IMG/VR virus record: IMGVR_UViG_3300043395_001587
Location: 1 to 33,961 of that record
Source of the DNA: a virus
DNA length: 33,961 nt
Direction: 5' to 3' (one strand)
Part shown: positions 1 to 33,961 of the stretch, one piece after another
How positions within the stretch are numbered: the first letter of the stretch is position 1
Layout of the letters: the number at the start of each line of letters is the position of its first letter
Made by a program: the position numbers and the translations under genes
The notes under the pieces: model-generated
Seen by the model: the letters and a program-made list of their open reading frames with translations, nothing else
The model's database searches: none
Told to the model about the DNA's origin: nothing

Positions 1-933
1 ACGCATTCTGTATCTAGACTCATTATAGTTTTGAGATGAGCTTGCCTGCCACTGGAAGTCATAGAAATTATATGATGCCGAACCTCCAGAAGTTAATCCT
101 GTTTTTGCTTCTGATAAGAATAAATGAAGTGTGCCAGTTACATAGCTTCTAGCATTTAAACTTCTATTTGTTCCTGTATTAATCCATCTATGTAAACGAT
201 AGTTATTTGATCCGTCTTTTGCTTCGATGGCTACAAGAGTTCTGGTTCTGTCATTATAGCCAATCATTCCATATGATGTTCCGCCAAACCAAGTAGAGTA
301 CTGGGTTTGGTTTAGGTTAAGTGATTCATAATAACCATCATTTCCAATTCCTCTTTCACGCACTTGAATTGTTGAACCGTCAAGGAATAAAGAAAATTTT
401 TGTCTTACTCCATAAGCACCAATTACAACTCCACAACGTGAGATAACATAATCAAGGTTGTCTGGATTAGATGCTGTGTATGTTCCATATCCTTCATTAA
501 GTCTTAAATACATATGTCCATCTGCCTGGAACATTGGTGTTGCTCCCATCCAATAAGATGTCCAGCTGTTAGAACCAATATTTCCATTTGTATAGTTAAC
601 ACCAGTCCATGGTGACCATAGCTCAGAATCTGTATGCTGGTTTCCCGCAGAGATATATTTCATATCACTATTCCAAATAGACCACCAAGGATTGTTATTA
701 AAGTTTGAAAATGTTGCAAATGTTGGCAGTGGCTCTCTTGTTGGAAGATTATCAAGATCTGTTGAAAGTCCTGAAATATTATTTGAAAGAGTTGTAAAAG
801 AACCAGTATTATTCAAGTTAGTTTGAATAGCTTGAATTGTTAGATTATTTGTTAATGCATAGTTTAAATTTGATTGAACTAATGAATCCAAACCAGGAAT
901 TATTAGCTCAGTCGTTGCATTTGCTACTGCCAT
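1..933 (-). CDS. tail fibre / adhesin-like protein, C-terminus missing
   Basis: The reading frame opens with ATG at 933, seven bases after a clear AGGAGAG ribosome site, and stays open for 311 codons to the left edge, so the C-terminus is not in the window. The first 60 residues are rich in Leu, Asn and Thr with no aromatic residues, as in helical or trimerising fibre stems. The rest is rich in Trp, Tyr, Gly and Asn (for example PWWSIWNSDMKY), like beta-sandwich carbohydrate-binding heads. It is the most downstream visible gene of a long run of appendage genes, which supports an adhesin role. No family was recognised by name, so the specific ligand is unknown. Confidence 0.65.
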   Translation of the reverse strand, partial: MAVANATTELIIPGLDSLVQSNLNYALTNNLTIQAIQTNLNNTGSFTTLSNNISGLSTDLDNLPTREPLPTFATFSNFNNNPWWSIWNSDMKYISAGNQHTDSELWSPWTGVNYTNGNIGSNSWTSYWMGATPMFQADGHMYLRLNEGYGTYTASNPDNLDYVISRCGVVIGAYGVRQKFSLFLDGSTIQVRERGIGNDGYYESLNLNQTQYSTWFGGTSYGMIGYNDRTRTLVAIEAKDGSNNYRLHRWINTGTNRSLNARSYVTGTLHLFLSEAKTGLTSGGSASYNFYDFQWQASSSQNYNESRYRMR

Positions 934-953
934 TTATTTGCTCTCCTAAATTA

Positions 954-1271
954 TTAAACTGAAGTTACTTTGACACCAGAGATAAATAGAGAAATTGCAG
1001 AAGCGACTGAGCCGCTAACTGTAATTCCATCTCCAGATTCAAGAACCTGCTTAAAATCAAGCACAACGATTTGACGTGGTGCTAAATCTAAATTCTTGAA
1101 AAAATCTGTAGTGCCAAATCTTAGAGTTGCTGTATTTGCAACATCTGTAAGATTTGCTAGTGTTACTGACGTAATAACGTCAAGCTCTCCTGCTGGAGTA
1201 ACCCAGATTTGTTCTGGAGTTGTTCCAATAACACCTCTATAAAATTTTGCTGGTAAGCTGATTGTTGCCAT
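954..1271 (-). CDS. small beta-rich virion-associated protein
   Basis: A 105-residue protein with alternating short hydrophobic and polar stretches, no cysteines, no membrane segment, and a pattern (YRGVIGTTPEQIWVTPAGE, then repeated TVSG/SLFISG strands) typical of one small beta sandwich. Similar small domains occur as accessory or fibre-linker proteins beside tail-fibre genes. It starts at ATG 1271, just after the stop of the gene at 1275-1607, whose last bases hold the GGGAG ribosome site. It ends 20 bases before the next fibre start. Function is inferred from context only. Confidence 0.55.
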   Translation of the reverse strand: MATISLPAKFYRGVIGTTPEQIWVTPAGELDVITSVTLANLTDVANTATLRFGTTDFFKNLDLAPRQIVVLDFKQVLESGDGITVSGSVASAISLFISGVKVTSV

Positions 1272-1274
1272 ATG

Positions 1275-1607
1275 TTATAACACTCCCATGTTTGCGTATA
1301 AAGTATAATTGCTAATTGCCGCCTCTACAAGGGCTATCTGTTGTGCTCCTGTGGTACCTACTGCTGCAATTTGTGTTGCGCCTGCTGCAGTAACTAAATT
1401 GACCTGACCAGCGGCGGCATTTTGAACAGATGTGATTGAAGAATTGGTCACACCAATGATATCATTGACGCCCAATAAATTGCCTAGCGACTCAAGTGCT
1501 TTAGCCAAGAAAACTAAATCTTGTGCATCTAGCGTGGAGCTTGACAAAGCATCGATTTTATTCTTTGCCAAGGTAACTTGAGTACCAAGTGTTGAATAGT
1601 CAGTCAT
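1275..1607 (-). CDS. coiled-coil tail-appendage protein, paralogue of 2972-3637
   Basis: 110 residues. The first 55 match the N-terminus of the protein at 2972-3637 in pattern and wording (AKNKIDALSSSTLDAQDLVFLAKALESLGNLLGVNDI against LKNR-INALSTSTLNTEEIL-YLAESLNVIASALGVSDI, written here in parts), so the two share a helical attachment or trimerisation domain. The rest is Ala, Thr, Val and Gln rich and probably forms a coiled coil. The ATG at 1607 follows AGAGGTGG by 12 bases. It lacks the beta head carried by its longer paralogue, so it may be a stem-only or spacer protein. Confidence 0.6.
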   Translation of the reverse strand: MTDYSTLGTQVTLAKNKIDALSSSTLDAQDLVFLAKALESLGNLLGVNDIIGVTNSSITSVQNAAAGQVNLVTAAGATQIAAVGTTGAQQIALVEAAISNYTLYANMGVL

Positions 1608-1632
1608 TTTTTACTACCACCTCTTTGAATTA

Positions 1633-1659
1633 ATTATAGCATAGCCGCAATTATTGCGG
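1633..1659 (-). promoter_or_regulatory. extended -10 promoter with adjacent hairpin
   Basis: Reading the minus strand, TGCTATAAT (1641-1633) is a perfect extended -10 element in the gap upstream of the gene at 1275-1607. A small hairpin CCGCAA-loop-TTGCGG (1645-1659) sits just before it and contains the stop codon of the upstream gene. No good -35 hexamer is visible, which extended -10 promoters tolerate. It could give extra transcripts of the last three fibre genes. Related TATAATTAA strings lie in the gaps at 7866-7871 and 12259-12264. Confidence 0.4.
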
Positions 1660-2031
1660 TTCTGCAGGAAATTCAGCATCTAAGTTACTTTCTAGCAAAG
1701 CTGGATAGTTGCGTAGTGCTTGTCTATAGGCTTCCCATTCAGCCTTTTTTTCTGTAGACAACGGGCTGGATTCTAACTGTGTCCAATCTGAATCAGCCAA
1801 TTTTTTATTTCTAAGCATACGAGCAAAGAAAATCTTATTTTGTTTATCTAAAAGCATTCTATAGCCTTCTAGATCTTTTTCATTCATAGCCTTGACATTG
1901 CCATCTTTAAGTGTATAAAACTTGCCATCTAGGCTTTCTAAAACTTTATACCAATTTTCTCCAGGAGATTCTTCTGATAGCATTGATTCTGCCTGGATGC
2001 CATCTTCTGTAAATGTTATATATCTATCCAT
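1651..2031 (-). CDS. tail-fibre assembly chaperone-like protein
   Basis: 126 residues. The C-terminal half holds the pattern LADSDWTQLESSPLSTEKK followed by EWEAYRQALRNYPA, which is characteristic of the Phage_tail_APC / tail-fibre assembly family (known: small proteins encoded next to fibre genes that help fold or attach them). The N-terminal half is acidic and mixed. Starts at ATG 2031 in a TAATG overlap with the end of the preceding fibre gene, so the two are probably translated together. Position directly after a fibre gene fits the chaperone role. The assignment is by motif, not by alignment. Confidence 0.7.
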   Translation of the reverse strand: MDRYITFTEDGIQAESMLSEESPGENWYKVLESLDGKFYTLKDGNVKAMNEKDLEGYRMLLDKQNKIFFARMLRNKKLADSDWTQLESSPLSTEKKAEWEAYRQALRNYPALLESNLDAEFPAEPQ

Positions 2032-2972
2032 TATCTATCTCCAAAATATGTCGCTGTGGCTTGCCAAATTCTATGAGAATTTTGAACGTTAAATTCATTA
2101 TTAAGATCATTATACTGCAATGCGGCCTGTGTCATTTTAAGATCTGGCTGAACCCAAAAATCAGAAAATGTTGTATGTAGGTCATAAAACTTATTAACAT
2201 CTAAGTGCCAATAAACATAACCAGACTGCCAGTAATACATAGTATTTGTTTGTACTACAGCTACGGTTGTTTTAGCTGGAATTGTTACGTTCCACGACCA
2301 AGTATAGTAAGAGTTTCCACCAGTTCTATTTACTGGAACTGACCAGTTAATTAACGTTGTATTTGCATATGATCCATTTACGTTTGGTGTTCCAATTGCA
2401 ACACCAGAACCATCATAGCCAGACGACCAATAATTTGCATAGTGGCCATACATAGTAACAGTTTTTGAAAGTGTTGGATGGAAGTTTCTTAAAAACATTA
2501 CACGAGATCTAAATGGAGAATATGATGAGTTTTGCTGTACATCAATATGTACACCTTCTCCGCCCACTACTGAGTTTTTAGCATACTCAATTTTTCCAAT
2601 TCCCTGATTCATATCATTTACTGAATAACTTAGTGTATTTTGTCTATTATTTGTTCCAAGAGCAAACCAGAAAGCTCTTTCACAATCTGCAGTTTGTGAT
2701 CCAGTTAAATAATTATAATAGTTTGTCCATGCTTCTGAGTTTGCCCAGTTATATGCCCATCCATTATTTCTATTATTTACTGTATTTATTGTAGGAATAG
2801 AATATGGTCTTCTGGTTCCATCAGTTACTTCTTTAAAAATTCTTGATTCTGCATCAACAACTCCTAATGATGCTGGTGTAATTCCTAAAGATGTTCCAGT
2901 TACACCAATATTTGCTAATTCTGATGCTTTTAATCCAGATGTAAGTGTTATAATTGTATTTAAATCAGGCAT
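2031..2972 (-). CDS. tail fibre head protein
   Basis: 313 residues. The start chosen is ATG 2972, which overlaps the upstream stop as TAATG and has GGAGG eight bases before it. An in-frame ATG 15 bases further up overlaps that ribosome site and is unlikely. Residues 1-45 are a small helical segment (LNTIITLTSGLKASELANIG), the rest is very rich in Tyr, Trp, Asn and Ser with regular beta-type alternation and ends in a short helical tail (DLNNEFNVQNSHRIWQATA). This layout, together with the chaperone-like gene that follows, suggests a receptor-binding fibre head. No enzyme motif is visible. Confidence 0.6.
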   Translation of the reverse strand: MPDLNTIITLTSGLKASELANIGVTGTSLGITPASLGVVDAESRIFKEVTDGTRRPYSIPTINTVNNRNNGWAYNWANSEAWTNYYNYLTGSQTADCERAFWFALGTNNRQNTLSYSVNDMNQGIGKIEYAKNSVVGGEGVHIDVQQNSSYSPFRSRVMFLRNFHPTLSKTVTMYGHYANYWSSGYDGSGVAIGTPNVNGSYANTTLINWSVPVNRTGGNSYYTWSWNVTIPAKTTVAVVQTNTMYYWQSGYVYWHLDVNKFYDLHTTFSDFWVQPDLKMTQAALQYNDLNNEFNVQNSHRIWQATATYFGDR

Positions 2973-3637
2973 TACATGATCCTCCATCCATATGTTGTAC
3001 CAGAATATAAAAGTTTAATTCTTTTACCATTTACGTTGAATACTAAGTTTTCCGCAAGACCTTGTATTTTTTCGTTATTTCTTGCTACTGTAAAGTTAGT
3101 TGTTCCAGCTGTTCCAGCTATGTCTATAATCTCAATCTCATCTCCAACAACTGGTCCTGCTGGCAAAGTAAGTGTTAAGCTTGCCGCTGGAACTACCATG
3201 TATCTACCTTTATTTACTAATAAAGTATTTGTTGATATTTGTGTCCATGTTCCATATGTTGCAGCCTGTGCCTGTGCAGATGCTGATGCAATTGCAGATG
3301 TTTGTGTATTAATAGCTGCTTCAATTGATGTTACTCTTGGATCTAAATTATTATAAATGTTTGTAAGGTTTACGTATGCAGCATTTAAATTTGATACAGC
3401 AGTACCATTGGCTGTTCCATTAACTACAGTTATTACTGCTGATCCAGCTGCCTGAACTTGAGCAATAGCATCTGCAGTTGCTGCTGCAATATCGCTTACT
3501 CCTAATGCTGATGCTATTACATTTAAAGATTCTGCCAAATATAGAATTTCTTCTGTATTTAAAGTTGATGTAGAAAGCGCATTAATACGATTTTTTAAAA
3601 CATCAATCTCATCTATGAGCGAAGTAAAATCTGGCAT
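2972..3637 (-). CDS. coiled-coil fibre protein with C-terminal beta domain
   Basis: 221 residues. Residues 1-50 are the helical domain shared with the protein at 1275-1607, residues 50-125 are Ala, Val, Asn and Gln rich and likely coiled coil, and residues 130-221 form a compact beta domain (LLVNKGRYMVVPAASLTLTLPAGPV, cut here; then DEIEIIDIAGTAGTTNFTVARNNEKIQG). That last pattern, with a sugar-polymer-like VGDEIEIID..G..NFTV..N..KI.G..E, is common at the C-terminus of marine and freshwater phage fibres and spikes. Starts at ATG 3637 after AAGGAG. Its stop overlaps the start of the next fibre gene as TAATG. Confidence 0.6.
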   Translation of the reverse strand: MPDFTSLIDEIDVLKNRINALSTSTLNTEEILYLAESLNVIASALGVSDIAAATADAIAQVQAAGSAVITVVNGTANGTAVSNLNAAYVNLTNIYNNLDPRVTSIEAAINTQTSAIASASAQAQAATYGTWTQISTNTLLVNKGRYMVVPAASLTLTLPAGPVVGDEIEIIDIAGTAGTTNFTVARNNEKIQGLAENLVFNVNGKRIKLLYSGTTYGWRIM

Positions 3638-3649
3638 CTTTTCTCCTTA

Positions 3650-6600
3650 TTATGCTTGAGCTTCTGTCCAAGATAGACGTGCTGAAATATCTCCCGATGT
3701 TAAACCTAAGTTTGTTGCAACAATTGTTAAGATATCTGGACCATTAGGAAATCCTGGAGCTGTTGAGTTGCCATTTCCAGAAAGAATTGACGTTCCAAGA
3801 TCTCTAACTTTTGAAAGATCAAATGTGGTAGCAGTATATGTACCAGTGCCACCAGATGAATCTGTATAGAATGCAAAGGCCTGGTCACCGCCTGATATAG
3901 TTGAAACTGGATTTGTAACTGTATTTCCAGCATCGCCTGTTCCGTCATGATAAATAACCTGAGCTAAAGAACCACCAGGAACTCTCTTTAATTCCCAATC
4001 GTTAGGAATATTTACTCCAGTTGGGAATTTAGCAACATTATATAATCCCTGAATAAGGAATGTACCTTGTGCAAGAATACCTAATGATTGTAGTTGTAGT
4101 TGCATTGTATTAATAAGTTCACGAATTCCATAATTTCTTCCAATACCGTTATCTGCTGATGGAGCAATTCTAATTGAAATCAATGGTCTTGGTACAGGAG
4201 CTGAACCAAATGATTGTGTTAATGTACCATTTGGAGTAACAATTGAGTTTGGAAGTGTGCTTGTGTTTGCAATTGTATATACAATTGTATTTGAAGTTAC
4301 AGAAGAAATGGTATATGTGCCATTAAATGTTGTATTTTCTGTAGCAAGCGCTGAGCTTGTTTGTGTTCTAGCAGTATATCCATATGTTCCAGGATTAATA
4401 ACTGTAAATGTTGATGCTGTTGGAGTAGTATTAATTGTCCATGTTGAGTTTAACACGTTTGTATTAGCACCAGCAACAACTAGTCCAGTAGAACCAGTAT
4501 TAGATGTTGTTGTACCAATAATTGATACAGTTTGACCTACAACTAAATTATGTGCACCTTGAGTTGTTATTGTCCATGTTGAAGTATCTGTTCTTTGAAC
4601 GCTTGTAATTGTTGCTTTAGTATTAACATCAGAAACTGTTACTGGATATCCAGCCTGTAATCCATGCGCTGTAGTTGTAGTTAGTGTTGCAGTTCCAGCG
4701 GTTGCTGTCTTAGATGAAACACGTGCAGTAAGAGTACCAGAACCAGAAATATTCATAAATCTCTGCATACCAGCAGTAAAGATGAAGTTTTTATCGTCAT
4801 CAAATCTTCCATCCATAATCACTGAAGATCCCCAGTGACTAATAACTGGAGCGCATGTGTTAGTAATTGTTTGAACGGATACCTGAGATGTTCCAGTTCC
4901 ATTTGTAATTGTGCTATCTGGGGTAAATGTAGCTGTTGCTGTATTTCCGTATAGCTGCCATAAAACTCCACCAAAATATGAATTCATTGGTTGTCTACGA
5001 TTAATATTTACTGGATAACCTTGAGCTGTTTGATTATATACTGGATTATCAATAGTATAAGAGCAAAGCTCGACGTTTTGGCTATCCTTAATAATTAAGT
5101 ATCCTTGAGTTGGCCAGAATTTAATGCTATCTACATACATCAAAATTTGTGTAGGTGCTAATGCTGATCCAACAATTCCATTTCCGCCAGCTTTTAGTTT
5201 TGTGCTAAAGAATGGTGAGTTAATACACTCATAACGGGCTGGAAGGTTACCAGAGCGCATGTATGCTTCTGTATTTGTATTGTTATTTGGCATTCTGTGG
5301 CAATACACAATATTACCTTCAGTTGCTCTAAATCCAAATCTAATAAATCCTGCACCATACCATGTATAGTCAATATATGCCATCTGCATTTGTGTTGTAT
5401 CAAGAGTGTATCCAGAAGGACCTGTTCCGTCCATTCTGTCCATATTCCACTCTGTTTGTGGAACTCTAATTTCTTCAGTTACAATATATCTAGCTGTTGT
5501 TGTAGATTGACCTTTATATGCTGGTGTAATTGCAAGTCTTGTGTCGCTAGAAATTTCTGCAACAGTGTAATTTGCACCTTTAATAACAATTTGATCACCA
5601 ACTAATAATTGTTTTCTAAATCTTGTATTTGTTCCAGTTACAATATTTGAATATTGTGTAACATTTACACGACCAAATAATTCTTTCTTTGACCATCTTC
5701 TAACTGCATATAGATATGTTCCATCGTATTCAAAAAAGAATCCATTCTGATCATTAAATAGTCCGCATCTTGTTGCTGATCCATCCCATTCATATACAGT
5801 TGCCTTAACATCAATTCCACCTGGGAATTGATCTGTTGCTGTCAGATTTTGAGTTAGAAGCATTTGATACTGGAAAGTATTTGTATTAACAATATTAGTT
5901 ACTGTAAATTTTCCATTCCATGGGTTATATGATCCAGCTGTTTTAATACCTTCAATTTTAACTTTTGCACCTGGCTGTAATCCATGATCTTGAATTGTTT
6001 GTACAGTTACTGTTTGATTTCCTAGAAGAACTCCACCTACAGAAATACTATCAATATCAAATGTTGGTGTAAATTTAACACCAGTTGAAAATTGAATTGA
6101 TTTACCTGATTGATATCTAAAATAACGACGTGTCTGACGAATTACTCTAATTCCGCAAACGTTGTCTGTGGTTGATAAAATAACTCCACCATCAAATGGT
6201 CTGTGCATTACATATCCATTTGGTTTTGCGTATAATCCTACTGAAGATGTAGTAACTGGATTTTGTACAGATGATGTCATCTTAAATTTAAATTGATTTG
6301 GTGCAGAAACTTGGAAAATTCTATGTGCACCAGAAATAGCACATGCTGGATTTTGTGTACCAATTAAAATTGGTGTTCCAGGAAGAAGTCCATGTGGATT
6401 ATTTGTTGTTACTGTAATTGTAGATTGTGCTGCACCATCTGAAAATGCTGACCATGGTTGTAAGCCTGTTGCTATATTACCGCCTGGGATATGTGCATTA
6501 TCAAAAATACCTCCACCAGTTACAGCTGTAAGTGCTCCATCTTTAATATTTCCGCTTACTACACCAGATGCTCTATATGTAAATGTATAGCCATCTGAAG

Positions 6601-7216
6601 AAACAGACTCAACTGGGTATGTACCCTCAGCAAGAACGTTTAGTGAATCTTGGATAGAAACAACGTCTCCAGCAACAAAATCTGCAATTGGATTAATTAC
6701 TGTTACTGTAACTAATGATCTTGGTGATGTTCCATCTCCAACAATTGATGCAATATCAAAAGAGTTTCCGCCAGTTGCTCTTGAGAAAAATGATGGGTAA
6801 TTTGCTGTTAAAACTAAAGCTTCCCACTTAGAACCCTGTACACCATATTCAAAGTCGGTATCAATAAGTGATTGTGGTGGTGCTACACGAAGCTTATTTA
6901 CAGCATCTAAAAGTGGTTCTGTAAATGTTGTTGTTTCCGCAACTTCATCAACAATAATTGCTAATTTATCATTAGCATTCATTCCAGAACAATTATATTT
7001 TAAAACAATTGTGGTTTTTGGATCATATCCAATTTCATTATCAACATTAAATGAATAAGCATTTAGGTTATTATCAGCAAAATTATAGATTACCGTACCA
7101 CGAGTAGTGTTAGTAATAAGCATCAAACGATCTTGTCTTACAATTCTAGGAATTACAATCGTATTGGTGCCTGGATTAAACGTATAGTACGCATCCTCTA
7201 TTTGTCTTCTTGCCAT
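3650..7216 (-). CDS. large tail fibre / spike protein (1188 residues)
   Basis: The largest gene here. The N-terminus (residues 1-95) is a distinct beta domain ending in LAIIVDE. Residues 165-220, 264-313, about 410-455 and about 850-950 hold repeats of the form HGL..G..V.I.G, then a strand and a TFTY or FKFKM segment. This is the fibre repeat that searches often label E1_FCCH-like. Between them lie Trp- and Tyr-rich stretches (residues 480-760) that look like a beta-sandwich ligand-binding or LamG-like part. The start at ATG 7216 has AGGAG eight bases upstream. Only seven cysteines or fewer are scattered, so disulfide stabilisation is not suggested. A structural adhesin role is well supported, the ligand is unknown. 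Confidence 0.7.
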   Translation of the reverse strand: MARRQIEDAYYTFNPGTNTIVIPRIVRQDRLMLITNTTRGTVIYNFADNNLNAYSFNVDNEIGYDPKTTIVLKYNCSGMNANDKLAIIVDEVAETTTFTEPLLDAVNKLRVAPPQSLIDTDFEYGVQGSKWEALVLTANYPSFFSRATGGNSFDIASIVGDGTSPRSLVTVTVINPIADFVAGDVVSIQDSLNVLAEGTYPVESVSSDGYTFTYRASGVVSGNIKDGALTAVTGGGIFDNAHIPGGNIATGLQPWSAFSDGAAQSTITVTTNNPHGLLPGTPILIGTQNPACAISGAHRIFQVSAPNQFKFKMTSSVQNPVTTSSVGLYAKPNGYVMHRPFDGGVILSTTDNVCGIRVIRQTRRYFRYQSGKSIQFSTGVKFTPTFDIDSISVGGVLLGNQTVTVQTIQDHGLQPGAKVKIEGIKTAGSYNPWNGKFTVTNIVNTNTFQYQMLLTQNLTATDQFPGGIDVKATVYEWDGSATRCGLFNDQNGFFFEYDGTYLYAVRRWSKKELFGRVNVTQYSNIVTGTNTRFRKQLLVGDQIVIKGANYTVAEISSDTRLAITPAYKGQSTTTARYIVTEEIRVPQTEWNMDRMDGTGPSGYTLDTTQMQMAYIDYTWYGAGFIRFGFRATEGNIVYCHRMPNNNTNTEAYMRSGNLPARYECINSPFFSTKLKAGGNGIVGSALAPTQILMYVDSIKFWPTQGYLIIKDSQNVELCSYTIDNPVYNQTAQGYPVNINRRQPMNSYFGGVLWQLYGNTATATFTPDSTITNGTGTSQVSVQTITNTCAPVISHWGSSVIMDGRFDDDKNFIFTAGMQRFMNISGSGTLTARVSSKTATAGTATLTTTTAHGLQAGYPVTVSDVNTKATITSVQRTDTSTWTITTQGAHNLVVGQTVSIIGTTTSNTGSTGLVVAGANTNVLNSTWTINTTPTASTFTVINPGTYGYTARTQTSSALATENTTFNGTYTISSVTSNTIVYTIANTSTLPNSIVTPNGTLTQSFGSAPVPRPLISIRIAPSADNGIGRNYGIRELINTMQLQLQSLGILAQGTFLIQGLYNVAKFPTGVNIPNDWELKRVPGGSLAQVIYHDGTGDAGNTVTNPVSTISGGDQAFAFYTDSSGGTGTYTATTFDLSKVRDLGTSILSGNGNSTAPGFPNGPDILTIVATNLGLTSGDISARLSWTEAQA

Positions 7217-7226
7217 TTATCTTCTC

Positions 7227-7847
7227 CTAAAATAAGAAACTTGAAGCAGCAAACTTACTATTTAATTGTGTCTGTGTTAAAGTGCTAGTATATTTTGGAT
7301 AATAAATACCTAGATTTAACATAGCATCAAGTCTTGCTACTGTTGTCTCTGCTAGTATATCATTTGCTAGTTCATTACCAGAAGGCCCTACTGGTCCCTG
7401 CGGTCCTGTTGCTCCTGAAAGTCCTTGTGGTCCTCTTAAATTTCCAACTAGTTGCCAAGTTGATGTTGACGAGCTATATTGAAAATAATCTCCACTTGTT
7501 GTATTTAAATATGTATCTAACCCATTTTTTTGTGCTGGATTTTGTGAGGTTGGATTCGCAATTCCAGTATATGTATATGATCCTCTTTGTCCTGGTGTAC
7601 CTTGAGCTCCTGCTGCACCTGGAGCTCCTGCTGGTCCTACTGATCCAGCTGGAATATTAAAATTAAATATTGCTGCAGATGATGTACCAGAATTTGTTAC
7701 TGTTGCTGGAGAGCCAGCAGCAATTGTATTAACTGATCCAACAGAAATTGTTGCAGCTGTACCAGCTGGTCCTTGTGGTCCAGTTGGTCCTGGTCTTGAA
7801 CCTGCTACTGTAACCCAGGCGGTTCCATTCCAACGTTTTAATGACAT
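7227..7847 (-). CDS. collagen-like tail fibre protein
   Basis: 206 residues with three blocks of Gly-X-Y triplets: residues 18-30 (GRPGPTGPQGPAG-like), about 70-90 and about 138-160 (GPQGLSGATGPQGPVGPSG). Collagen-like segments form trimeric rods and are common in phage fibres. The N-terminus SLKRWNGTAWVTVAG is a short beta hairpin of the kind repeated in several neighbouring fibre proteins. Between triplet blocks 2 and 3 is a small beta module with DYFQYSSSTSTWQLVG. The C-terminal 45 residues may be the trimerisation tip. ATG 7847 follows GAGG by ten bases. Confidence 0.75.
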   Translation of the reverse strand: MSLKRWNGTAWVTVAGSRPGPTGPQGPAGTAATISVGSVNTIAAGSPATVTNSGTSSAAIFNFNIPAGSVGPAGAPGAAGAQGTPGQRGSYTYTGIANPTSQNPAQKNGLDTYLNTTSGDYFQYSSSTSTWQLVGNLRGPQGLSGATGPQGPVGPSGNELANDILAETTVARLDAMLNLGIYYPKYTSTLTQTQLNSKFAASSFLF

Positions 7848-7865
7848 ATTAGATACCTCGTCTTA

Positions 7866-7871
7866 ATTATA
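7866..7871 (-). promoter_or_regulatory. possible -10 box before the collagen-like gene
   Basis: TATAAT on the minus strand in the 36-base gap between two fibre genes, followed by TAAGACGAGG, the ribosome site of the downstream gene. No convincing -35 is seen. Listed because the same TATAATTAA string appears in two other fibre-gene gaps. Confidence 0.25.
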
Positions 7872-7883
7872 CTATATTAACTA

Positions 7884-9266
7884 CTAAAAGCCCATCCATC
7901 CAAGGGCTTCTGCGTCAAAAGTTGGATAGATTTTTTTCCAAGATCCAGATGTTGCAACATATAGAGAATTTTCAGCCAATACATAGGCTATCATGCCTGG
8001 ATATGTGCTTGCATTTGGAAGAGCTGCAAAATTTTGTATTTGAGCTGCTCCATTTTTAAACAAATCACTATATGTTAGATATCCTTCTTCTGTAGTAAGA
8101 TCTAACCAAAACTCTGTTTCAGTTGGCAGTGGTGCTGTTGTGGAAGACAGAATTGATGCTCCACTATCATCATCCAAATCAATCCATAAATCACCGTCTA
8201 TTGGGGAATATGTTGGTGGTTCATTATCAGAATAAATTAATGGAAGTTCTGGCTCATCTATATCAACCCATAAAGTTCCTGATCCAAAATCTGCTGGTGG
8301 CTCTGAACCAACATGTATAAATTCTGTATCTCCAGCATCATCATCAACATCAATCCATAAATCACCTTCAAATACTGAACCTTGTGGTGGTGCGCCCAAA
8401 CCTATAAAAAATGAACTTGGTGGGACAGTTGTATCTGTTGGTACTAATGAAAGGCCTCCGCCTCCGCCAGATCCCTGAATGTCTTGCCATAATAACCCAT
8501 CAAAAACTTTTAACTTATCTAAAACTGTATTATAATAAATTTGTCCTTCTACTGGATTTGTTGGTGCATTTGCTAAACCAATAATTACACCTCTAGAGAA
8601 TGTATTATTTGAAGTCCATGTATTTGTTGTTGATAATGATAAATTAGAACTTACATATTCCCAACCAGGAGTAAATGTATATGATTCCCAATATACAGTT
8701 CCAGGTGGATATCCAGGGTTTGGCTCTAAAACTCTTATATAAAAAGATCCACTATAAGAAACTATATCTCCAGGATAATAATCTGCTCCATTATTATATA
8801 CTCCAACATATGCTGGTGGAAAAGCATTATATACTTTAAGTGCTTTTGTTGATCCGCTTCTGTATTCATCTATATCAAACCAAAATTCTCCATGTGCTGG
8901 TGAAGATGGTGCTGAAGCAGACATAATTGCTTTTGATGGTGGAACAACAGCCTCTAAAATCATCTGATTTGCTTCATCATCATATGTGACATTAATTAAT
9001 TCATTGTTTCCATGAGTAAACAATGGTGCAAGATAGTCTTGGACCTGCTCTTGAGTTAATTGAGGTAGTGCTGTAAATATAATTTTATTATTAACATCAT
9101 CATATGTAACTGTAATATTATTATGATCAGAGTGATTTAATGCTAATGCAGTAGCATCTTGAGATCTTTCAACTGAGGTATCAATTATTTTCCAGGCTTC
9201 GCCGTTCCACTTATACCCATTAAATTCTTGATTTAGAGTAGGATTAGAGGGAAATAATGTTGGCAT
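7884..9266 (-). CDS. tail fibre protein with acidic LWID repeats
   Basis: 460 residues from ATG 9266, which overlaps the upstream stop as TAATG. A GTG 15 bases further up is the alternative start. The N-terminus has the short fibre motif FNGYKWNGEAWKII. Residues 60-110 hold two copies of NNKIIF/NQMILE strands after TYDD. Five related units follow along the chain: GEFWFDIDE, GDLWIDVDDD, GTLWVDIDE, GDLWIDLDDD and TEFWLDLTT, each preceded by a PP or AP turn. The clustered Asp side chains could bind calcium, but this is inference. One copy of the GQIYYNT...LKVFDGLLW module lies before them. Role as a fibre or fibre-linker is inferred from repeats and location. Confidence 0.65.
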   Translation of the reverse strand: MPTLFPSNPTLNQEFNGYKWNGEAWKIIDTSVERSQDATALALNHSDHNNITVTYDDVNNKIIFTALPQLTQEQVQDYLAPLFTHGNNELINVTYDDEANQMILEAVVPPSKAIMSASAPSSPAHGEFWFDIDEYRSGSTKALKVYNAFPPAYVGVYNNGADYYPGDIVSYSGSFYIRVLEPNPGYPPGTVYWESYTFTPGWEYVSSNLSLSTTNTWTSNNTFSRGVIIGLANAPTNPVEGQIYYNTVLDKLKVFDGLLWQDIQGSGGGGGLSLVPTDTTVPPSSFFIGLGAPPQGSVFEGDLWIDVDDDAGDTEFIHVGSEPPADFGSGTLWVDIDEPELPLIYSDNEPPTYSPIDGDLWIDLDDDSGASILSSTTAPLPTETEFWLDLTTEEGYLTYSDLFKNGAAQIQNFAALPNASTYPGMIAYVLAENSLYVATSGSWKKIYPTFDAEALGWMGF

Positions 9267-9487
9267 TATGAAATCACCCACTCACATTTTCCATCATAAC
9301 AGCAATGTGGTTGTCCGTCTAATGTCTCTTTTGCTGTTCTATAAACTTCTTCTAACCAATCTTCTCTTTCTATAGGAAAAACAATATCAGAAATTTTTAG
9401 CGATTTATTATCAGAAATAGACTTAATAATAATGTCATAAGATGATTCTTTTTCTGTTATTTCGTATTCCCAATTTCCAATTATCAT
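9266..9487 (-). CDS. small protein between two fibre genes
   Basis: 73 residues, mixed alpha/beta, acidic, with a C-terminal CCYDGKC cluster (two adjacent cysteines and one five residues later) that could bind a metal. It starts in a 4-base ATGA overlap with the end of the 922-residue fibre and ends in a TAATG overlap with the next fibre, so it is translated as part of the appendage operon. No family recognised. A fibre chaperone or small virion component is possible but only from context. Confidence 0.55.
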   Translation of the reverse strand: MIIGNWEYEITEKESSYDIIIKSISDNKSLKISDIVFPIEREDWLEEVYRTAKETLDGQPHCCYDGKCEWVIS

Positions 9488-12252
9488 ATAGTTGCTATAT
9501 CCTTAATAGTAATTGTTCCAACCATTCCTGAGTGAATAGAGCATTGATATCTATATCCACCAGTAGTTGTTGCTGGTATCTGCCAATATAGTGTACCACT
9601 TGTTTTGCCCTGAGCATTAGATCCAGTTGATACTGTTCCATCTGTTGCAACATGTATTAATCCAGTATTATAGTTTGCTAAAGCTGAAGTTCTAATTAAA
9701 AATGGATGTCCCGTAACATTTAAATTAAATGCAATTGTTGTTCCAGAAATAGCATATATTGTTGGATTATCCCCAGAATATTGATTATTAAATTGATATG
9801 ATGTCGCCCCATTATTTGTAACATCAAGTACAGTTATTGCTGGATATTGTGGAAGTACAGTTGCTACTGTAGATGGAACCCAGTTTGTACCATTCCAGGT
9901 AAGTGTTTGTCCATTTGTTGGTGCAGATGTTGCTGTGTCAACATCAGAAAGATCATTTATTGCAGATGCGCCAGAAGATACAGTTCCTGGAACCCATTGT
10001 GCTCCATTAAATCTTAAAACTTGATTTGTTTGTGGAGCAGTTGTTTGTGTATCAACATCAGATAAATCATTTATTGCTAAAGATGTTCCACCAGTTGATA
10101 CATCTGAATATTTTGCTAATTTTATCCAAGTAGATCCGTCTGAATAATACGTATAGGTATCTGCACTAACATAAAATCTTTTTCCAGTATTAGCACTTGC
10201 TGAAGGAAGTGCTGCTACAGAAGAATATGTGTGTCCAGTTAAATTAACTGCGGTAAATGATGAAGAGTTAAGCTTATTGTTTAGTTGAGTTTGTATATTT
10301 GATGTTGCTCCATCAAGGTAACTTATTTCAGTATTATTTACGTTTCCTATTGAAGTTGTTGATGGAAGAGTAACAATACCAGTAAATATTGGTGAAGCAA
10401 TTGATGCATATGTTGAAGCAGCTACAGATGTAGACAATTTTGTTGCTAAAGCACTTGTAATTGTTGTTGCATAGTTTGGATCATTATTTAACGCAGTTGC
10501 TAATTCTTTAAGAGTGTTTAATGCTGTAGGTGCTGAATCTAGTAATGTTGCGGCAACTGCTTGAGCAGCCGCATCTGCATATGCTGTAGTTGCTAAAGTA
10601 GTATTATTTGTGTTTGCTGGTTGAGTTGGAGCTGTTGGGTTTCCAGTAAATCCTGGAGAGTTAATAGAAACTTTATTATTTAATTGTGTTTGAATTGATG
10701 ATGTAACTCCATCAAGATAGGACAGTTCTGTTGAGCTTACATTTCCTATAGATGTAGTAGATGGTAAAATTACATTACCAGTAAAACTAGGATTGTTAAT
10801 TGGAGATTTAGAATTTAATTGAGCTTGTATGTCTGATGTTACATTTCCTAAATATGCAACAGATGCTGGAACTGCTCCAGCTGTTCCATTTCCGCCAGAA
10901 ATTTCAATCCAATATGTTCCATCATAAACATATAATATTCCAGTATCAGCTTCATACCAACTATCTCCTTCCGCTGCATTTGATGGCGGAGCTATGTCAA
11001 CCTTAATTGGTTCTTCTACATTGAAAACAACCTTATTGTTTTGAGAGTCATATGTTACGGCTACCCCATCATGTAAAGAATGTGTTAATGCTGTAATATC
11101 TGGTTTTAGTGCTAATCCATCATTTAATGACGTAATTGTAGCTTTTGTTGCTAGTGCATTTGTTATTGTTGTTGAAAAATTTGCATCATTTCCTAAAGCA
11201 GTTGCTAGTTCTTTTAATGTATCTAGTGCTTCTGGTGCAGAATTTAAAAGACCAGATACTGCTGTTGAAACTGCATTATCTGTATATGATTTTGTTGCAA
11301 GCAGGGATGTGTCTGGAATGCCATGTATATTTGTAGTATCTGATTCATGTGATGTTAAAGCTTGTGATGTTGATGTGGCAAGGTTAGATACAGCCGTATC
11401 CACATATGTTTTTGTTGCAAGAAATTGAGTTAGGTCATAGTTTTCCCATAATGATGTAGTTGAGTTCCAAACAAGCGCATTTAAATTTTGTGGATTTTGT
11501 ATTAAAACATCATGAATTTCTTTTAACTCAAAACCATTTTGAATTTTAACAAAAATTGATCCGTTATTTTGATGCTGACCTCTTACAACAATTCCTAAAA
11601 ATACTAAATGGGCTGGTGCCACTGGCTTATTGCTTAATCCATATAGCTTTTGACCATTAGTACCCAACCATACAGCATCACCATCATTTCCGCCAATTGT
11701 GTTTACATTTGTTAAAAGACCTTCTGTAATTATTTGCCCTTCAGCGCCAGCAATAATATTTTCTGCCAAAAGACCAAATGTTTTTGATGATGTTGTTTCA
11801 GACGCATTTGATGCTGCTGTTACTGTTAGCTTACCAGAAGCTCCAACTGATCCATTGATATATACAGGGGTACCTTTATTTAATGTAGTGGCGCCCTGAT
11901 TTACTGCAGTCTGATAAACAGTTTTTGCCACATCTGGAGCAGCAACTGATAATCTTATTTCATTTAAAGCATCATCATATGTTGCAATTAGGTTTGTGTG
12001 ATTTGCATGAGCTAGAAGAGCTGCAGCTGCATCCTGAGCTTGCTCATAATTAAGGGCATACCCTAAAAGCTGAGCTAGTTTATAATCTATAGAATTTGTA
12101 TCAGTTGAGTTATTTATTCCAACTTTTGATTGTAAGGCCTCAATTGCATCATTTGCATTGGCATGTTGGGCAGCATGGGAAACTAGCTGAACCGAGTCTG
12201 TTGACTGTGGGTTAATCAGCGTATCTAATGATGTTGGAAAATTGGTCGCCAT
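9484..12252 (-). CDS. long tail fibre protein with repeats and cupredoxin-like tip
   Basis: 922 residues. Most of the chain is built from fibre repeats: ATKSYTDNAVSTAVSGLLNS followed by APEALDTLKELATALGNDAN, again at about residue 580 and in the protein at 16779-18044, and three copies of ST-SIGN-(V/N)-(S/N)TE(L/I)SYLDG. A GDSWYEADTGILYVYDGTYW module and two AINDLSDVDT...APTNGQTL-type units precede the tip. The last 115 residues look like a cupredoxin fold with His849, Cys904, His907 and Met910 in the type-1 copper arrangement (HPF ... YQCSIHSGM). Known families with this set bind one copper. In a fibre it may be structural. The start at ATG 12252 has only a weak GAGG 12 bases upstream. Confidence 0.7.
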   Translation of the reverse strand: MATNFPTSLDTLINPQSTDSVQLVSHAAQHANANDAIEALQSKVGINNSTDTNSIDYKLAQLLGYALNYEQAQDAAAALLAHANHTNLIATYDDALNEIRLSVAAPDVAKTVYQTAVNQGATTLNKGTPVYINGSVGASGKLTVTAASNASETTSSKTFGLLAENIIAGAEGQIITEGLLTNVNTIGGNDGDAVWLGTNGQKLYGLSNKPVAPAHLVFLGIVVRGQHQNNGSIFVKIQNGFELKEIHDVLIQNPQNLNALVWNSTTSLWENYDLTQFLATKTYVDTAVSNLATSTSQALTSHESDTTNIHGIPDTSLLATKSYTDNAVSTAVSGLLNSAPEALDTLKELATALGNDANFSTTITNALATKATITSLNDGLALKPDITALTHSLHDGVAVTYDSQNNKVVFNVEEPIKVDIAPPSNAAEGDSWYEADTGILYVYDGTYWIEISGGNGTAGAVPASVAYLGNVTSDIQAQLNSKSPINNPSFTGNVILPSTTSIGNVSSTELSYLDGVTSSIQTQLNNKVSINSPGFTGNPTAPTQPANTNNTTLATTAYADAAAQAVAATLLDSAPTALNTLKELATALNNDPNYATTITSALATKLSTSVAASTYASIASPIFTGIVTLPSTTSIGNVNNTEISYLDGATSNIQTQLNNKLNSSSFTAVNLTGHTYSSVAALPSASANTGKRFYVSADTYTYYSDGSTWIKLAKYSDVSTGGTSLAINDLSDVDTQTTAPQTNQVLRFNGAQWVPGTVSSGASAINDLSDVDTATSAPTNGQTLTWNGTNWVPSTVATVLPQYPAITVLDVTNNGATSYQFNNQYSGDNPTIYAISGTTIAFNLNVTGHPFLIRTSALANYNTGLIHVATDGTVSTGSNAQGKTSGTLYWQIPATTTGGYRYQCSIHSGMVGTITIKDIATI

Positions 12253-12258
12253 GTTTTA

Positions 12259-12264
12259 ATTATA
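12259..12264 (-). promoter_or_regulatory. possible -10 box before the 922-residue fibre gene
   Basis: TATAAT on the minus strand inside the 32-base gap 12253-12284, followed by TAAAACATG, so a transcript from it would have almost no leader. No -35 match at normal spacing. Weak evidence on its own. Confidence 0.25.
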
Positions 12265-12284
12265 CCTCAAAAACAGGCTCAAGA

Positions 12285-12539
12285 CTACTCTTCCTGTGTT
12301 AAATCTACCTGTCCCCAGTGACCAAGTGGGCATTCGGCATTTGGCAGCTTAACCTTTAAATTCATAATACATCCACACTCTTTGCACTGATGTGTAGTAG
12401 GAACGTATCTTGGGCATGCCTTACATATTTCAAATCTTTCAGCTGCTACATCAGCTGTAACTCTACCTATTTTTTTATTAAATAAGTCCCATGGCCTTGC
12501 TGGAACATTTTTCCATTTTGGAATATCTTCTTCTGTCAT
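12285..12539 (-). CDS. zinc-ribbon tail-region protein (DUF6171-like)
   Basis: 84 residues. Cysteines occur as CKAC (40-43), CKECGC (52-57) and one in ECPLGHW, a pattern I associate with the DUF6171 proteins of T4-like cyanophages (family name from memory, so tentative). One or two zinc ions are likely. The N-terminal segment ARPWDLFNKKIGRV is nearly the same as the N-terminus of the next gene's protein (KRPWDLFKEKINKPV), which suggests a shared docking peptide. It starts in an ATGA overlap with that gene, so the two are translationally coupled. Confidence 0.6.
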   Translation of the reverse strand: MTEEDIPKWKNVPARPWDLFNKKIGRVTADVAAERFEICKACPRYVPTTHQCKECGCIMNLKVKLPNAECPLGHWGQVDLTQEE

Positions 12540-13369
12540 TTTTTACCCACCCTTTTTTGATGATTTTTATAAGATGTTTCATTTACATGAATACCCTTAA
12601 AATATCTTCTTCCAGATCCATTTATTTTACCTCTATCTGTATTATGTCTTTCCCATCCAAGGGCGTGTGTGGCCATCATTTCATTATCTATGATCTGTTG
12701 ACCAAAAATATCTTTAGCATCTTTTAACTCAAAGCTATCTATAAAAAATCTAGGTACTGGAATAAAAGCAGCTAACCAATCACCCTTTTTAATACTTATT
12801 GTTCTATCTGGTTCTGTTACCTTTATATTAAATGTAAAATTTCTTCTAAGATTGTCAGACTCTACAACACCAGTCATAACATGTAAACCTCTTATAAAAT
12901 AGTTTGGTGGTTGTATTGTCATTAAATTTACTCCTGGTGGAGTTCTAACTATAAATTTATTTTCTAATGTTAGTATGCCATGTGCAAAATCACTTACTAG
13001 TGGCTGTATTGATTCGTGGTTTTGCCAACCTTCTGATATAACTTCTAAACCACCATTTGGATCACCATTCCATTTTAGATCTATATCCCAATTAGATTTA
13101 ATAGCAAATCCGTACTGGTTTCCTATCGTTAATGGTAAACAAAATGTGAAGGCTGTTACGGCAAACCAGTCTCTGTTTGGATATCCTATCAAACTCTCAA
13201 TTACATCTGATATTTTATAGTTATGCTCTGAAGTACAATAAAAAGCTAATGTATTTTCTGGAACCTCAAAACCTTCATCGTTTATATAGTCTCTTTTTAT
13301 TTCGTCTACAAAAGATACTGGCTTATTTATTTTTTCTTTAAATAAGTCCCATGGCCTTTTAGTTGTCAC
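12536..13369 (-). CDS. DUF6065-like beta protein, third member of a local paralogue family
   Basis: 277 residues from GTG 13369, which overlaps the upstream stop as GTGA. A TTG at 13390 is the alternative. The core from about residue 125 to 215 carries VRTPPG, NYFIRGLHVMTGVVESDNL and a run ending in GDWLAAFIPVPR. These positions match KTPxGY, the LTGIVDTDEF-type segment and GTPI.Q..P.KRD in the proteins at 13366 and 14305, so all three appear to share one jelly-roll-like fold. DUF6065 is my best family guess. The protein starts with TTKRPWDLF, the motif shared with its coupled neighbour. Function unknown. The placement suggests a tail or baseplate accessory. Confidence 0.6.
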   Translation of the reverse strand: MTTKRPWDLFKEKINKPVSFVDEIKRDYINDEGFEVPENTLAFYCTSEHNYKISDVIESLIGYPNRDWFAVTAFTFCLPLTIGNQYGFAIKSNWDIDLKWNGDPNGGLEVISEGWQNHESIQPLVSDFAHGILTLENKFIVRTPPGVNLMTIQPPNYFIRGLHVMTGVVESDNLRRNFTFNIKVTEPDRTISIKKGDWLAAFIPVPRFFIDSFELKDAKDIFGQQIIDNEMMATHALGWERHNTDRGKINGSGRRYFKGIHVNETSYKNHQKRVGKK

Positions 13370-14046
13370 TGATATTTCTTTCTTTTCCAAAAAAATCTTT
13401 TATATTTGCCCATTGGAGGCTGGAACCAATTCCAAAAATGTTCATACTCATATGATTCTTTTTGATAAGGGATCTCTAAGTCAAAATCATCTCTCTTAAA
13501 TGGTATTGCTTGAATAATTGGAGTTCCAGCTGGAATTAATCCACTAAAACCCCTTTTCATAAAAAATGGAAATTGAACTGAAAGTGGAAATTCATCTGTA
13601 TCTACAATACCAGTTAATGATTGAAATGGTAAATCAGTTCTATTTAATGGGTGTGTAAAAATAGTACTATATCCTTTGGGAGTTTTCCAATAAAACTTAT
13701 TTATCCATTTAAATGGAGATGGGTGTAGGTGGTCTCCAATATCAAATCCTTCTAGCTGAAAATCTGGATGAAATGTTACAACATCTGCTACGCCATTATC
13801 AATAAATCTATGATATTGATCATCATATATAACATCAGCAGAAGTCTTAAAAACATATCCTGCTGTAAATGAGTCAAGTACTGGTATGCACTTTTTAATA
13901 GTCATATCATGAACTTCTTGATCTACTGGCTCTATTTTCTTAAACCAGTCTGGAACATTTTTAACAGATGGTTCTGGTTGTTGCCAGTCTATCTTAATAT
14001 CTTCAGATAGAGCTTGTATCTTCTTCGTCAGTGGGTTTAATCGCAT
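13366..14046 (-). CDS. beta-fold tail accessory protein, copy 2 of a duplicated module
   Basis: 226 residues from ATG 14046. ATG 14076 is an alternative with no better ribosome site. A paralogue of the protein at 14305-14991: both have EPSV..(V/I)P.W near the N-terminus, a K(K)CIP segment followed by SGY or AGY, then FYWKTPKGYSTIFTHPLNR, LP(F)..L, D.D.F, a VPFF(L/M)K-type strand and GTPI.Q..P.KRD, and they end in a basic FFWKRKKY-like tail. Such proteins occur in many T4-like and marine phages without known function. It overlaps the small upstream gene by 44 bases and hands over to the next gene by a GTGA overlap. Confidence 0.6.
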   Translation of the reverse strand: MRLNPLTKKIQALSEDIKIDWQQPEPSVKNVPDWFKKIEPVDQEVHDMTIKKCIPVLDSFTAGYVFKTSADVIYDDQYHRFIDNGVADVVTFHPDFQLEGFDIGDHLHPSPFKWINKFYWKTPKGYSTIFTHPLNRTDLPFQSLTGIVDTDEFPLSVQFPFFMKRGFSGLIPAGTPIIQAIPFKRDDFDLEIPYQKESYEYEHFWNWFQPPMGKYKRFFWKRKKYQ

Positions 14047-14308
14047 TTGGATTCTTGAACTCTCCAGTCTCTTCATTATATGTCCAGTTAATTTGTGGCT
14101 TTTCTTCTAAATCAGAAATATCTAAAATAACTGGCTGGCTCATTAAAAGAGCCCATAACCTTTCTTCTGTTCTAATTATATCCTGTATCTCTCCGTCTAA
14201 AACAAGTGCTATAGAGTATATTTTATTTTCTTCATGATATTGTTTTGGTGGATTAAATGAGTCTTTTTTTGGACTTATTTTTTGAATTCTTTTTCTTTTA
14301 AATATCAT
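14003..14308 (-). CDS. small VLDG-motif protein, copy 2 of a duplicated module
   Basis: 101 residues from ATG 14308, which overlaps the upstream stop as ATGA. The middle holds IYSIALVLDGEIQDIIRTEE then RLWALLMSQP, clearly related to VSFALVLDGVVQQVMTTN...SLLLENP in the protein at 15012-15224. The N-terminus is strongly basic (IFKRKRIQK) and the C-terminus acidic. This small family is common in tailed phages next to tail genes and has no known activity. It is followed by a large paralogous protein, as its relative is, which shows duplication of a gene pair. Confidence 0.55.
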   Translation of the reverse strand: MIFKRKRIQKISPKKDSFNPPKQYHEENKIYSIALVLDGEIQDIIRTEERLWALLMSQPVILDISDLEEKPQINWTYNEETGEFKNPNAIKPTDEEDTSSI

Positions 14309-14991
14309 TCGTAAACCTTTTTTACCCAAAATAACTTTTTATACGATTTGCCAGGTTCTCTAATTGGAATTGCCTGATTTCTATGAATATCTGGAATAGT
14401 AGAATCATCTACCCAAGATTTCCACTTATCTCTTTTATAAGGAAATATTTGCATAATTGGTGTTCCTTCAGGTATTACACCTTGAAAATCTTCTTTTAGA
14501 AAAAATGGAACATTTCCATTACCTTGAAACTTATCTGCATCCATAGTTGCAGAAAGAGTTGTAAATGGAAGATCAAATCTATTAAATGGATGTGTTACTA
14601 AAACGCTATATCCCCTTGGTGTTTTCCAAGACCACTGTGATGACCAAACAAAATGATTTGGCATATGTCCAGCTGGTCTAGGTATTGTAGCGCCTAACTC
14701 CTTTGGTCTTTCTTGAATAAATCTTGGCCATTCACCTTCTGATGGGCCATTCCATTTAATTGAAACTTCACCATTTTCATTTCTAGTAACAAATACGTCA
14801 AATGGCAAATTAACTGTATAGCCAGACATCATTATTTCCATAAATGGAATACATGTTTTCATGCCTGCCTGTTCGTAGTCGCCTATTTTTATTGTAGATT
14901 CGCCATCTCTCCACCACTGTGGAATTTTAGAAACAGATGGCTCAATAAGCTTCTTCCTTCCGCCAAACGGAATAAACTTTATGAGTTTCAC
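14305..14991 (-). CDS. beta-fold tail accessory protein, copy 1 of a duplicated module
   Basis: 228 residues starting at ATG 14991. It contains KTCIPFMEIMMSGY, WSWKTPRGYSVLVTHPFNRF, PFFLKEDFQGVIPEGTPIMQ and an IFPYKRDKW segment, all aligned with the protein at 13366-14046. The regular strand pattern suggests a jelly roll with a basic C-terminal tail (YKKLFWVKKVYE). No enzyme signature is visible. The position after a VLDG-type small gene and before another module copy points to a structural or assembly role in the tail. Confidence 0.6.
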   Translation of the reverse strand: MKLIKFIPFGGRKKLIEPSVSKIPQWWRDGESTIKIGDYEQAGMKTCIPFMEIMMSGYTVNLPFDVFVTRNENGEVSIKWNGPSEGEWPRFIQERPKELGATIPRPAGHMPNHFVWSSQWSWKTPRGYSVLVTHPFNRFDLPFTTLSATMDADKFQGNGNVPFFLKEDFQGVIPEGTPIMQIFPYKRDKWKSWVDDSTIPDIHRNQAIPIREPGKSYKKLFWVKKVYE

Positions 14992-15011
14992 TTTTTTCCT
15001 ATTCTATTAAA

Positions 15012-15224
15012 TTAAGCTGTGAATGCTGCTTCTTCTACGGTCATACCCGCTTCTGCATCATCTTTACATCTGATGATTTGTGGGTTTTCAAGTAGAAGTG
15101 ATGCTGTTTGAACATTAGTTGTCATTACCTGTTGTACAACACCATCTAGCACCAAAGCAAAAGATACTTTGCCAGTCTCTTGTCCTGGTCCAATTTTTTC
15201 CCAAGAAGGAATTGCTGTGGTCAT
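15012..15224 (-). CDS. small VLDG-motif protein, copy 1 of a duplicated module
   Basis: 70 residues. The motif VSFALVLDGVVQQVMTTNVQ then TASLLLENPQIIRC defines the family shared with 14003-14308. The fold is probably a beta hairpin plus helix. ATG 15224 follows GAGGAGAG at a normal distance, so expression should be good. It lacks the basic N-terminus of its paralogue. Function is not known. Small proteins of this kind accompany tail-fibre genes in many phages. Confidence 0.55.
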   Translation of the reverse strand: MTTAIPSWEKIGPGQETGKVSFALVLDGVVQQVMTTNVQTASLLLENPQIIRCKDDAEAGMTVEEAAFTA

Positions 15225-15234
15225 ATTACTCTCC

Positions 15235-16779
15235 TCATTGTATTGTAATTTCTCCTACAGTTTTTTGTTCGTTATAGCTGCTAGGAGAAGCCACTATACC
15301 GTAGTTAGCTATAATATTAACACCAGTTGCGTTATATATCAAGTCTGAGCCTATTTGTGTTACCATTGTGGTATCAGAAAAGGCTTTAGCTGTAATTGTG
15401 GCTGTTGTTCCACCCTTAGCAGAATTAGATATAATAACCTTAAGTCCTAACATTTGAGTAACGCTTGTAACTGCATCTAAAGTAAATGTATGTATTGCTG
15501 TAGCAGCATTAGATGCAAATTTAATAAATTTAAGATATCTTGGATATGTATTATTATATGAATTACATGTGCCACCTGTGCCTGCACAGTTTCCGCCTGA
15601 TGCTACGCAACCTCCAGTTCCTACGCATGGATTTGTTGTGCCACATGGATTATATGGATTTTGGCTTACACATGGGTTGTATGGATTTACAACACCACAG
15701 GGATTATATGGGTTTTGGCTTACACATGGATTAGTAGTTGTATATCCACATGGATTATATACGTTGTAATCAACGCAAGGATTATAAACATTCCAGCTAT
15801 ATCCACATGGATTATATGGATTTACGCTTACGCATGGATTATATGGGTTTACGCTAACACAAGGGTTGTATGGGTTTTGTATTCCACACGGATTATATGG
15901 TACCCAGTATGCACATGGATTATATGGATTTATATTTACACATGAGTTATATGGGTTTATGTTTACACAAGGATTATATGGGTTTGTATATGAACATGGA
16001 TTATATGGGTTATATGAAAGACAACATGCTATGTAATAGCTTCCAAATACCCAGCAGTATCCGCTTGATCTACAGTTGCCGCCAGATGAAACACAGTTTC
16101 CTCCAGATGTATTACAGTTTCCGCCTGAAGTATTACAATACCCTCCAGAAGATACACAATATCCTCCAGTTGCTGTACATCCTCCAGATGTATTACAGTT
16201 TCCTCCAGATGTATTACAATAACCACCAGTTGCAGCACAACCAGGATATTCTGGAATACAATTTGGATAAGTTGCTACACATTGTGGATTTCCAGAAACA
16301 CAGTTTCCACCAGTTCCAGTACATCCGCCAGATGTATTACAGTTACCACCAGTTGCAACACAGTTGCCACCAGCTCCACATGGATTATATGGAGTTGAAT
16401 ATACACACGGATTATATGGATTATATGTTCCACATGGATTGTATGGATTTGTAGAACTACATGAACCGCAACCACTACAAAATTCTTGACTTGATACTAA
16501 AGCATACCAATTTCCATCATCTGTTACCCAAAGTGCGGCACCAGATCCAATTCCTGGATTTTTAATTGATATAGTAACATTTGGATTAGACATTGTAACT
16601 GTAGCCATTGGATAGGAAGATGCTGGATCTGTTGTTGAAGCTGCAAAACCAGATGCTGACCAAAGACCTCTTCTGAATTTCCAACCAGATTTAAAGAAAT
16701 TATTAAACGTATCTTGAAATGACAAGAAAGACTTAAGTCTTGAGTTAACTATCTTTTTCTTGCTACTGAATTTTGCCAT
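15235..16779 (-). CDS. cysteine-array virion protein
   Basis: 514 residues in three parts. Residues 25-100 form a beta domain resembling phage LamG-like or carbohydrate-binding domains (KFRRGLWSASGFAASTTDPA ... ALWVTDDGNWYALVS). Residues 101-405 are an array with about 42 cysteines: first a block with a cysteine every 7 residues (NTSGGNC, VSSGGNC, TATGGYC), flanked by and then followed by a block with a cysteine every 9 residues (VSVNPYNPC, VNINPYNPC). Thirteen PYNPC units are visible. Residues 406-514 are a second beta domain (LKFIKFASNAATAIHTFTL..., ending EITIQ). It starts in a TAATG overlap. The array may be a disulfide-rich or metal-bound solenoid, which is inference. Confidence 0.7.
   Translation of the reverse strand: MAKFSSKKKIVNSRLKSFLSFQDTFNNFFKSGWKFRRGLWSASGFAASTTDPASSYPMATVTMSNPNVTISIKNPGIGSGAALWVTDDGNWYALVSSQEFCSGCGSCSSTNPYNPCGTYNPYNPCVYSTPYNPCGAGGNCVATGGNCNTSGGCTGTGGNCVSGNPQCVATYPNCIPEYPGCAATGGYCNTSGGNCNTSGGCTATGGYCVSSGGYCNTSGGNCNTSGGNCVSSGGNCRSSGYCWVFGSYYIACCLSYNPYNPCSYTNPYNPCVNINPYNSCVNINPYNPCAYWVPYNPCGIQNPYNPCVSVNPYNPCVSVNPYNPCGYSWNVYNPCVDYNVYNPCGYTTTNPCVSQNPYNPCGVVNPYNPCVSQNPYNPCGTTNPCVGTGGCVASGGNCAGTGGTCNSYNNTYPRYLKFIKFASNAATAIHTFTLDAVTSVTQMLGLKVIISNSAKGGTTATITAKAFSDTTMVTQIGSDLIYNATGVNIIANYGIVASPSSYNEQKTVGEITIQ
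15564..16479 (-). repeat. coding repeat array (7- and 9-codon cysteine units)
   Basis: Tandem imperfect repeats that encode the cysteine array. Units of 21 bases (GGN-C type) lie mainly at about 16050-16370 and units of 27 bases (NPYNPC type) at about 15580-16020, with a few more at 16380-16450. Plus-strand reading shows the recurring word GGATTATATGG. Synonymous changes between units show that the protein pattern is kept by selection and not only by recent duplication. Confidence 0.75.
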
Positions 16780-18044
16780 TATGCTTCTGTATCTCCTGAT
16801 ATTAACCAGCTGTTGCTTGCTCTTTTTTCAGCAAATACTGATGACCAACGAACTCTTGATTTAAATTGATTATCTGGACCGTATATAGATACCCCATTAG
16901 CATTTACAATAGTAAGTTTACCTAATCCAGCCTGCAAAAATTCTACGCTTGACCCAACTGGTAAATTTTCAGTTCCGTCATTTGGTATTGTAATTGTAAT
17001 TGGAGTATCTTGTGTAAATTCAATTCTTGTATACATATCTGCCATTGTTAATTGATATGCTGTTGTAGAAACTATTGTTTTAGCTGTAAGTTTATCTGAT
17101 TTATTTGCAAGGTTCTGATTTACGCTTTGAGAGAGAGCGCTTAATGCAACTTGCGTTGCAGTTGAAACTGGCTTATTAGCATCAGAAGTATTATCTACAT
17201 CTCCAAGACCTACGTGTGCTTTTGTTATACCATCTACTTCTCCAGTAAATTGTGGATTATGTGATGTTGGTATCTTAAGCCATTCTCCACCATGTGCATA
17301 ATACATTGATCCAGTTCCATGAACATGAGCCCATCTTCCATGATTTGTTGATGCTGATGGTAAATCTACTTCGGCATTATATACTGGTATTGTAATTGTT
17401 TGATATGTAAAATCTGATGTATTAAGTTTTGTTCCAAGAGCTGTGGTTATTGTTGAAGCATAATTAGCGTCATTATTTAAAGCATCAGCTAACTCCTTTA
17501 AAGTATTTAAAGCTGATGGAGCAGAATTTATTAAGTTTGATATTGCAGTAGATATTGCATTATCAGCATAAGATTTAGTAGCTAAATCTGCAGTGTTTGT
17601 AATTCCATGAATATTAGTTGTATCTGATTCGTGTGTAGACAATGCTGTTGAAATAGAATTATCTGCATATGTTTTTGTTGCTAGTTGTGATGTATCTGCA
17701 ATTCCATGAATACCAGTTGTATCCATTTCATGTGATGTAAGTGCAGAAACTGTTGCAACATAGGAAGTGTCTATTCCTAAATGTATTACATTTCCATTAT
17801 CATCATAATTTTTAGTAAGTCCATTTCCAACAGAAACAGCATTGCCAACTGCATCTTGTGCGAGTTCTGTTAATTCTGATGGCAGTACGTTTGCATATGG
17901 TAATGCTGTCCATAATGAAGATCCATTTCCAATCTTCATTCTGCTTGTATCTGTTTCTAAACCAACTTCACCAAGTGCAAGTACTAGTGTAGACGTACTC
18001 CATTGAGTAGATGTACCTTTTCTTAATTTTATTACAACTGCCAT
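16779..18044 (-). CDS. tail fibre with Mtd_N-type N-terminus
   Basis: 421 residues. Residues 5-52 (IKLRKGTSTQWSTS, then LALGEVGLETDTSRMKIGNG and SSLWTALPY) match the major tropism determinant / Mtd_N attachment domain, which fixes a fibre to the baseplate. The middle holds SHESDTTNIHGI...ATKSYADNAIS units and one NSAPSALNTLKELADALNND unit also found in the 922-residue fibre. The C-terminal 110 residues form a beta domain (TITIPNDGTENLPVGSSVEF...WLISG) typical of a fibre end. Start and stop sit in TAATG overlaps with both neighbours. Confidence 0.75.
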   Translation of the reverse strand: MAVVIKLRKGTSTQWSTSTLVLALGEVGLETDTSRMKIGNGSSLWTALPYANVLPSELTELAQDAVGNAVSVGNGLTKNYDDNGNVIHLGIDTSYVATVSALTSHEMDTTGIHGIADTSQLATKTYADNSISTALSTHESDTTNIHGITNTADLATKSYADNAISTAISNLINSAPSALNTLKELADALNNDANYASTITTALGTKLNTSDFTYQTITIPVYNAEVDLPSASTNHGRWAHVHGTGSMYYAHGGEWLKIPTSHNPQFTGEVDGITKAHVGLGDVDNTSDANKPVSTATQVALSALSQSVNQNLANKSDKLTAKTIVSTTAYQLTMADMYTRIEFTQDTPITITIPNDGTENLPVGSSVEFLQAGLGKLTIVNANGVSIYGPDNQFKSRVRWSSVFAEKRASNSWLISGDTEA

Positions 18045-18298
18045 TATGCATCTCCACCGTCAATAATTCCAGGATTTGGAATTTGAACAGCGCTTACTGA
18101 ATATATTGCTCCATCATATGTATGGACATGCTCTAATATTCCAGATATTGCTCCGCCAATTGGTTGCCAAGAATCTCCAGTATAAACTCTCAATTCTTCT
18201 GCGGCTATATTGTAATATATGTCTCCAGGTCTTCCAGTGGCAGGATCTGAAGATAATTCTACAGCATGAAGCGGGACTAGTCTTCTAACTGATGACAT
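18044..18298 (-). CDS. small fibre-module protein
   Basis: 84 residues that consist largely of one copy of the module GRPGDIYYNIAAEELRVYTG then DSWQPIGG, a beta hairpin that also occurs inside at least five larger fibre proteins here. The C-terminus HVHTYDGAIYSVSAVQIPNP contains two histidines in HVH. ATG 18298 follows GGAGGGA. The gene ends in a TAATG overlap with the Mtd_N-type fibre, so it may be a subunit or adaptor of that fibre. Confidence 0.55.
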   Translation of the reverse strand: MSSVRRLVPLHAVELSSDPATGRPGDIYYNIAAEELRVYTGDSWQPIGGAISGILEHVHTYDGAIYSVSAVQIPNPGIIDGGDA

Positions 18299-18308
18299 TT
18301 ATCCCTCC

Positions 18309-19601
18309 TTAGCCAGTGATAACTACTCTGTAAGCTCCAGCTGTTGGGGCAACTGCAAATTGTAATGTTATAACGTTTGTAGATGTTCTTTCAACTCCAA
18401 CTTCAACTTGCTCTTTTGATCCGCCAGTTTCAAAAACAGCAACTGTTACATCATCTGTTCCAAGGTTGTGAGTTACTGCGTATGAAGTTGCTGATGTGCT
18501 TAATGTTTGTGCATACTTTCTAGCAATTGCATGATAATTAGTGCCATTATTTGTTAAAGTCCATTGGTCATTTGTTTCATTCCATAAAACTTCAACATCT
18601 GCTGCATCTCCACGCTCAACACGAATACCTGCATCTGTAGTTGGTGTTCCAGTAAATCCTGTATTAAGGTTAATTTTATTATCTTCAATATTAACCTGTG
18701 TTGTATTAACTGCATTGATTGTTCCAGTTACATTAAGGTTTCCGCCAACATTTAAATTGTTTGTAATTGTTACGTCATCTGGTAAACCAATTGTTACTGC
18801 TGCGCCTTCTGATCCAGAACCAGATACTGTAATTTCACCAGTTGTTCCAGAAATTCCAGATACATAATTTCCAGTTGTATCAGTTCCAAGTTCTACAGAA
18901 TTTGGCTGAATAGTTGTAGAAATTTGAACATTTTCAGATCCATCAAAAGTTACTTGACCAGTTACATCACCAGTAAGTTGGATATTTCTTCCATTAGTTA
19001 ATTTATCAGCTTTAGTTGCTGTACCAGTTACATTACCAGTAAATGATGCTGGAACATTGCTGCTACCAGAATCAAGAATTACAGTTCCATCGGTATTCTT
19101 AATATCACCAGTTAAATTACCAGTAACATCTCCTGATATATTTGCAGTAATTGTTCCTGCGCTAAAATTACCATTAGAATCACGAGATACTATTGTGCTT
19201 GCTGTATTTGAACTTGTAGCATCTGTAACTACTGTTACTGCTGCTGTTTCTGTTCCAGAATTTGAAATTGTTAAATGTGTATCTGTAGATGAAAGTGTAG
19301 CTACATAGTTCCCACTTGTATCTGTACCAAGTGCTACTGAATTTGGTTGAATTGTTGCATTAAGTGTAATTTCACCTGATGCATTTGTTGTAGCTGTACC
19401 AGAAAGATCTCCGCTAAGTGTGATAGAAATTTGGCCAGTTGACTGCCATGTAGTTCCATTGTGGAAGTAAAGTTGATTTGTTGCTGTATTGTAATAAACC
19501 TGACCAGCTTTGCCAGACGGCGCTGTAGGAAGGTTATGAATTACCGCATTACGTAATTCATTTTGTTTTAGATCAATATCTATAAGAAATTGTCTGGCCA
19601 T
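18309..19601 (-). CDS. tail fibre protein with repeated stem
   Basis: 430 residues. The N-terminus DLKQNELRNAVIHNLPTAPS is a typical attachment segment, followed by GQVYYNTATNQLYFHNGTTW, the module shared with neighbours. The stem has alternating SGDLSG, TGDVTG, GNVTGTA and repeated (I)QPNSV(A/E)LGTDT(S/T)GNYV units, as in long phage fibres. Near the end EDNKINLNTGFTGTPTTDAG and IRVERGD...DVEVLWNETNDQW form the conserved tail-fibre end domain, then a last beta unit. The start ATG 19601 has AAAGGGG upstream. Confidence 0.75.
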   Translation of the reverse strand: MARQFLIDIDLKQNELRNAVIHNLPTAPSGKAGQVYYNTATNQLYFHNGTTWQSTGQISITLSGDLSGTATTNASGEITLNATIQPNSVALGTDTSGNYVATLSSTDTHLTISNSGTETAAVTVVTDATSSNTASTIVSRDSNGNFSAGTITANISGDVTGNLTGDIKNTDGTVILDSGSSNVPASFTGNVTGTATKADKLTNGRNIQLTGDVTGQVTFDGSENVQISTTIQPNSVELGTDTTGNYVSGISGTTGEITVSGSGSEGAAVTIGLPDDVTITNNLNVGGNLNVTGTINAVNTTQVNIEDNKINLNTGFTGTPTTDAGIRVERGDAADVEVLWNETNDQWTLTNNGTNYHAIARKYAQTLSTSATSYAVTHNLGTDDVTVAVFETGGSKEQVEVGVERTSTNVITLQFAVAPTAGAYRVVITG

Positions 19602-19614
19602 TTTTCACACCCCT

Positions 19615-20094
19615 TTAGGACAGGTACGCTGTCCCAGAAAACCTAGAAGTCATAAAAAGCTTCACAGTCTTGTTAGTCTCATTATACTGCACACCAGTCT
19701 CAAATGCATTTCCTGCGCTATCAACTACCATTACATTTGGTTGGAATAGTAAAGAAGTGGTTAGAGTAACTGAATAATACCCATCTGAGTCTGGAGTTGT
19801 AGTAACTTGAGCAAGGCTCCATGATTTCTTTTCCGCAACTTCTTGAGTAAGAATTATACTTTTTGCCGAAGCCCATGAATTATCTGTTAATTTTGGACCC
19901 CAGAATTTGTTATTTACCGTATCAAAATAAAAGTCTCCAGTTACGCCAATTCCTTCTGCTGGATCACCAGCACCATTAAGAATAGTTCTTCCAGAAGGTC
20001 CCTGGATTCCAGAGTCAGATATTATAACTTGATTATCTGTTTGAGTTACATTTATTAAACTAGACTGATCTATAACTACTATTTGATCTGGCAT
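19615..20094 (-). CDS. short tail fibre / appendage protein
   Basis: 159 residues. Residues 1-30 are a beta segment (QIVVIDQSSLINVTQTDNQV) that leads into one collagen-like turn GIQGPSGR and then TGDFYFDTVNNKFWGPKLTD, the fibre module seen elsewhere. The C-terminal 75 residues form a beta domain with VTLTTSLLFQPNVMVVDSAG. The size and layout match small fibre-associated proteins at the start of appendage operons. It starts in a TAATG overlap with the baseplate-like gene. Confidence 0.6.
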   Translation of the reverse strand: MPDQIVVIDQSSLINVTQTDNQVIISDSGIQGPSGRTILNGAGDPAEGIGVTGDFYFDTVNNKFWGPKLTDNSWASAKSIILTQEVAEKKSWSLAQVTTTPDSDGYYSVTLTTSLLFQPNVMVVDSAGNAFETGVQYNETNKTVKLFMTSRFSGTAYLS

Positions 20095-20441
20095 TATACT
20101 GTTACCGCCTTAGATAGCGTTAGTGTTCCTTCTAAAATCCTAGTTTTAGTTCCAGATGGAGATGTAAGCAAAATATCATAATAAGATTTTGGGAATATTA
20201 ACTTAGAAGTTCTCTCTGGAGTTATGGTTACAGAAACTTTGCCATTTGGGCCATCTATTGAAATGCCATCAGTATGTGTCAATGTGAAGCATAACTGTTT
20301 TCCACCAGCTTTATCTCTAGCCTGCATTTTAGCAGAATAGCCAGTTATATTAATTGGCAATTCAGATGAATCTTTCCAAACAATAGAGAAAGTAAATGTT
20401 GCACCCTCATCTATGTTAAAGTTTTTAGTTACAAAAGGCAT
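20094..20441 (-). CDS. baseplate BppU-like protein
   Basis: 115 residues of one immunoglobulin-like domain: NIDEGATFTFSIVWKDSSE, then INITGYSAKMQARDKAGG, then GKVSVTITPERTSKL and YDILLTSPSGTKTRILEG. The order 'IDEGATF ... W ... G..A.mq.R ... v.i.P..T..l..g.Y.y.l....g....l..G...v' is that of the N-terminal domain of baseplate upper proteins and similar head-tail accessory domains. ATG 20441 follows AAGGAG. It is the first gene of the appendage operon, in keeping with a baseplate anchor for fibres. Confidence 0.6.
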   Translation of the reverse strand: MPFVTKNFNIDEGATFTFSIVWKDSSELPINITGYSAKMQARDKAGGKQLCFTLTHTDGISIDGPNGKVSVTITPERTSKLIFPKSYYDILLTSPSGTKTRILEGTLTLSKAVTV

Positions 20442-20478
20442 GTTGGTCTCCTTACCTTATTTTATCATGCCAAATGCT
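20442..20478 (-). promoter_or_regulatory. possible promoter of the appendage operon
   Basis: In the 37-base gap after nrdJ the minus strand reads GCATGATAAAATAAGG: TAAAAT preceded by TGA, an extended -10-like element, followed by the AAGGAG ribosome site. No -35 with good match is visible. It may be a late promoter that uses a phage factor, but the sequence alone does not show it. Confidence 0.25.
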
Positions 20479-22413
20479 CTAAGAGGTTATATCAACAACC
20501 TCACAACTTCCGTCTGCGGTACAGGCTAAGTTCTGAGATCCAGAAGTTGTGTCTTCTGTTTCATAAAGTGGTAGCATCTCCCAGTGAATTTCAGCTGGCA
20601 TTTTAGATACAGCCTCATCGTACTCTTCTTTTGTAACATCTTGATATGGAGCCTGCTTATATGTATGATCTGAATATGGCAAGAATGAGATTCCAGAAAC
20701 TTCATCAAAATGCTCCCATACCCATGCTCCAACTTCCATCCATTCTTCTTCTCTAACAGAAATGGTAATTGATGGTTTATGCTCACACCAATGTCTTTGA
20801 TATGTTAACCAAATATTAAGGTGCTCTATAGCTGTTAGATCATTTCTTAAAACAGCATCTTTTGGTGCCTTAATTGGAAATGAGAATACTTTTGTTGCCG
20901 TAGGATTCATAAAATCATCTTCGGCTGGAACTCCAGCTTCAATTAAAAACTGTGTAAGTGGATCCTTTTTATCACCACGAACTGTGCGGATATAATAATC
21001 GTTATGCCATGGGTGCATTCCAGAAGAAACACCAGTTAGCTGCGAAACAGTTCCAGATGGTTTAACACATGTAATTGCTGCAGATGGATTAATTCCTAGT
21101 TTTTCTGCCATTTCAACATTTGTCTTTACTGCAGATTCTCTAAGACTATCTAGAACACCTGCTAACTTATCTAGTCCATCTCTTCCTGATGTTAACTTAT
21201 TACCAAATTGACCAGTTAAAGATACACCAAGTAGTCTCTCTTCTTCTGTATTCTCTTTCCATATTTTACGAAGATATTTAAAGTTAGTTAAAGTTGCTTG
21301 CCAGGTTCCTAAAATTGTAGCTAGTTCAACTTTTCTCTGCAATGACTTTTCATCATCTTCTGGACGAATAACAACTTCTGAAAGATTACAAAATTGATAT
21401 GGGCGAAGAATAATCTCAGAGCATGGATTAGTTCCATAACGAATTGCAGCATCTCTTCTTCCATATTTAGCTGCTTGAGTTTGCGCTGCTTTAATATTAT
21501 AGATTCCTCTTTCTCCAGATTTTGAATCATAAAGATTTTTCCACTCTGTAATAAAGTCTGACATTGATGGACGATCAACATATGCAACTGAGTTGTTTGC
21601 TAGTGCACGATGTCCTGTTGCTTCCCACCAAGCACCAGACTTTGCTTTTGCCATGTCTGTATCTCTTAAGTCAGACAAAGAAATTAAAGCAGAACGACGA
21701 ACTCCACCAACTACAACAACTTCTCCAATTTTGCACATAATGTCATGAGCTTCAATTGCTTTAAGTTTTCTACCTGCTGCATTCTTAAGTGTAGAAACAC
21801 AAAAATCAAAAAGATTTACAAGTGGTTCTGGACCTGATGCACGACCACCAAAAGTTTTTAATCTTGATCCAGCTGGACGAACTTGAGAAACATCCCATGA
21901 AGGAATTTGTCCTGCCCAAAGCATTGCTAATAATTCTCTAAGTCCTTTTGCCCAACCAGCTTTTGAATCCTCTACAACAATTACTGTATTAGACTTTTCA
22001 AAGTGTTCATTAACTGAAGGAAGTTTATCTACATATACTGATTCAACAGAGAATCCAACACCTGTACCACACATCAAAATATACATTGCTTCATCAAATG
22101 AACGGATAGAGTCTACTGGCAAGAAAGAGCAATTATAAGCTGCAATATTATCTCTATCAAGGGCGGCTCCAGCAGTCATGATGCCTCTCATTGATGGCAT
22201 AACATTTCTATTAAAAATTGCATCACGAAGTTCTAATACAAGGCCAGCGGATGGCTCATAAGAATAATTATCCTTAAGATGCTTTGTCATGTAAGAAATA
22301 AAGCGATCAACTGTTTCTGCCCATGTTTCTCTTCTATTATCATTTGGCAACCAACGAGCATATCTGCTCATAGCAATAAAGTTCTCGTATGGATTTTGAA
22401 TGGTACCTGTCAT
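20479..22413 (-). CDS. nrdJ: adenosylcobalamin-dependent ribonucleotide reductase (class II)
   Basis: 644 residues with the signs of the monomeric class II enzyme that reduces ribonucleotides to deoxyribonucleotides in the cytoplasm with coenzyme B12. Cys95 (AAYNCSFLP), Asn329/Cys331/Glu333 (TNPCSE) and Cys342 (FCNLSE) keep the spacing of Cys119, Asn406, Cys408, Glu410 and Cys419 of the Lactobacillus leichmannii enzyme. The C-terminal swinging pair is Cys631 and Cys637 (CTADGSC), five residues apart and not four. It is about 95 residues shorter than the Lactobacillus protein. ATG 22413 follows AGAGGAG. With thyX it supplies phage DNA synthesis and needs no small subunit or oxygen. Confidence 0.95.
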   Translation of the reverse strand: MTGTIQNPYENFIAMSRYARWLPNDNRRETWAETVDRFISYMTKHLKDNYSYEPSAGLVLELRDAIFNRNVMPSMRGIMTAGAALDRDNIAAYNCSFLPVDSIRSFDEAMYILMCGTGVGFSVESVYVDKLPSVNEHFEKSNTVIVVEDSKAGWAKGLRELLAMLWAGQIPSWDVSQVRPAGSRLKTFGGRASGPEPLVNLFDFCVSTLKNAAGRKLKAIEAHDIMCKIGEVVVVGGVRRSALISLSDLRDTDMAKAKSGAWWEATGHRALANNSVAYVDRPSMSDFITEWKNLYDSKSGERGIYNIKAAQTQAAKYGRRDAAIRYGTNPCSEIILRPYQFCNLSEVVIRPEDDEKSLQRKVELATILGTWQATLTNFKYLRKIWKENTEEERLLGVSLTGQFGNKLTSGRDGLDKLAGVLDSLRESAVKTNVEMAEKLGINPSAAITCVKPSGTVSQLTGVSSGMHPWHNDYYIRTVRGDKKDPLTQFLIEAGVPAEDDFMNPTATKVFSFPIKAPKDAVLRNDLTAIEHLNIWLTYQRHWCEHKPSITISVREEEWMEVGAWVWEHFDEVSGISFLPYSDHTYKQAPYQDVTKEEYDEAVSKMPAEIHWEMLPLYETEDTTSGSQNLACTADGSCEVVDITS

Positions 22414-22495
22414 TTAAGTGTAAACTCCTCTAACCCTCATATAGGGCTCTGTTATTTTTTGTTATCTTAAGTATAGTAAATGGTTTTTTAAAAAG
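22414..22495 (-). promoter_or_regulatory. possible promoter of nrdJ
   Basis: The 82-base gap upstream of nrdJ is AT rich. Minus-strand TTTACTATACTTAAG offers a TATACT -10 with only a weak -35 (TAGCTT) at 17 bases. The last part holds AGAGGAG, the nrdJ ribosome site. The promoter call is weak. Confidence 0.3.
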
Positions 22496-23512
22496 CTAAA
22501 CTTTTAAAAATTTTTCTTCAATTCTTGTCATTGCATTATTAGTCAACTGTAACCAATTGAATGTTTTACTAACTTCCGCAGCCTGATCGTAGTAATAGTC
22601 CGCATATGTATTATACTCGTTAGCTACCTTTCTTAGCAAATCGCAAAGTTCTTCGTACGAAGGCTCAAGTACAAGTCCAGGGTGTGGCATTGGCCAAGGA
22701 GTGTCCACTAGTTTTGAAGAAAGTGAAAGCGGACCAAGAAATTTTTTATAAGGTGCCCATTCTTCTGTACAAATTGTAGGCATACCAGAAGCTAGTGCTT
22801 GTAATGGAATAAATCCAAATCCTTCACCATAAGAAGGATAAATTAAACAATGATGTGAGTTGTAAATTCCCACAAGTTGACTTGTAGAAACATCTTCGGT
22901 TATAATTGATATATTATTAATATTATATATATTAGATATATTATATTTATTATATATATTATTATATTTATTATAATTATTATATAATCTTATAGTATTA
23001 TATTGATGAGCTTTAATAGTGAGTCTGTAATCTGGGTCTTGTCCAAAAACATCTAAGAATGCTTCAAAAACCATTTGTCCACCTTTTCTAGGTGCTGGCT
23101 CTCCAACATGTAAAAATCTTAATGGTCCAGAATTATGTTGTCTTTTAACTGGTTTCCATATATCTTCAATTCCATGAGGATATACATATATATCTTTTTC
23201 AATACCCGCTTGCTGAAAAACTTTTTTACACCATTCTGAAGTTGTCCATACATCATCACATTCGTTTAATGTATCTACCCAACCTTCTTTTAGCTCCGTA
23301 GATTCCCAGGGCATGTAACCGATCTGTTTTTGATTTGCATTAAAATCAAAATACTGTGGCTGGCAGAAGTTTAATTGTACTGGCGCATGCGGGAATCTAT
23401 AGGGAATTTTATGCCCAAGGCTCTGAATTGAGCTTACTATATGAAATCCAGCATAGCCGTATCCAGTGGAAACATTTAAATTTCCAGCGTTGGTATTAAA
23501 ACTTAAAATCAT
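22496..23512 (-). CDS. GT4-type glycosyltransferase with low-complexity insert
   Basis: 338 residues from ATG 23512. A TTG seven codons upstream is less likely. The C-terminal half has the GT-B donor-site pattern: LRFLHVGEPAPRKGGQMVFE, LTIKAH, then LIYPSYGEGFGFIPLQALAS with the conserved E-G-F-G-x(2)-(P/L)-x-Q-A-(M/L)-A, as in family 4 transferases that use nucleotide sugars. The acceptor may be phage DNA, virion or host glycan and is not shown. Residues about 170-203 are almost only Asn, Tyr, Ile and Lys. They come from an AT-only tract, lie where a helix is usual, and may be a flexible loop. The gene diverges from the lysozyme-like gene. Confidence 0.8.
   Translation of the reverse strand: MILSFNTNAGNLNVSTGYGYAGFHIVSSIQSLGHKIPYRFPHAPVQLNFCQPQYFDFNANQKQIGYMPWESTELKEGWVDTLNECDDVWTTSEWCKKVFQQAGIEKDIYVYPHGIEDIWKPVKRQHNSGPLRFLHVGEPAPRKGGQMVFEAFLDVFGQDPDYRLTIKAHQYNTIRLYNNYNKYNNIYNKYNISNIYNINNISIITEDVSTSQLVGIYNSHHCLIYPSYGEGFGFIPLQALASGMPTICTEEWAPYKKFLGPLSLSSKLVDTPWPMPHPGLVLEPSYEELCDLLRKVANEYNTYADYYYDQAAEVSKTFNWLQLTNNAMTRIEEKFLKV
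22901..23003. repeat. AT simple-sequence tract inside the glycosyltransferase gene
   Basis: About 100 bases with only four or five G or C, made of TATTA, TATATA and TTATATTTAT words with short direct repeats. It stays in frame and encodes Asn-Tyr-Asn-Lys-Tyr-like residues. Such tracts are prone to slippage, so length may vary between related phages. Confidence 0.8.
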
Positions 23513-23515
23513 GAC

Positions 23516-23545
23516 TTGACAGATGCCTTTCAAATAGGTTAAGAT
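23516..23545 (+). promoter_or_regulatory. sigma-A promoter of the lysozyme-like gene
   Basis: TTGACA (23516-23521), an 18-base spacer and TAAGAT (23540-23545) form a near-consensus promoter. The expected transcription start is about 23552, three bases before the ATG at 23555, so the mRNA would be almost leaderless. No ribosome site precedes the gene, which agrees. The promoter overlaps the 5' end of the divergent glycosyltransferase gene region. Confidence 0.65.
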
Positions 23546-23554
23546 AGAAGTCTT

Positions 23555-24130
23555 ATGAAAAAACGAGCCATAAGGGAAGCAGCCTTAAAACTAGCTTTGA
23601 GTGCATTAATTTGCTCTCTGATGCCTGGTTTTAACCCTGCTTCTGCTATACAAGACAGTATATCAAATTCTAAGTCTGACGGCAAGGAAGCTTCCGCCAT
23701 GGAATATTCCTATCTATCAGATTTGAGGAACAAAGATCACCTTACAGATGAGGATTTAGTCCAAGTCTTGTTCTGCGCTGGTTTCAGAGGTCAAGACCTT
23801 AAAGAAGCCTGGGCGGTTGCCAAGAAAGAATCCAATGGAAGACCTTTGGCCTATAATGGAAATAGAAATACTGGAGATAACTCATATGGAGTGTTTCAAA
23901 TCAACATGATTGATGAATTGGGACAGGACCGTAGAGAGAAATTTAACTTGACTTACAATCGTGATCTATTAGATCCAGTTACAAACGCAACTATTGCGTT
24001 TCATATGAGTCAGGGAGGGAAAGACTGGAGTTCCTGGAAAGGAATGACTCCCAAAACTAAAGAATGGCTTTTGAAGTATCCAAAAGACTTCAAGCCTCTA
24101 CAGTGCAAAGATAACAGAAAGAGCAATTAA
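23555..24130 (+). CDS. secreted lysozyme-like / transglycosylase (putative endolysin)
   Basis: 191 residues. Residues 1-31 are a signal peptide: basic MKKRAIREA, a hydrophobic core (LKLALSALICSLMPG) and an ASA cleavage site. Residues 65-165 resemble the SLT / lysozyme-like fold: AWAVAKKESNGRP with Glu92 as the likely catalytic acid, GDNSYGVFQIN, and a DPVTNATIAFHMSQGGKDW segment with WSSW. Such enzymes cut the glycan strand of peptidoglycan. Export by the host Sec system would make it a signal-arrest or secreted endolysin that does not need a holin pore. It could also be a virion-associated or remodelling enzyme. It sits alone at the head of the plus-strand genes. Confidence 0.8.
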   Translation: MKKRAIREAALKLALSALICSLMPGFNPASAIQDSISNSKSDGKEASAMEYSYLSDLRNKDHLTDEDLVQVLFCAGFRGQDLKEAWAVAKKESNGRPLAYNGNRNTGDNSYGVFQINMIDELGQDRREKFNLTYNRDLLDPVTNATIAFHMSQGGKDWSSWKGMTPKTKEWLLKYPKDFKPLQCKDNRKSN

Positions 24131-24132
24131 AA

Positions 24133-24342
24133 GTGGATATACGGGTGGTACGGGAGTTTATAAAACTATACCCAGATCACCCGTATATTTCTTGCCCTGA
24201 TGATAAAATCTCTCTTTTGACAAATCTAGACGAAGATGATATTGTTATTCTCTATTGCATGTCATGCAAATTTAAAACTCAAGTTGGATATAACTTATAC
24301 GATAAGATTAGGCGGGTAATCGGTGGAGAAGCAAGTTCTTGA
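24133..24342 (+). CDS. small cysteine-containing protein upstream of thyX
   Basis: 69 residues from GTG 24133, three bases after the lysozyme stop. Two cysteine sites (SCPDD near residue 20 and YCMSCKFKTQVGY near residue 42) could form a zinc ribbon with a helical C-terminus. The basic end overlaps the start of thyX by 20 bases, so it belongs to the thyX operon. No family recognised. The downstream GTG at about 24145 is another possible start. Confidence 0.5.
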   Translation: MDIRVVREFIKLYPDHPYISCPDDKISLLTNLDEDDIVILYCMSCKFKTQVGYNLYDKIRRVIGGEASS

Positions 24343-25012
24343 CAAAGGCTATGTACGCCTTGTTGATACATTAGGAAATGATTTATCAGTAGTAAACGCT
24401 GCTAGAGTTTCATATGATAAAGAGTCTAGTGAATTCAGTGAGCGTGATGAGAAGCTCCTATCTTTTTTATGGCGAGAAAAACACACCAGCCCATTTCGTC
24501 ATGCAGCCGTAACATTTGAAATATATGCCCCATTAATGGTTGCTCGTCAATGGTGGAAGTATGCGGTTTCTTCTACGCATATAGATGATCAAAATGGCTG
24601 GAACGAATCTTCTCGCAGATATATTACAGAAAAAGAAGAATTCTATATACCAGGAATGTTAGAATGGAGAAGTGCTCCAGAAAACTCTAAGCAGGGCTCT
24701 GGAGAACCAGTAGATGCCTCTCTTGGGCAGTATATGAGTCATGAATTGCTTGACTATATTAATTTTGGTACAGCTCTCTATAAAAAGGCTTTAGATTCAA
24801 ACATAGCTCCAGAACAGGCACGTCTATTCTTGCCAGCGTATGGAATGTATGTGAGGTGGCGTTGGACAATTAGTCTTCAAGGCATATTGAATTTTTTAGA
24901 TCAGAGACTAGAATATGATGCACAATCTGAAATAAGAGACTATGCAGTTGCAGTAAAAGAATTAACTAAAGAAGTTTTTCCAATTACAATGAAAGTGATC
25001 GAAAATGAGTGA
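24323..25012 (+). CDS. thyX: flavin-dependent thymidylate synthase
   Basis: 229 residues. ThyX makes dTMP from dUMP with FAD and folate. Supporting motifs are VNAARVSYDKES, HTSPFRHAAVTFEIYAPLMV, ARQWWKYA, NESSRRY (94-100) and EQARLFLPAYGMYVRW...NFLDQRLEYDAQSEIRDYA. The hallmark RHRx7S is altered: after RQWW the RHR place reads KYA, and about six extra residues (STHIDDQNG region) precede NESSRRY. The length and all other motifs fit, so it is probably active or a phage subtype. It starts at GTG 24323 after GGCGGG, overlaps the upstream gene, and ends 8 bases into the next gene. Confidence 0.92.
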   Translation: MEKQVLDKGYVRLVDTLGNDLSVVNAARVSYDKESSEFSERDEKLLSFLWREKHTSPFRHAAVTFEIYAPLMVARQWWKYAVSSTHIDDQNGWNESSRRYITEKEEFYIPGMLEWRSAPENSKQGSGEPVDASLGQYMSHELLDYINFGTALYKKALDSNIAPEQARLFLPAYGMYVRWRWTISLQGILNFLDQRLEYDAQSEIRDYAVAVKELTKEVFPITMKVIENE

Positions 25013-25223
25013 TTTCGCAGCAGAAGAACCAACTCCTGGTTCAATTGATGAAAATATTGGCATTGTCACATACATCATGCTATCTCGAATATACGACGTA
25101 CTCTGCTTAATTGCAGATGGCGTCGGAAAAGGAGAAGAATTGATGGAAGTAGTTGCCCAACATAGAGAAGGAAAATTGTTAGGACCCTTACCATCATTAA
25201 TGAATGAGGAAGAGAATGAATAA
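25005..25223 (+). CDS. small acidic protein of the thyX operon
   Basis: 72 residues. Acidic ends flank an amphipathic hydrophobic helix (GIVTYIMLSRIYDVLCLIAD). It is not long or hydrophobic enough to be a sure membrane segment. The ATG overlaps the thyX end by 8 bases and its own end overlaps the next gene by 8 bases, so all are translated from one mRNA. Short proteins of this kind are common in actinophages without known function. No motif is seen. Confidence 0.55.
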   Translation: MSDFAAEEPTPGSIDENIGIVTYIMLSRIYDVLCLIADGVGKGEELMEVVAQHREGKLLGPLPSLMNEEENE

Positions 25224-25374
25224 GAAAGTTATTGTATCTGCTGGAGTGGCTATCGGATTAGGAGCAGGACTCGTGGCTTTTGGAATTCTAGCTTATGGAA
25301 CTTTAAAAGATCTTTCCAGAGAATTAGGAGATCCATTTGACTTTAGTGAGCTTGACCCTGAAGAGGAATTTTAG
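25216..25374 (+). CDS. small single-pass membrane protein
   Basis: 52 residues: MNKK, then one long hydrophobic glycine-rich segment (VIVSAGVAIGLGAGLVAFGI, about residues 5-28), then an acidic tail (DPFDFSELDPEEEF). The start overlaps the upstream gene and has GAGGAAGAG as ribosome site. One membrane pass and an acidic cytoplasmic or external tail fit a small holin, pinholin or membrane anchor. The location a few genes after the lysozyme-like gene makes lysis a possible role, but nothing proves it. Confidence 0.5.
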   Translation: MNKKVIVSAGVAIGLGAGLVAFGILAYGTLKDLSRELGDPFDFSELDPEEEF

Positions 25375-25428
25375 TATACTAGAATATAGTATATGGTTGT
25401 AGCCCATCGGTGTGCTCCTATATACTAG

Positions 25429-25467
25429 AAACTCCCAGTTATCCGCAGAATTGGGAGTTTCGCTTTT
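25429..25467 (+). terminator. intrinsic terminator after the thyX operon
   Basis: AAACTCCCA (25429-25437) pairs with TGGGAGTTT (25452-25460) and is followed by CGCTTTT. The loop is 14 bases. A 10-base direct repeat TATACTAGAA lies at 25375-25384 and 25421-25430 just before it. The rest of the gap to 25556 holds short C- and G-rich hairpins (GGGGT-ACAT-ACCCC at about 25490-25503) and a GAGGAG ribosome site. Confidence 0.65.
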
Positions 25468-25556
25468 AAAGCCCTTTTAAGCCCCTTCTGGGGTACATAC
25501 CCCAAACCAAGGCGGAAAGAGGCTAAGAACCATTTTTAAAAAGGAATGAGGAGTAT

Positions 25557-25748
25557 ATGAGCGAAATCTACAAGAGACAATATAGAGCTTATTTAGAGCA
25601 GTTGTACAAGACATGTACAAAGTGCAAGAAGAGCTTGCAGCTCTTTGTATCCGCCCAATTTATACCTGCCAATAAAGATGATTATGCATTAAGACCATTT
25701 TGTAAAGAATGTGCAGATGAAATATGGCAAAAACATCAACAAGAGTAG
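25557..25748 (+). CDS. zinc-finger mini-protein
   Basis: 63 residues with two cysteine pairs, CTKC (about 20-23) and CKEC (about 49-52), 25 residues apart, the layout of a zinc ribbon or treble clef. The N-terminus is a basic amphipathic helix (KRQYRAYLEQLYK). Proteins of this type in phages are often nucleic-acid binders or inhibitors, but the target is unknown. ATG 25557 follows GAGGAG. It overlaps the next small gene by 25 bases. Confidence 0.6.
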   Translation: MSEIYKRQYRAYLEQLYKTCTKCKKSLQLFVSAQFIPANKDDYALRPFCKECADEIWQKHQQE

Positions 25749-25843
25749 TTATCTGTGATATTTGCAAAAAAGAAATCGAAGTTCGATCTTCCTTTGCATA
25801 TTTCACATTAAATAATCATAAATTAAAAGAACATAAATCCTAG
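25724..25843 (+). CDS. 39-residue C2H2-like finger protein
   Basis: A short protein with CDIC (11-14) and a later H-x4-H (HKLKEH, 32-37) separated by 17 residues. This gives the four ligands of a small zinc finger, with a basic C-terminus. The gene lies mostly in a different frame over the end of the 25557 gene and ends at TAG 25843, which is part of a TAGTCAACTA repeat. No homologue recognised. Coding is supported by the ligand pattern and tight overlap only. Confidence 0.45.
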   Translation: MAKTSTRVVICDICKKEIEVRSSFAYFTLNNHKLKEHKS

Positions 25844-25902
25844 TCAACTAAGATTTAAGTTTTATAAAATGTTAATATAATTTTATTTTAGTCAACTAAG
25901 AT

Positions 25903-26052
25903 TTATTCTTCAAATGAGATCTGTGTAGACCAAAAATAGTCTTCTATGTTCTCTTTAGCTTTCTTACAATATTTGCATGTGACTCTTCCATCCATGTCAA
26001 GAATAAAATCACATGGTTCTTCTTTACAAGTCATTCCGTCTCCGTTTTTCAT
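25903..26052 (-). CDS. 49-residue zinc-binding protein on the opposite strand
   Basis: A minus-strand gene inside the plus-strand region. The protein has CKEEPC (9-14) and CKYC (26-29), four ligands for a zinc ribbon, and an acidic C-terminus. ATG 26052 is the outer start. ATG 26034 follows GGAGACGGA and may be the true one. It has its own extended -10 promoter and is bracketed by TAGTCAACTA repeats. No family recognised. The isolated orientation suggests an early regulator or a moron-like addition. Confidence 0.5.
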   Translation of the reverse strand: MKNGDGMTCKEEPCDFILDMDGRVTCKYCKKAKENIEDYFWSTQISFEE

Positions 26053-26061
26053 ATATATATT

Positions 26062-26083
26062 ATTATACCATATTTCAGTCAAC
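26062..26083 (-). promoter_or_regulatory. promoter of the minus-strand zinc-protein gene
   Basis: Minus strand TGGTATAAT ending at 26062 is a consensus extended -10. A TTGACT (within the third TAGTCAACTA repeat) lies nine bases upstream of it and 17 bases upstream of a second TATATA, so either -10 may be used. The overlap with the repeat suggests direct control at this promoter. Confidence 0.5.
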
Positions 26084-26181
26084 TAGAATTTAGATCTATA
26101 AAAATGTGAATGTATATTTTTCTTGTATGATGCATGATTTGAAAGGGGCAAATCGGACAAATAGTGCGCCCATATAGACAA

Positions 26182-26197
26182 TGTGATGAACCTCACA
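26182..26197. promoter_or_regulatory. CRP/GlxR-like operator 1
   Basis: Perfect TGTGA-TGAACC-TCACA. Centre 26189.5, 62.5 bases before the first base of the -10 box at 26252. Confidence 0.75.
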
Positions 26198-26228
26198 TAA
26201 AAAATGTCGCAAATGTCCGTTTTTCAAG

Positions 26229-26257
26229 TTGAAAATGTCAGTGGGGTATGTTATTGT
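26229..26257 (+). promoter_or_regulatory. promoter for the gene at 26287
   Basis: TTGAAA (26229-26234), 17-base spacer with TGTCAGTGGGG, and TATTGT (26252-26257). TATCTT six bases later is an alternative -10. TGTCAG starts 16 bases before the -10. Two related words, ATGTCGC (26204) and ATGTCCG (26213), lie upstream. Confidence 0.6.
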
Positions 26258-26286
26258 TATCTTATTAGAAAGAAAGGAGATAGTAA

Positions 26287-26460
26287 ATGAAAACACTATC
26301 ACACTATACAAGTAAATGCCTCTCCTGTAATTGGTCAGGTGAGCCACAGGACATCTTCTGTTCTGTTGATAAATCACACAAGACAGCCCGCCTGTGGGCT
26401 TGGTATGATAAAGAAAATAGTTCTTATTCATACTCACACTCTAACCTAGAGTGTGATTAA
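26287..26460 (+). CDS. 57-residue cysteine-pair protein
   Basis: Starts at ATG 26287 after AGAAAGGAG. Cysteines at CLSC (11-14), one in IFCSV (25) and one near the end (LECD). The protein has W-rich and S/Y-rich stretches (RLWAWYDKENSSYSYSHS). It could hold one zinc through CLSC and two further ligands. No family recognised. The stop codon lies inside the next TGTGA-N6-TCACA operator, so the end of this gene and the control of the next are fused. Confidence 0.55.
   Translation: MKTLSHYTSKCLSCNWSGEPQDIFCSVDKSHKTARLWAWYDKENSSYSYSHSNLECD
26434..26456 (+). terminator. hairpin at the end of the 26287 gene that shares the next operator
   Basis: TCACACTCTA (26434-26443), loop ACC, TAGAGTGTGA (26447-26456): a perfect 10-bp stem. 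No U tract follows. Its right arm supplies the left TGTGA half-site of operator 2. Confidence 0.45.
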
Positions 26461-26467
26461 CATCACA
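26452..26467. promoter_or_regulatory. CRP/GlxR-like operator 2
   Basis: Perfect TGTGATTAACATCACA, extended by one more pair (G/C). Centre 26459.5, 41.5 bases before the -10 at 26501. Overlaps the stop codon of the upstream gene. Confidence 0.8.
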
Positions 26468-26477
26468 CCGAAAGTCC

Positions 26478-26506
26478 TTGACTTTCCGCCACCGACCTGC
26501 TAGAGT
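26478..26506 (+). promoter_or_regulatory. promoter for the gene at 26535
   Basis: TTGACT (26478-26483), 17-base spacer, TAGAGT (26501-26506), preceded by TGC (extended -10). The spacer holds CCACCGAC, the reverse complement of the GTCGGTGG element found in other promoters. Confidence 0.7.
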
Positions 26507-26534
26507 TCTCTTATAAATGAAAGGAGTTCATCAA

Positions 26535-26735
26535 ATGAATGAACAAACATTACTAACAAAACTAGGTTTCTCTACCCATAAGGCAGACTTAGCCTCTATC
26601 GTATCCGATGAATGGGAGCGTTTTGCTACCTGTGAAAAATGCGGTTTAGATATCTCAGCCTTTTGGGTTGATGATGAAGACCGCCTTAGCGGTTGGTCTA
26701 GTTGGAAGTCCACTAGTGGACTATGCCAGGTGTGA
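26535..26735 (+). CDS. 66-residue cysteine-pair protein
   Basis: ATG 26535 follows AAAGGAG by eight bases. An in-frame ATG at 26517 overlaps the promoter's transcribed start and contains the ribosome site, so it is rejected. CEKC (about 28-31) is followed by an acidic, Trp-rich segment (SAFWVDDEDRLSGWSSWKST) and one more cysteine near the end. Function unknown. The TGA stop lies within the next operator, the same design as the previous gene. Confidence 0.55.
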   Translation: MNEQTLLTKLGFSTHKADLASIVSDEWERFATCEKCGLDISAFWVDDEDRLSGWSSWKSTSGLCQV

Positions 26736-26746
26736 TAGACATCACA
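26731..26746. promoter_or_regulatory. CRP/GlxR-like operator 3
   Basis: Perfect TGTGA-TAGACA-TCACA, extended to GTGTGA/TCACAC. Centre 26738.5, 41.5 bases before the -10 at 26780, the same as operator 2. Confidence 0.8.
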
Positions 26747-26756
26747 CCAAAAACCC

Positions 26757-26785
26757 TTGACTTTCTCGATTCTATCTGATAGTCT
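26757..26785 (+). promoter_or_regulatory. promoter for the 26924-27312 operon
   Basis: TTGACT (26757-26762), 17-base spacer, TAGTCT (26780-26785) preceded by TGA. No TGTCRG element. It gives a long untranslated leader of about 130 bases. Confidence 0.65.
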
Positions 26786-26832
26786 TAGGACATAACTAAA
26801 TAAAGAAAAATCCTAGTGAGCCTGTGAGCCTT

Positions 26833-26880
26833 AGCAAATAATCCGAAAGGTGAGCCTAAGCAAATAATCAGCAAATAATC
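26833..26880 (+). repeat. AGCAAATAATC repeats in a long leader
   Basis: Three copies of AGCAAATAATC at 26833-26843, 26859-26869 and 26870-26880, with GTGAGCCT before the first two. The 26786-26923 leader contains no supported gene. Possible iteron, RNA element or binding array. Confidence 0.6.
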
Positions 26881-26923
26881 TAGGTCAGCAAAACAAAACT
26901 CGAAAACGAAAGGTAATAAATAA

Positions 26924-27076
26924 ATGAAAATCACTTACTCAATCTGGGACGGCGCTCAACTATTGGGCACTAACTTCACCGCTTCAACTCCTGAAGAAAT
27001 GGAAAAATTTGTAGGAGAACTAAAGAAAGTTTCTAAAAACGTTGTAGCACATATGAGAAAGGTAGAACAAGAATAA
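26924..27076 (+). CDS. 50-residue protein, first gene of a small operon
   Basis: ATG 26924 after GAAAGG. The protein begins with a beta hairpin (MKITYSIWDGAQLLGTNFTA) and continues with one amphipathic basic helix (EEMEKFVGELKKVSKNVVAH). No cysteine or membrane segment. The stop overlaps the next start as TAATG. Function not recognised. Confidence 0.55.
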   Translation: MKITYSIWDGAQLLGTNFTASTPEEMEKFVGELKKVSKNVVAHMRKVEQE

Positions 27077-27246
27077 TGACCTACGAAGTAACAGAAGAAA
27101 TCTATGACGAATTTTTAAATGAGATTTATCCTGAAGTAAAACTAGGGTACTCAACTTTTCAACCGTCCGAAATACTAAAACATCTTGACCCAATCGCTTA
27201 CAATGTAGGGATGCAAGAGTATGAATATTTTCAAAATGAAGAGTAA
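27076..27246 (+). CDS. 56-residue acidic protein
   Basis: Starts in a TAATG overlap with the gene at 26924, so it is probably translated by re-initiation. Very acidic and tyrosine rich (TYEVTEEIYDEFLNEIYPEV ... EYEYFQNEE), with no cysteine. Small acidic early proteins in phages often mimic DNA or bind host enzymes, but this is only a general possibility here. Confidence 0.55.
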   Translation: MTYEVTEEIYDEFLNEIYPEVKLGYSTFQPSEILKHLDPIAYNVGMQEYEYFQNEE

Positions 27247-27249
27247 CGA

Positions 27250-27312
27250 ATGCGTGAACTCCTTGCTATTGTGATCATCTGCACACTGTTGGGACTTATC
27301 TTAGGCATGTGA
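27250..27312 (+). CDS. 20-residue membrane peptide
   Basis: A very short frame, MRELLAIVIICTLLGLILGM, which is one hydrophobic segment with a basic-acidic start. It lies three bases after the 27076 gene and its stop lies in operator 4. Coding cannot be proved at this size. The tight packing and the clear membrane-type composition support it. Confidence 0.35.
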   Translation: MRELLAIVIICTLLGLILGM

Positions 27313-27323
27313 CAAAAATCACA
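27308..27323. promoter_or_regulatory. CRP/GlxR-like operator 4
   Basis: TGTGA-CAAAAA-TCACA, extended to nine-base arms GGCATGTGA/TCACATGCC, the longest match of the set. It is 100 bases upstream of operator 5 and has no promoter at the usual distance. Confidence 0.75.
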
Positions 27324-27358
27324 TGCCGCCCTCGGCGTGTTGACTTGACAAAAGCTGC

Positions 27359-27393
27359 GACACGCCCGAGCCCGCGGCGCTGTCGGGCGTGTC
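27359..27393. repeat. GC-rich hairpin cassette
   Basis: GACACGCCCGA (27359-27369) pairs with TCGGGCGTGTC (27383-27393). The 24 bases 27370-27393 recur exactly, inverted, at 31058-31081. No U tract. It might terminate, or form an end of a recombining module. Strongly GC rich against the AT-rich surroundings. Confidence 0.7.
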
Positions 27394-27402
27394 TGTGGAT
27401 AA
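27394..27402 (-). promoter_or_regulatory. DnaA-box match 1
   Basis: TGTGGATAA is the reverse complement of the consensus DnaA box TTATCCACA. It directly follows the GC-rich cassette. A single short match, so binding is uncertain. Confidence 0.35.
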
Positions 27403-27407
27403 GTTTA

Positions 27408-27423
27408 TGTGGTGTAAATCACA
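27408..27423. promoter_or_regulatory. CRP/GlxR-like operator 5 (one mismatch)
   Basis: TGTGG-TGTAAA-TCACA. Centre 27415.5, 62.5 bases before the -10 at 27478. Confidence 0.65.
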
Positions 27424-27461
27424 AAAAAAGTTTGAAAATACTGGTCAGTAACCCCCCAAAA

Positions 27462-27483
27462 TGTCAGTGGTCTATGTTATGCT
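27462..27483 (+). promoter_or_regulatory. promoter for the gene at 27520
   Basis: TGTCAGTGG (27462) lies 16 bases before TATGCT (27478-27483). TGCTAAAGG just after is an alternative. The -35 position reads CCCAAA, poor, so activation by a bound protein is likely. Confidence 0.55.
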
Positions 27484-27519
27484 AAAGGCATAGAAAATAA
27501 AGAAAGGTTAGGTAATAAA

Positions 27520-27699
27520 ATGACTAACAATAAATGTAAATGCGAAAAACAACACACAATGTTGGATTTGTATAATCACGATAACAACAAAGTTTGGCTA
27601 AAACAAAAGTGGCATAAATGCTACATCTGCTCAAGATTTCAAATCTCAAAGTGGATTAGACTTCACGAAATGCGTTGCTACTACGCACACAAAAACTAA
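27520..27699 (+). CDS. 59-residue cysteine/histidine-rich protein
   Basis: ATG 27520 after GAAAGG. Ligand-like residues: CKC (6-8), H12, CYIC (34-37), H49, C53. Basic and aromatic (KQKWHK, SKWIRLHEMRCYYAHKN). Probably one or two zinc sites and nucleic-acid contact, which is inference. No family recognised. Confidence 0.55.
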   Translation: MTNNKCKCEKQHTMLDLYNHDNNKVWLKQKWHKCYICSRFQISKWIRLHEMRCYYAHKN

Positions 27700-27733
27700 A
27701 TAAAAAAGAAAGTATCTTAGAAAGGATAACTAA

Positions 27734-27946
27734 ATGTCAATAGAAATATTTGAAATGAATGAAAATGGTGCTGGTTGGGTATCATTAGAAAATGCTTCCG
27801 CTTCTACTAAACTAGATTTGGAACTTGCTTTGCTAACTAAGGCAGAAGTAAAAATGCTTTGCTTCAAATGCCATGTTGAAATCCCTCGTGGAAATGTTTG
27901 TGTAAATCATAAAAATGTAAAAGGTGCGATTTATTTCGCTGATTGA
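27734..27946 (+). CDS. 70-residue protein with C-terminal zinc-knuckle-like segment
   Basis: ATG 27734 after GAAAGGA. The N-terminal 40 residues form a short beta segment and a helix (STKLDLELALLTKAEVKML). The C-terminus contains CFKCHVEIPRGNVCVNHK: Cys-x2-Cys plus Cys and His, a possible single zinc site like those in ribosomal or regulatory small proteins. Operon with the genes on each side. Unknown function. Confidence 0.55.
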   Translation: MSIEIFEMNENGAGWVSLENASASTKLDLELALLTKAEVKMLCFKCHVEIPRGNVCVNHKNVKGAIYFAD

Positions 27947-27958
27947 AAGGAATAAAAA

Positions 27959-28090
27959 ATGGATTATCAAATCACAATAAACTATTCAACTGATAATGAT
28001 TATTTGAATGAAAACATTCAAGCTTTATTAGAAAACTCTTTGCCTTTCATTGTTGATAATGTAAAAATACATTTTGACTTTGATAACTAA
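27959..28090 (+). CDS. 43-residue acidic protein
   Basis: ATG 27959 preceded by GAAAGGAATAAAAA. Beta-strand start (MDYQITINYS) like the start of the protein at 30551 (MDYNYSLTISY), then a helix and an acidic FDFDN end. No cysteine. The last gene before a long regulatory gap. Function unknown. Confidence 0.5.
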   Translation: MDYQITINYSTDNDYLNENIQALLENSLPFIVDNVKIHFDFDN

Positions 28091-28104
28091 AAAAAAATAA
28101 AAAA

Positions 28105-28170
28105 TGCGGCGTGTTTATTTGACATGCCGCAAAAAATTCGCTGCGATCACGAGCCGCGTTCGGGCGTGTC
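28105..28170. repeat. GC-rich cassette with hairpin and TCGGGCGTGTC copy
   Basis: TGCGGCGTG (28105-28113) can pair with CATGCCGCA (28123-28131), with one G-U pair. TCGGGCGTGTC at 28160-28170 is the third copy of the cassette word. The segment matches 27333-27393 in order of words (CGGCGTGTT, TTGACA, GCTGCGA, GCCGCG, TCGGGCGTGTC), so the two cassettes are diverged copies. No gene lies in 28091-28332. Confidence 0.6.
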
Positions 28171-28178
28171 TTTACATA

Positions 28179-28194
28179 TGTGAGATTAAACACA
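28179..28194. promoter_or_regulatory. CRP/GlxR-like operator 6 (one mismatch)
   Basis: TGTGA-GATTAA-ACACA, inside CATATGTGA/ACACATGG. Centre 28186.5, 42 bases (four helix turns) upstream of operator 7. Confidence 0.55.
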
Positions 28195-28220
28195 TGGAAA
28201 TTTTGAGCGTAAAATTAAGA

Positions 28221-28236
28221 TGTGATTTTAATCACA
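28221..28236. promoter_or_regulatory. CRP/GlxR-like operator 7
   Basis: Perfect TGTGA-TTTTAA-TCACA. Centre 28228.5, 64.5 bases before the -10 at 28293. Confidence 0.75.
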
Positions 28237-28276
28237 ATCCCAAATGTCCGATTTGACCGATTTATGACCCCTAAAA

Positions 28277-28298
28277 TGTCAGACCCCCCTGCTAGAAT
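28277..28298 (+). promoter_or_regulatory. promoter for the gene at 28333
   Basis: TGTCAG (28277) is 16 bases before TAGAAT (28293-28298), which is preceded by TGC. The -35 place is CCTAAA. ATGTCCGATTT lies at 28244. Confidence 0.55.
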
Positions 28299-28332
28299 AC
28301 TTGTATTAAATTAAATGAAAGGTAGGTCAAAA

Positions 28333-28524
28333 ATGACTACACTAAAAAATGAAATAAGAGTAATAACTCTTGATAATGTAAATGCTGATGAGGCAAATCT
28401 AATAGTTTGCTCTTTCTGTGATGATTATGCTTCAGATACTTTCTGCGGAAAGTGTAATGAATACAAAGGTTTGATGACCCTTGCTGAGTGGTTGTCCTAT
28501 ACAAATGAAAGTTGGGTGATGTAA
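28333..28524 (+). CDS. 63-residue zinc-ribbon protein
   Basis: ATG 28333 after AGGTAGG. The in-frame ATG at 28315 holds the ribosome site and is rejected. CSFC (27-30) and CGKC (38-41) give a compact four-cysteine zinc site (CSFCDDYASDTFCGKC). The N-terminus is a beta segment and the C-terminus one helix with two Trp. Zinc ribbons of this form occur in transcription and anti-restriction proteins, but no target can be named. Confidence 0.6.
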   Translation: MTTLKNEIRVITLDNVNADEANLIVCSFCDDYASDTFCGKCNEYKGLMTLAEWLSYTNESWVM

Positions 28525-28526
28525 TA

Positions 28527-28616
28527 ATGGATTATCTTGATTATCTTGATGAAATCTACGAGGAACTCGTAGAGGAATTCGGTCATGAAATTGAGGCTAA
28601 CTGCCAACATAAATGA
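28527..28616 (+). CDS. 29-residue acidic peptide
   Basis: MDYLDYLDEIYEELVEEFGH then EIEANCQHK. Two bases after the 28333 stop, very acidic and helical. The gene ends ten bases before operator 8. Too short for sure coding, but packing and composition resemble the neighbours. Confidence 0.35.
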   Translation: MDYLDYLDEIYEELVEEFGHEIEANCQHK

Positions 28617-28625
28617 TCGAATTGG

Positions 28626-28641
28626 TGTGATAATAATCACA
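28626..28641. promoter_or_regulatory. CRP/GlxR-like operator 8
   Basis: TGTGA-TAATAA-TCACA, extended GGTGTGA/TCACACC. Centre 28633.5, 62.5 bases before the -10 at 28696. Confidence 0.8.
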
Positions 28642-28672
28642 CCAAAAATGCCCGAAATGTCCGATTTTCGAT

Positions 28673-28701
28673 TTGATAATGTCGGTCAAAAATGCTAAAC
28701 T
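28673..28701 (+). promoter_or_regulatory. promoter for the 28727-29772 operon
   Basis: TTGATA (28673-28678), 17-base spacer with TGTCGG (28680), TAAACT (28696-28701) preceded by TGC. ATGCCCG (28648) and ATGTCCG (28657) lie upstream. Confidence 0.65.
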
Positions 28702-28726
28702 TGTAGCCATAAAAGAAAGGAAAAAA

Positions 28727-28927
28727 ATGTCCGCAAATGTTTATTCTATTGAAAACCTATTAGTAGGTAAAACTTATCGTTCCCGTTCGGTTGAGGGAGA
28801 AATCATCTCAGCAGAAAAACACCCTCACGCAGTTTGGTATGAGGGTTGTGAAAGTTATCTTGTAGAAATTCGTAAGCAAGGTGGCGGTTATACTTACCGC
28901 ACCCTAGCAGTAAAGGTTGGTGAATAA
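28727..28927 (+). CDS. 66-residue beta protein, paralogue of 30021-30236
   Basis: ATG 28727 follows AAAGAAAGGA. An ATG at 28673 lies upstream of the transcription start and is rejected. The protein reads YSIENLLVGKTYRSR, then GEIISAEK, YEGCESYLVEIR and TLAVKV. The same series (YSIVDLL, GGIINFAEK, SEGYEAFAIRYR, TVAVRV) is found at 30021, so the two are paralogues of a small beta-barrel-like fold. First gene of a six-gene operon. Function unknown. Confidence 0.6.
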   Translation: MSANVYSIENLLVGKTYRSRSVEGEIISAEKHPHAVWYEGCESYLVEIRKQGGGYTYRTLAVKVGE

Positions 28928-29046
28928 TGAAACTAGAGGAATACAAAGCACTTGTTATCGCTCAGCGAGAAGCAAGCAAGGCAGAAGCGTTGTCGGTGCT
29001 ATCTGCTACAATTTCTAAAACACAAAAGAAAGAGGTAAATAAATAA
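28927..29046 (+). CDS. 39-residue helical protein
   Basis: Starts and ends in TAATG overlaps with both neighbours. One amphipathic helix rich in Ala, Lys and Glu (EEYKALVIAQREASKAEALS). No motif. The gene also carries an internal promoter-like element at 28991. Confidence 0.5.
   Translation: MKLEEYKALVIAQREASKAEALSVLSATISKTQKKEVNK
28991..29012 (+). promoter_or_regulatory. intragenic promoter-like element
   Basis: TGTCGGTG (28991) is 16 bases before TACAAT (29007-29012), which is preceded by TGC. It is the same geometry as nine intergenic promoters, here inside the 28927 gene, and it would drive the genes from 29046 onward. Confidence 0.45.
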
Positions 29047-29222
29047 TGGTAAAGGTATTTTTAGAAACTGCCAATGGTGATTATCGTTGGCTAGAGTTTG
29101 CTAATGCTGAGGTTGTTCGTCAATTCGTTGATGAATTACCTAAAAAACTAAAGCGTTCAACTGCCGTTCGTGTTGAGTGTGATTTATTAGGTATCGGCGG
29201 AATTGTGAGAGGAATAAACTAA
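29046..29222 (+). CDS. 58-residue alpha/beta protein
   Basis: TAATG overlaps at both ends. MVKVFLETANGDYRWLEFAN, then a basic helix and strand (RQFVDELPKKLKRS, VRVECDLLGIGGIVRGIN). It resembles a small beta-alpha-beta fold. No known family and no catalytic motif. Confidence 0.55.
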   Translation: MVKVFLETANGDYRWLEFANAEVVRQFVDELPKKLKRSTAVRVECDLLGIGGIVRGIN

Positions 29223-29374
29223 TGAAAAAAAATGTTCTAGTTTCTTTTGTTACTGAGGCAGACACCGATTTAGAAGCGGTGTTTGACCTAAATAAAGTTT
29301 TTCTAGCGTTGCCCGAAAGCGACTTAGTAAAATTTGATGTATTTGATGTTTTAGATGTAGAGGAGAATAAATAA
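29222..29374 (+). CDS. 50-residue acidic protein
   Basis: TAATG overlap with the upstream gene. A beta-strand start (KKNVLVSFVTEAD), a helix, then an acidic end DVFDVLDVEENK. The last codons hold GAGGAG, the ribosome site of the following gene, so the two are coupled. Function unknown. Confidence 0.55.
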   Translation: MKKNVLVSFVTEADTDLEAVFDLNKVFLALPESDLVKFDVFDVLDVEENK

Positions 29375-29647
29375 ATGAAAGCACTTGAAATTCAACAGGC
29401 TACCCATGACGCTATTTTTGATGAAAGAATAATGGCGCAAGCAGAAATGCTTTTAGCAGTTTCTCAAATGAACCCTGATAAAGAAATGATGACTAAAATG
29501 ATTTTTGCTTATTCATCTATGCTTGCCGCAATGGTTGCTTCTAATGTAACTCAAGTTTTGCTAACAGAACAAGAGTTTGAACAAATGACGCAAGAAATAA
29601 ATGAGTTTGAACAAATTCGTGATAGCGTTTTGGGTGGTGATAACTAA
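29375..29647 (+). CDS. 90-residue helical protein
   Basis: Starts right after the upstream stop. All-helical pattern with many Met and Ala (DERIMAQAEMLLAVSQMNPD, MIFAYSSMLAAMVASNVTQV) followed by an acidic helix. The hydrophobic middle is amphipathic and not a clear membrane segment. Might be a helical bundle or oligomeric regulator. No family recognised. Confidence 0.55.
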   Translation: MKALEIQQATHDAIFDERIMAQAEMLLAVSQMNPDKEMMTKMIFAYSSMLAAMVASNVTQVLLTEQEFEQMTQEINEFEQIRDSVLGGDN

Positions 29648-29772
29648 TGACCGCAAATCGTTTGCTAACAACATTTGTTCAGTTATTTTTATTATCATTT
29701 ACTATTCCACTTTTTATTTTAGCAATAAAAGATTTTAGAAAAGATTTTTTTCCTAAAAATAAAAAAGATTAG
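29647..29772 (+). CDS. 41-residue single-pass membrane protein
   Basis: TAATG overlap with the upstream gene. Residues 6-27 form one membrane segment (LLTTFVQLFLLSFTIPLFIL), followed by a strongly basic tail (KDFRKDFFPKNKKD) expected on the cytoplasmic side. Last gene of the operon. A small membrane-acting early protein is possible. Confidence 0.5.
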   Translation: MTANRLLTTFVQLFLLSFTIPLFILAIKDFRKDFFPKNKKD

Positions 29773-29789
29773 CGATCTAAAAAAATAGT

Positions 29790-29860
29790 TTGAAGCTTCA
29801 ACTAAAATGGTTGAAGTTTCAACTAAATCGCCACGTTATCGTGGCGGGGTCGGGCGTGTC
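29790..29860. repeat. TTGAAG repeats and GC-rich hairpin after the 28727 operon
   Basis: TTGAAGCTTCAA (palindrome) and TTGAAGTTTCAA follow each other, both continued by CTAAA. Then CGCCACG (29829-29835) pairs with CGTGGCG (29840-29846) over a TTAT loop, and TCGGGCGTGTC follows at 29850-29860. TTTCAACTAAAT followed by a GC-rich cassette also ends the operon at 31028. Likely a terminator-type end, without U tract. Confidence 0.5.
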
Positions 29861-29872
29861 TGTGTACGAAGC

Positions 29873-29881
29873 TGTGGATAA
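29873..29881 (-). promoter_or_regulatory. DnaA-box match 2
   Basis: TGTGGATAA, the same consensus DnaA-box complement as at 27394, again just after a TCGGGCGTGTC cassette. Confidence 0.35.
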
Positions 29882-29893
29882 CTCCATGGAAAT

Positions 29894-29909
29894 TGTGAGA
29901 TTTATCACA
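29894..29909. promoter_or_regulatory. CRP/GlxR-like operator 9
   Basis: Perfect TGTGA-GATTTA-TCACA. Centre 29901.5, 25 bases upstream of operator 10. Confidence 0.7.
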
Positions 29910-29918
29910 TTACAAGCG

Positions 29919-29934
29919 TGTGAGTTTTATCACA
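29919..29934. promoter_or_regulatory. CRP/GlxR-like operator 10
   Basis: Perfect TGTGA-GTTTTA-TCACA. Centre 29926.5, 62.5 bases before the -10 at 29989. Confidence 0.75.
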
Positions 29935-29972
29935 AAAAATATTTACGAGAATTACGGCGTGTCTATGGAAAT

Positions 29973-29994
29973 TGTCAGTGGGTTTTGGTAAAAT
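29973..29994 (+). promoter_or_regulatory. promoter for the gene at 30021
   Basis: TGTCAGTGGG (29973) is 16 bases before TAAAAT (29989-29994). The -35 place reads TGGAAA. Confidence 0.6.
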
Positions 29995-30020
29995 TGTAGG
30001 TAGAAAGAAAGGAAAACTAA

Positions 30021-30236
30021 ATGCGTTCATACTCTATCGTTGATTTACTAATCGACCAATACTATGCCCCTACTTCTCTCCGTCGTCGTTTCAACGGGGG
30101 AATTATCAACTTTGCTGAAAAGCGTGAGGATATTTATTTATCTGAGGGCTATGAAGCCTTTGCTATCCGTTATCGCCCAACGGGTTCGCTAAAAGACGAA
30201 TGGGCAACTGTCGCTGTCCGTGTCTCCGACTACTAA
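30021..30236 (+). CDS. 71-residue beta protein, paralogue of 28727-28927
   Basis: ATG 30021 after GAAAGGA. It shares the order YSI.(D/N)LL, G.II..AEK, (E/S)GYE...I.Y and T.AV.V with the protein at 28727, with an extra basic loop (TSLRRRFNGG). Likely a small beta-barrel of unknown role. It has its own promoter with a double operator, so it is probably strongly regulated. Confidence 0.6.
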   Translation: MRSYSIVDLLIDQYYAPTSLRRRFNGGIINFAEKREDIYLSEGYEAFAIRYRPTGSLKDEWATVAVRVSDY

Positions 30237-30237
30237 T

Positions 30238-30259
30238 TGTCGGTGGCATAGGATAGACT
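30238..30259 (+). promoter_or_regulatory. promoter for the 30288-31028 operon
   Basis: TGTCGGTGG (30238) is 16 bases before TAGACT (30254-30259). CCGAC (30226-30230) can pair with GTCGG (30239-30243), so the element sits in a small hairpin. No TGTGA-N6-TCACA site is seen upstream. Confidence 0.6.
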
Positions 30260-30287
30260 TAGAATTAGAAAGAAAGGAAAAATAAAA

Positions 30288-30440
30288 ATGGCAAAAATGA
30301 AAGCACTATTAGAAGCAGTTTTATCCTGCGAAAATTGCTCAGGGTTAGGTTATCATGGTTGGGTTTCACCTGACGGAGACTATGACTTTGAGTATTGCGA
30401 ATGTAATCCCGAAAGACTAAATATAGAGGAGTTATCCTAA
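30288..30440 (+). CDS. 50-residue zinc-finger protein, DnaJ-like cysteines
   Basis: ATG 30288 after GAAAGGA. CENCSGLGYHGW resembles the CxxCxGxG unit of DnaJ-type zinc fingers, and YCECNPE supplies two further cysteines. Four cysteines make one zinc site. The C-terminus is acidic. TAATG overlap with the next gene. Function unknown. Confidence 0.6.
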   Translation: MAKMKALLEAVLSCENCSGLGYHGWVSPDGDYDFEYCECNPERLNIEELS

Positions 30441-30550
30441 TGGAATTGTTTCTCTGTGATAATTGTGATACGCTTGCTATTGTGGAGCAAGTAAGCGACA
30501 CAATAAAAATAACTAAATGCTCATGCCTTACACTAGATTGGAAAGAATAA
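30440..30550 (+). CDS. 36-residue zinc-ribbon peptide
   Basis: Begins in a TAATG overlap. LCDNCDTL and KCSCLTLDW give CxxC plus CxC, the same ligand layout as the upstream gene, so the two may be related or form a pair. Ends one base before the next ATG. Confidence 0.5.
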   Translation: MELFLCDNCDTLAIVEQVSDTIKITKCSCLTLDWKE

Positions 30551-30760
30551 ATGGACTATAACTACTCTCTCACAATTTCCTATGACGGGGAATTGGTATC
30601 AACAACAAGAAGCGCAGACTTACTAGAAATAGTAAATGCGTGGAATAAATGCGTGGACTATGGCGATGCTAAAGAATACGCTACTTACAATTTGTCTGAC
30701 CCTATGGGTAAAATGTATACTAAGAATTTCTATAGAAATGGAGAAGTAAATGGGAAGTAA
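30551..30760 (+). CDS. 69-residue beta protein
   Basis: Starts right after the 30440 gene. Strand-rich beginning (YNYSLTISYDGELVSTTRS), a helix, then TYNLSDPMGKMYTKNFYRNG. The start resembles that of the 43-residue protein at 27959. It overlaps the next gene by 11 bases. No family recognised. Confidence 0.55.
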   Translation: MDYNYSLTISYDGELVSTTRSADLLEIVNAWNKCVDYGDAKEYATYNLSDPMGKMYTKNFYRNGEVNGK

Positions 30761-31028
30761 TTTATCTGCTGAATTAACTGATAAGGAATTATTTCCTGAT
30801 CTGTCACTTGAAGATAGTGTAACTATACAATTGCGTTCTAATCATTATCCGCCTGTTCCATATTCTATGGTTCCAGTTTGCATTGAAGCAATTAAAGCGT
30901 GTAATGAATTAGATTATAATCGTGAAATTAAATTGCCTGAAGGAATTTCATTCCGTGGAAAAATTACTGCACCTGCAAATCAAATAGTTTCACAACACCA
31001 CTTAGATGAATGGGTTGATTGGGAATAG
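30750..31028 (+). CDS. 92-residue protein, end of operon
   Basis: ATG 30750 lies in the end of the upstream gene, after GGAGAAG. Acidic N-terminus (ELTDKELFPDLSLEDSVTIQ), a Pro- and Tyr-rich turn (SNHYPPVPYSMVPV), then a helix and a beta end (GISFRGKITAPANQIV) and a WVDWE C-terminus. One or two cysteines only. Unknown function. Followed by a GC-rich cassette that probably marks the operon end. Confidence 0.55.
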   Translation: MGSNLSAELTDKELFPDLSLEDSVTIQLRSNHYPPVPYSMVPVCIEAIKACNELDYNREIKLPEGISFRGKITAPANQIVSQHHLDEWVDWE

Positions 31029-31050
31029 TTTAACTTTCAACTAAATGCTG

Positions 31051-31081
31051 CGGGCGAGACACGCCCGACAGCGCCGCGGGC
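31051..31081. repeat. GC-rich cassette, inverted copy of 27370-27393
   Basis: 31058-31081 is the exact reverse complement of 27370-27393 (24 bases). CGGGCG before it can pair with CGCCCG inside it. TTTCAACTAAAT precedes it. Operator 11 begins at the next base. Confidence 0.7.
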
Positions 31082-31097
31082 TGTGATTATTATCACA
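31082..31097. promoter_or_regulatory. CRP/GlxR-like operator 11
   Basis: Perfect TGTGA-TTATTA-TCACA. Centre 31089.5, 52.5 bases before the -10 at 31142. Confidence 0.75.
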
Positions 31098-31117
31098 ATT
31101 ACGGGATTATGTACGAC

Positions 31118-31147
31118 TTGACTAAACTCACGGAAGTTTGCTAATAT
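31118..31147 (+). promoter_or_regulatory. promoter for the gene at 31177
   Basis: TTGACT (31118-31123), 18-base spacer, TAATAT (31142-31147) preceded by TGC. No TGTCRG element. Confidence 0.65.
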
Positions 31148-31176
31148 TAGTATATAAACAAATCGAAAGGAAAAAA

Positions 31177-31419
31177 ATGCAAAACTGGGTAAAATTCCCT
31201 TTTACAGTTGACGGAGTAGAATTCGTTTCATTAGTAGACCCGACAGGCAATATGTATCAACAGATAAAGCGTATTCCTGCTGAAGTATTTACTTCTATGA
31301 ATTCAGATGCTATTCGTGAGTTAATTGGTAAAGTATCTCTCATGTCTAAATCTGAAATTCAGGCAGAACTAGACCGAGTAAATGATGGTTATCAGCAGGC
31401 CTACTTGGCTCTAGCCTAA
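31177..31419 (+). CDS. 80-residue alpha/beta protein
   Basis: ATG 31177 after GAAAGGA. In-frame upstream ATG codons lie in the promoter and are rejected. The protein has a beta half (KFPFTVDGVEFVSLVDPTGN) and a helical half (DAIRELIGKVSLMSKSEIQA). No cysteine, no membrane segment. A strong terminator follows five bases after the stop. No family recognised. Confidence 0.55.
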   Translation: MQNWVKFPFTVDGVEFVSLVDPTGNMYQQIKRIPAEVFTSMNSDAIRELIGKVSLMSKSEIQAELDRVNDGYQQAYLALA

Positions 31420-31423
31420 ATCT

Positions 31424-31452
31424 TAGTAGCCCACCTTGTCGGTGGGCTACTA
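31424..31452 (+). terminator. strong hairpin terminator
   Basis: TAGTAGCCCACC (31424-31435), loop TTGTC, GGTGGGCTACTA (31441-31452): a perfect 12-bp stem. AT-rich sequence follows but no T run. Its loop and right arm form the next promoter's TGTCGG element. Confidence 0.65.
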
Positions 31453-31458
31453 TAAAAT
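31437..31458 (+). promoter_or_regulatory. promoter for the gene at 31484, inside the terminator hairpin
   Basis: TGTCGGTGGG (31437) is 16 bases before TAAAAT (31453-31458), the same distance as in the other promoters of this type. The element occupies the loop and the right arm of the terminator stem. Confidence 0.55.
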
Positions 31459-31483
31459 AGTAATATAAAAGAAAGGTAAAAAT

Positions 31484-31630
31484 ATGTGTGCTGTTTGTTA
31501 TGGTAATGCTCACGGGCTTACTTCTTATTCTATAAAGCCAAATACTCTTTGTGTAATTCATTATCAAGAGTGGGCTGACGAAAAGAATGCTTTTGATATT
31601 GGAGAAACAGATTACTTCGGAATAATTTAG
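31484..31630 (+). CDS. 48-residue cysteine-pair protein
   Basis: ATG 31484 after GAAAGG. CAVC (2-5), H10, C23 and H26 could bind one zinc. The remainder is acidic (EWADEKNAFDIGETDYFGII). A one-gene transcription unit between two promoters. No family recognised. Confidence 0.5.
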   Translation: MCAVCYGNAHGLTSYSIKPNTLCVIHYQEWADEKNAFDIGETDYFGII

Positions 31631-31688
31631 ATCACGGAAATTCCAGCTGCCGCCGCGCCCCAAACCAGGATTTGTCAAGTTACGACAA

Positions 31689-31704
31689 TGTGATTTTTCT
31701 CACA
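31689..31704. promoter_or_regulatory. CRP/GlxR-like operator 12
   Basis: Perfect TGTGA-TTTTTC-TCACA. Centre 31696.5, 62.5 bases before the -10 at 31759. Confidence 0.75.
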
Positions 31705-31735
31705 AAGAAATGTCCGATTTGATAGCATTTTGGAT

Positions 31736-31764
31736 TTGATTATGTCGGTGGGGTCGTGTAGAGT
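31736..31764 (+). promoter_or_regulatory. promoter for the gene at 31795
   Basis: TTGATT, 17-base spacer with TGTCGGTGGGG (31743), TAGAGT (31759-31764) preceded by TG. ATGTCCGATTT lies at 31710, 32 bases before the ATGTCGG copy. Confidence 0.65.
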
Positions 31765-31794
31765 AGTATTACTAACTAAGAGAAAGGAAGCAAA

Positions 31795-31941
31795 ATGAAA
31801 CTAGAGGTTGGCTCATCTCTAACAACACCTAAGTCTGGTGTTGTCGGTGTTATCAAGGAAGTAATCTCAAACAAGACAGGCTCAAAGCGTGTCCGTTTGG
31901 AACTCCCTAATGGCACAACTCGTTGGACTACTATCAAGTAG
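31795..31941 (+). CDS. 48-residue SH3-like protein, paralogue of 32538-32705
   Basis: ATG 31795 after GAAAGGA. The chain (SSLTTPKSGVVGVIKEVISN, then RVRLELPNGTTRWTTIK) looks like a tiny KOW/SH3-type barrel with a G-V-x-G-x-I turn. The protein at 32538 has the same plan (TTSKTGVTGRIEKF, VMLRLANNQQRFAMV). Such barrels bind nucleic acid or protein, but no target is visible. One-gene unit with its own operator and terminator. Confidence 0.55.
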   Translation: MKLEVGSSLTTPKSGVVGVIKEVISNKTGSKRVRLELPNGTTRWTTIK

Positions 31942-31953
31942 TCTATCATAGTC

Positions 31954-31982
31954 TAGTGGGTTGGACAAAATCCAACCCACTA
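31954..31982 (+). terminator. strong hairpin terminator
   Basis: TAGTGGGTTGGA (31954-31965), loop CAAAA, TCCAACCCACTA (31971-31982): a perfect 12-bp stem. The flanks AGTCTA and TAGACT can extend the stem past a small bulge. No T run. Confidence 0.65.
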
Positions 31983-31991
31983 TGCTAGACT
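31962..31991 (+). promoter_or_regulatory. promoter for the gene at 32028, overlapping the terminator
   Basis: TGGACA (31962-31967) in the hairpin, 18-base spacer, TAGACT (31986-31991) preceded by TGC. Confidence 0.5.
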
Positions 31992-32027
31992 AATACTTAC
32001 CCACAAACCCACTACGAAAGGAAACAA

Positions 32028-32450
32028 ATGGCAAGAGGCAAAGCGATAAATGTAAAAATCGCAACACCTAAAGTAATCAAGGCACTAGAAACTCGCCTTG
32101 CTAAACTAAATAAGGATTGGGATAACCAATCTGAAAATGAAGCAAAACATCAAAAGGCTATTGAAAAATGGCGCAAGGAAGTTGGCAAGTTTGCTATTGC
32201 TAACATCTCAAAGGCAGAAAACTTCCGCACAAACTATCGTGCTTGGAACAAAACCCTAAATGTGGATTTTGACCTAACCTGTTCTGAGGGAGAGTTCCCT
32301 GCTGAGCCTGTTCGTGATTTTGAGCAACTTCATCAGCACACTTACAATGAGATGAAAGAGGAAATGGAAAACGCAATCCGTATTCTCAAGATGACCGATG
32401 AGGAAGTTGTAAGCACAAGCACTTACAATGCTATTGCTCGTTATCTCTAA
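32028..32450 (+). CDS. 140-residue coiled-coil protein
   Basis: ATG 32028 after GAAAGGA. Basic N-terminus (ARGKAINVKIATPKVIKALE) followed by long charged helices (LETRLAKLNKDWDNQSENEA ... AIEKWRKEVGKFAIANISKA) that suggest a coiled coil. A middle segment TCSEGEFPAEPVRDFEQL breaks it, and a last helix ends in ARYL. One cysteine. One of the larger proteins of the region. It may be a structural or nucleic-acid-linked early protein. Family not recognised. Confidence 0.6.
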   Translation: MARGKAINVKIATPKVIKALETRLAKLNKDWDNQSENEAKHQKAIEKWRKEVGKFAIANISKAENFRTNYRAWNKTLNVDFDLTCSEGEFPAEPVRDFEQLHQHTYNEMKEEMENAIRILKMTDEEVVSTSTYNAIARYL

Positions 32451-32456
32451 GTAAAT

Positions 32457-32485
32457 AGTTGGGGGAGGCTTGACTTCCCCCAACT
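32457..32485 (+). terminator. hairpin terminator
   Basis: AGTTGGGGGA (32457-32466) pairs with TCCCCCAACT (32476-32485) over a 9-base loop. No T run. The loop contains the -35 box of the next promoter. Confidence 0.6.
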
Positions 32486-32498
32486 AAACTGCTAAACT
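32470..32498 (+). promoter_or_regulatory. promoter for the gene at 32538, starting in the terminator loop
   Basis: TTGACT (32470-32475), 17-base spacer (mostly the right arm of the stem), TAAACT (32493-32498) preceded by TGC. Confidence 0.6.
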
Positions 32499-32537
32499 GA
32501 AATAGTAATACCCACTACTAGCAAGAAAGGAAAAGAA

Positions 32538-32705
32538 ATGACTTTAGGAGGCTACACTTATCAAGTTGGCGACCTATTTACTACATCTAAAACAGGTGTA
32601 ACAGGTCGCATTGAAAAGTTTGTTCCAATCTCTCGTAATGTTACTAAAGTAATGTTGCGTTTGGCAAACAATCAACAGCGTTTTGCTATGGTAAAAACTT
32701 ACTAA
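32538..32705 (+). CDS. 55-residue SH3-like protein, paralogue of 31795-31941
   Basis: ATG 32538 after GAAAGGA. Beta pattern YTYQVGDLFTTSKTGVTGRI, then VMLRLANNQQRFAMVKT, matching the plan of the protein at 31795 (G-V-x-G turn, then (V/R)xLxL..(N)..R). Single-gene unit between its promoter and a classical terminator. Function unknown. Confidence 0.55.
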   Translation: MTLGGYTYQVGDLFTTSKTGVTGRIEKFVPISRNVTKVMLRLANNQQRFAMVKTY

Positions 32706-32737
32706 GCAAATGACCTGAGTATGTCAATAAACTGCTT

Positions 32738-32783
32738 ACACCACAGGGTCTTATACCTTTCCCCTGTGGTGTTTTTATTTTTC
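32738..32783 (+). terminator. classical intrinsic terminator
   Basis: ACACCACAGGG (32738-32748) pairs with CCCTGTGGTGT (32762-32772), followed by a T-rich run TTTTATTTTT. It is the best Rho-independent terminator in the window. Confidence 0.85.
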
Positions 32784-32800
32784 AAAAAACCCGCGGCGGC

Positions 32801-32816
32801 TGTGATCTTTATCACA
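32801..32816. promoter_or_regulatory. CRP/GlxR-like operator 13
   Basis: TGTGA-TCTTTA-TCACA, extended CTGTGA/TCACAC(AG). Centre 32808.5, 51.5 bases before the -10 at 32860. GC-rich CCCGCGGCGGC precedes it. Confidence 0.75.
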
Positions 32817-32836
32817 CAGCTACTTACGAGTACGAT

Positions 32837-32865
32837 TTGTATCTCCTGATTATTTCTGATAAGAT
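32837..32865 (+). promoter_or_regulatory. promoter for the gene at 32872
   Basis: TTGTAT (32837-32842), 17-base spacer, TAAGAT (32860-32865) preceded by TGA-like CTGA. The expected start is about 32872, the A of the ATG, so the mRNA would be leaderless. Confidence 0.6.
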
Positions 32866-32871
32866 AGTTAT

Positions 32872-33009
32872 ATGAAATTACGGAAAACAAAAGAGGAACT
32901 GCGTAAACTTATGGAGTTACGCAGGTCTAATGCTGCTGTTCCTGTAAAGTCTAAAAAACAATATACCCGTAAAACTAAGCACAAATGTCGTGCCTTTAGT
33001 GTAGAATAA
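32872..33009 (+). CDS. 45-residue very basic protein
   Basis: Strongly basic: MKLRKTKEELRKLMELRRSN, then KSKKQYTRKTKHKCR. A first helix and a disordered basic tail, suited to nucleic-acid binding. No ribosome site of the usual GAAAGGA type stands before ATG 32872, in line with leaderless translation. Followed after 24 bases by the next gene with its own ribosome site. No family recognised. Confidence 0.5.
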   Translation: MKLRKTKEELRKLMELRRSNAAVPVKSKKQYTRKTKHKCRAFSVE

Positions 33010-33033
33010 AAAGAAAAGAAAGAAGGTAATCCA

Positions 33034-33531
33034 ATGGGATTAGATATGTATCTCTCAGCACGTAAGCATGTCAATAAAATTGACTGGAGTAAATTAGATA
33101 GGTCTGCAGAATTAGACTATGCTGCTGCAACTTATCCACAATGGAATGATGTGGTTGAGGCTGCTGGTATGTCTCATCTAGTCGATAAGGAAGATATCTA
33201 TGGTGTAGATATTAGCGTAAATGTTGCTTATTGGCGCAAAGTAAATGCTGTTCATAAGTGGTTTGTTGATAACGTACAAGATGGTGAAGATAATTGCCAA
33301 GAGTATTATGTATCTCATGCTCAACTAAAAGAATTACTTACTACCTGCCGCCAAGCATTATTCAAGAAAGACCCTAGCGAATTGCCGCCGTCTGCTGGTT
33401 TCTTTTTTGGTTCCTACGATATCGATGAGTGGTATTGGAACGGGATCAAAAGTACTATCAAGCAACTAAAACGCTTGACCGAAATGCCCGATTTTGAACA
33501 ATTGTCCTTTTATTATCAGTCGTCGTGGTAA
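33034..33531 (+). CDS. MGLDMYL-type conserved phage protein
   Basis: 165 residues from ATG 33034 after AGAAGG. The start MGLDMYLSARKHV, then VNVAYWRKVNAVHKWFVDNV and LPPSAGFFFGSYDIDEWYW match a widespread family of phage and bacterial proteins with no proven activity. The conserved WRK.NA.HKWF segment and aromatic clusters suggest a small globular enzyme or binding fold. Two cysteines (NCQ, TCR) are not paired like zinc ligands. It is in one unit with the basic gene at 32872. Confidence 0.65.
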   Translation: MGLDMYLSARKHVNKIDWSKLDRSAELDYAAATYPQWNDVVEAAGMSHLVDKEDIYGVDISVNVAYWRKVNAVHKWFVDNVQDGEDNCQEYYVSHAQLKELLTTCRQALFKKDPSELPPSAGFFFGSYDIDEWYWNGIKSTIKQLKRLTEMPDFEQLSFYYQSSW

Positions 33532-33533
33532 TT

Positions 33534-33555
33534 TGTCAGTACTATGTGATAGACT
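33534..33555 (+). promoter_or_regulatory. promoter for the gene at 33576
   Basis: TGTCAGT (33534) is 16 bases before TAGACT (33550-33555), preceded by TGA. No TGTGA-N6-TCACA site upstream. Confidence 0.55.
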
Positions 33556-33575
33556 AAAGTAAAGAAAGGAAAACA

Positions 33576-33961
33576 ATGAAACTTAAAAGGTCTAATGATA
33601 GGAAGGTTGCTAATGCTGTCTCAAAAAATGGAAAAACCCCAACAATTGCCAACACCTTCGGATTACCTGCTGGAAAGGCTTTCTCGTGTCCTGGTGCCAC
33701 TAGTATTTGTGAGAGCGTTTGCTATGCAGGAAAACTCGAAAGAGTATACAAGGGAGTAAGGGCGGTCCTGCTCCATAACTGGGAGCTCCTGCGTAATGCA
33801 GATATGGACACGATGTGTTTATTGATTGATGAGATGATTGTTGATTTTGTCAATGAATGTGAAAAGAAAGACGCCCCTAAACTCTTCCGCATACACTGGG
33901 ACGGAGATTTCTTTAACGATACCTATGCATATGCATGGAAGACTGTTATCTCTAATCATCC
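33576..33961 (+). CDS. GP88-like phage protein, C-terminus missing
   Basis: ATG 33576 after GAAAGGA. 128 codons are visible and the frame runs off the right edge. The order FGLPAGKAFSCPGATSIC, then SVCYAGKLERVYKGV, then LFRIHWDGDFFNDTYAYAW is that of the actinophage gene-product-88 family (Pfam GP88, from memory). Cys-x6-Cys-x3-Cys gives three conserved cysteines that may hold a metal. The family has no established activity that I can name. This match is one of the hints of an actinobacterial host. Confidence 0.65.
   Translation, partial: MKLKRSNDRKVANAVSKNGKTPTIANTFGLPAGKAFSCPGATSICESVCYAGKLERVYKGVRAVLLHNWELLRNADMDTMCLLIDEMIVDFVNECEKKDAPKLFRIHWDGDFFNDTYAYAWKTVISNH

Follow-up and report, generated by a model that had tools for sequence, protein, structure and literature searches.

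Distribution of the palindromes

One palindrome, TGTGA-N6-TCACA, recurs through the small genes at the right-hand end of this viral DNA, which raises the question of what the repeated element does and which protein reads it. A motif search over the whole stretch analysed (33,961 bases, referred to as the window) found 11 perfect copies at the positions listed in the original prediction, all at 26182–32816 and none elsewhere in the window, while the reversed control pattern gave no match. The one-mismatch sites previously noted at 27408 and 28179 were also recovered, together with a third at 27270. The sites do not occur to the left of the early block, as had been stated, but they are not all situated between small operons, as several, including those at 26452 and 26731, overlap the 3′ end of a small ORF.

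Eight perfect sites occur in a 112 kb relative, all of them within a single 8.7 kb early block (79.8–88.5 kb). Equal frequency in the structural half, or absence from related phages, had been named as grounds for rejecting a regulatory reading. Perfect sites are restricted to the early block in both the window and this relative, and in related phages the motif is conserved, confined to the early block and phased with promoters. Tolerance of mismatches within the palindrome is greatest at A5, followed by T1 and G2, and is far lower at T3 and G4. The sites have the CRP/GlxR operator consensus, with the tightest constraint on the GTG..CAC core.

The two arms of TGTGA-N6-TCACA can pair in a 5 bp stem, and some copies are at ORF ends, as might be expected of RNA hairpins that terminate or process transcripts where operons end. 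However, among 5-6-5 inverted repeats at 26–33 kb the word TGTGA occurs 11 times and every other word at most once, which indicates selection on the sequence itself and not on pairing. Hairpins would also not account for the phasing to a downstream promoter described below, and this explanation is extremely improbable.

The features of the early block are as follows; palindromes are given without strand, and distances run from the centre of the site to the start of the -10 element.

26182–26197: CRP-type palindrome, 62.5 bp upstream (promoter 26236)
26236–26257, + strand: RecA-NDp/PafBC-type promoter, TGTCAG-N10-TATTGT, preceding ORF 26287–26460
26452–26467: CRP-type palindrome, 41.5 bp upstream (sigmaA-type promoter 26478)
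26478–26506, + strand: sigmaA-type promoter, TTGACT-N17-TAGAGT, without TGTCRG
26731–26746: CRP-type palindrome, 41.5 bp upstream (sigmaA-type promoter 26757)
26757–26785, + strand: sigmaA-type promoter, TTGACT-N17-TAGTCT
27270–27285: one-mismatch CRP-type site, in-phase promoter not found
27308–27323: perfect CRP-type palindrome, an orphan with no promoter in phase
27408–27423: one-mismatch CRP-type site (TGTGG half-site), 62.5 bp upstream (promoter 27462)
27462–27483, + strand: RecA-NDp/PafBC-type promoter, preceding ORF 27520–27699
28179–28194: one-mismatch CRP-type site, 106.5 bp upstream (promoter 28277)
28221–28236: CRP-type palindrome, 64.5 bp upstream (promoter 28277)
28277–28298, + strand: RecA-NDp/PafBC-type promoter with extended -10 (TGCTAGAAT), preceding the ORF ending at 28524
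28626–28641: CRP-type palindrome, 62.5 bp upstream (promoter 28680)
28680–28701, + strand: RecA-NDp/PafBC-type promoter, preceding the gene with its ATG at 28727 (product begins MSANVYSIENLLVGK)
28991–29012, + strand: RecA-NDp/PafBC-type promoter without CRP-type site, preceding ORF 29046–29222
29894–29909: CRP-type palindrome, distal of a tandem pair, 87.5 bp (promoter 29973)
29919–29934: CRP-type palindrome, proximal of the pair, 62.5 bp upstream (promoter 29973)
29973–29994, + strand: RecA-NDp/PafBC-type promoter, preceding ORF 30021–30236
30238–30259, + strand: RecA-NDp/PafBC-type promoter without CRP-type site, preceding ORF 30288–30440
31082–31097: CRP-type palindrome, 52.5 bp upstream (sigmaA-type promoter 31118)
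31118–31147, + strand: sigmaA-type promoter, TTGACT-N18-TAATAT
31437–31458, + strand: RecA-NDp/PafBC-type promoter without CRP-type site, preceding the ORF at 31484
31689–31704: CRP-type palindrome, 62.5 bp upstream (promoter 31743)
31743–31764, + strand: RecA-NDp/PafBC-type promoter, preceding the ORF at 31795
32801–32816: CRP-type palindrome, 51.5 bp upstream of an extended -10 (TGATAAGAT; TAAGAT at 32860)
33534–33555, + strand: RecA-NDp/PafBC-type promoter without CRP-type site, preceding the Gp88-like ORF at 33576 or 33595

The core promoter

Downstream of CRP-type sites there is a second element, TGTCRG-N10-TANNNT, present 10 times in the window against 0.60 expected, always in the early region and on the + strand. 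In relatives (1.84 Mb), the N10 spacing of TGTCRG to TANNNT gives 1120 matches, compared with 9–249 at other spacings; as a negative control, a pattern one base off gave two matches in 25 contigs. In alignment columns that played no part in selection, TATAAT and the extended -10 are visible, as are a weak TTGAAA and a leader rich in purines. The element corresponds to the RecA-NDp motif of actinobacteria, tTGTCRgtg-8nt-TAnnnT, which is used by the DNA-damage regulator PafBC (PMC5656591). TGTCRG spans about -28 to -23, counted from the -10 position, and so coincides with the -26 element that is bound by PafB; PafBC is activated by ssDNA (PMC11804915).

On this sequence evidence, the early sites are predicted to be one half of a two-part promoter, the other half being a RecA-NDp/PafBC-type core downstream. 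The earlier reading of the palindromes as CRP/GlxR operators holds in so far as they are specific, conserved, early-only and helically phased, as for a CRP-type activator; it overlooked that most of the sites serve a RecA-NDp/PafBC-type core, which is the more general of the two elements.

TGTCRG could instead be a general feature of housekeeping promoters in the host, or be recognized by a factor of the phage, as with T4 MotA, and not by PafBC, and the approximately 10–20 copies per phage genome are more than a stress response might need. However, sequence, spacing and -26 position are identical to those of the PafBC motif, and sigmaA-type TTGACT promoters lacking TGTCRG are found side by side with the RecA-NDp-type promoters in the same early block, which makes these alternatives doubtful.

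Spacing and helical phasing

Measured to the start of the -10, the centres of the palindromes lie 42, 52, 62, 73 or 84 bp upstream, i.e. at whole helical turns. The phasing is evident over 210 de-duplicated site–promoter pairs (R=0.70) and when each gene family is represented by a single promoter (n~135, R=0.616, p~6e-23), and the sigmaA-type promoters without TGTCRG have sites at the same phases. There is a small out-of-phase peak at 57.5/58.5, and 36 of 60 such promoters possess a second, in-phase site. When one gene is compared between phages, the spacing at its promoter changes by whole turns, with values of 52.5/62.5/72.5 for the MSANVYS gene, 62.5/73.5/83.5 for the MAHNLE gene and 42.5/62.5/72.5 for the MTINGY gene.

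The DNA between site and promoter is only 31–37% identical in the 52.5 and 62.5 classes, and 30–35 promoters per class are <60% identical overall. Recent duplication of a promoter cassette, considered as a source of the fixed spacing, is disfavoured by both observations. Whole-turn jumps across unrelated intervening DNA are characteristic of activators that contact RNA polymerase in the class I manner, and as such point to an activator of this type, not to a repressor operator or an RNA hairpin. The correspondence to class I is one of position only, in that the sites lie upstream at whole-turn spacing. E. coli CRP class I sites are centred at -61.5 and -72.5. If the first -10 base is taken as -12, with start sites predicted accordingly, the phage sites are centred near -54.5, -64.5, -74.5 and -85, and do not match the E. 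coli absolute positions (-61.5, -72.5, -82.5) but lie about 3 bp further upstream.

A motif repeated many times among small early operons also resembles the stoperators of cluster A mycobacteriophages, and by analogy the palindromes could serve phage immunity as repressor operators or stoperators. Cluster A stoperators are asymmetric, oriented, distributed genome-wide and bound by the phage repressor, whereas the sites described here are palindromic, missing from the structural block and phased with promoters. Their location, 42–84 bp upstream of the -10, means that overlap with a core promoter is rare if it occurs at all, and a role in immunity appears quite improbable.

Candidate binding proteins

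The original prediction allowed for a CRP-like protein made by the phage. This suggestion found no support, as profile searches gave no match to PF00027 (cNMP-binding) in 24 phage contigs or to PF13545 (Crp HTH) in 27, some of which may be incomplete; Corynebacterium glutamicum, the positive control, yielded matches to both and to PF13280 (WYL). A phage-encoded PafBC/WYL protein likewise found no support, as PF13280 gave no match in any of 27 contigs, with the same reservation as to completeness. With neither a CRP-family nor a WYL/PafBC gene in these 24–27 contigs, the proteins binding both elements are likely to be those of the host.

Most early proteins have no family assignment, and a DNA-binding protein of another family, such as a small HTH regulator, could be among them, serving as an activator or an early-to-late switch whose site resembles that of CRP by convergence. 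This is unlikely, given that the site is the textbook CRP/GlxR consensus, that the tolerated mismatches leave the GTG..CAC core, that the contigs searched contain no CRP-type or WYL match, and that early promoters have to fire ahead of phage protein synthesis.

Proposed mechanism

We consider it probable that the early genes are switched on through two host systems, PafBC and a CRP-type activator. The small early operons would be driven by composite promoters. In the core, TGTCRG has its centre at about -26, the -10 is extended (TGnTATAAT) and the -35 is a weak TTGAAA. PafBC of the host, once activated by ssDNA, would attach to the -26 element and act there as an adaptor between the promoter and the housekeeping sigmaA polymerase, and a host CRP/GlxR-family dimer would occupy the upstream TGTGAN6TCACA. 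From one, two or three helical turns away, this dimer could contact the polymerase, probably at the alpha C-terminal domain, and so raise initiation, as in class I CRP activation. Early transcription may in this way respond to two host signals: one is ssDNA or replication stress, perhaps brought about by the infection, and the other is the cyclic nucleotide or energy status of the cell. Which proteins are bound, that they activate, and what this means physiologically, including the idea that the early genes read the carbon or energy state of the host, are inferred from the promoter sequences. The use of PafBC early in infection, before phage ssDNA builds up, is left unexplained by the sequence and counts against the model.

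In its strictest form, for which the case is evenly balanced, widespread aquatic actinophages would carry a two-input gate made wholly of host parts, each promoter needing ssDNA-activated PafBC at -26 and ligand-bound CRP at the phased upstream site. Strong initiation would then require that a given energy state coincide with replication stress, for which the phage itself may be responsible. If the model is correct, these phages exploit the actinobacterial DNA-damage activator, and there would be a reason for entry or replication of phage DNA to feed forward into its own transcription. No earlier report of PafBC-dependent phage promoters, or of a virus using PafBC sigma adaptation, was found in the open-access literature.

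Comparison with known systems

The phage core shares its motif, spacing, -26 position and lack of a strong -35 with the RecA-NDp/PafBC promoters of mycobacteria and other Actinobacteria. Unlike these, it precedes phage early operons and not DNA-repair genes, and adds an extended -10 and, in many cases, an upstream CRP-type site. Likewise, TGTGAN6TCACA at whole-turn upstream positions is common to class I CRP sites (E. coli lac type) and actinobacterial GlxR/CRP sites, but in the phage it is joined to a RecA-NDp core and present in many copies in one block.

Cyanophage promoters contain NtcA and Pho boxes, which are sites for host regulators of nutrient state; the regulators and motifs differ, and there is no composite with a DNA-damage promoter. 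In the temperate coliphage T1, the pir/dam/recE promoters are repressed by cAMP-CRP (PMC6737242). Phage promoters that read host CRP would be common to both systems, but in T1 single promoters are repressed, whereas here putative activator sites are phased across the whole early region.

Phage identity and distribution

The virus is probably a large actinophage with a distant relationship to the Stanwilliamsviridae, and the right 8 kb its early block. An actinophage gene content is indicated by WhiB and Gp88 in one relative (G001), and the DUF932 protein and ThyX are nearest to those of Streptomyces phages. The Stanwilliamsviridae (Jay2Jay, Wofford, Bmoc and Gilson) share ThyX, the DUF932 protein and WhiB homologues, and in them too ThyX adjoins a block of small genes. 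In contrast, neither phased CRP-type sites nor an early set of RecA-NDp-type promoters was present in the early stretches examined of these cultured Streptomyces relatives.

A search for the host using ThyX against bacterial genomes gave six matches, all to MAGs of other phyla, at least some of which are probably phage contigs wrongly binned. A literature search for CRP genes in acI bacteria yielded no paper.

In a scan of IMG/VR, the two elements occur in order, CRP-type site and then core promoter, in at least 120 viral contigs. The composite promoter could serve as a signature by which uncultured actinophages of this group are recognized in metagenomes, and hundreds of natural promoters with jumping spacings constitute a data set on CRP action at a distance in actinobacteria and on CRP acting together with sigma adaptation.

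CRP-type palindromes and the core promoter module

All 11 of the perfect TGTGAN6TCACA palindromes predicted at 26182–32816 are present, and none lies elsewhere in the window. The one-mismatch sites at 27408 and 28179 were likewise found, but the count of two was short by one (27270). The reversed control pattern has no match in the whole window, and amongst the 5-6-5 inverted-repeat words of the early block (the right-hand stretch of small ORFs, ~26–33 kb) TGTGA alone recurs, every other word occurring at most once.

Downstream of most palindromes is a module, TGTCRG-N10-TANNNT. The window has 10 copies of it where 0.60 would be expected, every one of them on the + strand and to the right of 26.2 kb. 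The module is specific in its N10 spacing, with 1120 matches in 1.84 Mb of relatives, compared with 9–249 at other spacings. Alignment of 164 distinct copies, read at columns outside the selection pattern, reveals AAAW preceding and TGG following TGTC. At these columns the -10 is extended (TG, then TATAAT) and has a weak TTGAAA 17 bp ahead of it; a putative pyrimidine-A start comes 12 nt past its first T, and the ribosome-binding leader is rich in purines. By sequence, this is the RecA-NDp motif, tTGTCRgtg-8nt-TAnnnT (PMC5656591), shared by RecA-NDp promoters and the phage module and also found beyond mycobacteria (PMC8223512). At RecA-NDp promoters PafBC, activated by ssDNA, binds the -26 element and adapts the sigmaA holoenzyme (PMC11804915). 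Three window palindromes serve TTGACT-type promoters without TGTCRG.

Helical phasing

Measured from palindrome centre to the first base of the -10, the distance is 62.5 bp at five window promoters (one with a one-mismatch site), and 64.5, 41.5 (two promoters), 52.5 and 51.5 bp at the remainder. IMG/VR was scanned for a palindrome followed by the module at a gap of 13–43, and at least 120 contigs carry both elements in this order. Amongst the matches listed, 210 de-duplicated pairs peak at 42.5, 52.5, 62.5, 72.5–73.5 and 83.5 bp, with near-empty valleys (R=0.70 at 10.25–10.5 bp); peaks past 67.5 were drawn from flanking DNA, outside the gap range of the scan. Taking one promoter per downstream gene family from these matches (n~135) gives R=0.616 and p~6e-23, a Rayleigh approximation that treats gene families as independent. 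Distances for the same gene shift by whole turns between phages, and sigmaA-type promoters occupy the same phases as module promoters (41.5–42.5 and 52.5). In the 57.5/58.5 minority, 36/60 have a second, in-phase site. Mismatches at in-phase sites are tolerated in the order A5 > T1 > G2 >> T3, G4, so that a GTG..CAC core remains. A shared cassette does not account for the fixed spacing, since the intervening DNA is 31–37% identical in the two commonest distance classes.

CRP at class I promoters is an activator that contacts RNA polymerase. The phage sites lie upstream by whole turns, outside the core promoter, a placement that, as at class I promoters, fits an activator touching polymerase. 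The CRP part of the original prediction, a phage regulon on CRP/GlxR-type operators, is well supported as 'works like'; the PafBC-motif core promoter had been missed. The larger finding, as read from the DNA, concerns a family of phage promoters with the PafBC motif as their base: they are composite and phased, and would take in two signals. The phage contigs searched gave no match to a cNMP-binding, Crp-HTH or WYL domain, which makes host CRP and host PafBC the likely binders of palindrome and module. We infer start sites, protein binding and activation; from such starts, site centres would be at -54.5, -64.5, -74.5 and -85, ~3 bp off the E. coli class I optimum. Speculatively, if PafBC sits wedged between DNA and domain 4 of sigma, it could alter the geometry.

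Further repeated elements

Two other repeats occur in the early block:
27360–27400, 28160–28172, 29850–29862 and 31055–31070, 3 + and 1 - exact copies, CGGGCGTGTCT / AGACACGCCCG repeat
26210, 28240, 28650 and 31710 (examples), + strand, 5 copies, AATGTCCG

The first, GC-rich in an AT-rich genome, adjoins CRP-type sites; it is absent from the left 25.9 kb of the window and from five relatives checked, and possibly represents terminators or a third regulatory element. AATGTCCG, with 0 copies in the left 25.9 kb of the window and 1–3 in relatives, often sits between palindrome and promoter.

Relatives and phage identity

Amongst loci first fetched via window proteins, 34, window included, have at least two palindromes. 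All eight in G001, a 112 kb relative (also L089), fall within 79.8–88.5 kb, with none in the remainder. Three relatives (L032/G023, L025/G020 and L035/G019) carry 15–27 RecA-NDp-type modules each and no perfect palindrome: the CRP-type add-on has a narrower distribution than the PafBC-type core. The stretch examined of another locus, L020, also lacks perfect palindromes and has near matches (e.g. TGTGTTACGTATCACA, TGTGGTCCGAATCACA) upstream of modules. In the early stretches examined of cultured Streptomyces relatives, palindromes and module are missing except for single occurrences.

The window is a 34 kb portion of a large actinophage. Its left 23 kb encodes tail genes, ribonucleotide reductase and a glycosyltransferase, followed by a lysozyme-like gene and thyX, with many small ORFs further right. 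G001 has the same gene kinds in opposite orientation; genes for a WhiB protein, Gp88 and DUF932 proteins are also present there. ThyX, DUF932 and WhiB have their closest counterparts in Stanwilliamsviridae (Streptomyces phages). Host-like genes in G001 (L130, L129) include tryptophan halogenase, S-adenosylmethionine decarboxylase, subtilase, Hsp20, thioredoxin and WhiB, alongside six tRNAs. A 547 aa protein (L127:582–2225) has ~45% identity to marine cyanophage proteins annotated as hypothetical or tail fibre, a tie unexpected for an actinophage. A 110 kb contig (L145, CAINGU010000031.1) from a MAG labelled cyanobacterium encodes a ThyX 71% identical to the phage ThyX and carries one RecA-NDp-type module; it is probably a phage contig wrongly binned into the MAG.
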